Origin: Thermosynechococcaceae cyanobacterium MS004 | GTDB taxonomy: Bacteria > Cyanobacteriota > Cyanobacteriia > Thermosynechococcales > Thermosynechococcaceae | Assembly (NCBI GenBank): GCA_022402525.1 | Contig: JAKRSB010000149.1 | Coordinates: 1 to 64,000 of the forward strand | Direction of reading: 5' to 3' | DNA: 64,000 bases | Shown: positions 1 to 64,000 of the stretch, piece after piece | Numbering within the stretch: the first letter of the stretch is position 1 | Layout: each line of letters begins with the position of its first letter | Translations under genes and position numbers: made by a program | The notes under the pieces: generated by a model | Seen by the model: the letters and a program-made list of their open reading frames with translations, nothing else | Databases searched by the model: none | What the model was told of the DNA's origin: nothing

Positions 1-36
1 TTTGTTCCTGTCGTTCGGACAACCTTTACTTTCTAG
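1..36 (+). CDS. C-terminal end of an outer-membrane porin-like protein (partial)
   Basis: Frame 1 is open from the window edge to a TAG at 34-36 and ends in VVRTTFTF. This closely resembles the terminus of the complete porin at 9915-11261 (IRTTLTF). A terminal aromatic residue closing an alternating beta-strand is typical of outer-membrane barrels. A strong terminator follows 20 bp later, which supports a gene end here. Only 11 codons are visible, so the family is an inference. Confidence 0.45.
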   Translation, partial: FVPVVRTTFTF

Positions 37-56
37 AGATTCTAAAACTCTGAGAG

Positions 57-90
57 AGTGGCGTACTCCTGAGGGGTACGCCACTTTTTT
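57..90 (+). terminator. Rho-independent terminator of the upstream gene
   Basis: A 13-bp inverted repeat with one mismatch (arms 57-69 and 72-84, AGTGGCGTAC at the outside) is followed directly by a run of seven T (84-90). It lies just after the TAG at 34-36, so it should end the plus-strand transcript that enters from the left. Confidence 0.8.
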
Positions 91-710
91 ATGGTGCTTT
101 ACAGTCTGGATATTAAGAGTGATGCGTCAGAAGATCATCCATTCAATCTCGTTTTCGTCGGCCTGATCAAGTGCTGAAAGGTTAATGCATCAGTTCTGTG
201 GATCTGATTTCTAAGTTAAAGGCGATAGCGCATTGCGTCACTCACTTTTCAAAGGTCTTGCATTTGGAGAATTGCCCAACGCGTAGAAGCTAGCACCCAA
301 AATTCAGCGCCATTGGCTCCATAAGACTGACCTCTGGGAGGGTCTCTTACACCCTTGCTCAATTTATCCGATGCTCAAATCTGAATTTGGAATTGCTGCC
401 GCAAAAAGCCTGCCCTGCAGGGTTTATGGCAACAATGATAGACTCTGGAAGAGGAAGCTTACGCAACAATGACGGCCTAACGTCTGGAGTTGGATATTCA
501 GTCCTCCCGTGAAAGGTATGCAAATAGACAAAACGCTGCCTTTTGCTGCTCTTTGGCTGTGCTGCTCTTTGGCTGTGCTGCTCTTTGGCACTGTCATGCT
601 TGCCAGTTCATGCTTGCCAGTTCATGTCTGCTAGCTGTCCATTAGCTGTCTAGGCTTTAACGGTTCAGGTTTGATTATCTTGTCTTGTTAGGGAATCATC
701 AGCAAATCCT
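91..710. other. Intergenic spacer without a recognisable gene
   Basis: About 620 bp between the terminator and the acyltransferase gene. I see no supported reading frame or RNA gene. The promoter of the downstream plus-strand genes must lie here. The only structure is the short tandem repeat block at 545-622. Confidence 0.6.
545..622. repeat. Two short tandem repeats in a spacer
   Basis: A 16-bp unit, GCTGCTCTTTGGCTGT, is present three times (545-592, the last copy diverging at its end). It is followed by two copies of a 14-bp unit, CATGCTTGCCAGTT (595-622). They lie 90-165 bp upstream of the acyltransferase start. This is one of many such arrays in the window and probably arose by replication slippage. 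Confidence 0.85.
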
Positions 711-1469
711 GTGCAGAAATCTCCGCCAGTGCCCTCGTTTCTGGACTATCCCTTTTGGCTTTCCCAGGCTTTGCTGTCCACGGTGGGGACGGATCTATCG
801 GTGCTCCATGCAGACCAGATTCCAACCCAAGGCTCCTTAATTGTGGTGAGCAATCACCGTAGTTTTCTGGATCCGTTTGTGGTGATGGCTGCGCTGAATC
901 GTTCTGTGCGGTTTGCTCGTCATCGGTATATGGGTCGGGTGCCGTTGCTGCGAGAAATGGTGCAGGCATTGGGCTGCTTTTCCCTTCACGTCTCTAAGCA
1001 AAGCCAGGACGGGCTGTTTTCTTCTTCGGTGCCGCTGCCTCAGTCTCAGTGGCTAGGGATTTTCCCGGAGGGCGCGAAGCCGATGGTACAGACGACTCAG
1101 CCCCAAGAATTAGGCGAATTTCATCGCGGGTTTGCCCATTTAGCACTGCGATCGCAGGTGCAGCCGCTGGGCATTTTGCCTGTGGCGATCGCCTCCCATG
1201 TTGAGGTTCAAGAAACCACCGTTCCACTTCAGGTGCTGAGCTGGTTTGATCCGTCCGAGCCGCTCTTTCAGCAGTCAGGCTGGCATCCTGCTGTCTTTTA
1301 TCGGCGCGTGAGTGTGGTGGTGGGGCAGCCGCTTTGGATTACCCCAGCGCAGCAGCAGCAGTACAAAGGCAAGCAAGCCAAGGCGATCGCCGCTGACATT
1401 ACCCGTACCTGTAAGGCGGAAGTAGCTGCACTGCTGCGTGAGGGGTATCAAAGAGAATCAGGGTGTTGA
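711..1469 (+). CDS. PlsC-type (LPLAT) acyltransferase
   Basis: Probable membrane-associated acyltransferase moving a fatty acyl group to a lysophospholipid or other alcohol. The 252-residue protein carries the family HX4D motif (NHRSFLD, His49 and Asp54) and the substrate-binding FPEG motif (118-121). The start is GTG; no ATG fits upstream of the conserved region. The gene is followed after 59 bp by an alpha/beta hydrolase resembling the N-terminal domain of plant phytyl ester synthases, whose C-terminal domain is an LPLAT. The two may together form a split version of that enzyme. A plain lysophosphatidate acyltransferase is the alternative. The fold is secure, the acceptor unknown. Confidence 0.85.
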   Translation: MQKSPPVPSFLDYPFWLSQALLSTVGTDLSVLHADQIPTQGSLIVVSNHRSFLDPFVVMAALNRSVRFARHRYMGRVPLLREMVQALGCFSLHVSKQSQDGLFSSSVPLPQSQWLGIFPEGAKPMVQTTQPQELGEFHRGFAHLALRSQVQPLGILPVAIASHVEVQETTVPLQVLSWFDPSEPLFQQSGWHPAVFYRRVSVVVGQPLWITPAQQQQYKGKQAKAIAADITRTCKAEVAALLREGYQRESGC

Positions 1470-1528
1470 AATGAGAGTAGAAAAGATTAGACAAGAGCGA
1501 TTAGACAAGAGACCATAGGCCATAGACC

Positions 1529-2476
1529 ATGACTTCATCCCGTGACCCAAAGGTATTGCTCCCCCCATTGCCGCCTCAGTCGGCCCCTATTTTGTTTACG
1601 CCCGAAGTTGCAACGAAGGGAACCACTTCCGCAGAGCGTTCTGCCCCGCGTCCCCTATTTATCTTTTTGCCAGGGATGGATGGTTCCGGGCAGCTTCTGA
1701 ATCGTCAGCTTGAGGGATTAGGGCGCTACTTTTCGATTCGCTGCCTATCGATTCCAGTGGATGACTCTACCGCCTGGGCGGATTTGGCCCATAGCATTAC
1801 AGCCCTTGTAAAACAGGAGCTAGCTACCCAAGAGGCTCAGGCTGTTTACCTGTGCGGCGAATCCTTCGGGGGCTGTCTGGCCTTAGAAATTGCGGCGATC
1901 GCCCCTCAGCTTGTGCATCGGCTCATTTTAGTCAACCCCGCCTCAGCCTTTGCTCGGCTGCCGTGGATGGGTGCGGCCAGCCTGCTGGCCCCCGGATTGT
2001 CCCCCTTGCTCTATGACTTGTCCGCGACGGCCCTGGTGCCGCTGCTCATTGCCTGGAATCGGGTGGAACCAACGGATCGGCAAGCGCTGCTCCAAGCCAT
2101 GCAGGCGCTCTCGCCCAAAAGTGCAGCCTGGCGTTTGGGGCTACTGCAAAAATTTAATCTCACCACGCTGCCGCTGACTAAAATCACCCAGCCCACCCTG
2201 ATTATTGCGGGAAGTCAGGATCGGCTGCTACCCTCAGTTTCGGAGGCGCAGCGGCTCGTAAAGCTTTTGCCCAGCGCAAAAATGACGGTGCTGCCAGAGA
2301 GCGGTCATGCCTGCCTGCTGGAAAAAAATGTAGACCTTGCAAAGATTTTGCAGCAGCAGCATTTTTTATACTCCCCATCACATTTCCCATCACATTTCCC
2401 GCTGCATTCCCCACTTCATCCTCACTCCCAAACCAAGCAGCCTCTCTCCTCTCCTCTAAGTTGGATTGAGGCTTAG
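1529..2476 (+). CDS. Alpha/beta hydrolase, phytyl-ester-synthase N-domain-like
   Basis: A 315-residue serine hydrolase or acyltransferase. The nucleophile elbow is GESFGG (Ser112), with probable acid Asp231 (GSQDR) and His260 (ESGHA), giving a complete triad. The block FLPGMDGSGQ, the stretch CLSIPVDD and GESFGGCLAL resemble, from memory, the N-terminal domain of plastid phytyl ester synthases (PES1/PES2). The partner LPLAT is the preceding co-directional gene. A likely role is handling phytol and fatty acids from chlorophyll and galactolipid turnover (inference). The tail after about residue 270 is a slippage-type low-complexity run of SHFPSHFPLH character and is unlikely to be part of the fold. 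Confidence 0.8.
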   Translation: MTSSRDPKVLLPPLPPQSAPILFTPEVATKGTTSAERSAPRPLFIFLPGMDGSGQLLNRQLEGLGRYFSIRCLSIPVDDSTAWADLAHSITALVKQELATQEAQAVYLCGESFGGCLALEIAAIAPQLVHRLILVNPASAFARLPWMGAASLLAPGLSPLLYDLSATALVPLLIAWNRVEPTDRQALLQAMQALSPKSAAWRLGLLQKFNLTTLPLTKITQPTLIIAGSQDRLLPSVSEAQRLVKLLPSAKMTVLPESGHACLLEKNVDLAKILQQQHFLYSPSHFPSHFPLHSPLHPHSQTKQPLSSPLSWIEA

Positions 2477-2497
2477 AGAGTTGGGTCAGCCTTGCGT

Positions 2498-3721
2498 TCA
2501 GTCTTGTTTGGGTTTAATTTCCCTAGGTTTAAAATCGCCTAAGCGGAGTGCGCGAATGGTTACGGAGATCTGATCAATAACCTGATCAATCTCAGCCTCT
2601 GTATTAAAGCGCCCCACACAAAACCGTAGCGAGGCCGCAGCCAAAGCCCGATCCCGCCCTAGGGCCAGCAGAACGTGGGATGGGGCGGTTTTTCCTGACC
2701 CGCAGGCTGAGCCAGAAGACACTGCCACCTGCGATCGCAAGCTCAGTAGAAGCGCTGCTCCATCTACCCCCTCCACGCTCACGTTCAAAGAGCCCGGCAG
2801 TCGCTGGGTTGGATGGCCGTTCAGGTGAATCCCCCCCAAGGGTGCAAGGGCAGACCAGAGGCGATCGCGAAGCTGGCGCTGGTGCGCTAGACCTTCCTGC
2901 TCCTCAGGGGAATCTGCCAACTCCACCGCCCTCGCAAACCCCACAATTTGATGGGTTGCCAAAGTACCCGAACGCAGTCCCTGCTCCTGCCCCCCGCCGT
3001 GGAGCTGAGCGGCAAGCTGCACCCTAGGTCTGCGCCGCACATAGAGCGCCCCCACTCCCTTAGGCCCATAAAGCTTATGCGCCGTCAACGACATCAAGTC
3101 TATAGACATGGCCTGCACATCCAGTGGAATTTTGCCGATCGCCTGGGCCGCATCGGTATGAAACAATACACCTCGCTCCCGACACAGTGCCCCAATTTCA
3201 CCTAAGGGCTGAAGCACCCCAATTTCGCTATTGGCCGCCATTACGGACACCAGCACCGTCTCTGGCCTTATCGCCTCGGCAAGCAGATGGATATCGAGTA
3301 GACCATCGGGCTGCACGGGCAGATAGGTAACCTCAAACCCAAGGCGCTCTAGGTAGCGGCAAGGCTCTAGGACGGCACTATGTTCGGTCTGAAGGGTGAT
3401 AAGATGACGACCCTTTTGGAAATAGGCTTCGGCGATACCCTTTAGGGCCAGGTTGTTGGCCTCCGTTGCGCCACTGGTAAAAATAATTTCACTTGGGTCA
3501 TCAGAGCTTGCCCCAATGGCGTTGCTCAGCACTTGGCGAGCCTGCTTGACCGCCGCTGCGGCCTCCCAACCGTAGCGATGGCTCTGGCTCGATGAATTGC
3601 CAAACTGCTCTGTGAGATAGGGCAGCATTGCGTTCAGTACCCGCGCATCCAGAGGGGTTGTGGCATGGCCATCCAGATAGATTAATTGAGAATGGGTATT
3701 ATTCGCCGTATTATTCGCCAT
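2498..3721 (-). CDS. Cysteine desulfurase (NifS/IscS family)
   Basis: A PLP enzyme that takes sulfur from cysteine as an enzyme-bound persulfide for Fe-S clusters or thio-modifications. The 407 residues contain the N-terminal YLDGHATTP, the Schiff-base lysine in TAHKLYGPKG (Lys216) and the catalytic cysteine in SSGSACGSG (Cys340). The short active-site loop is of the NifS/IscS (group I) type. The N-terminus MANNTANNTH contains a small duplication. No scaffold (IscU/NifU) gene is adjacent. The gene converges with the hydrolase (22-bp gap) and diverges from the aminotransferase gene. Confidence 0.93.
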   Translation of the reverse strand: MANNTANNTHSQLIYLDGHATTPLDARVLNAMLPYLTEQFGNSSSQSHRYGWEAAAAVKQARQVLSNAIGASSDDPSEIIFTSGATEANNLALKGIAEAYFQKGRHLITLQTEHSAVLEPCRYLERLGFEVTYLPVQPDGLLDIHLLAEAIRPETVLVSVMAANSEIGVLQPLGEIGALCRERGVLFHTDAAQAIGKIPLDVQAMSIDLMSLTAHKLYGPKGVGALYVRRRPRVQLAAQLHGGGQEQGLRSGTLATHQIVGFARAVELADSPEEQEGLAHQRQLRDRLWSALAPLGGIHLNGHPTQRLPGSLNVSVEGVDGAALLLSLRSQVAVSSGSACGSGKTAPSHVLLALGRDRALAAASLRFCVGRFNTEAEIDQVIDQISVTIRALRLGDFKPREIKPKQD

Positions 3722-4049
3722 CTAGAGAACGCCTTTCCAAACGGTGTGAAGCGAGAGCGCAGCAGCAGACCCGTGCATTTTTACAGGGAAATCAGGGAAT
3801 CCTTAGCGAATGCAGGATAATTAATGCAGGGTAACGTTAAAAAACGTCAGGGCAGGCAGTACAGCGGACACAGCAAACAGTACCAAAGAGCATACCCTAC
3901 TGGTTTTAACCCGTTATGCTTGAAGCGATCGCACTGCATATGGTGCTGGGGATCTAATGTTGGCGGTAAGTGTTGGCGATCCAATGTTGACTGCACTGCT
4001 GCAAAAGAGAACTGCCACTATCCTCTAGAATCTAGCGATAAATCGTGCC
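3722..4049. other. Divergent intergenic region
   Basis: 328 bp between the cysteine desulfurase start (minus) and the aminotransferase start (plus). Both promoters should be here. I found no convincing gene, hairpin or recognisable operator. Confidence 0.5.
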
Positions 4050-5228
4050 ATGAACCGTTCAAAAGATCAGTTTTTAGTGTTTGGATCTCCAGCCATTGAA
4101 GATGCTGAGATTCAAGAGGTGATTGCCAGCATGAAGACGGGCTGGCTAGGCACCGGGCCTAAGGTAACGCGATTTGAGCAAGATTTTTGTGCCTATAAAG
4201 GCGGCAAACACGCGATCGCCGTCAATTCCTGTACCGCCGCGCTGCACTTGAGCCTTTTGGCAGCTAACCTCCGCCCAGGAGATGAGGTAATCACAACGCC
4301 GCTGACCTTTTGCGCCACGGTGAATGCCATCATTCATGCGGGTGGCACCCCCGTCTTAGCGGACGTGAACCCAGTGACCATGAACATTGACCCAGAGCAG
4401 ATTGAGGCCAAAATCACCCACCGCACCAAAGCCATTATTCCAGTCCACTTTGCGGGTCGCCCCTGCGATATGGATGCCCTCTGTGAGCTAGCACAGCGCC
4501 ACGGCATTTTTCTCATTGAAGACTGCGCCCATGCGATCGAAACCCAGTATAAGGGCCGCCCTGCCGGAACCTTTGGCGACTTTGGCTGCTTCAGCTTTTA
4601 TGTCACCAAAAATATCACAACCGGAGAGGGCGGCATGATCCTCACCCAGACCCAGGCCCAGGCCGATCGCATCAAGGTGCTGGCCCTCCACGGCATGAGC
4701 CAAGACGCCTGGAAGCGATTTAGCGACGAGGGCTATAACCACTACGAAGTGGTCGAGGCTGGCTTTAAGTACAACATGATGGATATTCAGGCCGCGATCG
4801 GCATCCACCAGCTTCAGCGCGTCACCCCCTATTGGCGTCGCCGTCAAGAAATTTGGCAGCAGTATGATCGGGCCTTTGCGTCCCTTCCCGTGGTCACTCC
4901 CGCTGCGCCTGAACCCAATACAGTGCACGGGTATCACCTCTATACCCTCCTGATCGACGAGCAAAAAACAGGCATCAGCCGGGATGGTTTTCTGGTTGCG
5001 ATGCACCAGCAGCACATTGGTACAGGGGTTCACTACAGAAGCCTGCCTGAGTATCCCTACTATCAGCAACGCTTTGGGTGGCAGCCCTCAGACTATCCCC
5101 ATGCCGCCCAGATTGGTCGCCAAACCGTCAGCATTCCCCTCTCCGCGAAGCTCACGCCGAAGGATGTGCAAGATGTTATTTCAGCCGTTAAGGACAGCCT
5201 TGTCTTGGCTCCAGCTATTGCGGTGTGA
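4050..5228 (+). CDS. DegT/DnrJ/EryC1/StrS sugar aminotransferase
   Basis: PLP-dependent aminotransferase predicted to aminate a keto-sugar nucleotide for a surface polysaccharide. The 392 residues show the family N-terminal block (VNSCTAALHLSL, GDEVITTPLTF), the PLP-contact EDCAHA and the Schiff-base lysine in YVTKNITTGEGG. The downstream plus-strand glycosyltransferase suggests the amino sugar is transferred by a dedicated enzyme. The exact sugar cannot be read from sequence. The ATG start gives the standard family length. Confidence 0.9.
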   Translation: MNRSKDQFLVFGSPAIEDAEIQEVIASMKTGWLGTGPKVTRFEQDFCAYKGGKHAIAVNSCTAALHLSLLAANLRPGDEVITTPLTFCATVNAIIHAGGTPVLADVNPVTMNIDPEQIEAKITHRTKAIIPVHFAGRPCDMDALCELAQRHGIFLIEDCAHAIETQYKGRPAGTFGDFGCFSFYVTKNITTGEGGMILTQTQAQADRIKVLALHGMSQDAWKRFSDEGYNHYEVVEAGFKYNMMDIQAAIGIHQLQRVTPYWRRRQEIWQQYDRAFASLPVVTPAAPEPNTVHGYHLYTLLIDEQKTGISRDGFLVAMHQQHIGTGVHYRSLPEYPYYQQRFGWQPSDYPHAAQIGRQTVSIPLSAKLTPKDVQDVISAVKDSLVLAPAIAV

Positions 5229-5315
5229 TTTAGAGAGCGGTGATGTTCGTCTCTCAATTGCTTCTCTCAATTGCATCTCTCAATTTCATTCTTCAATGTT
5301 GATTGAGCTTTTCCC

Positions 5316-6326
5316 ATGCGCTTCGTCTTTTTAATTCCAGACTTAAAGAAAGGGTGGCCCTGGAATACGATTAAAACCCTGGTTGACTTTTCTCGTAGCC
5401 AAGCCGTCCGGGATTGGGCGCTGCGTCAATGGATTGCGGTGGATGAGGTGTATGGCGGCACCATGAACATCATGCGCCACTGCTGGGTTGCTCGCCAGTG
5501 TGGGGTTGATGCGGTGCTGGCGACGATGAGCGGCAAGGATAATTATGGCGATGTTTTTGGCTTAAATCGATCGCTTCCATTCATCCGCTGGCGCGATCGT
5601 AGGCCAGATGATATCTGCGTTGTCCCAGATTTTGTCACCCAGTTGATCAAGGACGTGAAGGGTCTGGCGATCGCCTATGAGCAGTCTCCCCTTCAGACCA
5701 AAACAGACTTTGACTACCTAGATGATAGAGTCACCCTCTGGACTGACTCAGAGCGCATGAAAGCCCTCTGCGCCCAGACCTATCCCGGCAAGCCAGCCGA
5801 GATTGTCCCCAACATTGTCGATGAAGCGCTCTTTCCCTTTATTCCCCAGGCCGAGCGAGAAGAGGGGCTCCTCTTTGCCTTTCCCCGCAAAGGCAAGGAC
5901 TTTATTGAAGCAACCCAGTCCCTATACCAACAGCAAGGCGGAACCTTTTGGCGATTTGAATGTATTGATGGACTCACCCTGCGGGAACTGGCCCAACAGT
6001 TCCGGCGACCCCAGGCCTTTTTGGCCTCAGCTAGCTTTGAGGGATGTGCCCTCCCCCCTCAGGAAGCGATGGCGGCGGGCATCGTTGTGGTAGGTAAAAC
6101 GGCACAAGAGGCTAACTTTTGTATGCAGCATGGCAAGACGGCTCTCACGGGAGACACGCCAGAGGCGGTGGTGCAGTGTTTATTTCAATTGGAGTCAGCG
6201 CCCCTCAGAACAACCCTGACTCACAATGCCTACGACTACATTCGTCAATTTTTTCCAGAAGGACAGCCCAAAATATTTTGGCAACAGAAAATTCAAGAAT
6301 TTGCCCTCAAACAGCAGTCCCTTTAA
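5316..6326 (+). CDS. Glycosyltransferase, GT-B / family 4-like
   Basis: A 336-residue putative glycosyltransferase. The C-terminal half has the GT4-type donor site: ASFEGCALPPQEAMAAG, with the Glu-rich E-x7-E element and the following IVVVG strand. The N-terminal half (FLIPDLKKGWPWNTIKTL) is an acceptor-type Rossmann domain. No signal peptide or membrane segment is evident. It follows the sugar aminotransferase by 87 bp, in a spacer containing three imperfect copies of CTCTCAATTG. It probably acts on the same surface glycan. Confidence 0.75.
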   Translation: MRFVFLIPDLKKGWPWNTIKTLVDFSRSQAVRDWALRQWIAVDEVYGGTMNIMRHCWVARQCGVDAVLATMSGKDNYGDVFGLNRSLPFIRWRDRRPDDICVVPDFVTQLIKDVKGLAIAYEQSPLQTKTDFDYLDDRVTLWTDSERMKALCAQTYPGKPAEIVPNIVDEALFPFIPQAEREEGLLFAFPRKGKDFIEATQSLYQQQGGTFWRFECIDGLTLRELAQQFRRPQAFLASASFEGCALPPQEAMAAGIVVVGKTAQEANFCMQHGKTALTGDTPEAVVQCLFQLESAPLRTTLTHNAYDYIRQFFPEGQPKIFWQQKIQEFALKQQSL

Positions 6327-6488
6327 GCCAAAACTCAGCCTCAACACAAGTTTCAAAGCGGCTTGCAGTGATATGAGAGACAGTCTAAGTAGACTTGCAT
6401 TTCAGGAGCATTTAGTCAAAAGGCTTTGCCAATTTGAGTGTTCTTAATGTAGTTCTTAATGTGACTGAAAACCGCTATAGCGTAGAGA

Positions 6489-7259
6489 CTAACCCAAAAT
6501 TTGTGCCAAGAACTGGCGGCTGCGCTCCTCTTTTGGATTTGTGAAAAATTCCTCTGGGGTAGCCTGCTCCACAACCTGACCGCCATCCATGAGCAGGATG
6601 CGGTGGGCAACCTCACGAGCAAACCCCACTTCGTGGGTCACAATAATCATGGTCATGCCGGACTCCGCAAGCGATCGCATAACGTCCAGCACCTCTTTAA
6701 TCATTTCCGGATCTAGGGCAGAAGTGGGCTCATCAAAGAGCATAATTTTCGGCTCCATAGCCAAAGCACGGGCGATCGCCACCCGCTGCTGCTGTCCACC
6801 AGAAAGCTGCCCTGGATACTTCTGCGCCTGCTCTAGAATGCCAACCCGCTCCAAAAGCTGAAGGGCTTTCTCCTGGGCGGCTAGCTTAGGTAAACGCTTG
6901 ACCCAGATGGGCGCAAGGGTAATATTTTGCAGCACCGTGAGGTGAGGGAATAAATTAAACTGCTGAAACACCATCCCCACCTCACGCCGCACGGCCTCTA
7001 GATGTTTCGGATTTTGGGTCAGCTCCACACCATCAATCACAATGCGCCCCTGCTCGTGGGTTTCTAGTCCGTTGAGGGTGCGGATGAGCGTAGACTTACC
7101 GGAGCCAGACGGCCCCATCAGCACCACGACTTCTTGAGGAGAGACCTCTAGATCAACCCCCTTCAGCACCTGGAAGGAGCCATACCATTTTTGAATATTG
7201 TGGGCCGTAATCATGGGCGGAAGAGTTGGGTCAGATGTAGCTTCCAGCAGATCGGTCAT
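6489..7259 (-). CDS. bgtA: Polar amino-acid ABC transporter ATPase (GlnQ/BgtA type)
   Basis: Cytoplasmic ATPase energising uptake of polar amino acids through the two permeases encoded just upstream. The 256 residues have Walker [11 protein letters not shown]-loop VFQQFNLFP, signature LSGGQQQR, Walker [13 protein letters not shown] and switch [19 protein letters not shown] is typical of the glutamine/glutamate subclass. The order permease-permease-ATPase on one strand matches Nat/Aap systems. In Anabaena the BgtA ATPase serves both Nat-II and Bgt permeases, so the symbol is by analogy. Confidence 0.9.
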
Positions 7260-7402
7260 GGCAGTTTTGCTTATTTGCTAGGTATTTTGCGATGTATCAA
7301 GACTTGTGTGCTGGCCGCGTATAGGCTGACAAAAATCAAATGGTTTAGGTGAATGGGTTAGAGGACGGGTTTCAGGATGAATGGATTCAAGAGAGCGCTG
7401 CC

Positions 7403-8620
7403 TTAGCGATCGCTAAAGCGATGCTCTAGTCGTCGGCTGGCAAGAGACATACCGTAGCAAAAGACCCAGTAAATCAGACCCAGCACAAGGTAAACCTCGG
7501 CATAGCGCCCCAGGTATTCGGGCTGTGCGGTGATGCTGCGGGCAATGCCCGTGAGCTCTACTAGACCCACAATAGAGAGCAGCGCGGTGTCTTTAAATAG
7601 ACCAATAAACTGCCCCACGATGGCCGGAATCACCGCCCGTAGCGCCTGGGGCAGAATAATCAGCCCCAAGGTGAGCGGGGTGGAAAACCCCAAGGCTTTG
7701 GCTGCTTCCCACTGGCCAGTCGGTAGAGACTGTAAGCCGCCCCGTACGGTTTCCGCGAGGTAGGCGGCGCTAAAGAGCGTCAGTCCGGCGATCGCCCTAG
7801 CCAGTGCATCAAGGGTAATTTGGGGGGGCAGCAGCAGGGGAAACATGACCTGTGCCATAAATAAAATGCCAATCAGGGGAAGCCCGCGCACCAGCTCAAT
7901 GTAGCCAATGCTCAGTCCGCGCAGGATCGGCAGTGAACTGCGGCGACCTAAGGCCAGCAAAACGCCTAGGGGAAAGGACAGCACGATACTCAGGGTGGCC
8001 ACCAACACCGTCAAGAGTAGACCGTTCCAAAAGGTGGTGCTAACGGGCGTGAGCCCCGCCCCCCCACTAATGAGCCACAGGATTAGCCCTGCGCTGACCA
8101 GCCAGCCCAGAGGTAGCCAGGGCTGAAGCCGAGGCCATAGCGCTTGCTGTCTGCACCAAGTCGCCAAGCTGCTGCTGCCTAGCGCAACGAGCGCGATCGC
8201 CCCCACCCAGCCAAGACTTGTTCCATCGGCCTGGGACACCAGCGCAAGGAGAATAGCGCCAACCCCGACTAGGGCCACCCGAAGTAAGTGTTTTCGCTGC
8301 CAGGACTGGAGTGTACCCCAAGAGAAGGTCTTCACCCCCACCATTAGACCCAGAACAAGCCATAGCCGCCAGAGCTGCTCGACGGGGTAGCGCCCCACTA
8401 GAATCAGCCGTAGATTATCTGTGACCACCTGCCACTGGGCCAGCGCGATCGCCCAGTGTGTAAGCCCACCCCCAACCCAGACAATCACCCAAAGACAAAA
8501 AATCGTCAGCAAGATGTTGTACCAGGTGCTCAGCAGATTCTGCCGCAGCCACTGCCAGGTGGCCCGGAGGGAGGGCAGCGATGGAAGATTCAGCTTTTGT
8601 TTTAGGGGTAAAGGCTCCAT
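7403..8620 (-). CDS. natH: Amino-acid ABC permease, NatH/AapM type
   Basis: Inner-membrane permease subunit of 405 residues, far longer than the ~220 residues of simple HisM-type permeases. This matches the long AapM/NatH class with an N-terminal multi-helix extension. The C-terminal half has the transport core with ELVRGLPLIGILFM and the ATPase-coupling EAA loop (GQWEAAKALGFS). The gene starts 6 bp after its partner permease ends, so the two are co-translated. No binding-protein gene accompanies them. Confidence 0.88.
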   Translation of the reverse strand: MEPLPLKQKLNLPSLPSLRATWQWLRQNLLSTWYNILLTIFCLWVIVWVGGGLTHWAIALAQWQVVTDNLRLILVGRYPVEQLWRLWLVLGLMVGVKTFSWGTLQSWQRKHLLRVALVGVGAILLALVSQADGTSLGWVGAIALVALGSSSLATWCRQQALWPRLQPWLPLGWLVSAGLILWLISGGAGLTPVSTTFWNGLLLTVLVATLSIVLSFPLGVLLALGRRSSLPILRGLSIGYIELVRGLPLIGILFMAQVMFPLLLPPQITLDALARAIAGLTLFSAAYLAETVRGGLQSLPTGQWEAAKALGFSTPLTLGLIILPQALRAVIPAIVGQFIGLFKDTALLSIVGLVELTGIARSITAQPEYLGRYAEVYLVLGLIYWVFCYGMSLASRRLEHRFSDR

Positions 8621-8625
8621 TAAGG

Positions 8626-9855
8626 TCAGCGCTCAACGATTTGGATGCGGCGGTTATAGAAATTCATCGTGAGGGAAATGATCAGGCTAATGGTGAGGTA
8701 GGTGGCCATGAGTAGCAAAATGACCTCCAGGGCGCGTCCGGTTTGGTTGAAGGTGGTGGAGGCAACCGCATACAGATCCGGGTAGCCAATGGCGATCGCC
8801 AGACTAGAATTTTTGGCTAGATTGAGGTACTGGCTCGTCAAGGGCGGCACGATAGTGCGCAGCGCCTGGGGCACAATAATCAGCCGCAGCGTTAGGTTGG
8901 GGTTAAGGCCAAGCGATCGCGCTGCTTCCCATTGCCCTTTAGGCACGGCAAGAATGCCGCCTCGCACAATTTCGGCAATAAATGCGGCCGTGTAGAGCGT
9001 TAGCCCCAGTAGCAGGGCAGAATACTCTGGCGTTAGCAACACCCCAGCCTGAATGGTGTTTTCTCGCACCGACGGCCAAGCAAAGCTAAAGGGCGTTTCT
9101 TTCGTGATGACCCAGGCGATCGACAGCCAAAATAACAGGGTAATGACGGCCAGAAACCAAGGCCGAATTGGCTCCCCAGACTCAATGCGGCGGCGGTGCT
9201 GCCTATGCCAGACCCATCGCGATAGGGTGATCCCCAGCCCCAGACAAATCGCCCAGGAAATTGCGCTCAGCCGGACGGCAAAGCTGGGCAGCAAAATACC
9301 CCGCTGGCTAAAGGATAAATCGCCCAGAATTGACAGCCGTTGCTCAAAGGAGGGGCCACTCACAAAAGCCGCAAAGTACCAAAACACAAGCTGAAGCAGC
9401 AGTGGAGTATTCCGCAAAACTTCAACATAGACTCCGGCTAGCTGCCTCAAGAGCCAGTTGGAAGACAGCCGCGCAATGCCCACGCCCACGCCAATCAAGG
9501 TCGCAAAAACCAACCCCAGCACCATAATGCGGAGGGAATTGAGTAGGCCAACCCCCAGCGCCCGCAGATAAACATCCGTGGGGCTGTAGTCAATCACCGA
9601 TTCGCCAATGTTAAAACCAGCCTGGGAGCGCAAAAAGTCAAAGCTAAAGCCCAACTGCTTTTGCTGTAGGTTGGCGGTGAGGTTCGTACCCAGGTAAAGC
9701 ACCCCCAAGGCGAGTAAGGCCAGCACTAGCCCCTGGGCCAACCAAGGCCAAAATCTAGGATGCTGCCAAAATTGCAGCTCAGAATTTTTTCCAGAATCCT
9801 TCTCAGAACCCTTTTCAGAACCCTGCTGGAGCGATCGCGATTCAGTTTCCATCAA
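8626..9855 (-). CDS. natG: Amino-acid ABC permease, NatG/AapQ type
   Basis: Partner permease of 409 residues with the AapQ-type signature VLRNTPLLLQLVFWY and the EAA loop GQWEAARSLGLN. The long periplasmic insert between the first helices is usual for this class. The N-terminus (SEKGSEKDSGKN) is a short in-frame tandem duplication. In Nat, Aap and Bzt operons a substrate-binding-protein gene normally precedes this gene. Here the next upstream gene is a porin. Confidence 0.88.
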   Translation of the reverse strand: MMETESRSLQQGSEKGSEKDSGKNSELQFWQHPRFWPWLAQGLVLALLALGVLYLGTNLTANLQQKQLGFSFDFLRSQAGFNIGESVIDYSPTDVYLRALGVGLLNSLRIMVLGLVFATLIGVGVGIARLSSNWLLRQLAGVYVEVLRNTPLLLQLVFWYFAAFVSGPSFEQRLSILGDLSFSQRGILLPSFAVRLSAISWAICLGLGITLSRWVWHRQHRRRIESGEPIRPWFLAVITLLFWLSIAWVITKETPFSFAWPSVRENTIQAGVLLTPEYSALLLGLTLYTAAFIAEIVRGGILAVPKGQWEAARSLGLNPNLTLRLIIVPQALRTIVPPLTSQYLNLAKNSSLAIAIGYPDLYAVASTTFNQTGRALEVILLLMATYLTISLIISLTMNFYNRRIQIVER

Positions 9856-9914
9856 CCCTTCGCGAGTAGAAACCTTTAGACTCTAGCAAAGCCATCGACA
9901 TTTGCGGAGTTTGC

Positions 9915-11261
9915 TCAAAACGTAAGGGTTGTTCGGATAGTACCAATGTAGAGCGGCTCGCTGCTGCGATGCTCTGGATTCTGAATGATGATCAGCCCTG
10001 GCGTAATGGCGAGGAAATCGTTGATCTGCATTCGGTAAAACAGCTCTAGATGGAGTGCCGCATCAGCGTCGACCTCGTTTGGATCAAATTGATTGCGGAG
10101 GACTTGGGGCGGGGTGCCCACAATGAATCCGGCCAGGTTGCCTTTGCCGCCCAGATCAACAAGTCCCAGGCTGGCAGACCAGGTGAAGATGTCCGCCGTG
10201 GGGCGCGCCTCCAAATCTTGGGCAGTGGCCCACAGGTAGCCGGTGCGGCCGCCTAATACAACATTGGGCGCAATTTCCCAAGAGACTTCAGCGCCCAGGC
10301 CTTGGGTGAGAATTGCCTCCGATTCATCATCAAAGGGATCTTCGCCCAGTTCGCTGCCGGTTCCGGTGCCAGCGCCGTTAAAGGAGCGGACGTAGGTTAG
10401 GCCCAAGCGCAGCGCTTTTTGGGGCTTGAGGGTGATCTGGGCGATCGCGCCATAGCGTCCCCCAAAGAGTCCTTGCTCTGGGTCATTACCCCGTGGGGCC
10501 ACGTAGCCGAGGGCCAAGTTGACCTGGCGGGTCACATCGTAGGACAGCCCCAGACCAGGGGAGTCCGCCAGCCGTCGAATCGGGTTTTCTCGACCAAAGT
10601 TAGAAATGGAGCCACTTCCGCTGCTGCTAAATAGCGGATTAACCGTGGGCACAAAATCGCCCAGCCCCCCACCAATGACGAGCAATTTTGCCTGAAGATT
10701 TGGCGTGAGCTTTGTCTCATAGTCCAGCCGATCCATTTCGACTTTTTGGTTGGTGAGGCCATCAAAGCCAAGGTTTGCCATTTGGGTACCCGTGACTTCT
10801 TCAAGTTCGGGGATATCCCGTGACTGGAGCCGGAAGCGGAGGGTGTCTCTACCGGTAAAGCTGGTGGTGAAGTTCAGCCGTATTCGATAGCCTAGACTCG
10901 GCCTGCTTTCTAAGGGTTTATCCCGATCTGCGCGCATTGTGCCAGCCACGCCCACGAGGCCCATCACGGCTTCTCCCTGGAGGAGAGTGGTGGGAGAAAA
11001 CTGCTGGGCTTCTAAGGTGTTAACCTGATTTTCTAGCGCGCTGACTCTGGGTTGGAGCGTAGATTGACCCAGGTTGAGGTCAGCCTGGAGACGCTCAACG
11101 CGGGTTAATTCTTCTGGGGGCTGAGGTTGCTCTGCTCTCAGGTGAGGCTCAGCAAGATCATCGACTCGTGGAAAGGGAGTCGCGATCGCCCTTCCCTGCG
11201 GCAAGCCGATCAGACTGCCCAGTATTCCAACGGGCACCATGACCCACCGAATCATTTTCAT
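9915..11261 (-). CDS. Outer-membrane porin, cyanobacterial iron-uptake/OprB type
   Basis: A 448-residue secreted protein: signal peptide (IRWVMVPVGILGSLIGLPQ), a short coiled coil (about 75-95, VSALENQVNTLEAQQ) and a long beta-strand-rich OprB-like barrel ending IRTTLTF. Family members often have an SLH domain between signal and coiled coil that binds peptidoglycan. Here that stretch is only about 50 residues and no clear SLH repeat is seen, so the anchor seems reduced or lost. The substrate (inorganic ions, iron) is inferred from family knowledge. It lies 59 bp upstream of natG on the same strand and could share its transcript. Confidence 0.82.
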   Translation of the reverse strand: MKMIRWVMVPVGILGSLIGLPQGRAIATPFPRVDDLAEPHLRAEQPQPPEELTRVERLQADLNLGQSTLQPRVSALENQVNTLEAQQFSPTTLLQGEAVMGLVGVAGTMRADRDKPLESRPSLGYRIRLNFTTSFTGRDTLRFRLQSRDIPELEEVTGTQMANLGFDGLTNQKVEMDRLDYETKLTPNLQAKLLVIGGGLGDFVPTVNPLFSSSGSGSISNFGRENPIRRLADSPGLGLSYDVTRQVNLALGYVAPRGNDPEQGLFGGRYGAIAQITLKPQKALRLGLTYVRSFNGAGTGTGSELGEDPFDDESEAILTQGLGAEVSWEIAPNVVLGGRTGYLWATAQDLEARPTADIFTWSASLGLVDLGGKGNLAGFIVGTPPQVLRNQFDPNEVDADAALHLELFYRMQINDFLAITPGLIIIQNPEHRSSEPLYIGTIRTTLTF

Positions 11262-11314
11262 ATCTGCTCCTCAACCACAATCTAGTCACTGCTGCTGACG
11301 CTTCACATTAGCCA

Positions 11315-12361
11315 TCAATCGCCCCTGCTCTCCCCCGATCGCCCCCAATCGCCCCCGATCGCCGCAGCGAGGCTCGCCTCACACAGATGCAGGAGGATGG
11401 GGGTGATGCCTCGACGCTCCGGCATCTGGGCGCTGATGGAGAGATGGCGCACTAAGGTCAGCAGTTTGTAAATCTGAACGGCGATCGCTGAGGCTCCCGT
11501 GAATCGACAAAACGCTTCGCTGAGTGCAGCCTCTTGGGCGGCAAAGCCGTGGAGATGGCCGTGGGTACGCAGGCTTTGCTCTGTAAGGTGGGCAACAAAG
11601 TTGCCCATATCTAGCGCCGGATCGCCTTCACAGTAAAGGTCAAGGTCTAGTAGGTAGAGGCGATCGCGATTGGCAGCACCACTGACTAAGACCTGATCTG
11701 CATAAAAATCGCGGTGGATACCCGTGGGGGTGGCTGCGGGAAGCCATTGGGCAAGGGCAATACAGCGTTGCTGCAAGGCTTCTAGACGTGGCTCCCAGTC
11801 CGGAAAGTGCTGAAGCACTAGGGGAATACGCGCTTCGAGAATGCGAAGCTCATCGGCGGGGGTATGTCGCTTGCGGGTTGGCACGCCAGCGCGATGCAGC
11901 TTGGCGATCGCCGCTGCAATCTTGGGGCAGAGGCTTACGCTCTGGGGCTGGGCGAGGGCCTGGGTGGCAAGGGTACCTGGAATATATCGCTGAAGCCACA
12001 TCTGCACTTCAGGTATCGTGCCGAGGGGTTCGGGCACGGAGATGCCGTCGGGGCTGGCATCGTCGAAGCCCTGCTGCCAAAGCTGGGTTTGGAGGCCGTA
12101 GCTGGGGGTATCAAGACCCCGCGATCGCACTTTGCCCAAGAGCGTCATCGGAGGGAACCCATCGGCAAACGCAACCTCATAGGCAATGAGGCAGCGTCGC
12201 CCTGGCTTATGGCGCATCACGCGCAAGGATTGCAGGGTGACGGGTCGCCCTAGAGCTTGCTGGAGCTGGGGCGTAATCCAGTGGGGGTCAAGGGCAGGAG
12301 CCACAAAAGCGAGGGCTGGATCTGTGATGAGGGCTGTGGAGTCTAGAAGTGAAGCTGTCAT
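11315..12361 (-). CDS. Phosphotransferase (APH/choline-kinase fold), last gene of glycan operon
   Basis: A predicted small-molecule kinase with the aminoglycoside-phosphotransferase fold. The catalytic loop is HRDFYADQ and the metal-binding element is LLDLDLYCEGDPALDMGNF, both intact. I place the start at the ATG at 12361; a TTG 24 bp further upstream would overlap the previous gene. It follows a second, distantly related kinase by 11 bp. The placement beside glycosyltransferases and an exporter suggests phosphorylation of a sugar, lipid-linked sugar or amino alcohol, not antibiotic resistance. Substrate unknown. Confidence 0.75.
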   Translation of the reverse strand: MTASLLDSTALITDPALAFVAPALDPHWITPQLQQALGRPVTLQSLRVMRHKPGRRCLIAYEVAFADGFPPMTLLGKVRSRGLDTPSYGLQTQLWQQGFDDASPDGISVPEPLGTIPEVQMWLQRYIPGTLATQALAQPQSVSLCPKIAAAIAKLHRAGVPTRKRHTPADELRILEARIPLVLQHFPDWEPRLEALQQRCIALAQWLPAATPTGIHRDFYADQVLVSGAANRDRLYLLDLDLYCEGDPALDMGNFVAHLTEQSLRTHGHLHGFAAQEAALSEAFCRFTGASAIAVQIYKLLTLVRHLSISAQMPERRGITPILLHLCEASLAAAIGGDWGRSGESRGD

Positions 12362-12372
12362 AGCGATTGTGG

Positions 12373-13689
12373 TTAGGCAGACCAAACCAATCCATTTGCT
12401 TTGGACGACAAGGGCTGCAAGAGGGTCTGAATATGCTCTAATTGCTGTGCTGTCTGGATTGACCAGTCTGGGGCACGATAGCGAAAGGGTTCGTACAGGA
12501 GCTTAAACAGGTGGAAGGCTGTATAAAGCTGCAAGATATCCGGCGTGAGGGGTTCCCCGACGGTGCGATAGCCCTGAAGTAGCCCTTGGGTGGCAGCATG
12601 GCGGCGAGAGGCAGAGAGCTTTCCCTGAAGGCCGTCACGCGCTAGCTGGGCCAGAAAGCTGCCCAAGTCACGGGCGGGGTGTCCGATGGCGGCTCGGTCA
12701 AAGTCTAAGACGGTGACGGTATTGCCCTGGATTAGCACCTGATCGGGCTTAAAGTCTCCGTGGGTGGCGCACCGCTGCTGGGGAATGCGTAGGAGTCCCT
12801 CGGCAATCTGGGCGGCGATCGCCGCGAATTGCGGGGCACCTGCGGGGTAGAGGTGACATAGATCGGGCACCAGCCCGATCATCTCAAAGGCTTCAGTGGT
12901 GCAGTCCTGCTGCTCCCAGCAAGAAGGGGACTGGTGATGGAGTTCTGCGAGGGCAATGCCCACCTGGATTAAGCTGCGCTGGATCTGTCCTGGGTCAGCG
13001 GTGCGGATCAAGTCAGGCAGGGGGCGATCGCCCACCCAGTCAAAGGCCAACATTTGGTGGAGATCGCTCTGGCCGACGAGGGGGGCAACCCGTAAAACCT
13101 CACGGGACTGGACAGTGCTGTTGCAGCGATAGGCGGCGAGATAGTCTTCTGGGCTGTAGGCTTTGATGGCCCACTGCCGCTCCTGACTCGTGAGTTGCCC
13201 TACATAGCGCCGCTCTGGTTTGTAGTTCAGGGGTTTGAGGGTTAGGGGAGAGAGTGCTGCCTCAGCGGGGAGGAGGGAAATTAAGACCGAGGGTTGGGCG
13301 TCGGGGTTGACCAACTGCGGTAAATGCTGAAGTCTCTGGTCCACGGGGAACGGGGCGATCGCAATGCCTAGGTCTGCCATCTTTAAGGCACTGAGCCGAG
13401 AAGGGATGAGGCGATCGCTACAACCATATTTTCTTAGCTTGCCAAACTGTTCCGTGGAAAAGGCTTTGGCGTAGATCCAGTGGGTCTGCTGATTGAGGGT
13501 GACTTGGTAGGTCACTAGGCAGTTGGTGTAGGGCTTATAGCGCAGATAGGTGCCCTGAACAGCCTGGATATTGAGATGGGGGTGGCGACTCTTGAGTAAG
13601 CCCAGCAGGGCATCATCATCCAGCAGCATCGCCAGCCCTGGAATGGCGCGATCGCGTTCGATGAGGGTTTGGTCAGCGCTGTGCAGCAT
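12373..13689 (-). CDS. Phosphotransferase (APH fold), first of a tandem pair
   Basis: A 438-residue kinase-fold protein with catalytic loop THGDFKPDQ (Asp about 312) and metal-binding LDFDRAAIGHPARDLG. The N-terminal lobe (LRYKPYTNCLVTYQV) resembles that of the downstream kinase (MRHKPGRRCLIAYEV), so the pair probably arose by an old duplication. The first codons overlap the end of the ABC exporter gene by 17 bp, which indicates coupled translation. It probably acts on the glycan or carrier handled by this operon (inference). Confidence 0.77.
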   Translation of the reverse strand: MLHSADQTLIERDRAIPGLAMLLDDDALLGLLKSRHPHLNIQAVQGTYLRYKPYTNCLVTYQVTLNQQTHWIYAKAFSTEQFGKLRKYGCSDRLIPSRLSALKMADLGIAIAPFPVDQRLQHLPQLVNPDAQPSVLISLLPAEAALSPLTLKPLNYKPERRYVGQLTSQERQWAIKAYSPEDYLAAYRCNSTVQSREVLRVAPLVGQSDLHQMLAFDWVGDRPLPDLIRTADPGQIQRSLIQVGIALAELHHQSPSCWEQQDCTTEAFEMIGLVPDLCHLYPAGAPQFAAIAAQIAEGLLRIPQQRCATHGDFKPDQVLIQGNTVTVLDFDRAAIGHPARDLGSFLAQLARDGLQGKLSASRRHAATQGLLQGYRTVGEPLTPDILQLYTAFHLFKLLYEPFRYRAPDWSIQTAQQLEHIQTLLQPLSSKANGLVWSA

Positions 13690-15550
13690 GGTAGCCCTCC
13701 GATTTGTAGGGGATGGGTTGGGTGTCCCGCTGCGATCGCTTGCCCTGCTCTAGCTGAATCCGATACAGAGCAGCATAGGCCCCCTGACGCGCCAGCAGTT
13801 CGCGGTGGGTGCCCTGCTCTAAGATTTCGCCCTGCTCTAGATACAGCACCTGGTCTGCGGTGGCGGCGAGACTCAGGTCGTGGGTAATGATCAAGGTGGT
13901 GCGCTGCTGGGCCAGTCGTGCCAGGGCATCGATGACGGTGCGCTCATTTTCTTTATCGAGGCCAGTGGTGGGTTCATCCAGCACCAGAATGGGGGACTGG
14001 CGAATGGCGGCACGGGCGATCGCAATCCGCTGGCGCTGCCCACCAGACAGGGTAACGCCCCGTTCGCCCAAGGTGGTGTCATAGCCTTGGGGCAGGTTCA
14101 GGATAAAGTCGTGGGCGTTGGCCAACTGGGCGGCCTGCACAATCTCCTCTCGGCTCGCGGTGGCGTTGCCGTAGGCGATGTTGTCCCACACGCTGGCGGC
14201 AAACAGCAGGCTATCTTGTAAAACGACGCTGATTTGCGCCCTGAGAGAATCGATGGTGTAGTCCTGGATGTCTCGACCATCGATGAGAATGCGGCCACGG
14301 TTGGGTTCGTAGAGCCGCAGCAGCAGGCTGGCTAGCGTTGACTTGCCGCTGCCGGAGAGGCCCACAATCGCCACCTGTTGACCCGGATTGGCCGTGAAGC
14401 GAATGTCACGCAGAATGGGATGGTCGGCTTGGTACGCGAAGTCTACAGTCTCAAACCGAATCGCGCCGGACAGCCGTGGTGCGGGTCGGGCATGGGGGGC
14501 ATCCACGATGGCTGGGGTCTGGTCGAGTAAATTGAGGATGCGCTCTCCAGCAGCGGTGGCTTTGGCGAGCCGCCCGGTATATTTGGCAAAATCACGCACC
14601 GGCTTAAAGGCATTTTTGAGATAGCTCAAAAACACGAGCAAATCCCCAGGCGTCATGGCTCCGTGGGTCACAAGGTGAGCACCCCGCCCCAAAATCAGCG
14701 CCGTGGCGATCGCAATAATCAGATCCACCGTGCGCTCTAGCTGCGCCTCTAGGCGCTTGGCCTTGACCCCATCCCGTAAGCTCTTTTTGCTCTGCCCTAC
14801 GAAGGCTTGGGCAAAGGTTTCTTCTAAGGATAGGGTTTTGACAATTTTAATCGCACCCATGGTTTCGGCAGCGGTGGAGGCCATTGCCCCCTCCTGACGG
14901 CGCTGCTTGCGCGACACTTCTCGGATGCGATTACTCAGCCGAATCGTCGTAAAGGAAAATAATGGAATCGTGAGAAAGGCCAGCAGCGTCAGCTCTAGGT
15001 GGAGCCACAACATCAGCGCCAGCATCCCCACCAAAATCAGCGCATTCCCCAGCATGGGTAGGAGGGCCGTCACCACGACATCCTTGAGCATCCCCACATC
15101 GCTAATCACCCGCAGGGTGAGGTCGCCGCTGCGCGCCTCGTTGTGAAAGCTGAGGGACAGGTTTTGCAGATGTCGGAATAGCTCATCCCGCACTTTAGTC
15201 AGTACCCGATTGCCCACCAGGGCAAACCCCACGGTGCTGCCGTACTCCGCCAAAGAGCGCAGCCCCGTAACCACAACCAGGGCGATCGCACAGACCCACA
15301 GCAAGGCATTGGCCGAGAGTCCATCCAGCCAAGGGAACCCCGTTGCGCGATCGCCTGGGGGTGCCGCAATCACCCAGTCAAATACAAACTTGAGCGGCCA
15401 AGGCTCCAACAGTCGCAGCCCCACCTGAGCCACCAGGGAAAATACCGCGACCCCAACCAAAAGCCACTCCTGACGAATGTGGTGCCGAAAGCGCCGCACA
15501 ATCTGCCACAGACTAGGCGCAATCTCTCGTAACGGCTGCGGTTTTACCAT
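13673..15550 (-). CDS. ABC exporter, half-transporter with fused membrane and ATPase domains
   Basis: An MsbA-like type IV ABC exporter of about 625 residues: a six-helix transmembrane domain, then an ATPase with Walker A GLSGSGKST, signature LSGGQRQR, Walker B ILVLDEPTTGLD and the H-loop TLIITHD. It should work as a homodimer in the inner membrane. I start it at the ATG at 15550, two bases after the preceding glycosyltransferase gene; upstream codons in this frame lie inside that gene and look non-coding. With the operon's glycosyltransferases and kinases it probably flips or exports a lipid-linked glycan. Confidence 0.9.
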   Translation of the reverse strand: MVKPQPLREIAPSLWQIVRRFRHHIRQEWLLVGVAVFSLVAQVGLRLLEPWPLKFVFDWVIAAPPGDRATGFPWLDGLSANALLWVCAIALVVVTGLRSLAEYGSTVGFALVGNRVLTKVRDELFRHLQNLSLSFHNEARSGDLTLRVISDVGMLKDVVVTALLPMLGNALILVGMLALMLWLHLELTLLAFLTIPLFSFTTIRLSNRIREVSRKQRRQEGAMASTAAETMGAIKIVKTLSLEETFAQAFVGQSKKSLRDGVKAKRLEAQLERTVDLIIAIATALILGRGAHLVTHGAMTPGDLLVFLSYLKNAFKPVRDFAKYTGRLAKATAAGERILNLLDQTPAIVDAPHARPAPRLSGAIRFETVDFAYQADHPILRDIRFTANPGQQVAIVGLSGSGKSTLASLLLRLYEPNRGRILIDGRDIQDYTIDSLRAQISVVLQDSLLFAASVWDNIAYGNATASREEIVQAAQLANAHDFILNLPQGYDTTLGERGVTLSGGQRQRIAIARAAIRQSPILVLDEPTTGLDKENERTVIDALARLAQQRTTLIITHDLSLAATADQVLYLEQGEILEQGTHRELLARQGAYAALYRIQLEQGKRSQRDTQPIPYKSEGYHAAQR

Positions 15551-15552
15551 GT

Positions 15553-16734
15553 TTATACAGCCTCCCGGATTAGCAACGCACGACGTGCCAGATCCAGTAT
15601 TTGAGCCACCCGCTGGTGCCAGGTATGCTGCGCCAGAATGGTGTCCTGCGCGGCCTGCCCTAAACGCTGTCGCAGGGCAGGCTGCTGCTGAAGCACGACC
15701 AGCGATTGAGTAAGGGCAGCAGCATCTCCCGCTGGACACAACAGTCCGTTGACGCCAGACTGAATAACTTCCCGGAGCTGACCCACATCACTGGCCACCA
15801 CAGGCAGCCCCGCTGCCATATACTCATAAACCTTCAGGGGCGAAAAATAGAATTGTTCCAGAGCAGGGTAGGGAGCCACCGCCACATCCATCTTCGCCAA
15901 GAGGGGTGGAATCGCATCCGGCGATACCTTGCCGCTCCAGTCAACGGCTTGCCCTACTCCTTGTTGCTCTAGGCTGTCCTGAAGGGCAGGTCGGGCAGGC
16001 CCATCCCCCACCATCAGCAGCCGCGCTTGGGGGCAGGAATGGCGAAGCTGGGTAAACGCCTTTATTAACGTGGGTAGGCCATGCCAACCTTTCATCGTGC
16101 CCACAAACCCAACCGTAAAGGGTTCTAAATCTCTTAGATCGCTGTTGGCTATCGGTTGCTGACGCTGAAAACGAGCTGCATTGACCCCATTGGGCACCAC
16201 CTCTACCCGCCCTAGGGCTTGGGGATAGGTCTTGAGGTAGTCCGCGACCCCCTCCGAAACTGCTACCAAAACTGCTGCCGCCGCAAACACCCGCTGCGCC
16301 ACCTGCCGCGCCTTTTGGGGATGGATGAGCTGCCGATGCTGCGCCTGCTCCTCAATCAGCGGCGCATTCACCTCCAATATCCCAGGAATACCAAAGGTTT
16401 GGGCATATTCCATAGCGGTAAAGCTCCAGAGGGAATAGCGCTCATAAATCAGATCAAAAACACCTGCCGTTTCCAGGGCAAATCGAAGTTCTAGGTTAGT
16501 GGCTAACTCTGCCTGTTCCCGCAGGGCGCGGTCTGCTTTGGGCACCTGAGGCAATCGATGAATAGGGATATCCGCCAAATCAGCGGGGGCTTCGCCCCCC
16601 AGACGGGCTGCAAAAATGGTGACCTGATGCCCCTGGTTTCGCAGGGCGCGCACCACCTCTTGGACATGGATTGAGCAGCCTTTACAGCCAAAAATCGGGA
16701 CGCCGTAGTCAGCGCAGACATAGGCAATTCTCAT
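15553..16734 (-). CDS. Glycosyltransferase family 4 (third gene of operon)
   Basis: A 393-residue GT-B enzyme: N-terminal acceptor domain starting MRIAYVCADYGVPIFG with a glycine-rich loop, and a C-terminal donor domain with VGFVGTMKGWHG and the EX7E-type element (PLKVYEYMAAGLPVVASDVG). The sugar donor is unknown. Its ATG overlaps the end of the upstream GT gene by 4 bp (ATGA), and the exporter gene begins 2 bp after its stop, so the three are translationally linked. Confidence 0.87.
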   Translation of the reverse strand: MRIAYVCADYGVPIFGCKGCSIHVQEVVRALRNQGHQVTIFAARLGGEAPADLADIPIHRLPQVPKADRALREQAELATNLELRFALETAGVFDLIYERYSLWSFTAMEYAQTFGIPGILEVNAPLIEEQAQHRQLIHPQKARQVAQRVFAAAAVLVAVSEGVADYLKTYPQALGRVEVVPNGVNAARFQRQQPIANSDLRDLEPFTVGFVGTMKGWHGLPTLIKAFTQLRHSCPQARLLMVGDGPARPALQDSLEQQGVGQAVDWSGKVSPDAIPPLLAKMDVAVAPYPALEQFYFSPLKVYEYMAAGLPVVASDVGQLREVIQSGVNGLLCPAGDAAALTQSLVVLQQQPALRQRLGQAAQDTILAQHTWHQRVAQILDLARRALLIREAV

Positions 16735-17975
16735 GGGTGTACCTCCTGGAGCGCTTTAGGGTCAGGGGTCGTGAGACTCCGTTCAGATGCAGGGAACTGT
16801 TGAAAGAGCCGCCGAAGCTGCGCTGCATTTTGGTGGATGTCAAACTGCGCTTCAATCAGGCTGCGTGCCTGAGCCGCTAGGGTGACTCGGCACTGATCGT
16901 CTCGCAGGAGCTGGGCGATCGCCTGAGCCAGAGCAGAGGGGTCATGCTGGGGCACAATCAGCCCCGTTACGCCGTGGCGCACCACCTCAGGAATGCCCGT
17001 TACATCTGTAGACACACAGGGCGTCCCCAAGGCCATGGCCTCTAGCAGCACCGTGGGCAGGCCGTCCCGGTTGCCGTCAGCACCCACCACGCAGGGGGTG
17101 GCCAGCACCGCTGCCTCCTGCACAACTTGCTTCAGCTCCGCCTGAGGCTTTGCCCCCACCAGTTCAACCCAAGGCTGCAGCCCCGCCTGGTCAATTTGCG
17201 CCTGAAGTGCCCCGGCCAAGTCACCATGACCGATAATCTGGCAGCTAAAGTGGGGCTGAATTTGGGTAAGCAGACCACAGGCCGTAATTAAATCCTGAAA
17301 CCCTTTTTTCTCCACCAGTCGCCCCACGGCCACAATTTTTGGGGGACGGTTTTGAGGGGAAGCATACTGAAACTGGCTCAAGTCGAGGCCGTTATAAATC
17401 CGCTGCACCTGGGCGGCTGCTTCGCCATACTGCGCTTGCAGGTAGCGCAGATTGTAGTCGCTCACCGTCACGATCGCTTTGGCATCCTTGAGCTTGCGCT
17501 GGAAATCATCGGGCTGGACAGTTTCGTGAAAAATATCCTTCGCGTGGGCGGTAAAGGTGTAGGGAATCCCGCTGAAATAGCTGGCAAGGCGCGCCACCGC
17601 TGTGGCGGAGGTGCCAAAATGGGCATGGAAGTGGGTCACACCCGTCTCAACCGCTCGACAGGCCAGCCGAATTGCCTGGTCAAGATCATGGGCATTTTCT
17701 CCTTGGGCATAGGCCAATCGTGACCAGAGGTCGGGTAGCCGTTGTGCCCCTGCCTGCACCGTTGCCCAAAACTGACTACCCGTGAGGCTATAGGACAGAA
17801 AATACTCTACCGGAGCCTTCACCTGGGCAATGATGTCTTGAAAATGGGCGTCCACCGGAGGCCGCAGGGCAAAAATGGCAATCTCTAGGCCAGCCGCCTC
17901 ATGGGCCAGAATTTCTGACACTACAAAGGTTTCAGAAAATCGAGGATAACGTTTGAGAACGTAGGCAATCTTCAT
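16731..17975 (-). CDS. Glycosyltransferase family 4 (second gene of operon)
   Basis: A 414-residue GT4 with the classical features: MKIAYVLKRYPRFSETFV at the N-terminus, HFHAHFGTSA in the acceptor domain, VAVGRLVEKKGFQDLI at the domain switch and donor-site PTVLLEAMALGTPCVSTDVTG. It resembles colanic-acid/WcaL-type and other exopolysaccharide transferases. Cytoplasmic, with no membrane helices. It overlaps the next gene by 4 bp and is separated from the first operon gene by a 118-bp spacer containing three 13-bp tandem repeats. Confidence 0.88.
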   Translation of the reverse strand: MKIAYVLKRYPRFSETFVVSEILAHEAAGLEIAIFALRPPVDAHFQDIIAQVKAPVEYFLSYSLTGSQFWATVQAGAQRLPDLWSRLAYAQGENAHDLDQAIRLACRAVETGVTHFHAHFGTSATAVARLASYFSGIPYTFTAHAKDIFHETVQPDDFQRKLKDAKAIVTVSDYNLRYLQAQYGEAAAQVQRIYNGLDLSQFQYASPQNRPPKIVAVGRLVEKKGFQDLITACGLLTQIQPHFSCQIIGHGDLAGALQAQIDQAGLQPWVELVGAKPQAELKQVVQEAAVLATPCVVGADGNRDGLPTVLLEAMALGTPCVSTDVTGIPEVVRHGVTGLIVPQHDPSALAQAIAQLLRDDQCRVTLAAQARSLIEAQFDIHQNAAQLRRLFQQFPASERSLTTPDPKALQEVHP

Positions 17976-18014
17976 GGATTAAATTCAGGGATTAAATTCA
18001 GGGATTAAATTCAT
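17976..18014. repeat. Three 13-bp tandem repeats in an operon spacer
   Basis: GGATTAAATTCAG is repeated three times back to back (last copy one base short), immediately upstream of the start codon of the glycosyltransferase that ends at 17975. It sits where a ribosome-binding site would be expected, and copy number could alter the leader. Confidence 0.9.
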
Positions 18015-18093
18015 CACTTAAAGGAATAGCGGGGCTGAAAAGCCGCGCAGGGGAAACAGCGGCATATTGCGTTTTGTGGGTTAGCTGACCCTG

Positions 18094-19518
18094 TTAGCTG
18101 ACCTTGACAGAAGCTAAGTTTCGGCAAAGCGTCATGGTGGCAGGCTGGGCAGAAGGCTTGCGGGTCAGCACCTCCGCCATCAGCGTGGGGAGGCGAGTCA
18201 GTCCCTTCAGGTCAACGCGATCGCGCACCTTCCCCGGCACCCGATCACCATCGCGGGGCGGGACTGGCTGGGCGGCAATATCTCTCAGCCAATGGGCGAT
18301 CGCCTGGGGGCAAAGCTGATCGGGCAGCAGTACATCCACCAGTCCTAATTCCTGTAGCCGCTGGGCGCGAATCCACTGCTCCTTGCGAGGCTTCACACGA
18401 GGCACAATCAGCGCCTGGACTTCAAAAGACAACACTTCACAGGTGGTGTTGTAACCACCCATCGCAACGACCGCTTGAGCATTCTGAAGAAGCTGAGTTG
18501 GTTCAGCACAATGATCTAAAACGGTTAGGTTAGGATGCCGCTCAGCCTGTTGATGCAGCGTCTGCCTTGCCGCCTTGGGCATAAATGGGCCAGCCACAAT
18601 CACCCCTTTCCAGCCCATCGGCAGGTCAGCTTGGGCAAAGGCGATCGCCACTTTAGCTCCATCCTGACCACCCCCTACCAGACATAGAGCCATTTTTTCG
18701 GGAGCGGTTACTGCGCCTTGGGTTGCAGACGCCCGTGAACTTAGCGCATGGATTGGTTCATGGGGGCCTGCATGGGCCTGTGTATGGGCCTGTGTATGGG
18801 CCTGTGCCTGTGCACGGGGTTTTCTCAATCGTTCACGGGCATCTAGATAGCCCACATAACGAATCTTGGCAGCAATCTCTGGCGGGAAATGGTAGGACGC
18901 AGCAAGGTCATATACCGCCGGATCGCCATAGATCCAAATGCTGTTGTAGTATCGGCGGATCGCAGCTTCATTCTCTGCGGCGTTCCACTGTCGCCGAATT
19001 GTTTCAGGCTCGTCCAAAACGTCTCGTAATCCCAAGACACAGCGAGTCTTGCGCTGCCGTCGCAGAAATTCTAGGGCCAAATCTAACTCTCGCAGCGCGC
19101 CCCTTGGCACATTGTCGACAAGGAACACATCGGGCTTAAACGCCTTAACCGCTGAGCGAATGATCTTAGCTCGGAGCAGTGTTAGCTCCTGGACAGGAAG
19201 ATCGAGGCGTCGCGCTTCGTACTGCCCATCCATATTTTTTTGCCAAGCCGGCAGCGCCAAATAGTCAATGCCGTCTGGCAAGTCTAAGGTGCTCCCCTCC
19301 ACCATGCCGCTAATCAGCAGCACAGAGCAGTTGGGAATTGCATCTGCTAGGGTTTGGGCAATCAGTAGGTTGCGTCGCTTGTGCCCTAGCCCCATGGTGT
19401 CGTGAGAATAAATGGCGATGCGCGCGCCCGCCAGGGAAGCTTGATTTTCCAGTAGCTGATCGCCTGATAATAGCGTTTGTACCGACTCTGCGGGGTCTAG
19501 AACTTGGTGTTTAGCCAT
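18094..19518 (-). CDS. MurG-like glycosyltransferase (COG4671 type), first gene of operon
   Basis: A 474-residue GT-B protein with a GT28-like C-terminal domain. The N-terminus IAIYSHDTMGLGHKRRN is characteristic of the COG4671 group of predicted glycosyltransferases. VAMGGYNTTCEVLS is the typical donor-site GGxxT element of GT28 enzymes. Between the domains (residues about 240-258) an AHTQAHTQAHAGPH slippage repeat forms a linker. It heads the minus-strand operon of transferases, exporter and kinases, so it may start or extend the glycan. The specific reaction is not known. Confidence 0.8.
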   Translation of the reverse strand: MAKHQVLDPAESVQTLLSGDQLLENQASLAGARIAIYSHDTMGLGHKRRNLLIAQTLADAIPNCSVLLISGMVEGSTLDLPDGIDYLALPAWQKNMDGQYEARRLDLPVQELTLLRAKIIRSAVKAFKPDVFLVDNVPRGALRELDLALEFLRRQRKTRCVLGLRDVLDEPETIRRQWNAAENEAAIRRYYNSIWIYGDPAVYDLAASYHFPPEIAAKIRYVGYLDARERLRKPRAQAQAHTQAHTQAHAGPHEPIHALSSRASATQGAVTAPEKMALCLVGGGQDGAKVAIAFAQADLPMGWKGVIVAGPFMPKAARQTLHQQAERHPNLTVLDHCAEPTQLLQNAQAVVAMGGYNTTCEVLSFEVQALIVPRVKPRKEQWIRAQRLQELGLVDVLLPDQLCPQAIAHWLRDIAAQPVPPRDGDRVPGKVRDRVDLKGLTRLPTLMAEVLTRKPSAQPATMTLCRNLASVKVS

Positions 19519-19981
19519 AGGGATACTCTCTTGAATTTAGGATATCTCCGCAGGTAAATCGGGCGGATAAATTAGCAAATCTGTCTTAGCGAATCTGCCT
19601 TAACAGAGCTGAGTTAGCAAATCAATAAATTAGCTTTTTTAAGCTACATCTTGGATTGCTAGCTTGAAATTTTTAACTTGAAATTTTCAATCTAAAATGT
19701 GCGACTGAGCGACATTTAGTCAGCACCAAGTAGTCAGTTATCGGAAATAGCTTTGGGACTTCGCCCCTCAAGGTCATCACACGATGCCATTACACGATGT
19801 GTCATGAAGCTAGTTGTTCGTTAAGAATAGATTAAAGAATAACGAGTCTTTGCAAGACTATCATGATGTTTTCCTAAGACTATTTAAGAAATTTCTTAGA
19901 TTAGTAGAGAACCATTTGATTTTGAAGCCAAACAGATATCGTTTATCGACAAAATACAAAAAACAAAGAAAGCAAAGCATT

Positions 19982-20037
19982 TTTTGACAGAAAATTTTGT
20001 CAAAAGGCTGGATTTGACAATGTTTTAATTGTCAAAT
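19982..20037. promoter_or_regulatory. Two tandem TTGACA/TGTCAA dyads, candidate operator
   Basis: Dyad 1 has arms TTTTGACA (19982-19989) and TGTCAAAA (19998-20005). Dyad 2 has arms ATTTGACAAT (20012-20021) and ATTGTCAAAT (20028-20037). Both share the TTGACA core, and their centres are 31 bp apart, about three helical turns, so a dimeric regulator could bind both on one DNA face. They lie about 460 bp upstream of the glycan operon. The binding protein is unknown. Confidence 0.5.
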
Positions 20038-20160
20038 ATCTTTCTTAGGAAAGAGGTCGGAACGCTGCGTGGATCTATCTAGAAGACTGACCTATCTAGA
20101 ATGATTTAACGCTGCCAATACGCCGTTAAGCAGATAGCGACTGCTACCTAGTCAAGCGTG

Positions 20161-20235
20161 TTTATTGCAGGCGTTTTATTGCAGGCGTTTTATTGCAGAC
20201 GTATGTATTGCAGGCGTATGTATTGCGGGCGTTAT
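20161..20235. repeat. Five imperfect ~14-bp tandem repeats
   Basis: The unit TTTATTGCAGGCG and its variants (TATTGCAGACGTATG, TATTGCGGGCG) is repeated five times, about 50 bp downstream of the response-regulator stop codon. I regard the apparent reading frame through it as fortuitous. Confidence 0.85.
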
Positions 20236-20286
20236 TTGTGCCTAGACCCTAGCCCTAGAGAGCAGTTCCACTTTCTAAGAAAACTC

Positions 20287-20955
20287 TTAGGGTTTAAAGC
20301 GGTAGCCTACACCCCTAACGGTCTCAATTTTGCGGGTGCCTAGCTTTTTCCTGAGGTAGCCAACATAAACATCCACCACATTAGAAGATGCATCGTAGTC
20401 ATAGCCCCAGACTTCGTTGAGCAGAGCTAATCGACTGATGGCTTCTCCAGGACGCTGCATAAATAGCTCCAGCAGCGTAAATTCACGGGTGGATAGCTCC
20501 ACCAGCTCTCCTGCTTTAAGCACCTGCCGCTGACGGATATCCAGCACAATATCGCCTGCTGTGAGGGTAAGCTGTGCGATCGCCCCTGAGCTATTTCCCT
20601 TTCGCAATCGCGCCCGAACCCGTGCAACCAGCTCTTCAAGCTGAAAGGGTTTAGTCATATAGTCATCGGCCCCATGCTCTAGGCCGCTGACCTTGTGGGA
20701 GATATCGTCGTAGACCGTCAGGATGATGATGGGGATGGCTTCACCGCGACCGCGAATCGCTTTTAAGACCGCGAGGCCATCCTGATCGGGAAGCCCTAGG
20801 TCAAGAATCACCAGATCAAAGGTATTGCTGCTGGCCAGGTAGATGGCACTCTGACCCGTATCAACCGCCACCGTAGAAAAACCGCTGGCTTCTAGGCCCT
20901 TTCGTAAAAAGGAGACAATGCGAGGCTCGTCCTCAACGATCAGAATTTTAGTCAT
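20287..20955 (-). CDS. OmpR/PhoB-family response regulator
   Basis: A DNA-binding response regulator of 222 residues. The receiver domain (1-120) has the acidic pocket VEDE, phospho-acceptor Asp52 (LVILDLGLP) and the switch Lys in DDYMTKPFQ. The C-terminal winged helix (about 130-222) ends in VRGVGYRF, usual for the OmpR class. The start codon overlaps the end of the sensor kinase gene by 4 bp (ATGA). The stimulus is unknown. The next region downstream carries the tandem dyads and the glycan operon, but regulation of that operon is speculative. Confidence 0.93.
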   Translation of the reverse strand: MTKILIVEDEPRIVSFLRKGLEASGFSTVAVDTGQSAIYLASSNTFDLVILDLGLPDQDGLAVLKAIRGRGEAIPIIILTVYDDISHKVSGLEHGADDYMTKPFQLEELVARVRARLRKGNSSGAIAQLTLTAGDIVLDIRQRQVLKAGELVELSTREFTLLELFMQRPGEAISRLALLNEVWGYDYDASSNVVDVYVGYLRKKLGTRKIETVRGVGYRFKP

Positions 20956-22379
20956 GACAAGGATTGATCCTGAGGGACCTCTAGGGGCAGGATTAGAGTA
21001 AATTTTGTCCCGTTTTGCGGATCGCTTTTGACTGTTGCGTGACCGCCGTGGGCTTCTACAATAACCTGCACAATGGAAAGCCCTAACCCTGCCCCATCCG
21101 ATCGCGGGCGACTGCCAGACCCGCGCGCAAATCGCTGGAAAATTCGCAGCTGGTCAACAGGGCTAATACTGGTTCCGGTGTTTCTTACCCAAAATTCGAC
21201 CTGGTCGTCAGCCAGTAGGGAGCCGATTTCAATGCGATCGCTTTCTTGGGTATGCTCTACAGCATTTTTGATCAGGTTCATCATGGCCTGGGTAATGCGA
21301 TCGCGGTCTGCCACAATCCGCACTCCGGCCACTTGAGCCAAAGACCAATGCCGAGGGGCGATCGCGATCGCCTTTGCATAAATTGTGCGCGTCAGCTCCT
21401 CCACCCGAACCATCTCCAGATTTAAAAAATCAGGCCGCTCTGACTGAGCCAGCAGCAGTAAATCTCGCACCAAACGACTCATGCGCTGCAGCTCATCCTG
21501 AATCAGCCAAGCCGTCTCTTGATGCTCAGGAGTGATATTTGGGCTTAAAAGTTCCAAATGACCTTGAATGACAGTAATTGGGGTCTGTAGCTCATGGCTC
21601 GCATCATTAATGAAGTCTCGCTGACTGGTAAACGACGTTTTAAGCCGATACAGCATTTCATTAAAGGTTTGAGCCAGTGCCGCAATCTCATCCGAGCCCT
21701 GCACCGGAACCCACCGCTCTAGGGCTTGGTCGGCTGACTTAATTGAGCGTGCTGTTTGGGTCAAGACTTCTAGGGGCGCTAAGACCTTTCCCGTCGCGAT
21801 CCAGGCCATCCCCAGCGCCCAGGCAAAGGCGCACCCCATCACCGCTGTCATGATTAAAACCACCCGATCCAGGTCTTGGTGTCGCTTAGTGAGGGAATAG
21901 GCAACCACAAATACTCCACCCGCTCCCTTCCGAATGGGATAGGCCAGATAGATCAGGGTACCCGTGGTGGTGGTCAACCTTCCCTTTTTAGACGATACGA
22001 CGCTTGCAAACTGAGCGAGGGTCTTATCGCTAAGCGGCAGTGAGGTAGACAGATTGTCTGGGCTAGAGGCATACAGCTTGCCCTTGAGCAGCGTAATAAA
22101 ATACTCATCTTCGTCCGGAATATTGCGCGTCAAAAATACATCAAACACAGCCGCAAGATTATCCCCAAACGGTTGCCCAGTTTGGGGATCACGCCCTGCC
22201 AATAGGCGCTTGAACTCTGCCACCTCTTGATTGAGAGAGCGGTCGATGCGATTGGCAAGCTGGAGCAGCAAAATTTGCCGTGCAGCGAGCGTAGACCCTG
22301 CGATCGCCAAGAAAACCAAACAAATCAGCCAAGCTAAGATTTGAGCTTTTGCACTACCAAAGAACCGAGGTTTTGCCAT
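20952..22379 (-). CDS. Sensor histidine kinase
   Basis: Membrane-bound class I histidine kinase, 475 residues. It has a first transmembrane helix (about 13-36), an extracytoplasmic domain of about 135 residues, a second helix (about 172-196), a HAMP linker, a dimerisation domain with phospho-acceptor His262 (DASHELQTPI) and an ATPase domain with N box NLIKNAVEH and G boxes DGAGLGLSI. The partner is the overlapping response-regulator gene. The sensory domain does not match a type I recognise. Confidence 0.92.
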   Translation of the reverse strand: MAKPRFFGSAKAQILAWLICLVFLAIAGSTLAARQILLLQLANRIDRSLNQEVAEFKRLLAGRDPQTGQPFGDNLAAVFDVFLTRNIPDEDEYFITLLKGKLYASSPDNLSTSLPLSDKTLAQFASVVSSKKGRLTTTTGTLIYLAYPIRKGAGGVFVVAYSLTKRHQDLDRVVLIMTAVMGCAFAWALGMAWIATGKVLAPLEVLTQTARSIKSADQALERWVPVQGSDEIAALAQTFNEMLYRLKTSFTSQRDFINDASHELQTPITVIQGHLELLSPNITPEHQETAWLIQDELQRMSRLVRDLLLLAQSERPDFLNLEMVRVEELTRTIYAKAIAIAPRHWSLAQVAGVRIVADRDRITQAMMNLIKNAVEHTQESDRIEIGSLLADDQVEFWVRNTGTSISPVDQLRIFQRFARGSGSRPRSDGAGLGLSIVQVIVEAHGGHATVKSDPQNGTKFTLILPLEVPQDQSLS

Positions 22380-22485
22380 CCTAGCGGAACTCTACGCTCC
22401 ATTTCACGCATCTAAGCCAAGATACAGCGGTTCGTCGGGTTTAGGGAAGTTAGAAATATGCGGGGTAAAGATTTGGGGGTTCACG

Positions 22486-22543
22486 CCATTGATCCAGAAT
22501 TCTGGATCAATGGCGCTGGATCAATGGCACTGGATCAATAGCG
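22486..22543. repeat. 30-nt perfect palindrome extended by tandem repeats
   Basis: Arms 22486-22500 and 22501-22515 are perfect reverse complements around GAATTC, giving a self-complementary 30-mer. The right arm belongs to a 14-bp unit (TCTGGATCAATGGC) present three times (22502-22543). It lies 52 bp downstream of the rtcB stop. There is no T-run, so a simple terminator is doubtful, but the transcript would form a long hairpin. Confidence 0.85.
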
Positions 22544-22594
22544 TAAGTAAGACAGCAGACGGGTGTTTTGTAAACCAGCATGAGGTAAAAGCGC

Positions 22595-23776
22595 CTAACC
22601 CTTGACGCAAACCACCTGCTTTAGCGTTGCTACCACATCAACCAAGTCCGTTTGATTCGCCATCACCGCTTCAATCGGCTTATAGGCACCTGGAATTTCA
22701 TCCAGAATCCCAGCATCTTTACGACACTCAACCCCTTGAGTCTGCTCAATTAAATCATCCAGCGTAAAGTAATTTTTGGCCTTACTGCGGGACATGGTGC
22801 GCCCTGCCCCGTGGGAGCAGGAGCAGTAGCTTTCGGCATTTCCCTTTCCCTTCACGATGTAAGACTTAGCCCCCATCGATCCCGGAATAATGCCGTAGTC
22901 TTCCGTTCTTGCCCGCACCGCCCCTTTACGGGTCACGTATACCGCTTCACCGTAGTGGGTTTCCTTTTCAGCGTAGTTGTGATGGCAGTTTACCGAAAGT
23001 AGCGGCTTCGTGGGCTTTCCACCCACCAGGTGCTTTTCAACAATGCGCTTAAAGCGCGCCATCATCACATCACGGTTGTAGCGGGCGTAGTTCTGGGCCC
23101 ACTGCAAGTCGCGCCAGTAGGCGGCAAACTCAGGGGTTCCAGAGACAAAGTAGGCCAGATCTGGATCGGGCAGACGGTTGTCAGCCAGTCGCGCCAAGTC
23201 CTTCGCGGTGCCAATATGATTCTGGGCAAGCATATTGCCAATATTCCGCGAACCAGAGTGCAGCATGAGCCAAACTTGGTTCTCCGTATCCAGACAAACC
23301 TCCAAAAAGTGGTTGCCACCGCCCAGGGAACCCATTTGCTTAAGGGCTTTGTTTTCTAGGTGCTTAACCCCAGCATGAAGCGTCTTAAAACTGCTCCAGC
23401 CTTGCCAGTTGTAGACGGCTTTCTCAATCTCTTTGTTTTCATTGAATCCTACGGGAATTTCTGCTTCGATATCCAAGCGGATTTTTTTGAGCTTACCGTC
23501 TAGCTGGTCAGCAGAAAAAGAGGTTTGGATGGCGCACATCCCACAGCCAATATCAACTCCAACCGCTGCGGGGATAATGGCTTCTTGGGTGGCCAGCACA
23601 GAGCCGACCAAAGCCCCTTTCCCTAGATGCACGTCGGGCATCAAGGCTACATGCTTATAGACAAAGGGTAAGGAAGCCACATTTTTAGCCATTGCTGTTT
23701 CCTGGGAGCCCAGATCGTGGTTTGCCCAGGAGAAGACTGGCTTTGGGGTAGAAAGGTTTAAACGTTCGTAAGGCAT
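22595..23776 (-). CDS. rtcB: RtcB-family 3'-phosphate RNA ligase
   Basis: Mn-dependent, GTP-using ligase joining 2',3'-cyclic-phosphate or 3'-phosphate ends to 5'-OH ends, used in RNA repair. The 393 residues contain the metal and guanylate site: PDVHLGKG, DIGCGM, GGGNHF, HSGSRNIG, NCHHNY, PGSMG and the guanylylated histidine in SHGAGR (about His321). Length is close to the bacterial norm (~400). There is no archease or RtcA gene beside it. The 250-bp upstream spacer has a slippage repeat of the GAATGGGTTTAAT type. Confidence 0.94.
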   Translation of the reverse strand: MPYERLNLSTPKPVFSWANHDLGSQETAMAKNVASLPFVYKHVALMPDVHLGKGALVGSVLATQEAIIPAAVGVDIGCGMCAIQTSFSADQLDGKLKKIRLDIEAEIPVGFNENKEIEKAVYNWQGWSSFKTLHAGVKHLENKALKQMGSLGGGNHFLEVCLDTENQVWLMLHSGSRNIGNMLAQNHIGTAKDLARLADNRLPDPDLAYFVSGTPEFAAYWRDLQWAQNYARYNRDVMMARFKRIVEKHLVGGKPTKPLLSVNCHHNYAEKETHYGEAVYVTRKGAVRARTEDYGIIPGSMGAKSYIVKGKGNAESYCSCSHGAGRTMSRSKAKNYFTLDDLIEQTQGVECRKDAGILDEIPGAYKPIEAVMANQTDLVDVVATLKQVVCVKG

Positions 23777-24023
23777 GGGTTTATTCTCCTAAATTTTTTC
23801 CCAAATCGTTTCCAAATAACTTGAATGGGTTTAATGAATGGGTTGAGTGAATGGGTTTAATCAATGGGTTCAATCAACTGTTTTGGTTCAGCACAATGGG
23901 GCGTAGCGGCGCGCTGAGTGAGCCATGTTTCCACGGGGACACTCAACGGCTCCAATCGGAGTCCGGTTTTGCTAAATTTCAACACCTGCTTTCGGCCTTA
24001 ATCTGATGCCTTAAATTAAGGGC

Positions 24024-24569
24024 TTAATTTAAGGACGCTTCAGGGTTGGCGGGCTGCATTTTCCAGAACTGATCTGAAAAAGCGATCGCCGGATGCACAG
24101 GAGCCTTTGGGTTTTGCCTCGGAATCATATTGGCCTCTTGCGGCAGGCGATCGCCTTTACGAGCGTTACAGCGAACACAGGCTGCCACCACGTTGTTCCA
24201 GGTATGTTGACCGCCCTTAGAGCGGGGAATGACGTGATCTAGGGTCAGGTGTTTGCTACTGCCGCAGTATTGGCAAGCATGGTTGTCTCGGCGAAGCACC
24301 TCTCGACGACTCACGGGAGGCACTTTCCAGCGACGCTCTGGATGGCTGTTAATCAGGCGAATATGCTCAGACACCTGTAGTACGATGCTGGGCGATCGCA
24401 AGACCCATTGTTGGGCGCTACTGAAATCTAGAGATTCCGCTTGTCCAGTGACGAGCAGCACCACAGCTCGCTTGAGGTTAATGCGAGCCAAGGGCATATA
24501 GTTTTTGGAAAACACAATGACTGAATGGTGCAAAACCTGATTGGACGGTTGGATTTGAATGTCCTGCAT
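24024..24569 (-). CDS. HNH endonuclease family protein
   Basis: A 181-residue protein with an HNH domain (about 90-140): zinc-ligand pairs CQYCG and CVRCN, and the catalytic LTLDHVIPRSKGG with NNVVAACVRCN. The N-terminal ~85 residues (VIVFSKNYMPLARINLKRAV) form the extra domain common in cyanobacterial stand-alone HNH proteins. I choose the ATG at 24569 because AGGAG lies 8 nt before it; the GTG three codons upstream abuts that site. A strong terminator hairpin lies only about 20 nt before the start. Biological role unknown; not a mobile-intron nuclease by context. Confidence 0.88.
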   Translation of the reverse strand: MQDIQIQPSNQVLHHSVIVFSKNYMPLARINLKRAVVLLVTGQAESLDFSSAQQWVLRSPSIVLQVSEHIRLINSHPERRWKVPPVSRREVLRRDNHACQYCGSSKHLTLDHVIPRSKGGQHTWNNVVAACVRCNARKGDRLPQEANMIPRQNPKAPVHPAIAFSDQFWKMQPANPEASLN

Positions 24570-24582
24570 GGCAATCACTCCT

Positions 24583-24624
24583 CAAAAAAGAACCCCCGCT
24601 TCTATCTGTTAAGAAGCGGGGGTT
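24583..24624 (-). terminator. Strong Rho-independent terminator in the HNH leader
   Basis: Perfect 12-bp stem (24591-24602 with 24613-24624, core CCCCCGCTTC) and a 10-nt loop, followed on the minus strand by TTCTTTTTTG. The U-tract abuts the HNH ribosome-binding site. It ends whatever minus-strand transcript comes from the right. It either isolates the HNH gene or attenuates it. Confidence 0.85.
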
Positions 24625-24644
24625 GACTGCTAAAAAGCTTTACC

Positions 24645-24863
24645 TTATGTGGGTAACAGATCTAATCTGCACCTTCCGCTCCTATTCAATTGATCCGGAT
24701 TAACCCATCCGTTAACGCCGCCTGAAATAGTTTCTCTGCCTAGGGCGAGAAGGCTCAGACGATACTGAGCATTCAACGCCAACAGCACGAGTTTGCCGCC
24801 AAACCCTGAGGGTTCCTGGCGATGCATGGCGCGTTGTGCTGCTATGGCGAAAAAGGATTTCAT
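24645..24863 (-). CDS. Possible small protein or small RNA ending at the terminator
   Basis: A 72-codon frame (MKSFFAIAAQRAMHRQEP at the start) ends 20 bp before the strong terminator, as a real gene would. It has no clear ribosome-binding site and I do not recognise the sequence. Equally, the roughly 280-nt region could be a non-coding transcript: it contains complementary stretches such as GGGTTAATCC and GCTCAGTATCGTCTGAGC. I compared it mentally with SRP RNA, tmRNA and RNase P RNA and saw no match. Confidence 0.3.
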   Translation of the reverse strand: MKSFFAIAAQRAMHRQEPSGFGGKLVLLALNAQYRLSLLALGRETISGGVNGWVNPDQLNRSGRCRLDLLPT

Positions 24864-25064
24864 GGAAGTCGGATCAATTTGAGCATTGTCGTTTGTCCAT
24901 ACTACACTTGTAATATTCTTTTGTCTATAAGCTTTGATTCAGCAGTGTTTATCCAAAAGTTTTGATTCAACAGTTTTGATTCAACAGTGTTTATCCAAAA
25001 GTTTTTGTTCAGAAGTTTTTGTCTACAAGCTGTAAGCTCTGTTATTCCAAGTCCATAGGCAAAA

Positions 25065-25478
25065 ATGCTGCACATCACCCATACCATCAGCATTCCTTTC
25101 AGCGAGATTACCCTAAGCGCGATTCGCGCTCAGGGTGCTGGGGGACAAAATGTTAATAAGGTCGCAACGGCTATTCACCTGCGGTTTGATATCAATGCCT
25201 CTTCCCTCTCGCCACTCTATAAAGAGCGATTGCTAAACTTAGGCGATCGCCGGATTACCAAAGACGGCATCCTTATCATCAAAGCCCAGGAGCACCGCAC
25301 CCAGGAACAAAACAAGGAAGATGCTTTAAAGCGACTTCAGGCGATCGTTCAGGGCGTTACCATCACAACCCCAAAGCGTAAGTCCACGAAGCCAACCCGC
25401 AGCGCCAAGCGCAAACGCATGGATAGCAAGACCAAACGAGGGCAGCTCAAAGCACTTAGAGCCAGAGTTACTGAGTGA
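25065..25478 (+). CDS. arfB: Alternative ribosome-rescue factor ArfB (YaeJ/ICT1 family)
   Basis: A 137-residue peptidyl-tRNA hydrolase that rescues ribosomes stalled on non-stop mRNA. The catalytic GGQ is in GAGGQNVNKVAT near residue 27. The basic C-terminal tail (KRKSTKPTRSAKRKRMDSKTKRGQLK) is the part that enters the empty mRNA channel. Length matches ArfB, shorter than release factors, with no codon-recognition domain. The upstream 150 bp contains imperfect repeats of TTTATCCAAAAGTTTTGATT. Confidence 0.93.
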   Translation: MLHITHTISIPFSEITLSAIRAQGAGGQNVNKVATAIHLRFDINASSLSPLYKERLLNLGDRRITKDGILIIKAQEHRTQEQNKEDALKRLQAIVQGVTITTPKRKSTKPTRSAKRKRMDSKTKRGQLKALRARVTE

Positions 25479-25517
25479 GAAGGTGAATATCGCAGTATCC
25501 TAAAGGCTCAGGATTAG

Positions 25518-26327
<810 letters not shown>

Positions 26328-26387
26328 GCGTAAAGCTTATCAACCGCCCCTCCTCTCCCCGCGATCGCTTTAATTGTCGAGTTAATG

Positions 26388-26411
26388 TCAAAGTTTGATA
26401 TTAAACTTTGA
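26388..26411. promoter_or_regulatory. Inverted repeat upstream of the TRAP permease genes
   Basis: Arms TCAAAGTTT (26388-26396) and AAACTTTGA (26403-26411) are perfect reverse complements around the 6-nt spacer GATATT. The centre is about 50 bp before the dctQ start, a suitable place for an operator. No T-run follows. Confidence 0.4.
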
Positions 26412-26450
26412 TATTAAAGTCAAAACCTGTCGATCTTATGGAAGCGCTCA

Positions 26451-27074
26451 GTGTTGCGTAATCTTCTCAAACCTTCTCATATCCGCCCCCTTCTTAAACT
26501 TTCACAGATGATTGACACCCTCATCGAAGTGATTGGTGGCCTGATCTCTTGGTTAGTGATCATGACCATTGGGGTTGGTTTCTATAATGTGGTTGCTCGC
26601 TATGTCGGACGACTCATTGGCGTCAAGCTCGCTTCTAATACACTCATTGAATTGCAGTGGTACTTGTTTTCATTAATATTTTTATTGGGATTTTCCTATA
26701 TTCTCAAGCAGTCAGCGAACGTGCGAGTAGATTTTTTCTACGCTAACTGGAGCGAACAACGACGAGCCTTAATTGATTTTTTGGGCACCGTATTTTTCTT
26801 AATTCCCTTTTGCGTGATGGGCATCTGGGTGAGTATTAATCCGGTTTTACAGTCATGGGGCTATTTGCCTGACGGGACATGGGGAAGCTGGGAACTATCT
26901 GCCGATGCGGATGGGTTGCCCCGTGCACCCATTAAAACGATGCTGATCGTTGCTTTTGTCTTACTACTCGTTCAGAGTATCTCGCAAGCTATTAAATATC
27001 TAGCCGTTTTTAAGGGGTATACCCCAGCAGCGCAAACCATTCAAAAAAATGCAGAACAGTTGCCCCTTGAATAG
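26451..27074 (+). CDS. TRAP transporter small permease (DctQ family)
   Basis: Small membrane subunit of a Na-driven TRAP transporter, 207 residues with four predicted helices. The central tract NTLIELQWYLFSLIFLLGFSYILKQSANVRVDFFY is characteristic of DctQ. An N-terminal amphipathic stretch precedes the first helix. The start is GTG. The large subunit gene follows on the same strand after a 294-bp gap that contains a MITE, an unusually long gap for a TRAP operon. Confidence 0.9.
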   Translation: MLRNLLKPSHIRPLLKLSQMIDTLIEVIGGLISWLVIMTIGVGFYNVVARYVGRLIGVKLASNTLIELQWYLFSLIFLLGFSYILKQSANVRVDFFYANWSEQRRALIDFLGTVFFLIPFCVMGIWVSINPVLQSWGYLPDGTWGSWELSADADGLPRAPIKTMLIVAFVLLLVQSISQAIKYLAVFKGYTPAAQTIQKNAEQLPLE

Positions 27075-27180
27075 TATGAATGGAACATTGTTTTTTAACA
27101 AAATTTCCAGAATAAAGTTTTCTAGAATAACTTAAAGCCTATGTCCAACAATAATAAAAAATCAAAATATTTCTTATTGA

Positions 27181-27335
27181 ACGTGAGTTCGACAAAAAAC
27201 AACCGCCCCTCATCCTCCCATCCTACTTTTCCCTAGGGAGAAGTAGGGGCAATGAAATTTCAAGCTTCTTAAGCCCCTCGCCTTTGGGAGAGGGGTTTGG
27301 GGTGAGGGGCTTCAAGTGCATCATCGAACTCACGT
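27181..27335. mobile_element. 155-bp MITE-like element with 12-bp terminal inverted repeats
   Basis: The ends ACGTGAGTTCGA (27181-27192) and TCGAACTCACGT (27324-27335) are perfect inverted repeats. The interior is non-coding and rich in complementary C/G tracts (CCCTCATCCTCCC and GGGAGAGGGGTTTGGGG), so it can fold strongly. It has no transposase. A related half copy lies at 35615-35690. It sits between dctQ and dctM. Confidence 0.8.
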
Positions 27336-27368
27336 ATATTGAGCAACTGTTTATTGAGCAACTAAGTT

Positions 27369-28715
27369 ATGGGCTTTGAATGGCTAGCGATCGCAATGTT
27401 CATAGGATTCTTGGCAATCCTGATGAGCGGCTATCCCGTGGCGTTTTCCTTTGCTGGAACGGGGCTTGTCTTTGGATTAATCGGCTGGCTTGTAGGTGCC
27501 TTCGACCCCAGTCGATTGCTGCTGCTGCCCAATACTTGGTTTGGCATAATGTCCAACTTCACCCTATTAGCCATTCCCTTTTTTGTCTTTTTGGGCGCAG
27601 TGTTAGAAAAATCTGGAATCGCCGAGGAACTCCTTGAAACCATTGGCATTGCCTTAGGCTCGCTTCGGGGTGGAGTGGCAATCGCTGTCATTATTGTCGG
27701 CACCTTATTGGCAGCAACCACTGGAGTTGTTGCAGCAACCGTCATCATCATGGGGATGCTGTCGCTACCAACCATGCTGCGCTACGGCTATGACAAACAG
27801 CTAGCCGCAGGGGCCATTATTGCCTCAGGAACACTGGCGCAATTAATTCCGCCGAGCTTGGTGCTATTGGTCTTGAGCGATCAGCTAGGGGTATCGGTCG
27901 GCGATCTTTTCTTAGGCGCGTTAATTCCCGGTCTGATGCTTTCAGCCTCCTATATCCTGTACGTTTTAGGCATCGCATTTTTCAAGCCCAATCTTGCTCC
28001 GGCGCTGCCCCTAGAAACGAGACAGATCAGCAGAACAGCTCTGGTGCGTAAGGTCATTAAAGCCGTATTTCCGCCCGTTTTGCTCATTCTGGCCGTTCTG
28101 GGAAGCATCTTTTGGGGTTTGGCGACACCAACAGAAGCAGGGGCGGTGGGGGCGGTTGGAGCCTGTGGGTTAGCGGCCCTCAATCAGAAACTGAATTGGG
28201 CGCTGATCAAATCAGCAGGACAGTCTACCGCTAATGTGACGGTAGTAGTGGTGATGATTTTATTTTGCTCGTCATTTTTTAGCCTGATTTTTGATGCCTT
28301 GGGTGGTAAAACACTCATTACGGGATTGTTGGTGAGTTTGCCAGGGGATAAGGCTGCTTTTTTGATTGTCAGCAATATTTTGATTTTTATTCTTGGATGG
28401 CTGCTGGAGTTTGTCGAAATTTGCTTTATTGCGATTCCTCTATTGGTGCCTGCCGCCCAGCAGTTGGGGCTAGATATGGTGTGGTTTGGGGTGGTGATGG
28501 CGATTAATTTACAAACAGCCTTTATTTCACCCCCTGTCGGGTTTTCATTGTTCTATTTACAAAGTGTGGCTCCCAAGGAAGTCAGTACGAGAGATATTCA
28601 CAAAAGCGCATTGCCTTTTATGGCTTTACAAGTTGCGGTACTGCTCCTGGTGGTGAGTTTCCCCCAGACGGTTCGCTGGCTCATCGATCTGTCAGCCCAG
28701 CAGCCCGTCCTATGA
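27369..28715 (+). CDS. TRAP transporter large permease (DctM family)
   Basis: The 448-residue, ~12-helix ion-coupled transport subunit of a TRAP system. [36 protein letters not shown] and the C-terminal tract [15 protein letters not shown] are hallmarks of DctM. Substrate (often a carboxylate) is not readable from the permease. Its last 6 bp overlap the 3' end of the binding-protein gene on the opposite strand. Confidence 0.94.
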
Positions 28716-29822
28716 TTTGAGTTTGGCGTAGTTATAGCGGGCAAAGCTGCCTTCATTGATGTTGTTCCAGGCATAGATGCGATCGCGAAACTTTTTCCAC
28801 TCCGTAAAAACAATCTTAAAGTCGGGATCTTTGGCAGCAAATTCTTCGTACAGCTCAAAGGAGGCTTTTTCAGCTGCTGCCAAAATTTCATCACTGTACT
28901 GACGGAGATTGACACCACCTTGAACCAGGCGTTGTAATGCTTCGTTATTGCGGGCATCGTAGCGCGAGAGCATCGTCAGATTTGATTCATAAGCAGCCGC
29001 CTGTAAGGCCGCTTGATATTCAGGGGGTAGGTTTTTCCATTCATTGAGATTGATCTGTAGTTCCAGGGTTGGCCCTGGCTCCCACCAGCCAGGATAGTAA
29101 TAGTATTTAGCGACCTTGTGCAGCCCTAGCTTTTCATCATCGTAAGGTCCCACCCATTCAGCCGCATCGATTGCGCCGGTTTGCAGCGCTTGAAAAATTT
29201 CGCCCCCAGGTAAGGACTGGACGGTGACGCCCAGTTTGCCCATGACTTGCCCACCCAAGCCCGGAATGCGCATTTTCAAGCCTTGGAGGTCGCTGACCTT
29301 GGAGATTTCCCTCCGAAACCAGCCGCCCATTTGCGCTCCGGTATTGCCGCAGGGAAACTGAATCACTCCAAATTTGCGGGCATAAAGATCTTGAAGTAGC
29401 TTTAATCCACCGCCTTCGTATAACCAAGCGTTCTGCTGCTGGGCATTTAAGCCAAACGGGACAGCCGTACCAAAGGCGACGGCGGGGCTTTTGCCCACAT
29501 AGTAGTAGCCAGCCGAATGACCGCAAGGCACTGCCCCTTGAGACACTACATTCAGCACTTCTAGGGGTGGCGCTATCTCTCCGGCTGCTCTAGGGGTGAT
29601 TTTAAATTTACCCCCGGTGAGCAATGCTAAGCGATCAGCAAATACTTTTGCCCCGCCAAAAATTGTATCTAGAGAGATCGGCCAGCTCGTTGCCATTTGC
29701 CAGTTAATGGTTGGCAGGGAAGTATTTGAGCTTGATGCAGTGGTGGCTGTTTTACAGGCGGATAAGCCCACTCCTGCGGTAGCGCTTGCGATCGCAGTTT
29801 GCAAAAATTGCTTGCGTTTCAC
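28710..29822 (-). CDS. TRAP transporter substrate-binding protein (DctP family, TakP-like)
   Basis: A 370-residue periplasmic binding protein. The N-terminus [19 protein letters not shown] ends in LSAC, so it may be a lipoprotein, perhaps Tat-exported. DctP features include [21 protein letters not shown] and [10 protein letters not shown]. The last resembles the binding site of the alpha-keto-acid-binding TakP group, which suggests an organic acid (inference). The start is GTG with AAGGAG 8 nt before it. The gene converges on dctM instead of sharing its strand, which is unusual. Confidence 0.92.
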
Positions 29823-29956
29823 TCCGTTAACTCCTTGAGTTATGCTGAGACACTCTCATTCAGCATCCTTAACAAAATAGCTTCAATCCGCCACTCAAGT
29901 TATGTTTGTTTGTAAAGACCCTAAGCCATGCCAATCCGCAATGAATGATGGCTACC

Positions 29957-30223
29957 TCACCCATGGTCTGGCACCACCGCTGACAACTTTACAGTCCCAG
30001 ACAAAGAGGTTCCTCCACCAGCGGCAGGAACCTTTTCAAACTTCAATCGCTCAAACTTAGCGCCGCTGCTGGTCGCTGAAACGCTCTGAGATGGCAAGGC
30101 TAACGTGGCAGCTAGGGCAAAAAGTAAGACACCGAAAAAGGCGATCGCTTTAGAGCCTCGATGAAGACTGGGTAGAAACTGAAACGCTATCGAAATCCCT
30201 CCAACAAGTTTCTCAAACTTCAA
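29957..30223 (-). CDS. Small putative secreted protein, unknown
   Basis: An 88-codon frame with a hydrophobic segment (about 27-46, AIAFFGVLLFALAATLALP) followed by a possible AXA-type cleavage region and a short Gly/Ser-rich tail. The minus-strand neighbours are the TRAP binding protein and the sulfate operon. Coding style fits the region (it contains GCGATCGC), but I recognise no family and it could be spurious. Confidence 0.4.
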   Translation of the reverse strand: MKFEKLVGGISIAFQFLPSLHRGSKAIAFFGVLLFALAATLALPSQSVSATSSGAKFERLKFEKVPAAGGGTSLSGTVKLSAVVPDHG

Positions 30224-30336
30224 TAAAAATCGTTGATACTAACCCTCATTGCATGGGCTCAACTAAAGAGCTCAATTAACTGGCTCAATTAACTGGCTCA
30301 ATTAAAGAGCCCAATTAACGGGTTCAGGCAACAGGT

Positions 30337-31380
30337 TCAGGCAACGGGTTCAGCAACGGGTTCAGCAACGGGTTCAGCAAGAGAATCACCAAAAACCTTA
30401 GTGAACTTCGGTTTCACGAAAACCGACTGTCCGGGCTGCAGGTTTAATGCATCAAACTTTTCACGGCCAAAGTGGGCCGTTAGCAGTTGACGATCTTCCA
30501 AGAGCAGCTCGACCTGCACTTCCCAGCCCAGGTGAATGACCCGATCCACCGTCGCCGGAATCGCGGTGCCATTTTCATTCGTCAACACTTCAATATCGTG
30601 GGGACGAATGAATAGATCGCCACCGTTGGCATGGCCGTCTTTGAACAGCTTCGTGTTCCGAGACAGCACATTCACTGGCCCAATGAAGCTCATCACAAAG
30701 GAGCTAGAAGGGTTATCGTACACGGCGGCAGGCGACCCAATCTGCTCAATGCGCCCCTGGTTCATGATCACAATGTCATCTGCAACTTCCATCGCCTCTT
30801 CTTGGTCGTGAGTCACAAAAACGCTAGTCACATGAAATTCATCGTGGAGTCGTCGCAGCCAAGAGCGCAGTTCTTTTCGCACTTTGGCGTCCAAGGCACC
30901 AAACGGCTCATCCAGCAAAAGCACCTGGGGCTTAACCGCGAGCGCTCGCGCTAGTGCTACCCGCTGCCGTTGCCCCCCAGAAAGCTGGCTAGGATAGCGA
31001 TCGCCCAGCCCCTGAAGCTGCACCAGATCCAATAGCTCCTCCACCCGCGCCTTGGTTTCATTCTTAGGTGATTTGCGAATCTCTAGGCCAAAGGCAATAT
31101 TTTGGCGAATGGTAAGGTGCTTAAACAGCGCATAGTGCTGAAACACAAAGCCAATATTGCGCCGTCGCACATCTAGGTTGGTGGCATGTTCACCATCAAT
31201 ATAAATCCGGCCTGAATCAGCCGACTCTAGCCCCGCAATGACCCGCAACAGAGTAGATTTGCCTGAACCAGAAGGCCCCAGTAGGGCAATCAGGCTACCA
31301 TCCTTCACCTCAAGATTGATATTGTCTAAGGCTTGATAGGTGCCAAAGTGCTTCTCAACGTTTTCAATCAGAATACTCAT
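30337..31380 (-). CDS. cysA: Sulfate/thiosulfate ABC transporter ATPase CysA
   Basis: ATPase of the sulfate permease. The ABC domain (about 1-230) has Walker [11 protein letters not shown]-loop VFQHYALF, signature LSGGQRQR and Walker [14 protein letters not shown]-terminal regulatory TOBE-like domain (IRPHDIEVL) follows. I start at the ATG 31380 ([13 protein letters not shown]), with AAGGA upstream; ten further in-frame codons upstream look non-coding. The C-terminus ends in [12 protein letters not shown], a threefold in-frame duplication not part of the family fold. Last gene of the sulfate operon. Confidence 0.95.
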
Positions 31381-31476
31381 AGATCCTTGATGTCCTTGTG
31401 ACAACTCCAAACAAAACGAGCAAACATCGCTCTAAACCTGACCCCTTGATCTGACCCCTTGACCCCATGCCCCGAC

Positions 31477-32328
31477 TTAATGCCCCCCGCGTTGCGCCGT
31501 GCGACGCTCTAATATTTCTTTCAAAATCAGGGTGATGACCGCCAAAATGGCGAGAATAGACGCTGCCCCAAATGCGGCTTGGGTTTCGTAGTTTTTGTAG
31601 GCTTCTTCCACAAACAGCGGTAGGGTTTGGGTTTTGCCGACAATACTCCCCGACACCACCGACACCGCCCCGAATTCTCCCAAAGCGCGGGCATTGGTTA
31701 GCAGCACCCCGTAGAGCAGCCCCCATCGAATGTTGGGTAGGGTTACTCGCCAAAAAATCTGCCAGTCTTTTGCCCCCAAGGTCTTTGCTGCCTCTTCTTC
31801 CGCTGGGCCTGCATCTTCAAGCACAGGCATTACTTCTCGCGCCACAAAGGGCAATGTCACCACAATCGTGGCTAAGATAATCCCCGGTGGGCTAAAGATG
31901 AGCTTGAGCCCCCAACTGCTGATGGTGGGGCCAAACCATACCCCGTTTTCCCCGTAAAGCAGCACGAGCATTAGTCCGACAACCACCGGAGAGATGGCAA
32001 AGGGCAAGTCGAGTAGGCTAATTAAAAGCGATCGCCCTGGAAATTGATTTCGTGCAATCACCCAGGCAGCGCATAGGCCAAAGATGGTGTTCAGCGGAAC
32101 TGAAACACCTGTTGCCAGCAGCGATAGACCTACAGCGGACTGAAAAGCTGGAGAGCCAACGGCTTTCAAGAACTCCCCAATCCCCTTATGAAAGGCCTCA
32201 TAAAAGACCGCAATAGCAGGGACAAACAATACCAGAGCTAAATAAACGACAGCAATGGTAATGAGTAAAGGTGGCCCAAAAAAAGAAGCAATCCCCTTGC
32301 TAGGCCGAGCTGGCGCAACACTAGGCAT
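31477..32328 (-). CDS. cysW: Sulfate ABC transporter permease CysW
   Basis: A 283-residue inner-membrane permease with six helices. The coupling loop [22 protein letters not shown] and [13 protein letters not shown] are typical of CysW. It overlaps the end of cysT by 8 bp, so the two permeases are translationally coupled. The order sbpA-NIL-cysT-cysW-cysA equals that of the Synechocystis sulfate operon. Confidence 0.95.
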
Positions 32329-33184
32329 AGCGACGACCCCACTGCTGTAGTGCGTTAATCACAAAAAGCATCGCGAGGGAAATCAGCAGCAGCACGGTAC
32401 CAATGACCGTCGCGCCGCCATAGTCGTAGGCTTCTAGCCGCTGAAACACCAGCACTGGCGCAATCAAATCCTTAAAAGGGATGCTAGAGGAGATCAAAAT
32501 CACCGAGCCGTATTCTCCGACCGCCCGTGAGAAGCCCAGCGCAACCCCTGTCAAAATGGCCGGAATCAATGGCGGGAGAATGACCTTAAAGAAGGTCTGC
32601 ACCTGAGTTGCGCCCAAGGACCAGGACGCTTCCTCCGCTTCTTTTTCCATTTCTTGCAACACAGGCTGAAGGGTTCGCACAATAAAGGGAAAGGAAATAA
32701 AGATCATGGCGATCAAGACCCCTAGCCGCGTGAAGGCAATTTTGATGCCAAAGGGGGCAAAGAACTGACCAATCCAGCCTGTTTCTCTGTAAACCGTGGC
32801 CAGCACCAACCCCGCTACCGCCGTGGGGAGTGCAAAGGGCAGGTCAACAGCAGCATCCACAATTTTTCTGCCAGGAAACTTGTAGCGCACCAGCACCCAG
32901 GCCACTAGGGTTCCCATTACGCCGTTAATGAGTCCTGCGGCCAGGGAGGTAAAGAAGGTCACGTCGTAGGCTGAAAGCGCAATGTCTGAGGTGGCAATTC
33001 GCCAAAACTCAGCAGGACTCACGGTAAGAGCCTTACCGAATAAGGCTGTAATGGGCAGCACCAGCATAATCAGCAGGTACGTCACAGTGATAGTCCAGGG
33101 AAGTGAAACACGCTGCCAAAGGGCTGGGGTTTTCCGCTGGGGTGCTTGCGCCAATCGCGCAGAGAGCTCAAGATTTGTAGCCAA
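32321..33184 (-). CDS. cysT: Sulfate ABC transporter permease CysT (CysU)
   Basis: Partner permease of about 287 residues with the coupling loop [20 protein letters not shown] and [13 protein letters not shown] place the start at a TTG (33184, [11 protein letters not shown]) because GGAGAGGAG lies about 6 nt before it. The ATG at 33226 would place that purine-rich stretch inside the coding region and add 14 residues of no obvious function. Confidence 0.93.
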
Positions 33185-33234
33185 TGGGAACTCCTCTCCT
33201 AAAAGACATCTGTAAAAAAGCGCCAATAAACACG

Positions 33235-33594
33235 CTATTGAAATGACCAGCTTTCTTGGGTGGTAGCGTTATCGCTCAGAATTTCAATGTGCAGCTCTGC
33301 CAAATAGGCGATCGCGCTTTGAATTCGCTCTGGAGTACCGTACAGCTCTAGGTCAAACCAACCCGACTCCTGGGTATTCGTTGCCAGCAGGGCACTCAAA
33401 ATATTGACCTCTAGCTCAAAACGAGTCGTCAGGGTTGAGATGACAGGTTCCTGGGTGTACTTTGGCGGAATCTGGATTTGAATATGCTGACGAGTACGCT
33501 GACTGCCCTGACCTGCTGTCGAAGGCGGAATGCCATCGATTCGATCAGCAGAGTCACGGGGAGAGCTGGCAAAGCTGGGAGAACTAAGCGTCAT
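33235..33594 (-). CDS. NIL-domain protein of the sulfate operon
   Basis: A 119-residue protein whose C-terminal ~75 residues match the NIL domain ([21 protein letters not shown], then [16 protein letters not shown]), a ferredoxin-like fold found at the end of some ABC ATPases as a possible ligand sensor. The first ~40 residues are polar and probably disordered. The gene lies between sbpA and cysT, the same place as the small NIL gene in Synechocystis. A regulatory or accessory role in sulfate uptake is inferred. Confidence 0.85.
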
Positions 33595-33657
33595 CGGAGT
33601 GCCCTTTAGAGATGTGTAGGATTGAGCGGTGAAGACTGAGCGGCTAAGATTTAGCAG

Positions 33658-34761
33658 CTAAGGTTTAGCGATCGCCGCCTGGGTTTTATCAAAGATCCCG
33701 CCATCCGAGAAAAATTTCTTATCGATTGCTTCCCACCCACCAAAGTCTTGGACGGTGATCAGCTTAGTGACTGGCGGAAACTGCTTCTCAAATTCCTTCG
33801 CAACCGTTGGATCAACAGGTCGGAAACCCACCTTGGCAAACTCGCGCTGAGCATCCGGAGTAAAGAGGAATTGAGCAAAGGCCTCGGCTATCTTGCGAGT
33901 GCCCCGCTTATCGACAATCTTGTCCACAACGGCAACAGGCCCTTCAATCCGGATATTGATGTCCGTGGGCACGGTATAGGGCTGTTCTTCCCCATTCAGC
34001 TTGGCAAGTAGAATCTCATTTTCGTAGTTGATCAGTACATCGCCCTGCCCCTGCTTATAGAACACATCCGTTGACTCACGGGCATCCTTCGGCAAAATAG
34101 GCGTATTCCTGAGTACACTTTCGACAAAGGCTTGAGCCTTAGCTTCATCTCCCCCCGCTTGGATGACCGATCCCCAAAGTCCCAAGAAATTCCACTTGGC
34201 ACCTCCAGAGGTTTTGGGGTTGGCGGTGATGATTTGAAAGTCACCAGTGCCCAACTGTTCCCATTTTTCGACTTTAGGTTTGCCAGGACGGGTTACGAAA
34301 GTCACCACAGAATTGGTCACAATTCCATCATTGGGCACTTCCTTTTCCCAGCCTGGATCAATCAGGCCAGCCTGCTCAATTTTTTTGACATCTCCCGCTA
34401 GGGCTACCGCTACGATATCTGCCTCTAAACCATCAATGACGGCACGGGTTTGTGAGCCAGAGCCACCATAGCTTTGCTTAAAGGAGACTTCCTGCCCAGT
34501 CTTGGCTTTCCAGTCTGCAACAAACTTCGGAATGATTGCCTCATAGGCTTTCTTGGTCACTGCATAGGAAACCAGGGTCACCTGATTCTCTCCACCACCC
34601 GCTGCCGCAGGAGAGTCTGTCGCGGCAGGAGATGTTGCAGTTTCAGTACCGCCACCACCACAGCCCGCTAGAAGCATTCCAACGCCACCGATCATCACGA
34701 CAGCCCGCTGCAGAGCCGTGGTAGACATCTTTTTTTGGAACGCTGGACTGGATGGGTTCAT
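33658..34761 (-). CDS. sbpA: Sulfate-binding lipoprotein SbpA
   Basis: Periplasmic sulfate receptor of the CysTWA permease. The start is chosen at ATG 34761 (MNPSSPAF), with AAAGGAAG 7 nt upstream; longer starts are possible. The N-terminus is a lipoprotein signal (VVMIGGVGMLLAGC) followed by a Gly/Ser/Ala linker. The mature part has VSYAVTKKAYEAII, FKQSYGGSGSQTRAVIDGLEADIV and NPKTSGGAKWNF, the sulfate-contacting elements of this family. It heads the operon. Confidence 0.95.
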   Translation of the reverse strand: MNPSSPAFQKKMSTTALQRAVVMIGGVGMLLAGCGGGGTETATSPAATDSPAAAGGGENQVTLVSYAVTKKAYEAIIPKFVADWKAKTGQEVSFKQSYGGSGSQTRAVIDGLEADIVAVALAGDVKKIEQAGLIDPGWEKEVPNDGIVTNSVVTFVTRPGKPKVEKWEQLGTGDFQIITANPKTSGGAKWNFLGLWGSVIQAGGDEAKAQAFVESVLRNTPILPKDARESTDVFYKQGQGDVLINYENEILLAKLNGEEQPYTVPTDINIRIEGPVAVVDKIVDKRGTRKIAEAFAQFLFTPDAQREFAKVGFRPVDPTVAKEFEKQFPPVTKLITVQDFGGWEAIDKKFFSDGGIFDKTQAAIAKP

Positions 34762-35219
34762 CTTGAAACTTCCTTTCATAATCATCAACGAACGCTTTTG
34801 AATCGCATCATAACCCCCATTAAATCACATACAGAGTAGAATTTAATCTCAATACAATTCAAATTCACTTCAAACCTCGTCTCATTCCGCGTTGACTCTA
34901 ACTAGAGCCCATCACTGATTAGATTACACAATAGACTCTTTCAAAAGCAGGCCGCATTACAGCCGCATTACAAATGAGATTGAATCAAAACATGGGCGCT
35001 AGGTTTTCGCGAGATGAGGGTGCAACAATTCACTGTGAAACATTGCACAATCGCGGTGGAAGTGAGATCGTCACAGAGAGATCTTCACTGTCCAGACCCT
35101 GCGGGCAACCCTAAAACTCAAGGGGACGTGCTTCAGCATGAATGCTCTACAAATTCAAAAAAACAGTTGCGCAGATTATCAACAGTGGCAATGGGACAGT
35201 GGCAATGGCGACCTGATTG

Positions 35220-35612
35220 CCGCTTCGATGCGTTTCACGCGGATTTTCCGAATAATATCGGGAACTTTGTTGAGCTGCTTAATCTGCATCGGCACCTGTT
35301 TGGCGATCGCCTGGACATTCTGCTCCTAAATGGTGCCAAGCTGAACCCCAACGTTTTTGCACTAGAGGTCGATTGCTTTTTTGAGGTTGCTCCCCTTGAG
35401 GGCGACAATGGTGTCCTTTGCTTCGTAGTAAACAATCAAAAAATCGACGTTTTCCCTACGTTCTGGGGTGGGGTCATGCCTGCCATGACAAAATCAGCCC
35501 GTCCGGTCTGGAGGGCTGGAATCAGTCCCTTGAAATCTGACGCTTGAATTTTGAGCTTAAGTCCCAGTTCGCGGGCGAGGGTGTTGGCAATATCTACATC
35601 AAAACCCACGAT
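35220..35612 (-). pseudogene. Decayed amino-acid ABC substrate-binding protein (SBP family 3)
   Basis: Conceptual translation on the minus strand gives recognisable SBP-3 blocks in order: VGFDVDIANTLARELGLKL, then IPALQTGRADFVMAGMT, a one-base deletion in a C-run, VDFLIVYYEAKDTIVALKG, two in-frame stops, then VGVQLGTI, EQN, AIAKQVP and QLNKVPDIIRKIRVKRIEAA. The N-terminal third is missing and the break coincides with a partial MITE at 35615. The plus-strand frame through this region is only the antisense of the remnant. This is the only SBP-3 sequence in the window, while natG/natH lack a binding protein. Confidence 0.85.
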
Positions 35613-35614
35613 TT

Positions 35615-35690
35615 TTCATTACCTCTCCTTCTCCCCAGGAAAAAGGAGGATGGAAGGATGAAGGGCGGTTGTTTTCCGTCGAACTCACGT
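35615..35690. mobile_element. Partial MITE copy, reverse orientation
   Basis: The right end carries the TIR TCGAACTCACGT (35679-35690). The preceding ~65 bp align, reverse-complemented, with the left half of the 27181-27335 element: both contain the tracts GGCGGTTGTTTT and AGGATGGAAGGATG/AGGATGGGAGGATG. The other half is absent. It abuts the SBP remnant. Confidence 0.8.
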
Positions 35691-35892
35691 TGGATCAGGT
35701 TGGTTGCCAGCGTATCTTGTAGCAAGCGTCAGCAAGAGTATGCCATTTTAAGGTTGCCTAGATTGGACAAAGTGCCGCAGTCGCAAGCCGTTTCTTAGAC
35801 AAGCCGTTTCTTCGATCAGTCCTTAGAGCAGCCACAACCCCTCCTTATCGCCGTCCGGGCCAGGAACCTCATTCCCTACTCCCGCTCCCGAC

Positions 35893-36822
35893 CTATCCCA
35901 GCTTGCAGTGCGCCTCTCCCCCTCGCTCAATCCAGCCACGGATCAGACCAGAAGTAGACTGTGCGGCCGCACAGTTCCCGGCTCCGTCAATCACAATCAC
36001 CCCACCATCTCCGTTCACCTTGCGGACTAAATAGTCGATACCAGCCTGGGATGCCGCCACCGCGTCCAGGCCCTTAAATTGCACAAAGTCAGAAATTGTT
36101 TTGGCCAGCACCGTCCGCAAAAACTGCTCCCCGTAGCCCGTGGCTGAGACTGCACAGGTTTCGTTGTCGGCAAAGACGCCAGCCCCCACGATGGGCGTAT
36201 CTCCCACACGCCCCCAGCGCTTATTCACCAACCCACCTGTGGAGGTGGCCGCCGCCAGATTGCCCTGAAGATCACGCGCCACCGCGCCTACGGTTCCCAA
36301 CTTTTGCGAGGGTTTAATGCGCTCGTGATCTAGGGTCATACGCCCTGCGGCTTGGGCTTCGGCAAGCTGCAGGATTCGGGCTTCGGTAATAAAGTATTCG
36401 TCTGGATAGGTTGTGACCTCACAAAATTTTGCAAATTCTAGGGCACCATCTCCCACCAGCAAGACATGATCTCCCTGCTCTAAAACGCGCCGCGCTAAGG
36501 CAATCGGGTTTTTAATGTGTTTTACACAGGCCACAGCTCCCGCCCGCAGGTCGCTACCGTTCATGAGCGCCGCATCCATCTCGACCTTGCCCTCCGCATT
36601 CAATACAGAGCCTTGCCCTGCGTTATAAAGGCGATCATCTTCTAACAGCATGACGCAATGCTCCACCACATCTAGAGCGCTGTCGCCCTGCTCTAGACGC
36701 GATCGCCCTTGCTCAAGGATGGCGGTAATGCTCTGCTGAAAGGTGGCTTCGCTGGCCTCGTGCTTGAGATCCTCTAGGGCACCTGCTCCGCCATGAATCA
36801 TTAGAGAATAGGAATTAGACAT
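35893..36822 (-). CDS. Isoaspartyl peptidase / plant-type L-asparaginase (Ntn hydrolase)
   Basis: A 309-residue precursor of the type III asparaginase family that cleaves isoaspartyl dipeptides and asparagine. It would self-process before Thr177 (KLGTVGAVA), which becomes the N-terminal nucleophile of the beta chain. The N-terminus MIHGGAGALED and STGGLVNKRWGRVGDTPIVGAG are family signatures. Such enzymes also finish cyanophycin breakdown (beta-Asp-Arg), which may be relevant to the cyanophycin-synthetase relative 14 kb away. Confidence 0.93.
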   Translation of the reverse strand: MSNSYSLMIHGGAGALEDLKHEASEATFQQSITAILEQGRSRLEQGDSALDVVEHCVMLLEDDRLYNAGQGSVLNAEGKVEMDAALMNGSDLRAGAVACVKHIKNPIALARRVLEQGDHVLLVGDGALEFAKFCEVTTYPDEYFITEARILQLAEAQAAGRMTLDHERIKPSQKLGTVGAVARDLQGNLAAATSTGGLVNKRWGRVGDTPIVGAGVFADNETCAVSATGYGEQFLRTVLAKTISDFVQFKGLDAVAASQAGIDYLVRKVNGDGGVIVIDGAGNCAAAQSTSGLIRGWIERGGEAHCKLG

Positions 36823-36910
36823 GCTTTGATTTTTACGGTTTGGGTGTTCGGCTTCAGGGCTTGCTTAGTGGTTTGTCTGGGAGCCTGTTTAGGGTTAGTC
36901 CGCATTCAAC

Positions 36911-38641
36911 CTAATGTCCAACTGGAATCAGCTCCTCCAATATCCTAAAGCGAATGTGATTAATGGCTAAATCCCCCAGGGAAATATGCTCTGGCTTATC
37001 GTCGGCCTTCATCTTCGTAAACGAAATGCCTTTACCAATTTCCGTGTGATACCAGGCCAGCCCCATAAAAAACCGCTCTGGATAGGGGCCACGGTCTATG
37101 ATGTCGTCTACATTAGACTCCATGGGCAGCCAGCCCACGCCAGGCACATAAAACTCTAGCCACACATGGTTATAGTCTGGCTCTAGGGGTAAGTGGCGCA
37201 GCTCAGGATGGGGGGGACATTTATAGCGTCCAATGGTACGGCAGGCAATCCCGTTCAGACGCGCTAAAGCCAGCAAGACTCCCACATATTCCCCGCAGGA
37301 GCCAACGCCTCGCGCCAGCGCAACATCGGGGGTATCAATACGGGGCTGGATGCCATAGGACAGGCGATCGTAGACATAGTTGCGGATTTTAAGGATCTTC
37401 CGCAGCACGTTTGTTTCCGTCCCTACGGCTTCCTTGGCGGCCTGAAGAATGGTGGGCGTATCCATAGCCAAATCGTCATCGTCTATTAAGTAGCGCGCCT
37501 GGAGATCAGGGGGCAGGGTTAGGCTGGTATCAATGTCCTCAGGGGTCAGGGAATACTTGAGTCCGTACATTTCAATGACGGCCTTCCAGCCCAACAGTCC
37601 GCCTTGATGGGGCAAGACCTGATCAAACTTAAAAACCGCGACCTTTTGTCCCTCTTGTTCTTCAAGGGTGAAGGGGTGACCAATGGGCTCTACATGGCGG
37701 ACGCGCTGCCGGAGGGTATCGGAGGGGAGGGCAATGCGCCATTCAGCGTTATTGAGGGTGACGGCTTCAAGGGGCAATAGCTCTTCAACGTAGGACAGCT
37801 CGACTAGAAACCCATTAGAAAGGGAATAATGGGCGATCGCCTTGTGGTGAATATGAAGGGGATGAATGAAAGTGCGATCGCGGAAGGTGAGCTGATAGGG
37901 AAATTCCGAGTTGGGATCATCTCGAATGTAGGGCTCCTCATCAGCGTAGGCAATATAGGGAACTGGCGTTTGGTTTTGGGCTTGGATTAGGTCTTGATCT
38001 TGGATTGGGTCTTGGCTTTGGCTTGGGAATGGCGCAAAAAAGGTAATTCCCGTGGGAGAACTGAAGGGAGTGAGGGCGCTGAACTGGATCTTGCCCGTAG
38101 CGCGATCCAGACAGTAGACCGTCTGCTCCTCGCGATCGCAGACCCAGAGTGCATCCTCAAACACCGTCATGGTTTCAGGGCCGATACCGGGCTGAGGCAG
38201 ACGCTCCAGGGACTTGCCCGTACTGCGCTCATAGGTGTGAATATAGCCAGACTTCTGACAGCTCACGTACACCGTAGACTCCCACACCGCAACTCCCGTG
38301 ACGGGGTAGGGCAAGCGAGTAAAGACCGTTGGCGTCAGGGTTTGGCGATCGCACCAAATCACCTCCTGCCCCTTGGCAAACCAGAGCGTATCCTGCCAAA
38401 CCATTAAGCCCGTCACGCCAATCCAGGCAGAGACACTATGGGGGTTTAGGATCGTCGTATTGTTGGTTCGGGGATCAATTTGGATGAGATATCCCCGCAC
38501 GGAGTCAACGGCCAGTAGGTGTTCTCCATCTGCCGCTAATCCTGACAGGGCATAAACCCCAATGGGGCGAATTGTCGCGTACTGCAATGAAATATCAGAC
38601 AGTGGACTATCAGGCTTCGGCATAGATCCAGGGCTTACCAC
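36911..38641 (-). CDS. Transglutaminase-like protein with N-terminal beta-propeller region
   Basis: A 576-residue protein. The C-terminal ~200 residues hold the papain-like transglutaminase core: Cys in GVGSCGEYVGV (about 449), His in YNHVWLEF (about 492) and Asp in MESNVDD (about 509). The first ~220 residues look like NHL/SMP-type propeller blades (GLAADGEHLLAVDSVRG, MTVFEDALWVCDRE, ITFFAPF). They are joined by a slippage linker (QSQDPIQDQDLIQAQNQ). No signal peptide is seen. Protease, amidase or cross-linker cannot be decided. The start is the GTG at 38641 or the ATG at 38623. Confidence 0.82.
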   Translation of the reverse strand: MVSPGSMPKPDSPLSDISLQYATIRPIGVYALSGLAADGEHLLAVDSVRGYLIQIDPRTNNTTILNPHSVSAWIGVTGLMVWQDTLWFAKGQEVIWCDRQTLTPTVFTRLPYPVTGVAVWESTVYVSCQKSGYIHTYERSTGKSLERLPQPGIGPETMTVFEDALWVCDREEQTVYCLDRATGKIQFSALTPFSSPTGITFFAPFPSQSQDPIQDQDLIQAQNQTPVPYIAYADEEPYIRDDPNSEFPYQLTFRDRTFIHPLHIHHKAIAHYSLSNGFLVELSYVEELLPLEAVTLNNAEWRIALPSDTLRQRVRHVEPIGHPFTLEEQEGQKVAVFKFDQVLPHQGGLLGWKAVIEMYGLKYSLTPEDIDTSLTLPPDLQARYLIDDDDLAMDTPTILQAAKEAVGTETNVLRKILKIRNYVYDRLSYGIQPRIDTPDVALARGVGSCGEYVGVLLALARLNGIACRTIGRYKCPPHPELRHLPLEPDYNHVWLEFYVPGVGWLPMESNVDDIIDRGPYPERFFMGLAWYHTEIGKGISFTKMKADDKPEHISLGDLAINHIRFRILEELIPVGH

Positions 38642-39096
38642 ATATTCCCCACACTATACCCTCCAAAACATTCACGCGCTGACCTGTTTTCTTGGGATTG
38701 ACGGGCATTCTCTCATGCCCATTCGTACCCATTCGTACCCATTCATGCCCACCCACACTCATTTCCAGAGCATTGCACCCAGTCGCCACACAGCAACCCC
38801 ATTTTTCTCGGAACCTTGACCCCAGAAGCCTTCCTTTCGCTTCTCATCTTTGATTTTGTTGTCTAGGATGCAATTTGAGGATCATGTCTGTGTTTAGGAT
38901 GAATCCTAGGATTGTCATCGGTTCAGGATATTACGGTGCCAAATAAATTTGCGCTAAATGAATTTGTGCTAAATGAACTTGCCCTAGATGCTTTACCCCT
39001 AAGCCTGACTGAACAGCGCCACCCGAACAGCGCCAATACACCGCCCTCAAGAACTAAGCGTGCAGCCCGTTATCGAACCAAAGGATCTGGCGTTGA
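38642..39096. other. Intergenic spacer with short repeats
   Basis: 455 bp between divergent genes. It contains repeats of CATTCGTACC near 38718-38750 and of GCTAAATGAA near 38952-38980. A 62-codon TTG-initiated frame ends in an ATGA overlap with the next gene, but its sequence is repeat-derived and I do not call it a gene. Confidence 0.5.
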
Positions 39097-39333
39097 ATGA
39101 ACGTTGTTTATGACCCACATATGGATATTTTGCAAATTACGTTCAGCAAAACAACCATTGAGGAAACAGCCCAAATCGCGCCGGGGGTGGTGCTAGATTA
39201 TGACGAGGACGGCCATGTGATCGGCATGGAGCTGAGAAAGGCCTCTACCTTTGTAGACAGCCCCTACGTGATGTCTTACCGAGTGGGGGAAGCGAATGTT
39301 GATAAGCCCCAGCCTAGTATTAAAGAGTTTTAG
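39097..39333 (+). CDS. DUF2283 domain protein
   Basis: A 78-residue protein matching the small DUF2283 family (YDPHMDILQITF, GVVLDYDEDGHVIGMELRKAS). Such genes are often next to a DUF4258 gene and have been suggested to be antitoxin-like. No DUF4258 partner is present here. Function unknown. Confidence 0.85.
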   Translation: MNVVYDPHMDILQITFSKTTIEETAQIAPGVVLDYDEDGHVIGMELRKASTFVDSPYVMSYRVGEANVDKPQPSIKEF

Positions 39334-39424
39334 CGAGAGCTGATTCTGTGTAGGGTGGCTCCAGCACCTGCACAATTGCTCAAAAGTTAGCCACTAACCC
39401 AGCCCCTGACTCAGCATCAAGGGG

Positions 39425-39649
39425 CTAGTCATTCATCCAGGACTCTTTTCCAGTCAATTCAATAACGTGGTCTTTGAGGGAATACTCGTGGGCTACTAAC
39501 AGCTGCTCAATGTCCTCCCACTGGCGATCGCCAAAGTTTCTTCTGAGTTCGTAAAGGCGCTGTTGCCGCCCCACACAGCCCCGTGCCACTAGAGCCCGAA
39601 CTTCATCCTGCACATCTGTAATCGAATATTTCTGAATGGTCGCAATCAT
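39425..39649 (-). CDS. DUF4327 family protein
   Basis: A 74-residue soluble protein that fits the cyanobacterial DUF4327 family: KYSITDVQDEVRALVARGCV near the N-terminus, a central RQQRLYELRR and a C-terminal acidic end (GKESWMND). Function unknown. It converges with the DUF2283 gene. Confidence 0.8.
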   Translation of the reverse strand: MIATIQKYSITDVQDEVRALVARGCVGRQQRLYELRRNFGDRQWEDIEQLLVAHEYSLKDHVIELTGKESWMND

Positions 39650-40387
39650 GATCCTATTCCCCGCAAAAAATGAAGTGACAAAGTAGAAAAGCCCTTAGCC
39701 CTGTTCTCGTCTTTGTTCTGTGTTGCTTTTGTTCTGTATTACTTTGGTCACGTACTGGTAGAAAATTTATTGCTAGAAAGTCTGTTTGTAGAGAAATCTC
39801 ATTTCATTAAGAGCACCAGACAATCCATGAAATCAGGTCATCAAGAGCATCAGACACCCACACATATCAGCTCTATTTTGCTTCGAGCACTCCATTTAGG
39901 CTACTCCTCAATCGCCCCCAATATAAGCTGACCTCTTGTGAATCACAACGCTCAGAAGTAGTGTTTACAACATGACTGTATTGTACGTTACTGATTCACG
40001 GTAGGATGCATTGCAAGTCACGAATTCATCATCTTTCTAGGACTGTCTTAGCGAAATTGTCGATTGACGGGGGTCAAGGCGACCATCGCTTAGGGAATTA
40101 ATCAGGCAAATGGGCTTGGTAAATGGGCTTAGATAATGGGCCTAGACCAATCTGGGGCAGCTCTATAAGCGTTCGGATTCTGCGGAGTGCACTTCCAGCG
40201 ATATACTGCATGAGGTCAAAGACTGGAAGAATCCCGTGGACTGATCTCTCTGGGGATATTTTTTCTGAAACCGCGCAAGTCTTGCAACGCGAATAGTCAG
40301 ACTTCTGCCATCACGGCTCAGTTAAGCTATTCAATCAAGCTATTCAATCAAGCTATTCAATCAATCAAGCTATTCAATCAAGGCTTT
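39650..40387. other. Long intergenic spacer upstream of pyrB
   Basis: 738 bp between divergently transcribed genes. I see no supported gene. The last 60 bp are the repeat array at 40325-40380. Composition is AT-rich around 39700-39800. Confidence 0.55.
40325..40380. repeat. Four 13-bp tandem repeats directly before pyrB
   Basis: AGCTATTCAATCA is repeated four times, with a 4-bp ATCA insertion before the last copy. The array ends 7 bp before the pyrB ATG, so the presumed ribosome-binding AAGG overlaps its end. Copy-number change would alter the pyrB leader. Confidence 0.92.
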
Positions 40388-41371
40388 ATGGCTTCTGCGC
40401 CCTGGACTCGTCGCCATGTTTTAACCCTTGCGGACTTTACCGCTGCGGAACTGGATATTGTCCTGCAAACGGCCAATAGCTTTAACGAGGTACTCCAGCG
40501 CCAGACTAAGAAGGTTCCAGCACTTCAGACGAAGCTCGTGACAACGCTTTTTTTTGAGTCTTCTACGCGCACCCGCAACAGTTTTGAGCTTGCCGCAAAG
40601 CGCCTTTCGGCGGATGTCCTAAATTTTGCCCCCGGCACCTCTTCTTTAAGTAAGGGCGAAACCATTCTCGATACCGCTAAAACCTTTTGGTCTATGGGTG
40701 CAGACCTCATGATTATTCGGCACCAGTCCTCTGGGGTGCCGCAGATGATTGCGGCGGAGATGGATCGGCTGGGGGGACGGGTCGGTGTCTTAAATGCCGG
40801 AGATGGCTGCCATGAGCATCCTTCTCAGGGACTGCTCGATTTATTTACGCTTTGTACATTTCTCGATCCAGCACAGCCCCGCACCCAGCTCTTAATGGGC
40901 AAAAAAGTGGCGATCGTGGGCGATATTTTGCATTCACGGGTGGCGCGCTCTAACCTCTGGAGCCTGATCACCAGCGGGGCTGAGGTACACCTTGCCGCAC
41001 CCCCAACCCTCTTACCCCAGGAGTTTGAATCTTTTGGCGCAAAGGTTCACTGGGAACTTGCCCCTGCCCTTGCAGATGCTCATTTTGTCATGACGCTTCG
41101 GCTTCAGCATGAGCGCATGACACAAAACCTGATTCCGAGCTTGCGGGAATACCATCAGCGCTACGGCATTACCCGCGATCGCTTAAAGGGCTGCCAGCCC
41201 ACGGTTAAAGTACTGCATCCTGGCCCAGTCAACCGTGGGGTCGAGCTGAGCTCCGACTTAATGGATGACCCAGTTCTCAGCCTAGTTTCTCAGCAGGTCA
41301 CAAGCGGCGTTGCTGTGCGGATGGCGCTGCTCTATCTCATGGGCAGCGGGACAGGAGGGTTGGGGCTATAG
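40388..41371 (+). CDS. pyrB: Aspartate carbamoyltransferase catalytic subunit
   Basis: Pyrimidine biosynthesis enzyme condensing carbamoyl phosphate with aspartate. The 327 residues carry the carbamoyl-phosphate site [40 protein letters not shown], the aspartate-loop region [10 protein letters not shown] and [15 protein letters not shown]. Length and motifs fit the class without regulatory subunit. No other pyr gene is near, as is usual in cyanobacteria. Confidence 0.97.
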
Positions 41372-41424
41372 CGCCATAGATTCTATAGCGCTATAAAATC
41401 TAGAACGGCTCAGGTAAACAGGCA

Positions 41425-41883
41425 ATGGCCATGCAGGATGATTCCTCCGCAACAAGACGCCCCCAAATTTTTCATGGCGGCTGTCACTGCGGCGCAGTGA
41501 AGTTTCAGGTGAGGGTTGAGCAGTTTGAGATCATAGACTGCAACTGTTCAATTTGCCAAAAGAAAGGCTTTTTGCACTTGATTGTGCCGCCTGAGCAGTT
41601 TGAGCTACTACAAGGGGCTGAGGCATTGCAGACCTACCGCTTCAACACCGGCGTTGCTCAGCATCACTTTTGCGGCATCTGCGGCATTGCCCCCTTCTAT
41701 CGGCCGCGATCGCACCCTCAACATTACGATGTCAATGCTCGCTGCCTAGATGATGAACCCTTAGAGGTTTTGCTTCAGCACTTTGAGGTTCAGCCCTTTG
41801 ACGGTCGCCACTGGGAGCAGAATATACATCAGCTCACGGATCAGCCGCCAGTCGAGGGGCATGAGCGTTTAAGGGAAAGCTAA
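41425..41883 (+). CDS. GFA / CENP-V family zinc protein
   Basis: A 152-residue protein of the glutathione-dependent formaldehyde-activating-like family. Zinc ligands: GGCHCGAV, DCNCSICQKKG and HHFCGICGIAPFYRPRSHP. Most members have no proven enzymatic role, so the name describes the fold only. It follows pyrB by 53 bp on the same strand. Confidence 0.88.
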   Translation: MAMQDDSSATRRPQIFHGGCHCGAVKFQVRVEQFEIIDCNCSICQKKGFLHLIVPPEQFELLQGAEALQTYRFNTGVAQHHFCGICGIAPFYRPRSHPQHYDVNARCLDDEPLEVLLQHFEVQPFDGRHWEQNIHQLTDQPPVEGHERLRES

Positions 41884-41910
41884 AGCGTAAAGCAACGCTA
41901 AAGTGCTGGA

Positions 41911-42870
41911 CTAAAGTGCTGGACTCTCAGGCTTGAGCTGCCGCTCCATGAGCGCTTCAACCGCTTCCCTAGGCGTAATTTCACCCTCCAGAAGTCGATG
42001 CACCTGTTGGGTGATGGGCACCGCAATTTGTTTTTCTGCCGCCAGCTCTATCAAGACATGGGTTGTGTTTACGCCCTCCGCCGTCCCCTGCAGGTGGGAC
42101 AGCACCGTCTCTAGGGGCGTACCCTGGGCGAGCTGATACCCGACCTGGTAGTTGCGACTGAGGGGACTGGTGCAGGTTGCCAGTAAATCTCCTAGCCCAG
42201 ACAAGCCATAGAAGGTTTCCACCTCAGCACCCATCCGTACCCCCACACGAATCATCTCCGGTAGCGCTCGCGTAATGAGTGCTGCCCGTGCATTTTGACC
42301 CAAATGCAGGCCGTCACAGACCCCCACCGCGATCGCCATTACATTTTTGAGGGTGCCGCCTAGCTCAGTCCCCAGGCGGTCTGCGTTGGTGTACACCCGG
42401 AAGGACTCTGACGAAAAGATCTGCTGCACGACCTGAGCTGCTGCCCCATCTTCGCTAGCCACCACAGTGGCCGTAGGCAGTCCTTGACCAATCTCAATGG
42501 ATAGATTAGGGCCAGATAGCACCACGACGGGGTGGTCTGGGAAGGCGCTTTTCCAAATTTGGGAGGGTGTTTTGCCCGTAGCAGCATCCAATCCCTTAGT
42601 GGCGCTGACTAAAATCGTGTTTGGGGGTAAAGCAGCGGACTGGAGCCGATCTGCAACCTCCTGAATCCCCGTCATGGCGATCGCCACCACTACCACTTTT
42701 GTCCCAGCAACTGCCGCATCTAGCGTTAGCGTCCCCCGCCGCGACCAGATTCGGACTTCTTGCCCCTTCGTCTTTGCCAGCGCCCCCAAGGCCGAACCCC
42801 AGACTCCAGACCCCAAAATGGCGATCGGGCAGCGAGCCGAAACGCTATCCAACTGAGGCGCTGTGGTCAT
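41911..42870 (-). CDS. gpsA: NAD(P)H-dependent glycerol-3-phosphate dehydrogenase
   Basis: Reduces dihydroxyacetone phosphate to sn-glycerol-3-phosphate for glycerolipid synthesis. It has the Rossmann motif ILGSGVWGSALGALA, VVLSGPNLSIEIGQGLPTA, the catalytic lysine region LGGTLKNVMAIAVG, and NARAALITRALPEMIR with GLSGLGDLLATCTS. I start at the ATG 42870 (MTTAPQLD), preceded by GGGGAG; a longer frame adds 19 unlikely residues. About 319 residues, normal for GpsA. Confidence 0.96.
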   Translation of the reverse strand: MTTAPQLDSVSARCPIAILGSGVWGSALGALAKTKGQEVRIWSRRGTLTLDAAVAGTKVVVVAIAMTGIQEVADRLQSAALPPNTILVSATKGLDAATGKTPSQIWKSAFPDHPVVVLSGPNLSIEIGQGLPTATVVASEDGAAAQVVQQIFSSESFRVYTNADRLGTELGGTLKNVMAIAVGVCDGLHLGQNARAALITRALPEMIRVGVRMGAEVETFYGLSGLGDLLATCTSPLSRNYQVGYQLAQGTPLETVLSHLQGTAEGVNTTHVLIELAAEKQIAVPITQQVHRLLEGEITPREAVEALMERQLKPESPAL

Positions 42871-43388
42871 TATTTTTCTCCCCCTCTCACAATTCTCCTG
42901 CGCAATATGTCCCCAAGATGCCCTCAAGATAACCCTTTGACCTTCCCCACGGCGCGTCTGAAGCTAACCAGTCAATCCAACCTAACAATCTGCCTGAAAC
43001 AACTGGACTGAAACAATCTGCCTGAAACCGTCGGAAAAGCCACTTGGAAAAATTTTTATATTTTTTTATAAGTTTTTTTATAATTAGAAAGCGGTAGAGT
43101 CTTTGATTTAATATTTTTGGATCAAATGTTCTTGGATCCAATTTTCAGGAAACCTTGATAAATCAATACTTCACTTAACCTTCAGCGCTTAGAATCCCTT
43201 CAAGGCTCAAGCTTTTGGAAGCCACCTTGCCAAAAGGGACGTCTACTCGCTTTGTCTTTTAGGCTTCATTGTTTTGACTTCATTTCTCAGACTTCATGTT
43301 CTAGCTTACGTTCCAGCTTACTTTTTCACCAATCGGTTTTACTTCATCGTTTTATCTTGCCTCTATCCCCTCAGATAAGCCTTGTCTA
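42871..43388. other. Divergent spacer between gpsA and phoU
   Basis: 518 bp with a very AT-rich stretch (43046-43090, runs of T and A) and repeats of the CTGAAACAA type around 42990-43030. A single CTTAACCTT near 43176 resembles one half-site of a cyanobacterial Pho box, but no tandem array is present, so I do not call it. Confidence 0.5.
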
Positions 43389-44045
43389 ATGTATCAAAAA
43401 GAAACCAGATCCATTCGCAGTCAGTTTATGCGTCAGCTCCAAGAATGCCAAGACGACGTGCTGCGGATGGGAGCACTGGTTGAGCATTCTTGCTGGCTAG
43501 CCCATAAAGCGCTCATTGAGCGTGACCTATCTGCGGTGGACGAACTGACGCGGCAGGATGAACAAGTTGATGTTTACTACCGTCAAATTGAGGTGAACTG
43601 CATCAGAATGTTGGCGCTCCAGTCCCCGGTAGCAAGCGATCTGCGCCTCATTGGCACCCTAATGCAGATGGTGCGTGACCTAGAGCGTATTGGGGACTAC
43701 GCCGAGGAACTGGGTGAAGTGGCGCTCAAGCTTTTACCCTACCCTCCCCTTCCCTACATCCAGGATCTAGATCAGATGTCGACAGTTTGTCGTTCAATGC
43801 TGGCCATGAGCCTATCAGCTTTAACGGACTTAGATGCTGAGTCGGGTCGCCTCATGAATATTACCGACGATGAAGTGGATGCCTGCTATGCTCGCGTCTA
43901 TGAAAATCTTGCCCAGTCAACAGTTCAGGGTTCTGTGGAGCCACTCCTTTTAGTCACCCTTGCGATTCGCGCCCTAGAGCGGATGGCGGATCACGCCACC
44001 AATATTGGCAAGCGCATTTCCTATATTGTGACGGGACAGCGCTAA
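43389..44045 (+). CDS. phoU: Phosphate-signalling protein PhoU
   Basis: A 218-residue all-helical protein with two PhoU repeats. The metal-binding motifs are present in both halves (RDLERIGDYAEELGE around 99-113 and RALERMADHATNIGKRI near the C-terminus). It links the Pst transporter to the phosphate-sensing kinase. No pst or pho regulator gene lies in the window. Confidence 0.95.
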   Translation: MYQKETRSIRSQFMRQLQECQDDVLRMGALVEHSCWLAHKALIERDLSAVDELTRQDEQVDVYYRQIEVNCIRMLALQSPVASDLRLIGTLMQMVRDLERIGDYAEELGEVALKLLPYPPLPYIQDLDQMSTVCRSMLAMSLSALTDLDAESGRLMNITDDEVDACYARVYENLAQSTVQGSVEPLLLVTLAIRALERMADHATNIGKRISYIVTGQR

Positions 44046-44065
44046 TTAAAAGGGAGGATTGGAAA

Positions 44066-45058
44066 CTATCGCTGCCAAGTCCCGCGTTCCAATTGCAACA
44101 GGCGATCGCCCTTTAAAACTTGTAACGTCCCCTCTTCCGTCACCAGATAGCGGTAGTCGCGGTTGCGAAATTCGTACCCCAAAAATCGACAGGGCGTGAC
44201 CCCATCAGCGCAGAGCGTATGGCGGGTTCTCCCAGAGAGTCGAATCGATTCACCTGTGCGCAGATTTTGGCCTAGATAGCTAACGTTATTACAGGTCACG
44301 CTTCCTTCTTGGCAGTGACGGGTAATCGAAATCTTAAAGGTTCGAGTCAGGAGTACGCTGGTTGCCAGGAGGGCTTTAGGCTGTAAGGCTGAGTTTTGTT
44401 TGCTTGATTGGTGTTTGCTTGAGTGGCGTTTGCTTGGATTTTGTAAGATTGAGTTCTGCAAGGCTGAATTTGCCGTCTTGATAAATGCAGCACGCGCATC
44501 GGATTTGAGCTTGAGGCTGTAGCGATATCCATCTCGATCCCAGGTGAGCTTAGAGAAGCAGTATCCCGTGCTGCAATTTTCTTCCTGGTCATTTTGGGTG
44601 AAGTAGCCGCGAATGTTATAAAGCAGCGTGACGACCTGACCCGTCAGTCGCGTAAAGTTGGGCGGCAGCTTTTGGCCAGAGATACGGCCTAATGTACAAA
44701 CTGCTGCGCCATTACAGCTTGGGGTGTAGTCCAGGCTGATGTTGTAGGCGCTTGGATTAGCGGTATCGATAGACCCATAAATCTTATCTGCCACAGGAAA
44801 CTGAGTTGGCAGTAAGAGCGGGACTTGGGTACGAGTCTTCAGCGCCGGGAGAATGGATTGATAGTCTGGCGCATTGTCTGGCGCATTGTCTGGCGCTGAT
44901 TGGGCAATACGGATGACCTGCCCTGTAGAGCTGACACTATCGCTGAAATGAGTCAGATGATTGGCCTGAGTTGCTAGTGAGGGGATGGCGTGGCCCCCAA
45001 GGGGCACAAGCATTACCAGTCCGCTGATCCATACTCTTCGAACGGGCAAGATGTCCAT
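44066..45058 (-). CDS. Secreted protein of unknown function
   Basis: About 330 residues. I start at the ATG 45058, which gives a clean signal peptide (RRVWISGLVMLVPLGGHA). Cysteine-containing motifs (CNGAAVCTLGR, NCSTGYCFSKLTWDRDGYRY, CQEGSVTCNN) suggest an exported, disulfide-bonded beta-rich protein. A lysine/serine slippage tract (SKRHSSKHQSSKQNS, about 205-220) and the DNAPDNAPDY repeat near the N-terminus are recent duplications. No family recognised. The gene converges with phoU and lies downstream of another secreted protein. Confidence 0.6.
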   Translation of the reverse strand: MDILPVRRVWISGLVMLVPLGGHAIPSLATQANHLTHFSDSVSSTGQVIRIAQSAPDNAPDNAPDYQSILPALKTRTQVPLLLPTQFPVADKIYGSIDTANPSAYNISLDYTPSCNGAAVCTLGRISGQKLPPNFTRLTGQVVTLLYNIRGYFTQNDQEENCSTGYCFSKLTWDRDGYRYSLKLKSDARAAFIKTANSALQNSILQNPSKRHSSKHQSSKQNSALQPKALLATSVLLTRTFKISITRHCQEGSVTCNNVSYLGQNLRTGESIRLSGRTRHTLCADGVTPCRFLGYEFRNRDYRYLVTEEGTLQVLKGDRLLQLERGTWQR

Positions 45059-45146
45059 CAGTTGCACACAGTTGATAAGAAAGACCCTTAACAAAGCACT
45101 GGAAAAATAGGCGATCGCCTCGCCTTGCGCCCAGCTTCAGGCTTGA

Positions 45147-46088
45147 TTACGGAAGGCCGCTCTGGCCTTGCCAAGCCTGAATGACAGCCTGTAAATCCTG
45201 GGGTAAATCTTCAAGCTCAAGGTCATCGTACTGCACCGTGGTCTGTCCATTGGTGAGGGTTATTCTAAAAAAGTCGGCTGCGCCCTGGGGGCCCGCATAC
45301 CTCAACCCGTTAAATTGACCAAATTTAAGCTTTTCAATCTGTTTCTGAAAGGCTTTTACTTCTCGCTGCGAAAGGTTGCGCAGGATACGCTGATCCGTCG
45401 TGGATGGGCCAGTCTGCACAATGCGCCCATCTTTGTGCAAGGTTGTGGTTTGCGTAATGCCAGCAAATCCTCCAGTCCTAATTTCTTGGAAGACTGCTTT
45501 TTTGTCGAATGTTTGGCTGCGGGTAAGGAGTGGCTCATTCAGCGGGATTTGGGTGGCGGGCGGCGCAATGACTCGGCCCAATCTACCACCCGCCACATCA
45601 AGACGCAGGGCACTGCCCGATGAATTGGTGCGATAGACCCATTCCTGGCGCTGATGGGTGAGGGTCACTTCCCAACCGCGCACCAGCACTGCGGTACACA
45701 TTTGTCCGGCATTGCCCAGCCCCAGACAGCCATCCGACCAAACTTTAGGAATGGCTTTGCTCAGCACAAGCTGATCGGGCTTAAGTCCTGTTTGCTGTGT
45801 CGCAGCTTCTAGCACCGCATTTTGGACAGCCTCTGGAAAGGCAGGATCAATTTTGGCTGGAGTGGCGGAAATTGGAGGCGGAGAAGATTGCGCGATCGCC
45901 TGAGGAGCACCTAGCTTTCCTTCTAGAGTCTCCCCCAGAGCCGCCTCTAGACCAATCATGCTGCTACCCATCACCCCAATGACGCCCCAGCAAAGTGTTT
46001 TCCTAAAATCAAACCAGTTCCCAAAATCAAGCCAGGTTCGATTTAATATTGCTCGATTGAGTATTGCTCGATTTATCCCTCGACCCAT
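45147..46088 (-). CDS. Secreted cyanobacterial protein of unknown function
   Basis: A 313-residue protein with a basic N-terminus (containing the in-frame repeat NRAILNRAILNR), a hydrophobic signal (CWGVIGVMGSSMIGLEAALG) and an exported C-terminal part. The tract VWSDGCLGLGNAGQMCTAVLVRGWEVT followed by WVYRTNSSGSALRLD is, from memory, a recurrent cyanobacterial secreted module of unknown role. AAGGAG lies about 10 nt before the ATG. It is 88 bp upstream of the other secreted-protein gene, so the two probably share a transcript. Confidence 0.65.
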   Translation of the reverse strand: MGRGINRAILNRAILNRTWLDFGNWFDFRKTLCWGVIGVMGSSMIGLEAALGETLEGKLGAPQAIAQSSPPPISATPAKIDPAFPEAVQNAVLEAATQQTGLKPDQLVLSKAIPKVWSDGCLGLGNAGQMCTAVLVRGWEVTLTHQRQEWVYRTNSSGSALRLDVAGGRLGRVIAPPATQIPLNEPLLTRSQTFDKKAVFQEIRTGGFAGITQTTTLHKDGRIVQTGPSTTDQRILRNLSQREVKAFQKQIEKLKFGQFNGLRYAGPQGAADFFRITLTNGQTTVQYDDLELEDLPQDLQAVIQAWQGQSGLP

Positions 46089-46669
46089 GAAAATTTTTCT
46101 CCTTATCAGATTCCAGTGGCGCTTTACTCAAGATTCATCCCCAAAATCTAGTGAGGTCATGCCGAGCCCAAGGACAAGGCGCAACTGTACTCGTTATGCT
46201 GCTGTGGTATTGAGCTGCAATAGTATTGAGCTGCCGTGGTATTGAAGTGACGCTGCATTCACCCCCTATGCTAAACCTACTTGAATCTCTCAGCCTTGAA
46301 TCTTTCAACCTTGAACCTTTCAACTAATTTTGTCGCCTGAAGTGTTGAGCCAAATTGACCAGACGCTCCTGCCAACCCGCGATCGCAATACAAGAGGAAG
46401 GCTGGGGCGGTAACGACACCAGAGAAAATCAAAGTCCTAGCGTCAAGGACTGGTTAATAAAGGACTGGTTGATACATGAGTCGACTCTTGATTCGCAAGC
46501 TGGCTGATGCTCCCTAAAACTTTTCAAACAGCCTTTCTCCCCGCCTCAAGTCCCGCAACTGCGTTAGACTTTTCGTAGCAGAAGACACTTTTAATTTAGC
46601 GTCTTGTAATTTAGCGCCTTCTCATTTAGCGCCTTGGCGAGTTTACCTGAATAGGAAGCTGCCAAGATC
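46089..46669. other. Intergenic spacer
   Basis: 581 bp between the secreted-protein gene (minus) and the repeat-encoded small ORF (plus). It contains only short imperfect repeats (CCTTGAATCTTTCAA type near 46282-46325; TTTAGCGCCTT near 46596-46635). No gene or RNA recognised. Confidence 0.5.
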
Positions 46670-46837
46670 ATGGTTGCCTATGCCAAACACCAGGTTGTTA
46701 AGCACCAGGTTGTTAAACACCAGATTGCTAAACAACAGGTTGCTAAACAACAGATTGCTAAACAACAGGTTGCTAAACACCAAATAGCCAAACACCAAAT
46801 CTTTCAATCCTCAGCGTTGAGTACCCCATGCGAGTAA
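46670..46837 (+). CDS. Possible 55-residue repeat peptide overlapping the ATPase start
   Basis: ATG at 46670 with AGGAAG 11 nt upstream opens a frame of 55 codons. After MVAYA come eight pentapeptides K(H/Q)Q(V/I)(V/A/F), then a ten-residue tail ending at TAA 46835-46837, 10 bp inside the downstream ATPase gene. The DNA repeat is exactly 15 bp, so the frame is kept. The overlap would permit translational coupling. It may be a leader peptide or simply a slippage array that happens to be open. I know no homologue. Confidence 0.4.
46685..46804. repeat. Eight 15-bp tandem repeats
   Basis: Unit AAACAACAGGTTGCT and variants (AAACACCAGGTTGTT, AAGCACCAGGTTGTT, AAACACCAAATAGCC) follow each other without gaps for 120 bp, ending 23 bp before the Get3/ArsA-like start codon. 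There is no spacer variation of the CRISPR kind. Confidence 0.95.
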
Positions 46838-48012
46838 TTTTAATGACGGGCAAAGGCGGCGTGGGCAAAACCTCCGTTGCGGCTGCCACTGGACTACGAT
46901 GTGCGGAACTCGGCCATAAAACCCTTGTGCTCAGTACCGATCCGGCCCATTCTCTAGCAGACAGTTTTGACATAGAGCTAGGTCACGACCCTGTCCAGAT
47001 CCGGCCTAACCTCTGGGGCGCAGAACTAGATGCCCTCATGGAGCTAGAGGGAAACTGGGGAGCCGTAAAGCGCTACATTACCCAGGTACTCCAGGCCCGT
47101 GGGTTAGACGGTATTCAGGCAGAAGAACTAGCCATTCTCCCTGGCATGGACGAAATCTTTGGCCTCGTGCGCATGAAGCGCCACTACGACGAAGGCACTT
47201 ATGATGTTCTGATTATTGACTCCGCTCCCACCGGAACTGCCCTAAGACTGCTCAGCCTACCGGAAGTGGGGGGCTGGTATATGCGTAAGTTCTATAAGCC
47301 CTTTCAGGCCATGTCCGTCGCACTGCGGCCTCTGGTAGAGCCTTTTTTTCGACCTGTCGCGGGGTTCTCTTTACCCAACAAAGAGGTAATGGATGCACCT
47401 TATGAATTTTACGAACAGATCGAAGCCCTGGAAAAAGTGCTGACCGACAACACCAAGACCTCCGTGCGGCTGATTATGAATCCGGAGAAAATGGTGCTGA
47501 AGGAGTCTTTGCGCGCCCACGCCTACCTCAGCCTCTACAACGTGGCCACTGATATGGTGGTGGCAAACCGCATCATTCCAGATCACGTCAACGATCCGTT
47601 CTTTGTACGTTGGAAAGAAAATCAGAGCGTCTATCGCAAAGAAATCCACGAGAATTTCCATCCGCTCCCCATCAAAGAAGTGCCGCTCTACCAAGAAGAA
47701 ATGTGTGGCTTAGCAGCCCTAGATCGGCTCAAGGAAACCCTCTACGCAGGAGAAGATCCTTCTCAGGTCTACTACCACGAAAGCACCCTGCGCGTGGTGC
47801 AGCACGACAATGACTACAGCCTAGAGCTGTATCTTCCCGGTATTCCTAAAGATCAGGTGGTGCTGTCTAAGTCCGCTGACGAGCTGAATATCCGAATTGG
47901 CAACCATCGCCGGAATTTAGTGCTGCCCCAGGCCTTGGCTGCACTCCAGCCCGCAGGCGCGAAAATGGAAGATGACTACCTTAAAATCCGCTTCAGCGCG
48001 CTGACGCCTTAA
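46828..48012 (+). CDS. Get3/ArsA-type ATPase with C-terminal HSP20-like domain
   Basis: A 394-residue P-loop ATPase: deviant Walker A GKGGVGKT (8-15) with the signature lysine, switch [13 protein letters not shown] and Walker B-like [15 protein letters not shown]. The last ~80 residues ([19 protein letters not shown] onward) form the alpha-crystallin/HSP20-like domain found in cyanobacterial and plastid-type members. It lacks the CxxC zinc site of eukaryotic Get3. A role as a membrane-protein chaperone or redox-linked ATPase is inferred; arsenite transport is unlikely without arsB. Confidence 0.92.
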
Positions 48013-48089
48013 GCACTTTCCTTCAGGCATTTTCTTAAGGTGTTTTCTTAAGGCGTTTTCTTAAGGCGTTTTAAGTAATAGCCGTGGGG

Positions 48090-49724
<1,635 letters not shown>

Positions 49725-50423
49725 CTAGGCTTTCTCCGGTGCAGCAACTGAGCGTCTGTCCTTTTTATCAGTCCTCATTCATAGTATCGGGGTTGCGCCT
49801 CGGTCGTGCGATTCAGCCCAATTTTTACGATACTGTGGGCAGATAGACTAGAAGCTGGTGCCTGACGCTGAGGGCTCCAGACATTGTCAAAAGAAAAACA
49901 GGTGTCGAAAATAGGTGTCAAAGTAGGTGTCGAAATCCTTTGTTTTGCCTAGAAGTACAAAATCAAGGCCGTTCCGTCAGAACCAGGACTGAAGCGCTGT
50001 GAAGTCTTTGTACTGTGAAGCCTTTGTTGTATTGTGAGGCGAGTCACTATTCTCTAGTCACTATTCATCTCTAGTCACTATTCAATGGTCTATTCCATGA
50101 GGCTGGTGTTCATCGAGACTTCAATCGTCTTCTTTTGGTGCTAGATTCTATGTGGGAATACGTGCTATCAGTGCTTTTTGTTTCCATCAGAGTACAGTAA
50201 GTTTTAAATTCAGGGTATTTATTTTTGAATTTAACAAACTTTGACATTATTTTATCTACTTTTATTTTAGATTTCAGAAATCAATTTATTTCTCTATTAT
50301 TTTTATTTTGAATAAACCTTTGCTTTATTGCTCACAAATACAATCAAACATTATCTAATTCAGCTTGGAGTAAATAATGCTTAACTGTATTTGTGCAATC
50401 AGTAGCGATCGCCTTCTAACGGT
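49725..50423. other. Divergent spacer between pgm and the cyanophycin-synthetase relative
   Basis: 699 bp, strongly AT-rich in 50190-50350. It contains direct repeats of TCTCTAGTCACTATTCA (near 50051-50085) and GGTGTCGAAA (49900-49935). No gene found. It should hold both promoters. Confidence 0.5.
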
Positions 50424-53400
50424 ATGAAAATTCTGCACACCCAAACGCTTCGCGGCCCAAATCATTGGAGCGTCGATCACTCAAAACTCCTTGTCCTGCG
50501 GCTAGATCTGGCGGAGCACTCCCTTCTTTCTTCAGACAGAATATCTGCTTTCTATAAGAAGCTTTTGCAGACTTTGCCTAGCCTTGAAGAGACCCTTATC
50601 CCTCGTGGGCCAGTCGCCAAGATTAGCCCACGAGGGCAGAGTATTTTTTTAGAGGACATCTTCGCGCAGGTAGCCTTAGAGCTTCAGCGACTAGCCGATA
50701 TGCCTGTTGAGTTTTATCAGAGCCGGAAAGTAGATACTCCAGGTCAAGATACTCTAGGTCAAGGTGCTCCAGATAATTCTTTGGAAGTTACTTCCCATAA
50801 CATTGATCAAAATTCAATTTATCAAAACTCAATTTATCAAATTGCAATTGAATACCGGGTTGAAGCGGCAGGTCGCTATGCAGCAAGGGCTGCGCGGCGT
50901 CTTTGCCAAAGTCTCCTAGAAGCTGGAGTCTACCCTAAAGCCGAACTCCAAAAAGACCTTAAAGACCTAATGGAACTGCGGTCTGAGGAGTCCCTTGGCC
51001 CCACCACCGAAGTGTTGATCCAAGAGGCTGAAGCCCTCGGCATCCCTTGGATATCTTTAGAAACCTGTCACCTACTCCAGTTTGGCTACGGAAAGTATCA
51101 AAAGCGGATTCAGGCGTCGTTGACCTCCCGTAGCAATATTTTGGGCGTTGAACTGGCTGGCCATAAGGAACGAACCAAAAAAATCTTAAGCAGCATGGGA
51201 GCGCCCGTTCCCCAGGGGATCGTCATCTATTCGTTCCGTGAGCTAGAGGATGCGATCGCGCAGATTGGCGGATATCCCGTGGTCATTAAGCCCCTTGATG
51301 GGAATCATGGCCGAGGCATTACCCTGGATATTCAGTCTTGGCAGCAGGCCGAGGTTGCCTACGATCGCGCCAGAGATGTGTCGCGGGGCGTCATTGTCGA
51401 GCATTTCTATCAGGGCCGAGATCACCGGATTTTGGTGGTGAATCATAAGGTCGTTGCGGTTGCCGAACGAGTCCCCGCCCACGTCATCGGCAGTGGGAAA
51501 GACACGATCGCAGCGCTGGTGCGCCAAGAAAACCAGGATGTGCGTCGCGGGAAAGGCCATGATAATTTGCTCACGCGCATTGAGCTAGATGACGCCGCCG
51601 ATGAAACATTGAACCGCCAAGGCTACACCTTGGACACCGTTTTGCTGCCAGGGCAGGTCGCCTACCTACGGGCAACGGCCAATCTGAGTACGGGCGGCAT
51701 TGCCATTGACCGCACCGACGAGATTCATCCTGAAACCCGCTGGCTTGCAGAACGGGTTTCCCGCATTATTGGCCTAGATATTGCCGGAATTGACGTAGTT
51801 ACGACAGATATCACCCAGCCCCTCAGTGCGGCAGATGGGGTGATTGTGGAGGTAAATGCTGCCCCTGGCCTCCGGATGCATGTGGCTCCCAGTCAAGGGA
51901 AAAGCCGGAATGTGGCCGCGCCAATTTTAAGGATGCTGTTCCCCCCTGGAGCGCCCACTCGGATTCCTATTGTGGCGGTGACGGGTAGCAACGGCAAAGC
52001 AGCGCCCACGCCGTTAATGGCCCATATCCTGAAACAGATTTATGGTGCGGTGGGCTTTACCACGGCGGATAGCGTTTATATCAGCGATCGCCGGATTAAC
52101 CCTAGGATTCCAGATGCTCAGGCGCAGCATTCTGAGATGGATCATTCTGAGACTTATCATTCAGAGATTCATCGCCATACCCAGCTCGTTTTGCAAGATC
52201 CAACTGTGGAGGTTGCGGTCTTAGAAACCGCACCAGAGAGCATCTTAGATAATGGTTTGGCCTTTGCCTACTGTGATGTTGGGGTTGTGCTCAATGTGGC
52301 CGCAGATCAGTTAGGGACAGGGGACATTCATACCCTGGACTATAGGGCAACGGTAAATGCCGTGATTGCAAAGGCAGTCCATTCCGGGGGCTATGTCATT
52401 CTCAATGCCGATGATGAACGGGTTGCAGCAATGGCTGGACAGGTGCGCGCTAAAGTCGCCTATTTTTCTATGGAGCCAGAAAACTCACTCCTGCGATCGC
52501 ACATAAGCCAGGGGGGCATTGCGGCTGTCTATGACCAGGGCTGGCTTGTCCTTTGGGAGGACGCCTGTGTCCATCGCATTGAAAACGTGTCCGCCATCCC
52601 GCACACGGTCGGCGGGGCTACTCCTTACTTGATTGCCAACGCCCTTACGGCCTGTCTGACGGCCTTTGTGCAGGGGGTGAGTGTGGCGCAGATTCGCGCT
52701 GCGCTGCACAGTTTCCAGCCGTTGGTACAAAGTCACCCAGGACAGCTTCAGCTCTTTAACTTGGCCCAGAACTTTGCCCAGTCTCCATTTCAGTCTTCGT
52801 TTGATTTGCGCAAGCTGTTCCCAGAGAGTTCCCCCGCAACCCTAGGGAATGGATCGGCCACAAACGGTCAAGCCAATCATGTCCAGCCTATTCCGGCTGA
52901 GTCGCTCAGCAATTCCCTGAAATCTGCGATCGCCCCTAGCAATGGGGGGGCACATTATAAAGACCTAAGCTATAAAGACCTAACTTTGCTCACGGCCAAT
53001 GGAAACGGCCATCTCCAAAACGGCTTTGCGCAGTCGTCGAATGTACAGGCAGGGGACGTTGAAACCAATGGAAAGATCAAGGGTCAGCGCCCATTAAAAG
53101 CTGACCCATTAACAGCTAGCCCATTAGCGGACAGCAGGCAGGCTCTAATTGCGGAAATACTGCCCAAGGTCATTGCTGCGGAGGAAGCGCTCACAGCGAC
53201 TTTCAAAAAAGCACTCAGCAAAGTTGAGACAATAAAGCGGCGCGGGATTCAACGATCGCTGGCTGACCAAACCGCCAAGGCCAAAACCTGGGTTGAGGCA
53301 CAGGCACCTGTTGCGAGGCAGTTTGTGACCCACTCCGCACACAGATTTGCCGAACAGATCGTTGAAAAGGCCACTGAGAATTCCATTATCGCTGGCACGA

Positions 53401-53801
53401 TCGCACTTGCCCTTGGGCAAACGGCAGTAGGTGCGGTAAGCACGAAGGGCAAAGCACTGGGGAGAAATCTGAGCGCGATTGCCTGGAGACGGTTTAAGAA
53501 GGCAACCCAGCTAGTAGACCCGTCTGACTTTGAAGTAGTGCTTGCGGAGCTAACGGTGCTCTTGGGCAAGGATGAACGCATTAAGAAGGAAGGATTTATC
53601 TTCCAAGGCTCTGCGGAAGGTGTAAATGTTTATCTAGAGGACGGTACACCCCTTTGCATTAAGGGCGTCCTACAGGCTTCTAGAGATAGTCGATTGCCCT
53701 ATCGTCTGGGCAAAATGCAGGAGGCGATCGCACTGCTCAAGGGTGAAGTCCTTTTGCAGCCCACAGCTCAGGATGGATCAAAACAGCTTGTAAAGCGCTG
53801 A
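50424..53801 (+). CDS. Cyanophycin-synthetase relative with degenerate Mur-ligase lobe and long C-terminal extension
   Basis: A 1125-residue homologue of CphA. The N-terminal domain (MKILHTQTLRGPNHWS) and ATP-grasp domain (about 215-500: KPLDGNHGRGIT, VIVEHFYQGRDHRILVV, GHDNLLTRI, RATANLSTGG, VIVEVNAAPG) look intact. In the Mur-ligase lobe the P-loop expected as GTNGKTTT reads GSNGKAAPT (521-529) and the TARGGILR motif reads TAPESILD (about 602-609). Similarity stops after PGQLQLFNLA (about 770), so the final ligase subdomain (VDYAHNP and following) is absent. About 345 residues of unknown type replace it, with helical, Lys/Ala-rich and slippage-repeat segments. No cphB is adjacent. It may add only one amino acid, use another substrate, or be structural. 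Confidence 0.88.
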   Translation: MKILHTQTLRGPNHWSVDHSKLLVLRLDLAEHSLLSSDRISAFYKKLLQTLPSLEETLIPRGPVAKISPRGQSIFLEDIFAQVALELQRLADMPVEFYQSRKVDTPGQDTLGQGAPDNSLEVTSHNIDQNSIYQNSIYQIAIEYRVEAAGRYAARAARRLCQSLLEAGVYPKAELQKDLKDLMELRSEESLGPTTEVLIQEAEALGIPWISLETCHLLQFGYGKYQKRIQASLTSRSNILGVELAGHKERTKKILSSMGAPVPQGIVIYSFRELEDAIAQIGGYPVVIKPLDGNHGRGITLDIQSWQQAEVAYDRARDVSRGVIVEHFYQGRDHRILVVNHKVVAVAERVPAHVIGSGKDTIAALVRQENQDVRRGKGHDNLLTRIELDDAADETLNRQGYTLDTVLLPGQVAYLRATANLSTGGIAIDRTDEIHPETRWLAERVSRIIGLDIAGIDVVTTDITQPLSAADGVIVEVNAAPGLRMHVAPSQGKSRNVAAPILRMLFPPGAPTRIPIVAVTGSNGKAAPTPLMAHILKQIYGAVGFTTADSVYISDRRINPRIPDAQAQHSEMDHSETYHSEIHRHTQLVLQDPTVEVAVLETAPESILDNGLAFAYCDVGVVLNVAADQLGTGDIHTLDYRATVNAVIAKAVHSGGYVILNADDERVAAMAGQVRAKVAYFSMEPENSLLRSHISQGGIAAVYDQGWLVLWEDACVHRIENVSAIPHTVGGATPYLIANALTACLTAFVQGVSVAQIRAALHSFQPLVQSHPGQLQLFNLAQNFAQSPFQSSFDLRKLFPESSPATLGNGSATNGQANHVQPIPAESLSNSLKSAIAPSNGGAHYKDLSYKDLTLLTANGNGHLQNGFAQSSNVQAGDVETNGKIKGQRPLKADPLTASPLADSRQALIAEILPKVIAAEEALTATFKKALSKVETIKRRGIQRSLADQTAKAKTWVEAQAPVARQFVTHSAHRFAEQIVEKATENSIIAGTIALALGQTAVGAVSTKGKALGRNLSAIAWRRFKKATQLVDPSDFEVVLAELTVLLGKDERIKKEGFIFQGSAEGVNVYLEDGTPLCIKGVLQASRDSRLPYRLGKMQEAIALLKGEVLLQPTAQDGSKQLVKR

Positions 53802-53942
53802 AGGTAGAGTTTAGCGACCTTTGCCCATCCCCTCTTTAAATTAGGCTGTCACCCGATTAGGGTTGGCGAAGGATCGGATGATTGTCCTGATCTGTAAACT
53901 AGAAAGGTAAAGGCTCATCTGTTTCCCAATTCAGCAGCCCCG

Positions 53943-54263
53943 ATGACAACCGTTTTCTCAGAACACATTCAGATCACGCCTGATGTCTGCGGTGGCAAAC
54001 CCCGTGTTGCAGGTCATCGTATTCGCGTCCAAGACATTGCGATTTGGTACGAGCATCTCAATATGTCCCCTGACGATATTGTTTACCACTACCCCAGCAT
54101 TACCCTAGCTGATGTTCATGCTGCCTTAGCCTATTACTATGACCACCTAGACGAAATTCGTCAGGATATCCGCGAGAGCAAGGCTTTCGCCAGCCAACTG
54201 GCAACCCAGACGCCTTCCATTTTGGAGCGCAAACTCAAAGAAAGAAATGTCAGGGCAGATTAA
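53943..54263 (+). CDS. DUF433 protein, antitoxin-like
   Basis: A 106-residue protein with the DUF433 winged-helix core (ITPDVCGGKPRVAGHRIRVQDI, then YPSITLADVHAALAYYYDH). DUF433 genes normally precede and overlap a DUF5615 PIN-like toxin gene. Here the overlapping partner begins correctly at 54247 but breaks off after about 14 codons, so the antitoxin appears orphaned. Its first ~45 bp and upstream region are duplicated at 54360-54653. Confidence 0.9.
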   Translation: MTTVFSEHIQITPDVCGGKPRVAGHRIRVQDIAIWYEHLNMSPDDIVYHYPSITLADVHAALAYYYDHLDEIRQDIRESKAFASQLATQTPSILERKLKERNVRAD

Positions 54264-54297
54264 GTTTCACCTTGATGAGAACTTATCTAAGACCGCC
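54247..54297 (+). pseudogene. Truncated DUF5615-type toxin remnant
   Basis: The frame starting MSGQIKFHLDENLSK overlaps the DUF433 end by 17 bp, exactly the arrangement of DUF433-DUF5615 pairs. FHLDENL is the N-terminal motif of DUF5615 (PIN-like). After it the sequence no longer resembles the family, and soon runs into a copy of the cyanophycin-synthetase 3' end. Confidence 0.65.
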
Positions 54298-54359
54298 AGC
54301 CATGACAGGGAAAACAAGGGCAAATTCACTCAAGACCCTTCTGAATCGGAGACAATTGA

Positions 54360-54653
54360 TCTCCCTATCGTCTGGGCAAGATGCAGAAGGCGATCGCACT
54401 GCTCAAGGGTGAAGTCCTTTTGTAGCCCACAGCTCAGGATGACCCAAGGCAGCTTGTAAAGCGCTGAAGATAGAGTTTAGCGACCTTTCCATCCCCTCTT
54501 TAAATTAGGCTGTGTCACACGATTGGGTTTGGCTAAGGATTGGATGATTGTCCTGATCTGTAAACCAGAAGGGTAAAGGCTCATTTGTTTCCCGATTTAG
54601 CAACCCCTATTACAGCCGTTTTCTCAGAACACATTCAAATCACGCCGGATGTC
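54360..54653 (+). repeat. Degenerate copy of the synthetase 3' end, spacer and DUF433 start
   Basis: Aligns with 53694-53987. It is colinear without gaps (offset 666) to the synthetase TGA, then has small indels through the spacer and into the DUF433 start (TTTTCTCAGAACACATTCA). It carries an in-frame TAG in the synthetase part, and the DUF433 ATG is lost (ATTACAGCC for ATGACAACC). Non-functional duplication. Confidence 0.9.
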
Positions 54654-54712
54654 CAAGGAATATTAGGGTAACTTATGCTTCATCTAAATGAGATTTTCAG
54701 AAAATCTACAAG

Positions 54713-54750
54713 AAAGTAGGAGGGAGTAGATCTACTCCCTCCTACTTTTT
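54713..54750. terminator. Bidirectional terminator palindrome
   Basis: Perfect inverted repeat of 18 bp per arm (54713-54730 and 54731-54748, core AGGAGGGAGTA, loop GATC), with TTTTT on the plus strand and CTTTCTTG on the minus strand. It lies between the converging DUF433 region and the pseudopilin operon and can end both. Confidence 0.88.
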
Positions 54751-54809
54751 ATGCAGACTTAACGCAACAACGTCTACTAGGTTTAACTAGATAGATCGCA
54801 GCCACAAAA

Positions 54810-56504
54810 CTATCCTTTGGGTACTACTCCAGTGGGAAGTTTGTACGCTGGAACAGTGGTGGACGTCTCTTTGCAAGGGTTTCCAACCGCTGGTGTACAT
54901 ACTAGCGCCCCTGTTGCAATGTTATAGAGCTTTTCATCTTTCGACGTAGAGCCTCCAGGAGTGCAGCCGTCAGAGCCGTTTCCGACACCGTTATTACATT
55001 TATTAGAACTACTGCTATTGGTATAGGCTGTAGTTGTCGTTGTGGTTGGTGTAATAGTTGCTAGCACAACCAAATCCTGCATGTCGTAAGCCGTCGAACT
55101 TTTGCTTGTGGTTCCTAACTCAAACAAGTAGATGACTTGATTTTTTGCAAGGGCAACCTTACCAGTTGTGGTATCAATTAGGGGAAGTCCGGTCAAAGGG
55201 TTAGTTGACGTCGAGCTCATGAATGAATCAATTGGTCTTTGCCCACCAAAAGGGGTGAAGAGGGGAACAGTATCGCCATCAACCAGGGTTAAGACTTGCG
55301 ATCCTTGACTTGTAGCAGAGTTGGCGCTGAAGGAGAATCTTGAGCAAACTGAACCATTGCCTGCTATCCCCGTAATGTCCAACCTTGCGCCAGCAGGGAC
55401 ATTATTAAACGTTACATCTTGTCCAATAGCGCCTAATGCTCTGGGAGCACCTGTGATAGGTGTGGTAGTAGTTGAGGTTGTAGACCTACCCCTTCTATTG
55501 GTTGTGGTTGTGGTCGTAGTTACATTGATGTTAATTGTGCCAGAAACGGGAATATTTGCGCCACCAGGGCCGCAAGTAATAGCACCCCCTAAGTTACGAA
55601 CAGTCATCGTTGAGGTTGAAGCCATCGTCACGACTCCGCTGGAACTCGTGAATGCAGGAGGCAGCACTGGAGCCACGGGAGGCGTAGAAGGAGATGAGGA
55701 CGGAGAAGGAGATGGAGACGGAGATGAAGATGAGCTTGCTACGGGAGTAGGTAAAACTGCAACGCTAGCGCCACCTGAGATATTCGACACTTGCGAAGCA
55801 ACTTTTGTCCCTTGAATGCCAGTGCTTATGCTCATTCCATAAATCTCTGGCTGTCCCATGAGCTTTTTGATTTGCCCTAACTGGCTGACTTCAGCGGTTT
55901 TACCGTTAGGATCGACGCAGGCGTAAAATGCTGCATTTCCACTCAAGGTTCCATCAGAGCAAGTTGGTGTAACTGTAGAGCCACCAACCTTATCAATCAA
56001 TGCTTGATGCTTCCAAGTGCTTGAATCGGTACTGTCATAAGTCCCATTGGCATTAAATGTAGGCCCCCAGCGATAAACAACCTGCGGCCCAGACCATTTT
56101 CCGGTCTTGGGCGTGGCAGAGTAATACACAATAGGATCTGCCAATCCAGGTACAGTCAGGACTAAAGCCTTGTTAACGCTGTCTTCATCGATCTGACTGC
56201 TTGGGGGGTTGAAGTTTGAAGAAATCTCTGCGTTGGTTTTGGAACTGCCGGTTGGATCAATACTACTCGCAGTTTGGATTTCCGACGAAATAAAGTTAAG
56301 AGAGCGGTTGATTTCCATACGGCGTTCACTTTTCGCGTTGGCGGTATTGCTGGCATCCAGCATACTTGCAACGCTAGACCCCGATAATGCAACCACTACT
56401 GAGGTTACAGTTGCTGCAACCAATAGGTCGGTCAGTGTAAAACCTTTATCGGATTGTTCTTTGCCTACTAAATTCAACAGCCTGCTAGATAGCTTGGTTT
56501 TCAT
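54810..56504 (-). CDS. PilW/HpsC-like pseudopilin, long form
   Basis: A 564-residue type IV pilin-like protein. The prepilin site is KG|FTLTD with the following hydrophobic helix LLVAATVTSVVVALSGSS; processing and N-methylation by PilD are expected. RRMEINRSLNFISSEIQTA is as in PilW/GspJ and the cyanobacterial HpsC group. The large C-terminal part contains a Ser/Pro tract (about 258-275) and Thr-rich tracts, probably an extended stalk. Start at ATG 56504 with AAGGAG upstream. Last gene of a four-pseudopilin operon. Confidence 0.82.
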   Translation of the reverse strand: MKTKLSSRLLNLVGKEQSDKGFTLTDLLVAATVTSVVVALSGSSVASMLDASNTANAKSERRMEINRSLNFISSEIQTASSIDPTGSSKTNAEISSNFNPPSSQIDEDSVNKALVLTVPGLADPIVYYSATPKTGKWSGPQVVYRWGPTFNANGTYDSTDSSTWKHQALIDKVGGSTVTPTCSDGTLSGNAAFYACVDPNGKTAEVSQLGQIKKLMGQPEIYGMSISTGIQGTKVASQVSNISGGASVAVLPTPVASSSSSPSPSPSPSSSPSTPPVAPVLPPAFTSSSGVVTMASTSTMTVRNLGGAITCGPGGANIPVSGTININVTTTTTTTNRRGRSTTSTTTTPITGAPRALGAIGQDVTFNNVPAGARLDITGIAGNGSVCSRFSFSANSATSQGSQVLTLVDGDTVPLFTPFGGQRPIDSFMSSTSTNPLTGLPLIDTTTGKVALAKNQVIYLFELGTTSKSSTAYDMQDLVVLATITPTTTTTTAYTNSSSSNKCNNGVGNGSDGCTPGGSTSKDEKLYNIATGALVCTPAVGNPCKETSTTVPAYKLPTGVVPKG

Positions 56505-57275
56505 TAATTCTCTAAACTCCTTGTGATAGGTAATGACCATGCGCGGTAGCGCAATCAAAAAATGTGCAAGCTTTTCTGTCCAAACAAGTGAAGGGACAAC
56601 TCAGAGTAAAGTTTTTACTCAATCCATATATGTTCTCCCCTTAAAAACTGGCAGCGGATCTCCAGCCATCTCTAGACCTATGCCTTCTGACTATTAAGCC
56701 CCTCGAACTTTTGAAGAAAGAATTATTTTGCCTATATTCCAACCTTGATGCCAATCCATGCATCTTTATTCTATTTTCGTAGAAAAAAAAGAATCTGACA
56801 CTGGTAGAAATACTGAGATTAGCGAGTGAGGATAGAGTTCAATGATATCTCTATCTCCTTTCTAAGCAGCATGTTAATAATATCTAGAATTGCTTCTAGC
56901 CCACATTCCGCTGTTTCGAAAGGCAAAAAATAATTAAATCCAGAATGCTTTAACGATAAGGCTTCTAAGGATTCAGCGTTTTTGAGCAGATGTCCTAAAA
57001 TTCTCAGTAAGCTTGGTTTATTGAGAATCAGATAGACGGTGATCGCTACGATCCTCATTGCTTCGTTTTAATTATTTTTTGACCCTTTTGATCGGCGGAA
57101 GGTGGGTTCTAGAATTATCGGAGTAGAAACTATGAATGTATATCTTGGCAAGCTTGTGTCAAAAAACATACAAATAGACTTGCATTGCCAATCAAAAACT
57201 TATTTGAATAAATACAGTAGTAGCTTGTTGCCTGATGTATCGATTCAAGTAAACTTAAGTGCAGAATTTGCTATA
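56505..57275. other. Spacer inside the minus-strand pseudopilin operon
   Basis: 771 bp, AT-rich, much longer than the other gaps of this operon. A 79-codon minus-strand frame (56819-57058, MRIVAITVYLILNKPSLLR at its start) is open but has no ribosome-binding site or recognised family. I give it little weight. A promoter for the long pseudopilin could be here. Confidence 0.4.
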
Positions 57276-57962
57276 TTAAAGTGGCGAAATACATTTATCT
57301 ACTACAGCTAAAACCTGAGTGTCTCTGATATCTTTTTGAGCCTTCCAATTATTTTGAGCTGTGACTTCCGCTGCGGTCATGTTGTTAGGATCAGCAGGAA
57401 CGGGTTCAGCTGGTAAATCAACAATTGAGGGCACAGTCGAGTCTGCATAGGTTCCAGTCCGAATAATTCCAATGCCGCTAGAGACAACTAGGCACTTAAT
57501 TACTTGATTGCTGTCTGAATCAGTGCGTCGTACTAAAACAGCTCCAGTATCTTGGGTGATAGGGGTAGTCCCTCTAAGAGAGAACGTAACCGTAGTACCA
57601 GAGCCTCCGCCTGTCCCTACAAGCCCAACAACATTGGCTTGATCTGCAAAATCACGTTCTCCCGTTGGCATACACTCTCGATCTGGCGATGCAACGCCTG
57701 TGACAGCATCAAACTTGACGGCAGAAACTTTCTGAGCGGTTATCATCACAGTGCAAGAACGGCCTTTCTTGACAGCTGAGGACTGAGCTTCTTTCAAGGC
57801 TCCCTCAATTTTAATTGCCGTATCTTTAATCTTTGTATTGGTTAACCAAGCTGACAAACTTGGCGCTGCAACGGCGGCAATTACACCAACGACAACAACA
57901 GCTATAAGGGTTTCGATCAGAGTAAAGCCTTGAGAGCTGCGACTAATAATTTTTTCTTTCAT
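57276..57962 (-). CDS. FimT/GspH-like pseudopilin
   Basis: A 228-residue prepilin with site QG|FTLIE and helix TLIAVVVVGVIAAVAAP. SAWLTNTKIKDTAIKIEGALKEAQSSAVKKG matches the FimT/GspH minor pilin group. Start at the ATG 57962; a TTG eight codons upstream is the alternative. It contains several cysteines and a C-terminal cysteine pair (CLVV, VVDKCISPL) suited to a disulfide loop. Confidence 0.85.
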   Translation of the reverse strand: MKEKIISRSSQGFTLIETLIAVVVVGVIAAVAAPSLSAWLTNTKIKDTAIKIEGALKEAQSSAVKKGRSCTVMITAQKVSAVKFDAVTGVASPDRECMPTGERDFADQANVVGLVGTGGGSGTTVTFSLRGTTPITQDTGAVLVRRTDSDSNQVIKCLVVSSGIGIIRTGTYADSTVPSIVDLPAEPVPADPNNMTAAEVTAQNNWKAQKDIRDTQVLAVVDKCISPL

Positions 57963-58014
57963 TGGATGTAGAATTGCAAACTGCAATAAGAATGTTTTTG
58001 AGGTGACACAAAAA

Positions 58015-58596
58015 TTAGCGACAAGAGAATGAAGCGCCAGGGATAACTTCTGTATAGTACGTATTCATGGGAGTGCCTGTTGCGCTCGTACCCCGATAAA
58101 CGGCATAGGCTATTTGTAGAGTATTGTAAGGAGCCTGGTTCTTAATACTTGTTGTTCGTCTTAAAACATAGGGTCTTTGCCCAATGACGCTCAATTTTGC
58201 AGTATCGGTTTGCTGACCTAAAAGCGTTTGGAGGTCTTTTGCATAGCCACTATCCTGAGTACTAGCATTACATTTCGCAGGTTCAGTTTTATAGTTATCG
58301 CTAATGCCTGCACAATCACTGGCTGCGCTGCCATTTGGGCAATATCCCATATCTTCCCCATTGGCTTCGGATTTTAATTCTGTAAAATCTGATTCAATCC
58401 AGGTTGTGGCTTCACTTGCTTCTTGGGCTTTCACCCGAACGGCTGCGGCTGCCACAAGAGTCTGCATGGCAACGCCCGTCAGGATAACTGTCAGCAACGC
58501 AGCTACAAGCACTTCAACGAGGGTAAATCCTTGATCTCTTTTGATGTGAGGGAGACGATTTAGAATACTAAGGCTTTGCTTGAAAGAAGAATTCAT
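58015..58596 (-). CDS. PilV/HpsB-like pseudopilin
   Basis: A 193-residue prepilin with site QG|FTLVE and helix VLVAALLTVILTGVAMQTLVAAAAVRVKAQ, as in PilV/GspI and cyanobacterial HpsB. It ends in SFSC-R, with a cysteine near the C-terminus typical of a D-region loop. Start at the ATG 58596 (MNSSFKQS). It lies 52 bp upstream of the FimT-like gene. Confidence 0.85.
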   Translation of the reverse strand: MNSSFKQSLSILNRLPHIKRDQGFTLVEVLVAALLTVILTGVAMQTLVAAAAVRVKAQEASEATTWIESDFTELKSEANGEDMGYCPNGSAASDCAGISDNYKTEPAKCNASTQDSGYAKDLQTLLGQQTDTAKLSVIGQRPYVLRRTTSIKNQAPYNTLQIAYAVYRGTSATGTPMNTYYTEVIPGASFSCR

Positions 58597-58689
58597 GTCG
58601 TTACTCAAGGTATGTAGTGGGTTTGTAGTCAACAACAATCATGGGTGCTGGGCAGCACAAGTCATCTGGAAGTCGCCTGTTTATATCTA

Positions 58690-60006
58690 CTATTCTTTGA
58701 TAGGGCCAATTTTAGGAGGGGGCACTGCCTCGACAGGAACATCTGGGTGAGACCATTTAACGCGTGGCTCATCGACTGCAAAGCCAGTCCCCGATGCAGT
58801 CCAACTTTTAACCCAGTAAATTCCTGTATTCTTTTTGTTTACTGTGGCGTCACCGCAGTTTTGGGTTGTGTTGGTTGCGCTTGAAGTTGTACTAATGACA
58901 TCGTAGTTTGGCAGGTGAAGCAGGACATCACAAATGCGTGTCCCTGCATTCAGCGTAAGGGTTCCACTCGTCCCATAAATCTTTACGTCAAACGGCGTGC
59001 AGTTATCGTCTCCTGCACACTGGTTTACGATGGTGCGATCGCTTAAGTCTAAATTTCCACTCACCCAAAGACTAACTCTTTGTCCGGGCGTAATCTTGAA
59101 CGATCCATCAAAGGAAGTGACGTCATACTTATAAATTCCATCAGCATCTGGACTATCGCCTACTCTTGGTAGCTCTTGACCTGGAATCGTCGATATATTC
59201 GATAGTGCGTAGATACCTGTTGTTGGTTTAGGAACACTTGCAGGAACAGTCATTCTGGTTTGGACTGCTGCATAATCTTTACCAGATGGAAAAGTTGCTG
59301 TGGTAGAGCTTCCGCAAGGACGAAGAATATCGCCATTGACCTGCGGGTTACCAGAAACAGACCCGCTGACCCATAAAGGTGCAACGAGCTGACTGGGGGA
59401 AAATACATTGAAGTTAACCTGAACTTGCGAAATTGCTTCGTTAGACTGTCCCCCATTAACGCGGCCTTCTACTGTAAGCGTTCCAAATTGGCTGGCACTA
59501 GAGCTACCGTCAAATCTGTAGCTTAAAAGTCGAAATTGACCTTTTCGCCTTGTTTGATCGGTTTCAGTATCGCTGGGGTCTACTTCTCTCCAGCTAGCGT
59601 TAGCCCAGCCTTGAATCGCGGATTGAGCCGATGAGGGAGTTGAAGTTGTGAGACTGCAAACTGCGTTTAGGTTAGATGGTAGATTAGCGGCCAATGCCCA
59701 ACTTTGTGCTGTACCGGTATCGCTACAAGTTCCATCACTATTCCAATTTCCTACGCAAGTAGGAAACCTAGCAATAGTACGGTATTGATTTATGACTGCT
59801 TGAATTTGGGTAATGCCAGATTGTGCAGCAAGCCTGCTACGGGCGCTATCTTTTGTATTGATAGATGTGACCCTATCGTCCTGCGATCGCACGATCGCCG
59901 TCGTTGCCAACAAAACCAAAATGAGCCCCATCCCCATAGCAAGCGGAATGGCAAAACCCTCTTCACTGCTTCGCTTTTTAACTGCAATAGGGACTTGACT
60001 TTTCAT
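58690..60006 (-). CDS. PilX-like pilus assembly protein
   Basis: A 438-residue protein, first of the operon. The N-terminus EEGFAIPLAMGMGLILVLLATTAIVRSQDD is a prepilin-like helix (possible EG|FAIPL site). It is followed by ARSRLAAQSGITQIQAVINQYR, resembling the PilX N-terminal module (normally AAEAGL). The C-terminal part is beta-rich with cysteine pairs (CVGNW, CAGDDNC). Start at the ATG 60006. It probably belongs to the pilus priming complex with the three downstream pseudopilins. Confidence 0.8.
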   Translation of the reverse strand: MKSQVPIAVKKRSSEEGFAIPLAMGMGLILVLLATTAIVRSQDDRVTSINTKDSARSRLAAQSGITQIQAVINQYRTIARFPTCVGNWNSDGTCSDTGTAQSWALAANLPSNLNAVCSLTTSTPSSAQSAIQGWANASWREVDPSDTETDQTRRKGQFRLLSYRFDGSSSASQFGTLTVEGRVNGGQSNEAISQVQVNFNVFSPSQLVAPLWVSGSVSGNPQVNGDILRPCGSSTTATFPSGKDYAAVQTRMTVPASVPKPTTGIYALSNISTIPGQELPRVGDSPDADGIYKYDVTSFDGSFKITPGQRVSLWVSGNLDLSDRTIVNQCAGDDNCTPFDVKIYGTSGTLTLNAGTRICDVLLHLPNYDVISTTSSATNTTQNCGDATVNKKNTGIYWVKSWTASGTGFAVDEPRVKWSHPDVPVEAVPPPKIGPIKE

Positions 60007-61271
60007 GATGAACCGCATAGGGATAGCTAATACCTGAAGAAAAAGCAATGTTAAACTTCAGTGCATATATTATTCATTCCCTAAATATAAATAAATTCGA
60101 CAAAACCTATCACCGTATTTTTGCGGATTTTTTAAAGAAAAGATTCCTATATATTAATGTTTAGTTAGCTTTTTTATATAGACAGTTAAAGCTGAAGCTT
60201 CAGTCTGTATCCAATTCAACGGTATGGTTTCAGCGTTATTGAGAGGGATCAACGCCTCTTTGCATTAAGGGCATCCTACAAATTTCTAGAGATAGTCTAT
60301 TGCCCTATCGTCTGGACAATAGACAGGAGGCGATCGCACTGCTCAAGGGTGAAGTCCTTTTGCAGCCCACAGTTCAGGATGGATCAAAACAGCTTGTAAA
60401 GCGCTGAAGGTAGAGTTTAGCTTTTTTCTGAGTATCTAGCCTGGAGCTAGAATTCTAGTAACTCAAGGTAAAAGTAGGCCCAGGGGCTTCTACAAATAAA
60501 GTGTCAGAGTAGCATTCAGTAGAACTACTGAGGCGTGTTGATGCTTCCAAAAATATTATTTATTTAGAGAATTTTTCAGAAATTCTAAAATCTTGCCGCC
60601 CTGCCAAAGCTGTACAAGATATTTGCTAATAAGCATTTTAGGTTTTATTACTGCATACATAGAGGTGAACCAGACTTGCAATAGTTTACTTAATCGTTTC
60701 AACATCAAGCATCAAACACAGATTTAACTAGTTTTAACCTGACTGTATAAAGACGTTCAGAAAAGAAAGGTTTCATACACTCTATTCATAAAGTCTTTGA
60801 TTTGAAAGGATTGTAGGATGGCAGCGCTTTTTAGCGCATGCATATTCAGCCAGAGTTTATACTGCTCTGAAAGCTTCTGCAGAAAATATTTTTAAATTAA
60901 TACAAATGTTAGATCAGTTAAATGGGTGGGAATTTTAAGATCATGCAGTTATTGACATGAATATGTGAATAACGACAGCAATTTATTTTCTATGTATTCA
61001 TTCAATTCGCAAATCATTAGAGTTGTTGCCTTATAAAACAGAAAATGGCTGAAAGCCTCTCTATATATAGGTTTCAAACATTTTTGGCAAAATTGACTAT
61101 AACCCATACGGTGTAAGGCTTTTAGCGATTTTGAGAATTAAAAAGCAACAGGTCTATTAAACTTTAAGTTTGAATGAATACTGAAATTCAGCAATACATT
61201 CAGTTAGCTTTTGATTTTTAATTGCCTACTTGAATTCTAGACAAAGCTATTTTTGCAGAGCGATTTAGGGT
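60007..61271. other. Long AT-rich spacer between divergent pseudopilin operons
   Basis: 1265 bp with no supported gene. It must hold the promoters of both operons. The only recognisable element is the third copy of the synthetase 3' end (60252-60421). The remainder has stop codons in all frames at short distance and long A/T runs. Confidence 0.6.
60252..60421 (+). repeat. Second displaced copy of the synthetase 3' end
   Basis: Aligns over 170 bp with 53646-53815 without gaps and with 12 mismatches by hand count, covering the last ~52 codons, the TGA and 14 bp beyond. With the copy at 54360-54653 it brackets the minus-strand pseudopilin operon in the same orientation. Confidence 0.92.
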
Positions 61272-61934
61272 ATGCATGTGTCTAGCAGTAACATCACAAT
61301 CAAGACGATTAGCCGTTCTCGGAACTGTCAACCGATAAGAGGGGCAACGTTGATAGAGGCGTTGATCACGATTGTAGTTGTTGGTGTGTTGGGTGCGATC
61401 GCAGCACCTAGCGTTTCAAAAATTGGCAGTAACCCACTGGTCGATACGACAAATCTTGTGGCGAGTGGGTTCCGTGCAACGCGCACAATGGCAATCTCTC
61501 AGACTTCGCCCATCAAAATTAAGCCCAAAGGTCGACAGGCCATTCCTAGCGGAACTTCAGTAGCGGGAATCAATACTGAGTTTGAGATTTACCGAGCAAC
61601 TTCAACAAACGTAGCCTGTAATGCAGAGACAGGGTGGGCGTTAGACAGGAGGAGCAATATTACTGAAGATTACTTAACTTTTGGAAAGGCAAATGTTTCC
61701 TCCGATAAGCGGATTACCCTGCAAGCTGCACAAGTGGATGGTGTTGCCCTTACCAGCGCGACAAGCTGGGAGATTTGTTTTAATACTCGTGGAATGGCAA
61801 GTACAACGACAACTCGGACAAATGATTTTGTCGGGAACAGCCTAGTGCTGACGCTTCAGGAGGGCAGTGACACAACACAGCGACGACGAATTGAAATTTT
61901 TCCGGCAGGGGGGGTTCAGGTTTATGACAATTAA
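61272..61934 (+). CDS. FimT/GspH-like pseudopilin (second set)
   Basis: A 220-residue prepilin with site RG|ATLIE and helix ALITIVVVGVLGAIAAP. The +1 residue is Ala instead of the usual Phe. FRATRTMAISQTSPIKIKPKG is the FimT/GspH-type segment after the helix. First gene of a plus-strand operon; its last 11 bp overlap the next gene. Confidence 0.85.
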   Translation: MHVSSSNITIKTISRSRNCQPIRGATLIEALITIVVVGVLGAIAAPSVSKIGSNPLVDTTNLVASGFRATRTMAISQTSPIKIKPKGRQAIPSGTSVAGINTEFEIYRATSTNVACNAETGWALDRRSNITEDYLTFGKANVSSDKRITLQAAQVDGVALTSATSWEICFNTRGMASTTTTRTNDFVGNSLVLTLQEGSDTTQRRRIEIFPAGGVQVYDN

Positions 61935-62397
61935 GTTGATCAATAAGTTTTTAACTCAAAAAAAGTCTAAAAATCAAGGTTTTACGCTCGTTGAAACGGT
62001 TGTGGCTATGGTGATGTTTGCGGCCATTATCGGAGGGCTAGCGCCGCTGATGATGGTGTCTCGAACTTTTGCACTGCAGAGCAGTAACCGCATTGGCGCG
62101 ATCGCAGTTGCTCAAGAGATTATGGACTCCCTTCGTCAAGGGGATGTTAGCAACATGCCTCTTTCTGGAACAACTACAACCTTGCCAGCAGGTAACTCTA
62201 TTGCCAATCTTCCTTACAAAGGCAAAATTTACTCTGCAACCGTTACATATTGCGAAATTAGTTCCCACTGCGATGCAACAACACGGCATATCAAAGTTAG
62301 CGTTTACCAAGATGGCGATACTGCCGTTACACCAAGTCGAACCGCTAGTGTACAACCGATTTATCAATTGGAGACTATTTATGTCCGTCTTCAATAA
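61924..62397 (+). CDS. PilV/GspI-like pseudopilin (second set)
   Basis: A 157-residue prepilin with site QG|FTLVE and helix TVVAMVMFAAIIGGLAPLMMVS. VAQEIMDSLRQGD resembles PilV/GspI. I start at the ATG 61924 (MTIKLINKF), overlapping the previous gene by 11 bp; the longer frame only reads through that gene. The end overlaps the next gene by 17 bp. Confidence 0.85.
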   Translation: MTIKLINKFLTQKKSKNQGFTLVETVVAMVMFAAIIGGLAPLMMVSRTFALQSSNRIGAIAVAQEIMDSLRQGDVSNMPLSGTTTTLPAGNSIANLPYKGKIYSATVTYCEISSHCDATTRHIKVSVYQDGDTAVTPSRTASVQPIYQLETIYVRLQ

Positions 62398-63634
62398 ACG
62401 AGCTTTATCACGACAGTTATCCTCAAGGACTGTTAAGGGCTTTACGCTACTTGAGTTAATTGTTGCGTCAGGAGTTTCCCTTACAATTCTGGGCATTGCC
62501 TTAGGAATGCTTTCTGAGCAGCGACGCTGGATGCTGAGTGATCGTACTCGTGCCGTTGCAAATGACAACCTCCGTCTAGTCTCCGATCTAATTGGGCAAG
62601 ATATTAGGCAAGCAGGAGAAAGACTAGAATCAGATGGCTTACTTCCAAGCATTAGTATTATTCCAGGCGCAAATACAACTGATCCCAGTACTCTTGTTCT
62701 ACAGAGGAAACTATTATCTGAGACGCTACCTGTCTGTCAGAATATTGTTGCAGGAGCTACAGGAACAACCACAATTGACGTTTCGGTTATTACAGGTTCA
62801 CCGATCACCAACTGCAACTATTCTTACTCCATGCCTAGCGGGGGTGAACCATCAACTGCTCTAAATACACTTAGGCCAACAGATAACTTGAGATCGTGGC
62901 GAACATTTCGATGTACTCAAGATAGTTCATCGGCAAATGCCGGAACCGACCCCTGCACCACCACCACATCTGGTGCTACAAGTTGGGCCTATATTCATGA
63001 TCCAGTTAATAATCGAGGTGAATTCTTTCAATATAGTGCTGAGGAACAAGGTTCATGCAGTTCCAGTACACTAACATCTCGTACCTGTCAGAAAATTAGG
63101 CGGGTAGGCTCTTCATGGACATACTCCTATACATACGACCCCCTTGGTACAGCCTCTGCTCAGCCTAGGCTGTACCTTCTTGAAGAACGACGATACAGTC
63201 TAGCAGCCGATACCAGTACAAGTCGAACTGACGACTACGTCCTACAGCTTAGTATTAATCGCCAAACTCCAAGGCGTATTGCAAATCAAGTTCGAAATTT
63301 TAAGGCTTGGGCAAAGGTTCCTCCTTCTTACACCTCAGCGCCTTTTAATGCACCTAATAACTGGGGTTGTGCAGTAAGTGGAAGCTCCAGTAATTCTCCA
63401 AATCCTGCGTCTCCTAATCAGTGGTATTGCGACACATTTAATGTCAATGTGAATAATTCTGATCCTGTTCAACGACTTCAAAGTCTTAAGGATTGGCAAG
63501 AATTACAGGGCATAAGAATTACCCTTACAGGAATCAACCCAAATGAGCAGGCATTAAAGGTTGATGAAACCAGCTCAAATAATCTTCTCAAACTCAGTTC
63601 CGAGTTCTTGCCTCGAAACGTTATATCTAAATGA
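62381..63634 (+). CDS. PilW/GspJ-like pseudopilin (second set)
   Basis: A 417-residue prepilin: MSVFNKRALSRQ, site KG|FTLLE and helix LIVASGVSLTILGIALGML, then RAVANDNLRLVSDLIGQDIRQAGE as in PilW. The upstream in-frame extension lies wholly inside the previous gene and is excluded. The region 340-400 has cysteines suited to a disulfide-bounded D-region. Confidence 0.87.
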   Translation: MSVFNKRALSRQLSSRTVKGFTLLELIVASGVSLTILGIALGMLSEQRRWMLSDRTRAVANDNLRLVSDLIGQDIRQAGERLESDGLLPSISIIPGANTTDPSTLVLQRKLLSETLPVCQNIVAGATGTTTIDVSVITGSPITNCNYSYSMPSGGEPSTALNTLRPTDNLRSWRTFRCTQDSSSANAGTDPCTTTTSGATSWAYIHDPVNNRGEFFQYSAEEQGSCSSSTLTSRTCQKIRRVGSSWTYSYTYDPLGTASAQPRLYLLEERRYSLAADTSTSRTDDYVLQLSINRQTPRRIANQVRNFKAWAKVPPSYTSAPFNAPNNWGCAVSGSSSNSPNPASPNQWYCDTFNVNVNNSDPVQRLQSLKDWQELQGIRITLTGINPNEQALKVDETSSNNLLKLSSEFLPRNVISK

Positions 63635-63647
63635 GCATAGTGGGAAA

Positions 63648-64000
63648 ATGAAAAGTCTTTCTTCTCAAACTCAACGGACGTTATTCAATCTCTTATTGAA
63701 ATTACAGCCTGTATCATCGCGTAGCGAGGGCGGCTACATTATTGTCGTTGTCGCTGCAATGATTGTCGCCGTGAGCGGTATGCTCTTGGCCGGAGAGTTG
63801 GTGAGTAGAGTTGACAATAATAGTACTAAGGCATCAGGAAATAGTACCGCAGGCTTTTATGCTGCAGAAGCAGGTCTTAACCTTAGGGCAAAAGCGATTA
63901 AAAGTACGTTTGAAGGGTATAACGTCCCTAGTGGGACTTCACCAAGTAGTGGAAATGCTTGTCGAAGTTCCAGTAACGTAGGGACGGGTGACTTTATATG
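63648..64000 (+). CDS. PilX-like pilus assembly protein (second set, partial)
   Basis: Open from the ATG 63648 to the window end (117 codons). The N-terminus has SEGGYIIVVVAAMIVAVSGMLLAGE as hydrophobic helix and STAGFYAAEAGLNLRAKAI, the PilX signature (AAEAGLN). It follows the PilW-like gene by 13 bp and completes the fimT-pilV-pilW-pilX order. The C-terminus is beyond the window. Confidence 0.82.
   Translation, partial: MKSLSSQTQRTLFNLLLKLQPVSSRSEGGYIIVVVAAMIVAVSGMLLAGELVSRVDNNSTKASGNSTAGFYAAEAGLNLRAKAIKSTFEGYNVPSGTSPSSGNACRSSSNVGTGDFI

Follow-up and report, generated by a model that had tools for sequence, protein, structure and literature searches.

Gene content of the locus

The window, a stretch of 64,000 nucleotides of MS004 DNA, carries a relative of the cyanophycin synthetase gene cphA, hereafter cphA′, and the frame that the initial annotation had placed at 50424-53801 proved to be real, staying open over its whole length (Table 1). 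Cyanophycin is a nitrogen-storage polymer, and CphA1, a three-active-site machine, is a model for coordinated polymerisation that also attracts biotechnology interest. Its G (ATP-grasp) site adds Asp, its M (Mur-like) site adds Arg and a Zn-peptidase in the N domain makes primers (PMC9262961, PMC9427784). Scoring of the CphA′ protein against TIGR02068 gave matches of 765 and 42 bits and a whole-protein score of 809, which falls below the equivalog cut-off of 850. The canonical CphA1 of the same genome (C65:10310-12916) reached 1209 bits and has intact GTNGKTTTT and TARGGILR motifs; canonical cphA and cphB, looked for at the suggestion of the initial annotation, are thus both present elsewhere in the genome, side by side. 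No CphA2-like third match appeared in the TIGR02068 search of the MS004 genome. Alignment to the solved SuCphA1 (830 bits) covered residues 1-783, and the similarity to CphA ended at residue ~783, the Mcore/Mlid border, exactly where Mlid should start.

Table 1. Features of cphA′ (positions in the window; residue numbers of CphA′ in brackets)
Feature	Position	Strand	Observation
cphA′, CphA1-derived paralogue	50424..53801	+	Single uninterrupted frame, 1125 codons (1125 aa)
N domain (1-175), degenerate	50424..50948	+	35/53 CphA1-invariant columns
Former Zn-peptidase/primer site (54-86)	50583..50681	+	Equivalents of C59, H79, E82, H83 are I, D, A, Q
Low-complexity N-domain insert, ~29 residues (108-136)	50745..50831	+	From alignment; not in WC_1 orthologue or CphA1s
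G domain (176-512)	50949..51959	+	99/99 CphA1-invariant columns
Mcore (513-783), degenerate	51960..52772	+	55/81 CphA1-invariant columns
Mur P-loop GSNGKAAPT	51984..52010	+	T500A, T501A, T502P; K499 kept
TAPESILD replacing TARGGILR	52227..52250	+	R561P
AADQLG replacing AADHLG	52299..52316	+	H586Q
Unconserved low-complexity linker (784-899)	52773..53120	+	At Mlid start point; 4% identity to WC_1 orthologue
Predicted helical stretch (900-1012)	53121..53459	+	Secondary structure from low-confidence models only
C-terminal tail domain (~1013-1110)	53460..53753	+	Common to WC_1 orthologue and two non-CphA G249 proteins

The surroundings of cphA′ showed traces of duplication. Two remnants of the 3′ end of the gene (53630-53815) lie downstream, at 54296-54481 and 60236-60421 (72% and 90% identical), and both contain stops; combined with the first part of the neighbouring DUF433 gene (53847-53987, 54513-54653), this 3′ end forms a partial tandem duplication with a spacing of 666 nt. 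At 54810-64000, flanked by these tail remnants, lie clustered genes for prepilin-like proteins (N-terminal methylation motif, GspH). At 35893-36822 on the minus strand, 13.6 kb upstream of cphA′, lies a gene for a plant-type asparaginase/isoaspartyl dipeptidase of the IaaA family (PF01112). Enzymes of this type carry out the last step of cyanophycin degradation. The MS004 cphB-cphA pair sits on a contig other than that of cphA′ and the IaaA-type gene; in a relative (G161), an IaaA-like gene adjoins cphB-cphA. For nifH, a marker of N2-fixation context, no match rose above the cut-off.

Conservation of the three active sites

Published catalytic residues were mapped on an alignment of 17 CphA1s, six CphA2s and the variants described here, and the columns constant across the 17 CphA1s were counted as invariant for each domain. 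The N domain, which the initial annotation had described as well kept, is not: besides the loss of invariant columns and the insert listed in Table 1, its primer site has been erased. The Cx19HxxEH motif, defined in PMC9262961 and carried by 83% of nr70 CphA1s, is lost with all four of its residues replaced, and the changes across the site comprise H57T, C59I, F67I, H79D, E82A and H83Q.

The Mur-like site is likewise degenerate. Its motifs read GSNGKAAPT and TAPESILD, as reported when the site was first called dead, and the disappearance of the last ligase subdomain, from VDYAHNP onward, was confirmed by alignment, so that the whole Mlid lobe is absent. The P-loop lysine (K499 equivalent) is nevertheless present, as are E558 and D585; what has been lost are the Mg ligands (T500A, T522A), R561 (R561P) and H586 (H586Q). 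In CphA1, K499A, deletion of Mlid and D585A/H586A each impair or abolish activity (PMC9262961, PMC9427784). A repetitive low-complexity insert, HSEMDHSETYHSEIH, found only in the CphA′ protein, also interrupts Mcore (52110-52163, residues ~563-580).

In contrast to these two domains, the ATP-grasp domain bears out its description as well kept, for no invariant column has changed and all nine catalytic residues checked, from the list in PMC9427784, are present (E215, K220, K261, H267, R309, R323, N394, S396 and R458). Arg458 holds the alpha-carboxylate of the incoming Asp (PMC9427784); it is Arg in 17/17 CphA1s and in 4/4 variants (CphA′ and the G235, G256 and G281 copies introduced below) and in 0/6 CphA2s. 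The other marks of a CphA2-type G pocket are also absent from CphA′, which has AT rather than KV at positions 391-392 and His rather than Lys at 267.

Canonical controls retained 90-99% of the invariant columns in G, 95-99% in Mcore and 83-100% in N, against which the 99/99, 55/81 and 35/53 of CphA′ can be set. Branch lengths told the same story. In the Mcore tree they were 0.54 for CphA′ and 0.31 for its orthologue, compared with 0.09 and 0.075 for the canonical copies; in the G tree both variants had branches of 0.16-0.17, compared with 0.10-0.11. Relative to its canonical sister, the branch of CphA′ is thus ~6 times as long in Mcore and ~1.5 times in G. Because G is kept while Mcore and N decay, the Asp-adding site of CphA′ is held by selection and the other two sites are released from it. 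Judged by its residues, only the G site of CphA′ can be active as in CphA1.

An orthologue in the genus and similar copies elsewhere

A diverged orthologue of cphA′ was found in the same genus, on contig JAGVDA010000326.1 of the Thermosynechococcus sp. WC_1 MAG (G235). It reads GTNGKATPT, TAQDEIL and AADQLG at the three Mur motifs, lacks Mlid, has the same tail end and stands in the gene order cphA′-cphB-cphA, all on one strand. Synonymous divergence between the two genes is near saturation (pS 0.6-0.7), and dN/dS is lowest in G (~0.13), slightly higher in Mcore (~0.18) and highest in the tail domain (~0.34), which is therefore under weaker constraint than G. Since the same losses and the same tail recur in this orthologue, cphA′ is a conserved gene and not an error. 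Position 267 is Gln in the WC_1 protein and, because H267A inactivates the G site of SuCphA1 (PMC9262961), this copy may be inactive or altered. In a third congener (G249, 76% complete), the search for CphA gave no match.

In the G-domain tree, CphA′ and the WC_1 variant fell among the CphA1s of their own genus, CphA′ beside the canonical CphA1 of its own genome, and the CphA2 rows formed a distant clade on one side of a branch with a support of 90. The WC_1 variant grouped with the canonical copies in this tree and with CphA′ in the Mcore tree, where the two form one group; a sliding-window analysis gave only patchy nucleotide evidence of G-domain gene conversion between copies. By this placement CphA′ is a duplicate of its own genus's CphA1, not a CphA2. 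The suggestion of a third architecture, apart from CphA1 and CphA2, is thus supported by the conserved orthologue and the separate phylogeny of CphA2. No third CphA class was found named in the open-access papers searched.

Where any of 390 cyanobacterial genomes had a second copy, it was almost always a CphA2 (~340 bits, ~640 aa), and in the family of the cphA′ host this survey showed no second copy in the CphA2 range. According to PMC9427784, neither the Mur P-loop nor Mlid is present in CphA2; CphA′ has likewise lost P-loop function and Mlid. When CphA homologues were surveyed for P-loop loss, as first proposed, decay of the Mur site together with absence of Mlid was found in the WC_1 copy, with the tail, and in two further CphA1 paralogues without it, each a single-genome case in a fragmented assembly. 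One (G256:C242) is 738 aa long, reads GSQGKTITT and TAAREIL and retains 96/99 invariant columns in G and 43/81 in Mcore; the other (G281:C314) is 751 aa long from its Met, reads GTSHKTLAT and TAIDDIL and retains 93/99 and 49/81. Since both are placed apart from the CphA′ pair and from each other in the G-domain tree, the loss of Mlid and of the Mur site is an independent event in each. The G281 copy (L058, G281:C314:3000-7500) has an intact Cx19HxxEH motif beside its altered P-loop and missing Mlid and may be a natural 'N+G only' enzyme; no other such copy was seen among the 42 genomes of its family. Three further candidate truncated copies were rejected, one (G096) being an assembly gap with canonical motifs and the others (G059/G304) having frames that are broken or without a start.

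The C-terminal tail

The tail of CphA′ can be aligned to that of the WC_1 orthologue over residues ~900-1110, and its last ~95 residues hold the shared AIAW..F.KATQLVDP and, further on, GV.VYL..GTP. No match to the tail was found in Pfam, NCBIfam or the PDB, and nothing in viral contigs, phages, plasmids or PHROGs; a scan of genome contigs matched only the contig of the WC_1 orthologue. A profile built from the two tails, however, detected the C-terminal domain in two non-CphA proteins of G249 (3e-10 and 2e-7). The tail, first described as novel, is so in having no match in the three reference databases, but it is not unique. The 546-aa G249 protein, which carries the domain at its C-terminus, is 36% identical to the WC_1 orthologue over 86 residues (pairwise E 3e-12) and matches CphA′ itself more weakly (3e-5); the 872-aa protein matches the tail domain weakly at its C-terminus. 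Each of the two genes is followed by one for an AAA-type ATPase, as seen at G249:C179 (L082, 6806-10848, encoding the 872-aa protein) and again at G249:C26. The G249:C179 contig resembles a conjugative element in that it also encodes a TraG/TraD-type coupling protein, and tblastn of the two proteins against plasmids gave nothing.

Because non-CphA proteins of G249 share it, one of them encoded on the contig with the TraG/TraD gene, the tail end looks like a domain common to mobile-element-type proteins that was fused onto CphA′, where it may serve in docking or localisation. Structure prediction gave a mean pLDDT of 42 for the tail, from a 2-row alignment, and of 30 for the whole protein, from 3 rows. 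The earlier idea that a helical tail anchors CphA′ to cyanophycin granules found no support, as the structure models were of low confidence and the only relatives of the tail domain have no visible link to cyanophycin.

Proposed function of CphA′

Our main reading, to which we give a probability of about 45%, is that cphA′ is a lineage-specific CphA1 duplicate turned into a single-activity, 'G-only' enzyme that adds Asp and partners CphA1. Among the functions first proposed for it, Asp addition fits best and is favoured over dipeptide polymerisation, because every G catalytic residue checked is kept, including the Asp-binding Arg458; a role as primer is opposed by the loss of the N-site. CphA′ would bind free Asp together with ATP and the C-terminal end of a cyanophycin chain, extending each chain by one Asp. 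As the G domains of CphA1 make no poly-Asp (PMC9427784), a G-only enzyme would need CphA1 for Arg; CphA′, adding no Arg, would depend on the cell's own canonical CphA1, either by joining it in one oligomer or by acting on the same chain ends. The effect would be either to shift the Asp-addition step or to leave chains ending in bare Asp, so that growth or trimming is paused. Most simply, CphA′ would act within the CphA1 oligomer or next to it, which fits the WC_1 gene cluster. Mixing of CphA′ into CphA1 tetramers is uncertain, because the equivalent of W672 is Cys in CphA′ and mutation of W672 turns SuCphA1 dimeric.

A non-catalytic subunit, which would bind chains, ATP or Asp and, having no turnover of its own, modulate or localise CphA1 by way of its tail or of mixed oligomers, is a rather unlikely alternative. 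Two of the three active sites are dead, the WC_1 orthologue has H267Q and both orthologues carry the tail in place of Mlid, all of which would suit such a role; a structural function would not obviously demand that 99 of 99 G invariants, ATP and Asp contacts among them, be retained. We consider it unlikely that a CphA1, having lost its Mur site and Mlid, became a convergent CphA2, a beta-Asp-Arg dipeptide polymerase re-using the dipeptides released by CphB. The modules lost are those lost in CphA2 (PMC9427784), the genome holds cphB and an IaaA-type gene, and CphA2 is common elsewhere but no second copy in its range was found in this family, yet the G site has none of the CphA2-type changes at R458, H267 and 391-392, and M-domain mutants of TeCphA1 gain no CphA2 activity (PMC9427784). 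Very unlikely, and by this analysis largely refuted already, is an early decaying pseudogene or assembly error: the acceleration of Mcore and the N domain, the low-complexity inserts at 108-136 and ~563-580 and the truncated tail fragments nearby could be read that way, but the frame is open over 1125 codons, the G domain is fully constrained and a separately assembled genome has an orthologue that, although its synonymous sites have diverged almost to saturation, shows the same tail and losses.

More broadly, and on the doubtful side, CphA′ may belong to a new class of Asp-only 'G-subunits' that arose from CphA1 on three or more occasions, each time as Mlid was removed and the Mur site decayed, and that act in trans with CphA1 to control how chains grow or in what state their ends are left; the subunit of this genus would also have acquired a domain that occurs in a protein of the conjugative-element type. 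That three lineages besides CphA2 show this reduction suggests an adaptive route taken repeatedly and not a single accident. Natural paralogues with two sites dead and the third kept by selection are ready-made dissections of CphA1. They can show whether Asp addition runs in trans and whether removal of Mlid favours G-only chemistry, a speculation made for CphA2 in PMC9427784.

Compared with CphA1 (TIGR02068), CphA′ is homologous throughout N, G and Mcore, its G domain being 78% identical to that of the CphA1 of its own genome, but it is without the N-site, the Mur site and Mlid and gains a tail of ~340 residues. With CphA2 it shares the lack of Mur P-loop function, Mlid and the N-domain peptidase motif, which leaves one ATP-grasp site; CphA2, however, is a separate clade of ~640-aa proteins with no such tail, and R458, H267 and 391-392 are changed there and not in CphA′. 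The G256 and G281 copies resemble CphA′ in that G is kept, the Mur site is degenerate and Mlid is missing from the same border onward, and differ from it in having no tail and, in G281, in retaining the N-site.

Follow-up and report, generated by a model that had tools for sequence, protein, structure and literature searches.

Two adjacent and divergent sets of minor pilin genes, a probable pair of alternative pilus tips, in a Thermosynechococcaceae cyanobacterium

The window analysed here (positions 1–64,000 of contig C57, which is 69,936 bp long) carries two sets of minor pilin genes arranged head-to-head, in the order X-V-T-W on the minus strand and T-V-W-X on the plus strand, and we consider it probable that they specify two alternative minor-pilin priming or tip complexes for one pilus machine. 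In the labels used below, m and p denote the minus and plus sets and X, V, T and W their PilX-, PilV-, FimT- and PilW-like members. All eight ORFs announced in a preliminary description of this DNA are present, in two divergent sets and of the types it gave, and none contains an internal stop (Table 1). Its further statement that both sets are complete holds for the contig; the window itself cuts pX, which in full comprises 771 aa and ends, with the last base of its stop codon, at C57 position 65963. Within the plus set pV overlaps both pT and pW, and in the minus set mV occupies the second place in the operon, as it does in relatives.

Table 1. Features of the paired minor-pilin locus (window positions; subunit types are putative)
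Label	Feature	Position	Strand	Remarks
mW	PilW/GspJ-type minor pilin	54810..56504	-	564 aa; Ser/Pro-rich insert; D5
mT	FimT/GspH-type minor pilin	57276..57962	-	228 aa; N_methyl 30.6 bits; E5
mV	PilV/GspI-type minor pilin	58015..58596	-	193 aa; N_methyl 27.3 bits (cut-off 21.2); E5
mX	PilX/GspK-type minor pilin	58690..60006	-	438 aa; first gene of the X-V-T-W operon; prepilin-like signal
	Divergent intergenic region	60007..61271	.	1,265 bp; relic of cphA 3' end
pT	FimT/GspH-type minor pilin	61272..61934	+	220 aa; GspH below cut-off; E5
pV	PilV/GspI-type minor pilin	61924..62397	+	N_methyl 28 bits; E5
pW	PilW/GspJ-type minor pilin	62381..63634	+	417 aa; HpsC below cut-off; E5
pX	Large PilX-type pilin	63648..64000 (window end)	+	predicted pilin helix and beta-solenoid

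A prepilin-like signal was read in all eight proteins by a custom script, which favours an acidic residue 5. That residue is E in mV, mT, pT, pV and pW, D in mW, L in mX and V in pX. An acidic residue at position 5 is missing from pilins of the PilX/GspK type, and in both sets three pilins that possess it stand beside one PilX/GspK-type protein that does not. A FimT-PilV-PilW-PilX (H-I-J-K) make-up, that of a priming or tip complex, is supported by sequence for both sets, the individual types being putative assignments from weak profile matches. In the protein search the Pfam N_methyl model scored above cut-off for mT, mV and pV and below it for mW, pT and pW; in the six-frame genome search pT was also above cut-off, as was pW together with neighbours in its frame, and mW was again below; mX and pX were matched by this model in neither search. 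Among more specific models, GspH matched mT (Pfam, E 0.0024; TIGR01708 gspH, E 7.2e-8, below cut-off) and pT (Pfam, E 0.00083, narrowly under cut-off), TIGR02523 PilV matched pV (E 0.00027, below cut-off), and HpsC matched the N-terminal part of mW (E 4.8e-9) as well as pW (E 0.00037), both below cut-off. The best Pfam and NCBIfam matches of mV are of mixed type, and mX has no match in either collection at E up to 1; a profile search found mX relatives in this family as well as in further cyanobacterial ones.

The two sets are old operon types of different kinds and not copies of one another. BLASTP at E 1e-3 connects them through FimT only (41% over 65 aa), and their PilX profiles align across just 60 N-terminal columns, which bears out the earlier statement that their sequences are very different. 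The Ser/Pro-rich insert of the long minus PilW, previously proposed to expose a special tip, is indeed present, but varies across relatives: in alignment A3 the corresponding stretch is Gly/Ser/Thr/Pro-rich in two rows (L044, L051), whereas the remaining four have little or none of it, and L049 has a long Ser/Thr tract closer to the C-terminus. Searched as profiles against PDB sequences, neither mX (one chain, E 0.041) nor mW (five chains, antibody fragments) retrieved anything credible.

Among the 14 same-family genomes that have the T-V-W-X type of PilX, nine carry the two sets next to each other (eight divergent, one convergent), and this adjacency is kept while the flanking genes differ among genera. 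With this pairing repeated in nine of the family's genomes, we regard the arrangement as more than chance. Of the 78 named loci, 31 have the full T-V-W-X order, with several phyla represented, and homologues of the pX-type PilX occur under the record titles Deltaproteobacteria, Acidobacteria and Deinococci; the X-V-T-W order recurs in 8 of the 10 candidate regions outside the window locus. PilV lies elsewhere in 2 of 15 narrow X-V-T-W candidates (L172, L176). No T-V-W-X set is found near any of the ten X-V-T-W candidate regions, one of which (G211) has a PilX-like ORF at 43 bits, and genome G002 carries the two types on separate contigs, with no pilin match in the 3.8 kb from the T gene to the contig end. 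We rejected an origin of the pairing through repeats of the cphA tail, since the G009 stretch (L047) is arranged in this way too, yet BLASTN detects none of these repeats in it. Among the open-licence papers listed on ComZ, minor pilins, Acaryochloris and alternative sets (25 of 92 for the last of these), none was seen to describe the paired locus.

A near-perfect CRP palindrome (at least 9/10) lies between the operons in all five divergent regions read in genus g2, the Acaryochloris group. As background, six g2 loci with 93,476 bases between them contain 7 matches of at least 9/10, and the divergent sites themselves account for five of these; among 17 other upstream regions scanned, two have a 9/10 match. 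The palindrome is absent in G016 and reaches only 8/10 in G009, and the window's own intergenic region has none at 8/10 or better, its two 9/10 matches lying outside that region.

A genome search adds a third full T-V-W-X set, located upstream of the sole secretin found, so that the earlier count of two sets applies locally. In total 24 minor pilin genes were counted at 11 places, some of them standing alone. Three T2SSE ATPases exceed the cut-off (judged by open frame, one of PilB size and two of PilT size), and a ComEC-family protein is encoded. So many minor pilin genes, with only one secretin found, make it probable that a common pilus machine serves the sets, and this lone secretin, in a genome rated 100% complete, fits alternative tips better than two kinds of pili; of the earlier suggestion of two alternative tip complexes, perhaps for different pili, the former part thus agrees with the H-I-J-K make-up and the one secretin, and the latter fits less well.

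Different minor-pilin sets have been proposed to make different tips in Synechocystis (PMC12288463) and in Myxococcus (PMC8833165), so alternative tips are a published idea and not new here. As in M. xanthus clusters 1-3, this genome holds several four-pilin sets; each Myxococcus cluster comes with a PilY1 (PMC8833165), and none was recognised beside the present sets. A genome-wide PilY1 search returned no match, but as it returned none in control genomes either, it carries no weight. Synechocystis pilA9-pilA10-pilA11-slr2018 resembles the plus set, going by its published description, in that three pilin-like genes are followed by a further protein, as in T-V-W-X; the portions of the reports drawn on here (PMC5924778, PMC6755745) describe no X-V-T-W operon beside it.

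Under the reading we prefer, each complex would consist of FimT, PilV, PilW and PilX, a single subunit for each of the types H, I, J and K, and both would be built onto the same pilus machine to give alternative tips. The large pX of the plus set, predicted to be a pilin with a beta-solenoid domain like Thermus ComZ, would sit at the tip and bind an outside ligand, most likely DNA and, as a second candidate, cells or surfaces. The minus set is of a cyanobacterial type whose PilX is smaller and whose PilW is long, and would probably form an adhesion or motility tip. Gene content, gene order, the conserved adjacency, the one secretin found and the predicted fold are direct results; complex formation, alternation and the ligands are what we infer.

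The adjacency in nine genomes despite differing surroundings, and the single CRP-like palindrome between the operons in five, would also suit a larger or mixed tip complex in which both sets cooperate, co-expressed from a shared promoter region; such a joint complex is unlikely, given that both sets possess a separate H-I-J-K complement, that the ten X-V-T-W regions do without a nearby T-V-W-X set and that G002 keeps the two types on different contigs. It is very unlikely that the sets are redundant duplicates with no separate function, a view that the many minor pilin genes of the genome, including lone ones, might encourage: the two are of different types, free of internal stops and of an order that recurs in distant genomes, and the plus and C18 PilX proteins fall into separate, supported lineages. 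Most improbable of all is that one set forms a pseudopilus for secretion, for example for Hps polysaccharide export. The locus does resemble HpsA-D in that three small pilin genes accompany a single large protein of PilX type, and there is weak similarity to the HpsA, HpsB and HpsC profiles; all of these scores, however, fall far under the equivalog cut-offs. Against an HpsA cut-off of 400 bits, the two plus-type PilX proteins pX and cX score 54.9 and 41.7 bits, and mX has no NCBIfam match, HpsA included. In relatives, HpsA proteins over the cut-off occupy open frames of 1,396-1,773 aa, and the two Hps loci read (L201, L202) have the order X-V-W-T, unlike either set here. With such scores and a different gene order, we reject Hps membership, and the Hps-type secretion raised in the preliminary description is not supported; a single secretin also speaks against a separate secretion pseudopilus.

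A sharper form of the preferred explanation would make the plus set a DNA-receptor tip for natural transformation, as with ComZ and PilA2 in Thermus, and the minus set a motility or adhesion tip. We regard this assignment as possible, though somewhat short of an even chance. It draws on the AlphaFold model of pX (pLDDT 86.9, pTM 0.84; built with 70 of 96 listed alignment rows, an earlier 10-row model, A1, with pLDDT 51.6 being set aside), which predicts a pilin with a beta-solenoid domain within a GspK-like, ComZ-like fold. Foldseek with this model gave ComZ (6qvi) as the sole match at E <= 0.001 (E 1.1e-7; next row 0.056), well above the rest among solved structures, and VIA-align gave Z 11.1 against ComZ, the next best being 5.7. 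The two structures superpose only loosely (rmsd 11.6 for 380 residues, TM 0.18 and 0.26), although the Foldseek alignment covers the chain. By sequence, with an E limit of 5, ComZ was the one PDB entry that the 70-row pX profile retrieved, weakly (E 0.11), and it was not found with a 10-row pX-family profile or with two single Thermaceae PilX proteins of the family. ComZ is a beta-solenoid tip pilin of Thermus with the DNA-binding lysines K98 and K233. In that organism pilA1-pilA2-pilA3 adjoin comZ and PilA2 is GspI-like (PMC6561018). As at that locus, three minor pilins of the plus set stand beside a PilX/GspK-like protein containing a beta-solenoid, here a predicted one, and the ComEC-family protein is consistent with DNA uptake; the plus set differs in scant sequence similarity, in the length of pX (solved ComZ chains have 498-534 aa) and in the presence of three full sets in the genome.

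Fold alone, on the other hand, reveals no ligand, and Synechocystis offers two counterweights: its transformation pilin is PilA5 (PMC12288463), and slr2015-2018 serves motility and flocculation (PMC5924778, PMC6755745). Orthologues of slr2015-2018 were reported, among 29 genomes, in Acaryochloris MBIC11017 only, with a predicted CRP site (PMC2633013); taken with the Synechocystis role, this Acaryochloris orthologue argues against DNA uptake by the plus type. The earlier mention of DNA uptake thus gains a lead, for the plus set, from the ComZ-like predicted fold.

What is new here is that predicted fold of the plus PilX, which singles out pX as a specific candidate tip receptor for cyanobacteria. 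A recent review has called for more insight into the way in which minor pilins determine what a pilus does (PMC12288463), and with two tip types side by side and one secretin found, the locus is directly testable genetically. At its boldest, and as a rather unlikely proposition, the eight genes would be a conserved cassette by which one machine switches between two unrelated tips, a ComZ-class, DNA-capturing beta-solenoid tip and a cyanobacterial X-V-T-W adhesion or motility tip, with cAMP/CRP acting between the promoters in Acaryochloris. To our knowledge a ComZ-class tip is known from Thermus only; if such a switch exists, the ComZ-class tip would be a widespread type, replacing HpsA in this family.

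All eight proteins encoded by the two divergent operons, the minus-strand set mX, mV, mT, mW and the plus-strand set pT, pV, pW, pX, carry a prepilin-like signal with a hydrophobic stretch (located with our own script), and residue 5 is acidic in six of the eight (Glu in five, Asp in the case of mW), the PilX-like mX and pX having Leu and Val there. The N_methyl profile exceeds its cut-off for mT, mV and pV in a protein search and, in a six-frame genome search, for pT too and for pW together with its frame neighbours; mW stays under the cut-off in both searches, mX and pX have no match, and matches to GspH-, PilV- and HpsC-type models all fall under their respective cut-offs. On the strength of the signals, residue 5 and these sub-cut-off matches, each set is judged from sequence to be an H-I-J-K quartet (FimT/GspH-, PilV/GspI-, PilW/GspJ- and PilX/GspK-like, here T, V, W and X), the type of each protein being assigned from weak profiles, gene order and relatives.

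The genes of the plus set overlap or almost abut, and in the minus set mT and mW are separated by 771 bp. The window covers the first 64,000 bases of contig C57 (69,936 bases), which belongs to a genome of 4.93 Mb (150 contigs, rated 100% complete). The minus operon is flanked on both sides by two of three copies of a cphA-like gene 3' end, and the start of a DUF433 gene has a second, partial copy; these repeats share 89-93% identity (BLASTN), and a repeat of the cphA-tail type is absent from L047, a stretch from another genome of the genus (G009). The cyanophycin-synthetase-like protein (1,125 aa) falls under NCBIfam cut-offs (827.5 vs 877 bits, 809.1 vs 850 bits) and has a long, unusual C-terminal part and an odd GSNGKAAPT stretch, presumably at the position where a P-loop is expected. 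The C-terminus of mW is a tail with cysteine, CNNGVGNGSDGCTPG, that has a similar counterpart in locus L049 (CNNGLGNGSENCTPG) and is missing from the five shorter rows of the mW alignment.

Features of the paired operons, their surroundings and the further minor pilin genes of the genome (window positions unless a contig or locus is named)
Feature	Location	Strand	Description
mX	60006-58690	minus	PilX-like
mV	58596-58015	minus	PilV-like
mT	57962-57276	minus	FimT-like
mW	56504-54810	minus	PilW-like
mW C-terminus	54810-55000	minus	cysteine tail
pT	61272-61934	plus	FimT-like
pV	61924-62397	plus	PilV-like
pW	62381-63634	plus	PilW-like
pX	63648 to 65963 (stop end, past window, on contig C57)	plus	PilX-like
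Cyanophycin-synthetase-like gene	50424-53801		
cphA-like 3' end copies	53630-53815, 54296-54481, 60236-60421		
DUF433 gene start copies	53847-53987, 54513-54653		second copy partial
Minor pilin genes	C139		V-T-W
Minor pilin genes	C140		T-W
Minor pilin genes	C17		T-W
Minor pilin genes	C13, C49, C1, C128		one each
Lone minus-type PilX	C18, L200:4964-6373		without adjoining minor pilins

The pairing of the two operon types recurs within the family. pX is matched at E <= 0.001 in 24 of the 29 family genomes searched, 14 of which have a PilX of T-V-W-X type (best E 5e-47 or lower); the remaining ten match at 1.5e-9 or weaker, mostly in HpsA-size frames. Minus-type genes adjoin the T-V-W-X PilX in nine of the 14: the pair is divergent in G000, G001, G004, G005, G006 and G009 (where mW is split over two frames), divergent with a contig end inside mX in G007 and G016, and convergent in G013. 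Both set types lie on separate contigs in G002 and G003, and the mX relatives of G010, G011 and G014 are weaker ones only. Genes flanking the pair vary from genus to genus.

Each operon type also occurs more widely. One genome scan with a PilX alignment yielded 78 named loci, with the full T-V-W-X order in 31 (11 from this family, others titled Deltaproteobacteria, Acidobacteria, Deinococci, Thermus and Calidithermus), V-T-W-X in 4, X alone under our rule in 30 (L089 among them because its PilX is split over two frames) and partial or other orders in 13. Adjoining minor-pilin sets have a further instance in L111 and L118 (bacterium Co_bin.267, Bdellovibrionales HKST-UBA19), where a stretch of about 12 kb holds both a T-V-W-X and a V-T-W-X set on one strand, and Zixibacteria loci L133, L136 and L138 hold two or three PilX-type proteins in tandem. 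Among 388 genomes drawn evenly across the class (completeness filter 90%; best 4 or 2 candidates scored per genome), at least 32 matched the mX profile and at least 19 the plus PilX profile at E <= 1e-20. The order X, V, T, W was found in eight of ten candidate regions outside the window's locus, with an extra leading X in G276 and two T in G316; the other two were X-X-T-W (G001, contig C2) and a contig too short (G126). None of the ten held a T-V-W-X set, G211 having a PilX-like ORF at 43 bits. Of 15 narrow loci (L163-L177), 12 start X-V, L172 and L176 have PilV elsewhere, and one has X only.

An Hps identity was rejected for either set: two Hps loci read in the family have the order X-V-W-T, unlike both sets here. 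HpsA exceeds its cut-off in 10/29 family genomes, with strong partial matches in G020 and G027; these 12 do not overlap with the 14 that carry a PilX of T-V-W-X type, which leaves three genomes lacking both. This mutual exclusion in the family suggests that the two may occupy a similar niche.

The predicted fold of pX, modelled from 70 of 96 collected sequences (pLDDT 86.9, pTM 0.84), has a long N-terminal helix and a series of short solenoid-like strands. Foldseek against the PDB ranked Thermus thermophilus ComZ first (E 1.1e-7 over 767 columns with probability 1.00, the second-ranked match having E 0.056), and VIA-align 2 aligned 380 residues to ComZ with Z 11.1 (runner-up, a tapirin domain, 5.7) and an rmsd of 11.6, a high value that may reflect a differing inter-domain angle. 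A 70-row PilX profile matched ComZ alone among PDB sequences at E up to 5 (E 0.11, N-terminal region); a 10-row profile and two single Thermaceae sequences did not retrieve it. ComZ is described as a DNA-binding competence pilin, argued to lie at the tip, with the GspI-like PilA2 as partner and pilA1-pilA2-pilA3 adjoining comZ (PMC6561018). Taken with these gene neighbours, the fold match indicates that the plus set, known here from genes and predicted fold, resembles the ComZ set in build, with DNA as a candidate ligand.

The N_methyl search found 22 places in the window's own genome, where 24 minor pilin genes lie at 11 places, the minus and plus sets being two of these. A third full T-V-W-X set, cT, cV, cW and cX on contig C18, lies upstream of the secretin and of putative pilM, pilN and pilO called from order and appearance alone; its identity to the plus set is 41% (pX/cX), 33-35% (pW/cW), 37% (pV/cV) and 28% (pT/cT). 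In a tree of 19 PilX proteins pX groups with its G009 neighbour (100/99) and the genus's C18-type PilX proteins form a separate group (100/100), certain deeper forks being weak (83/86); judged by this separation, the plus set is unlikely to be a recent duplicate. The lone minus-type PilX on C18 could be a partner of the V-T-W set on C139, a contig with two more pilins, major-pilin-like in appearance. Secretin has one match in the genome, a draft that may conceal a gene, and T2SSE exceeds its cut-off three times, once at PilB size (open frame 667 aa) and twice at PilT size (381, 466 aa), so the sets probably use a single pilus machine.

In g2, an Acaryochloris-group genus of the family, all five divergent regions read contain a CRP-type palindrome identical or near-identical to TGTGATCTAGATCACA, 210-249 bases in from the mX side, in otherwise poorly conserved surroundings. 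It matches 9 or 10 of 10 half-site letters, and 14-16 of 16 overall. Two of 17 other upstream regions reach 9 of 10 (G087 and the X-V-T-W operon of G316, from another family); G009 has one between-operon palindrome at 8 of 10, and none of 8 or more lies between the operons of the window or of G016. PMC2633013 gives TGTGAN6TCACA as consensus, places a putative CRP site 5' of slr2015-slr2018 and, among 29 genomes, reports orthologues in Acaryochloris marina MBIC11017 only; matched by description, these are likely the T-V-W-X set found here.

The literature searched gave no account of conserved pairing of the two operon types, of a predicted ComZ-class tip outside Thermus, of exclusion with HpsA in this family, or of a candidate CRP site in the inter-operon regions of a single genus. 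The idea of alternative tips is itself in print for Synechocystis (PMC12288463) and Myxococcus (PMC8833165). Most likely, each set is the priming quartet of its own tip: it would prime pilus assembly on a common inner-membrane platform and remain at the pilus tip after priming, and what the pilus grips would depend on which set is expressed.
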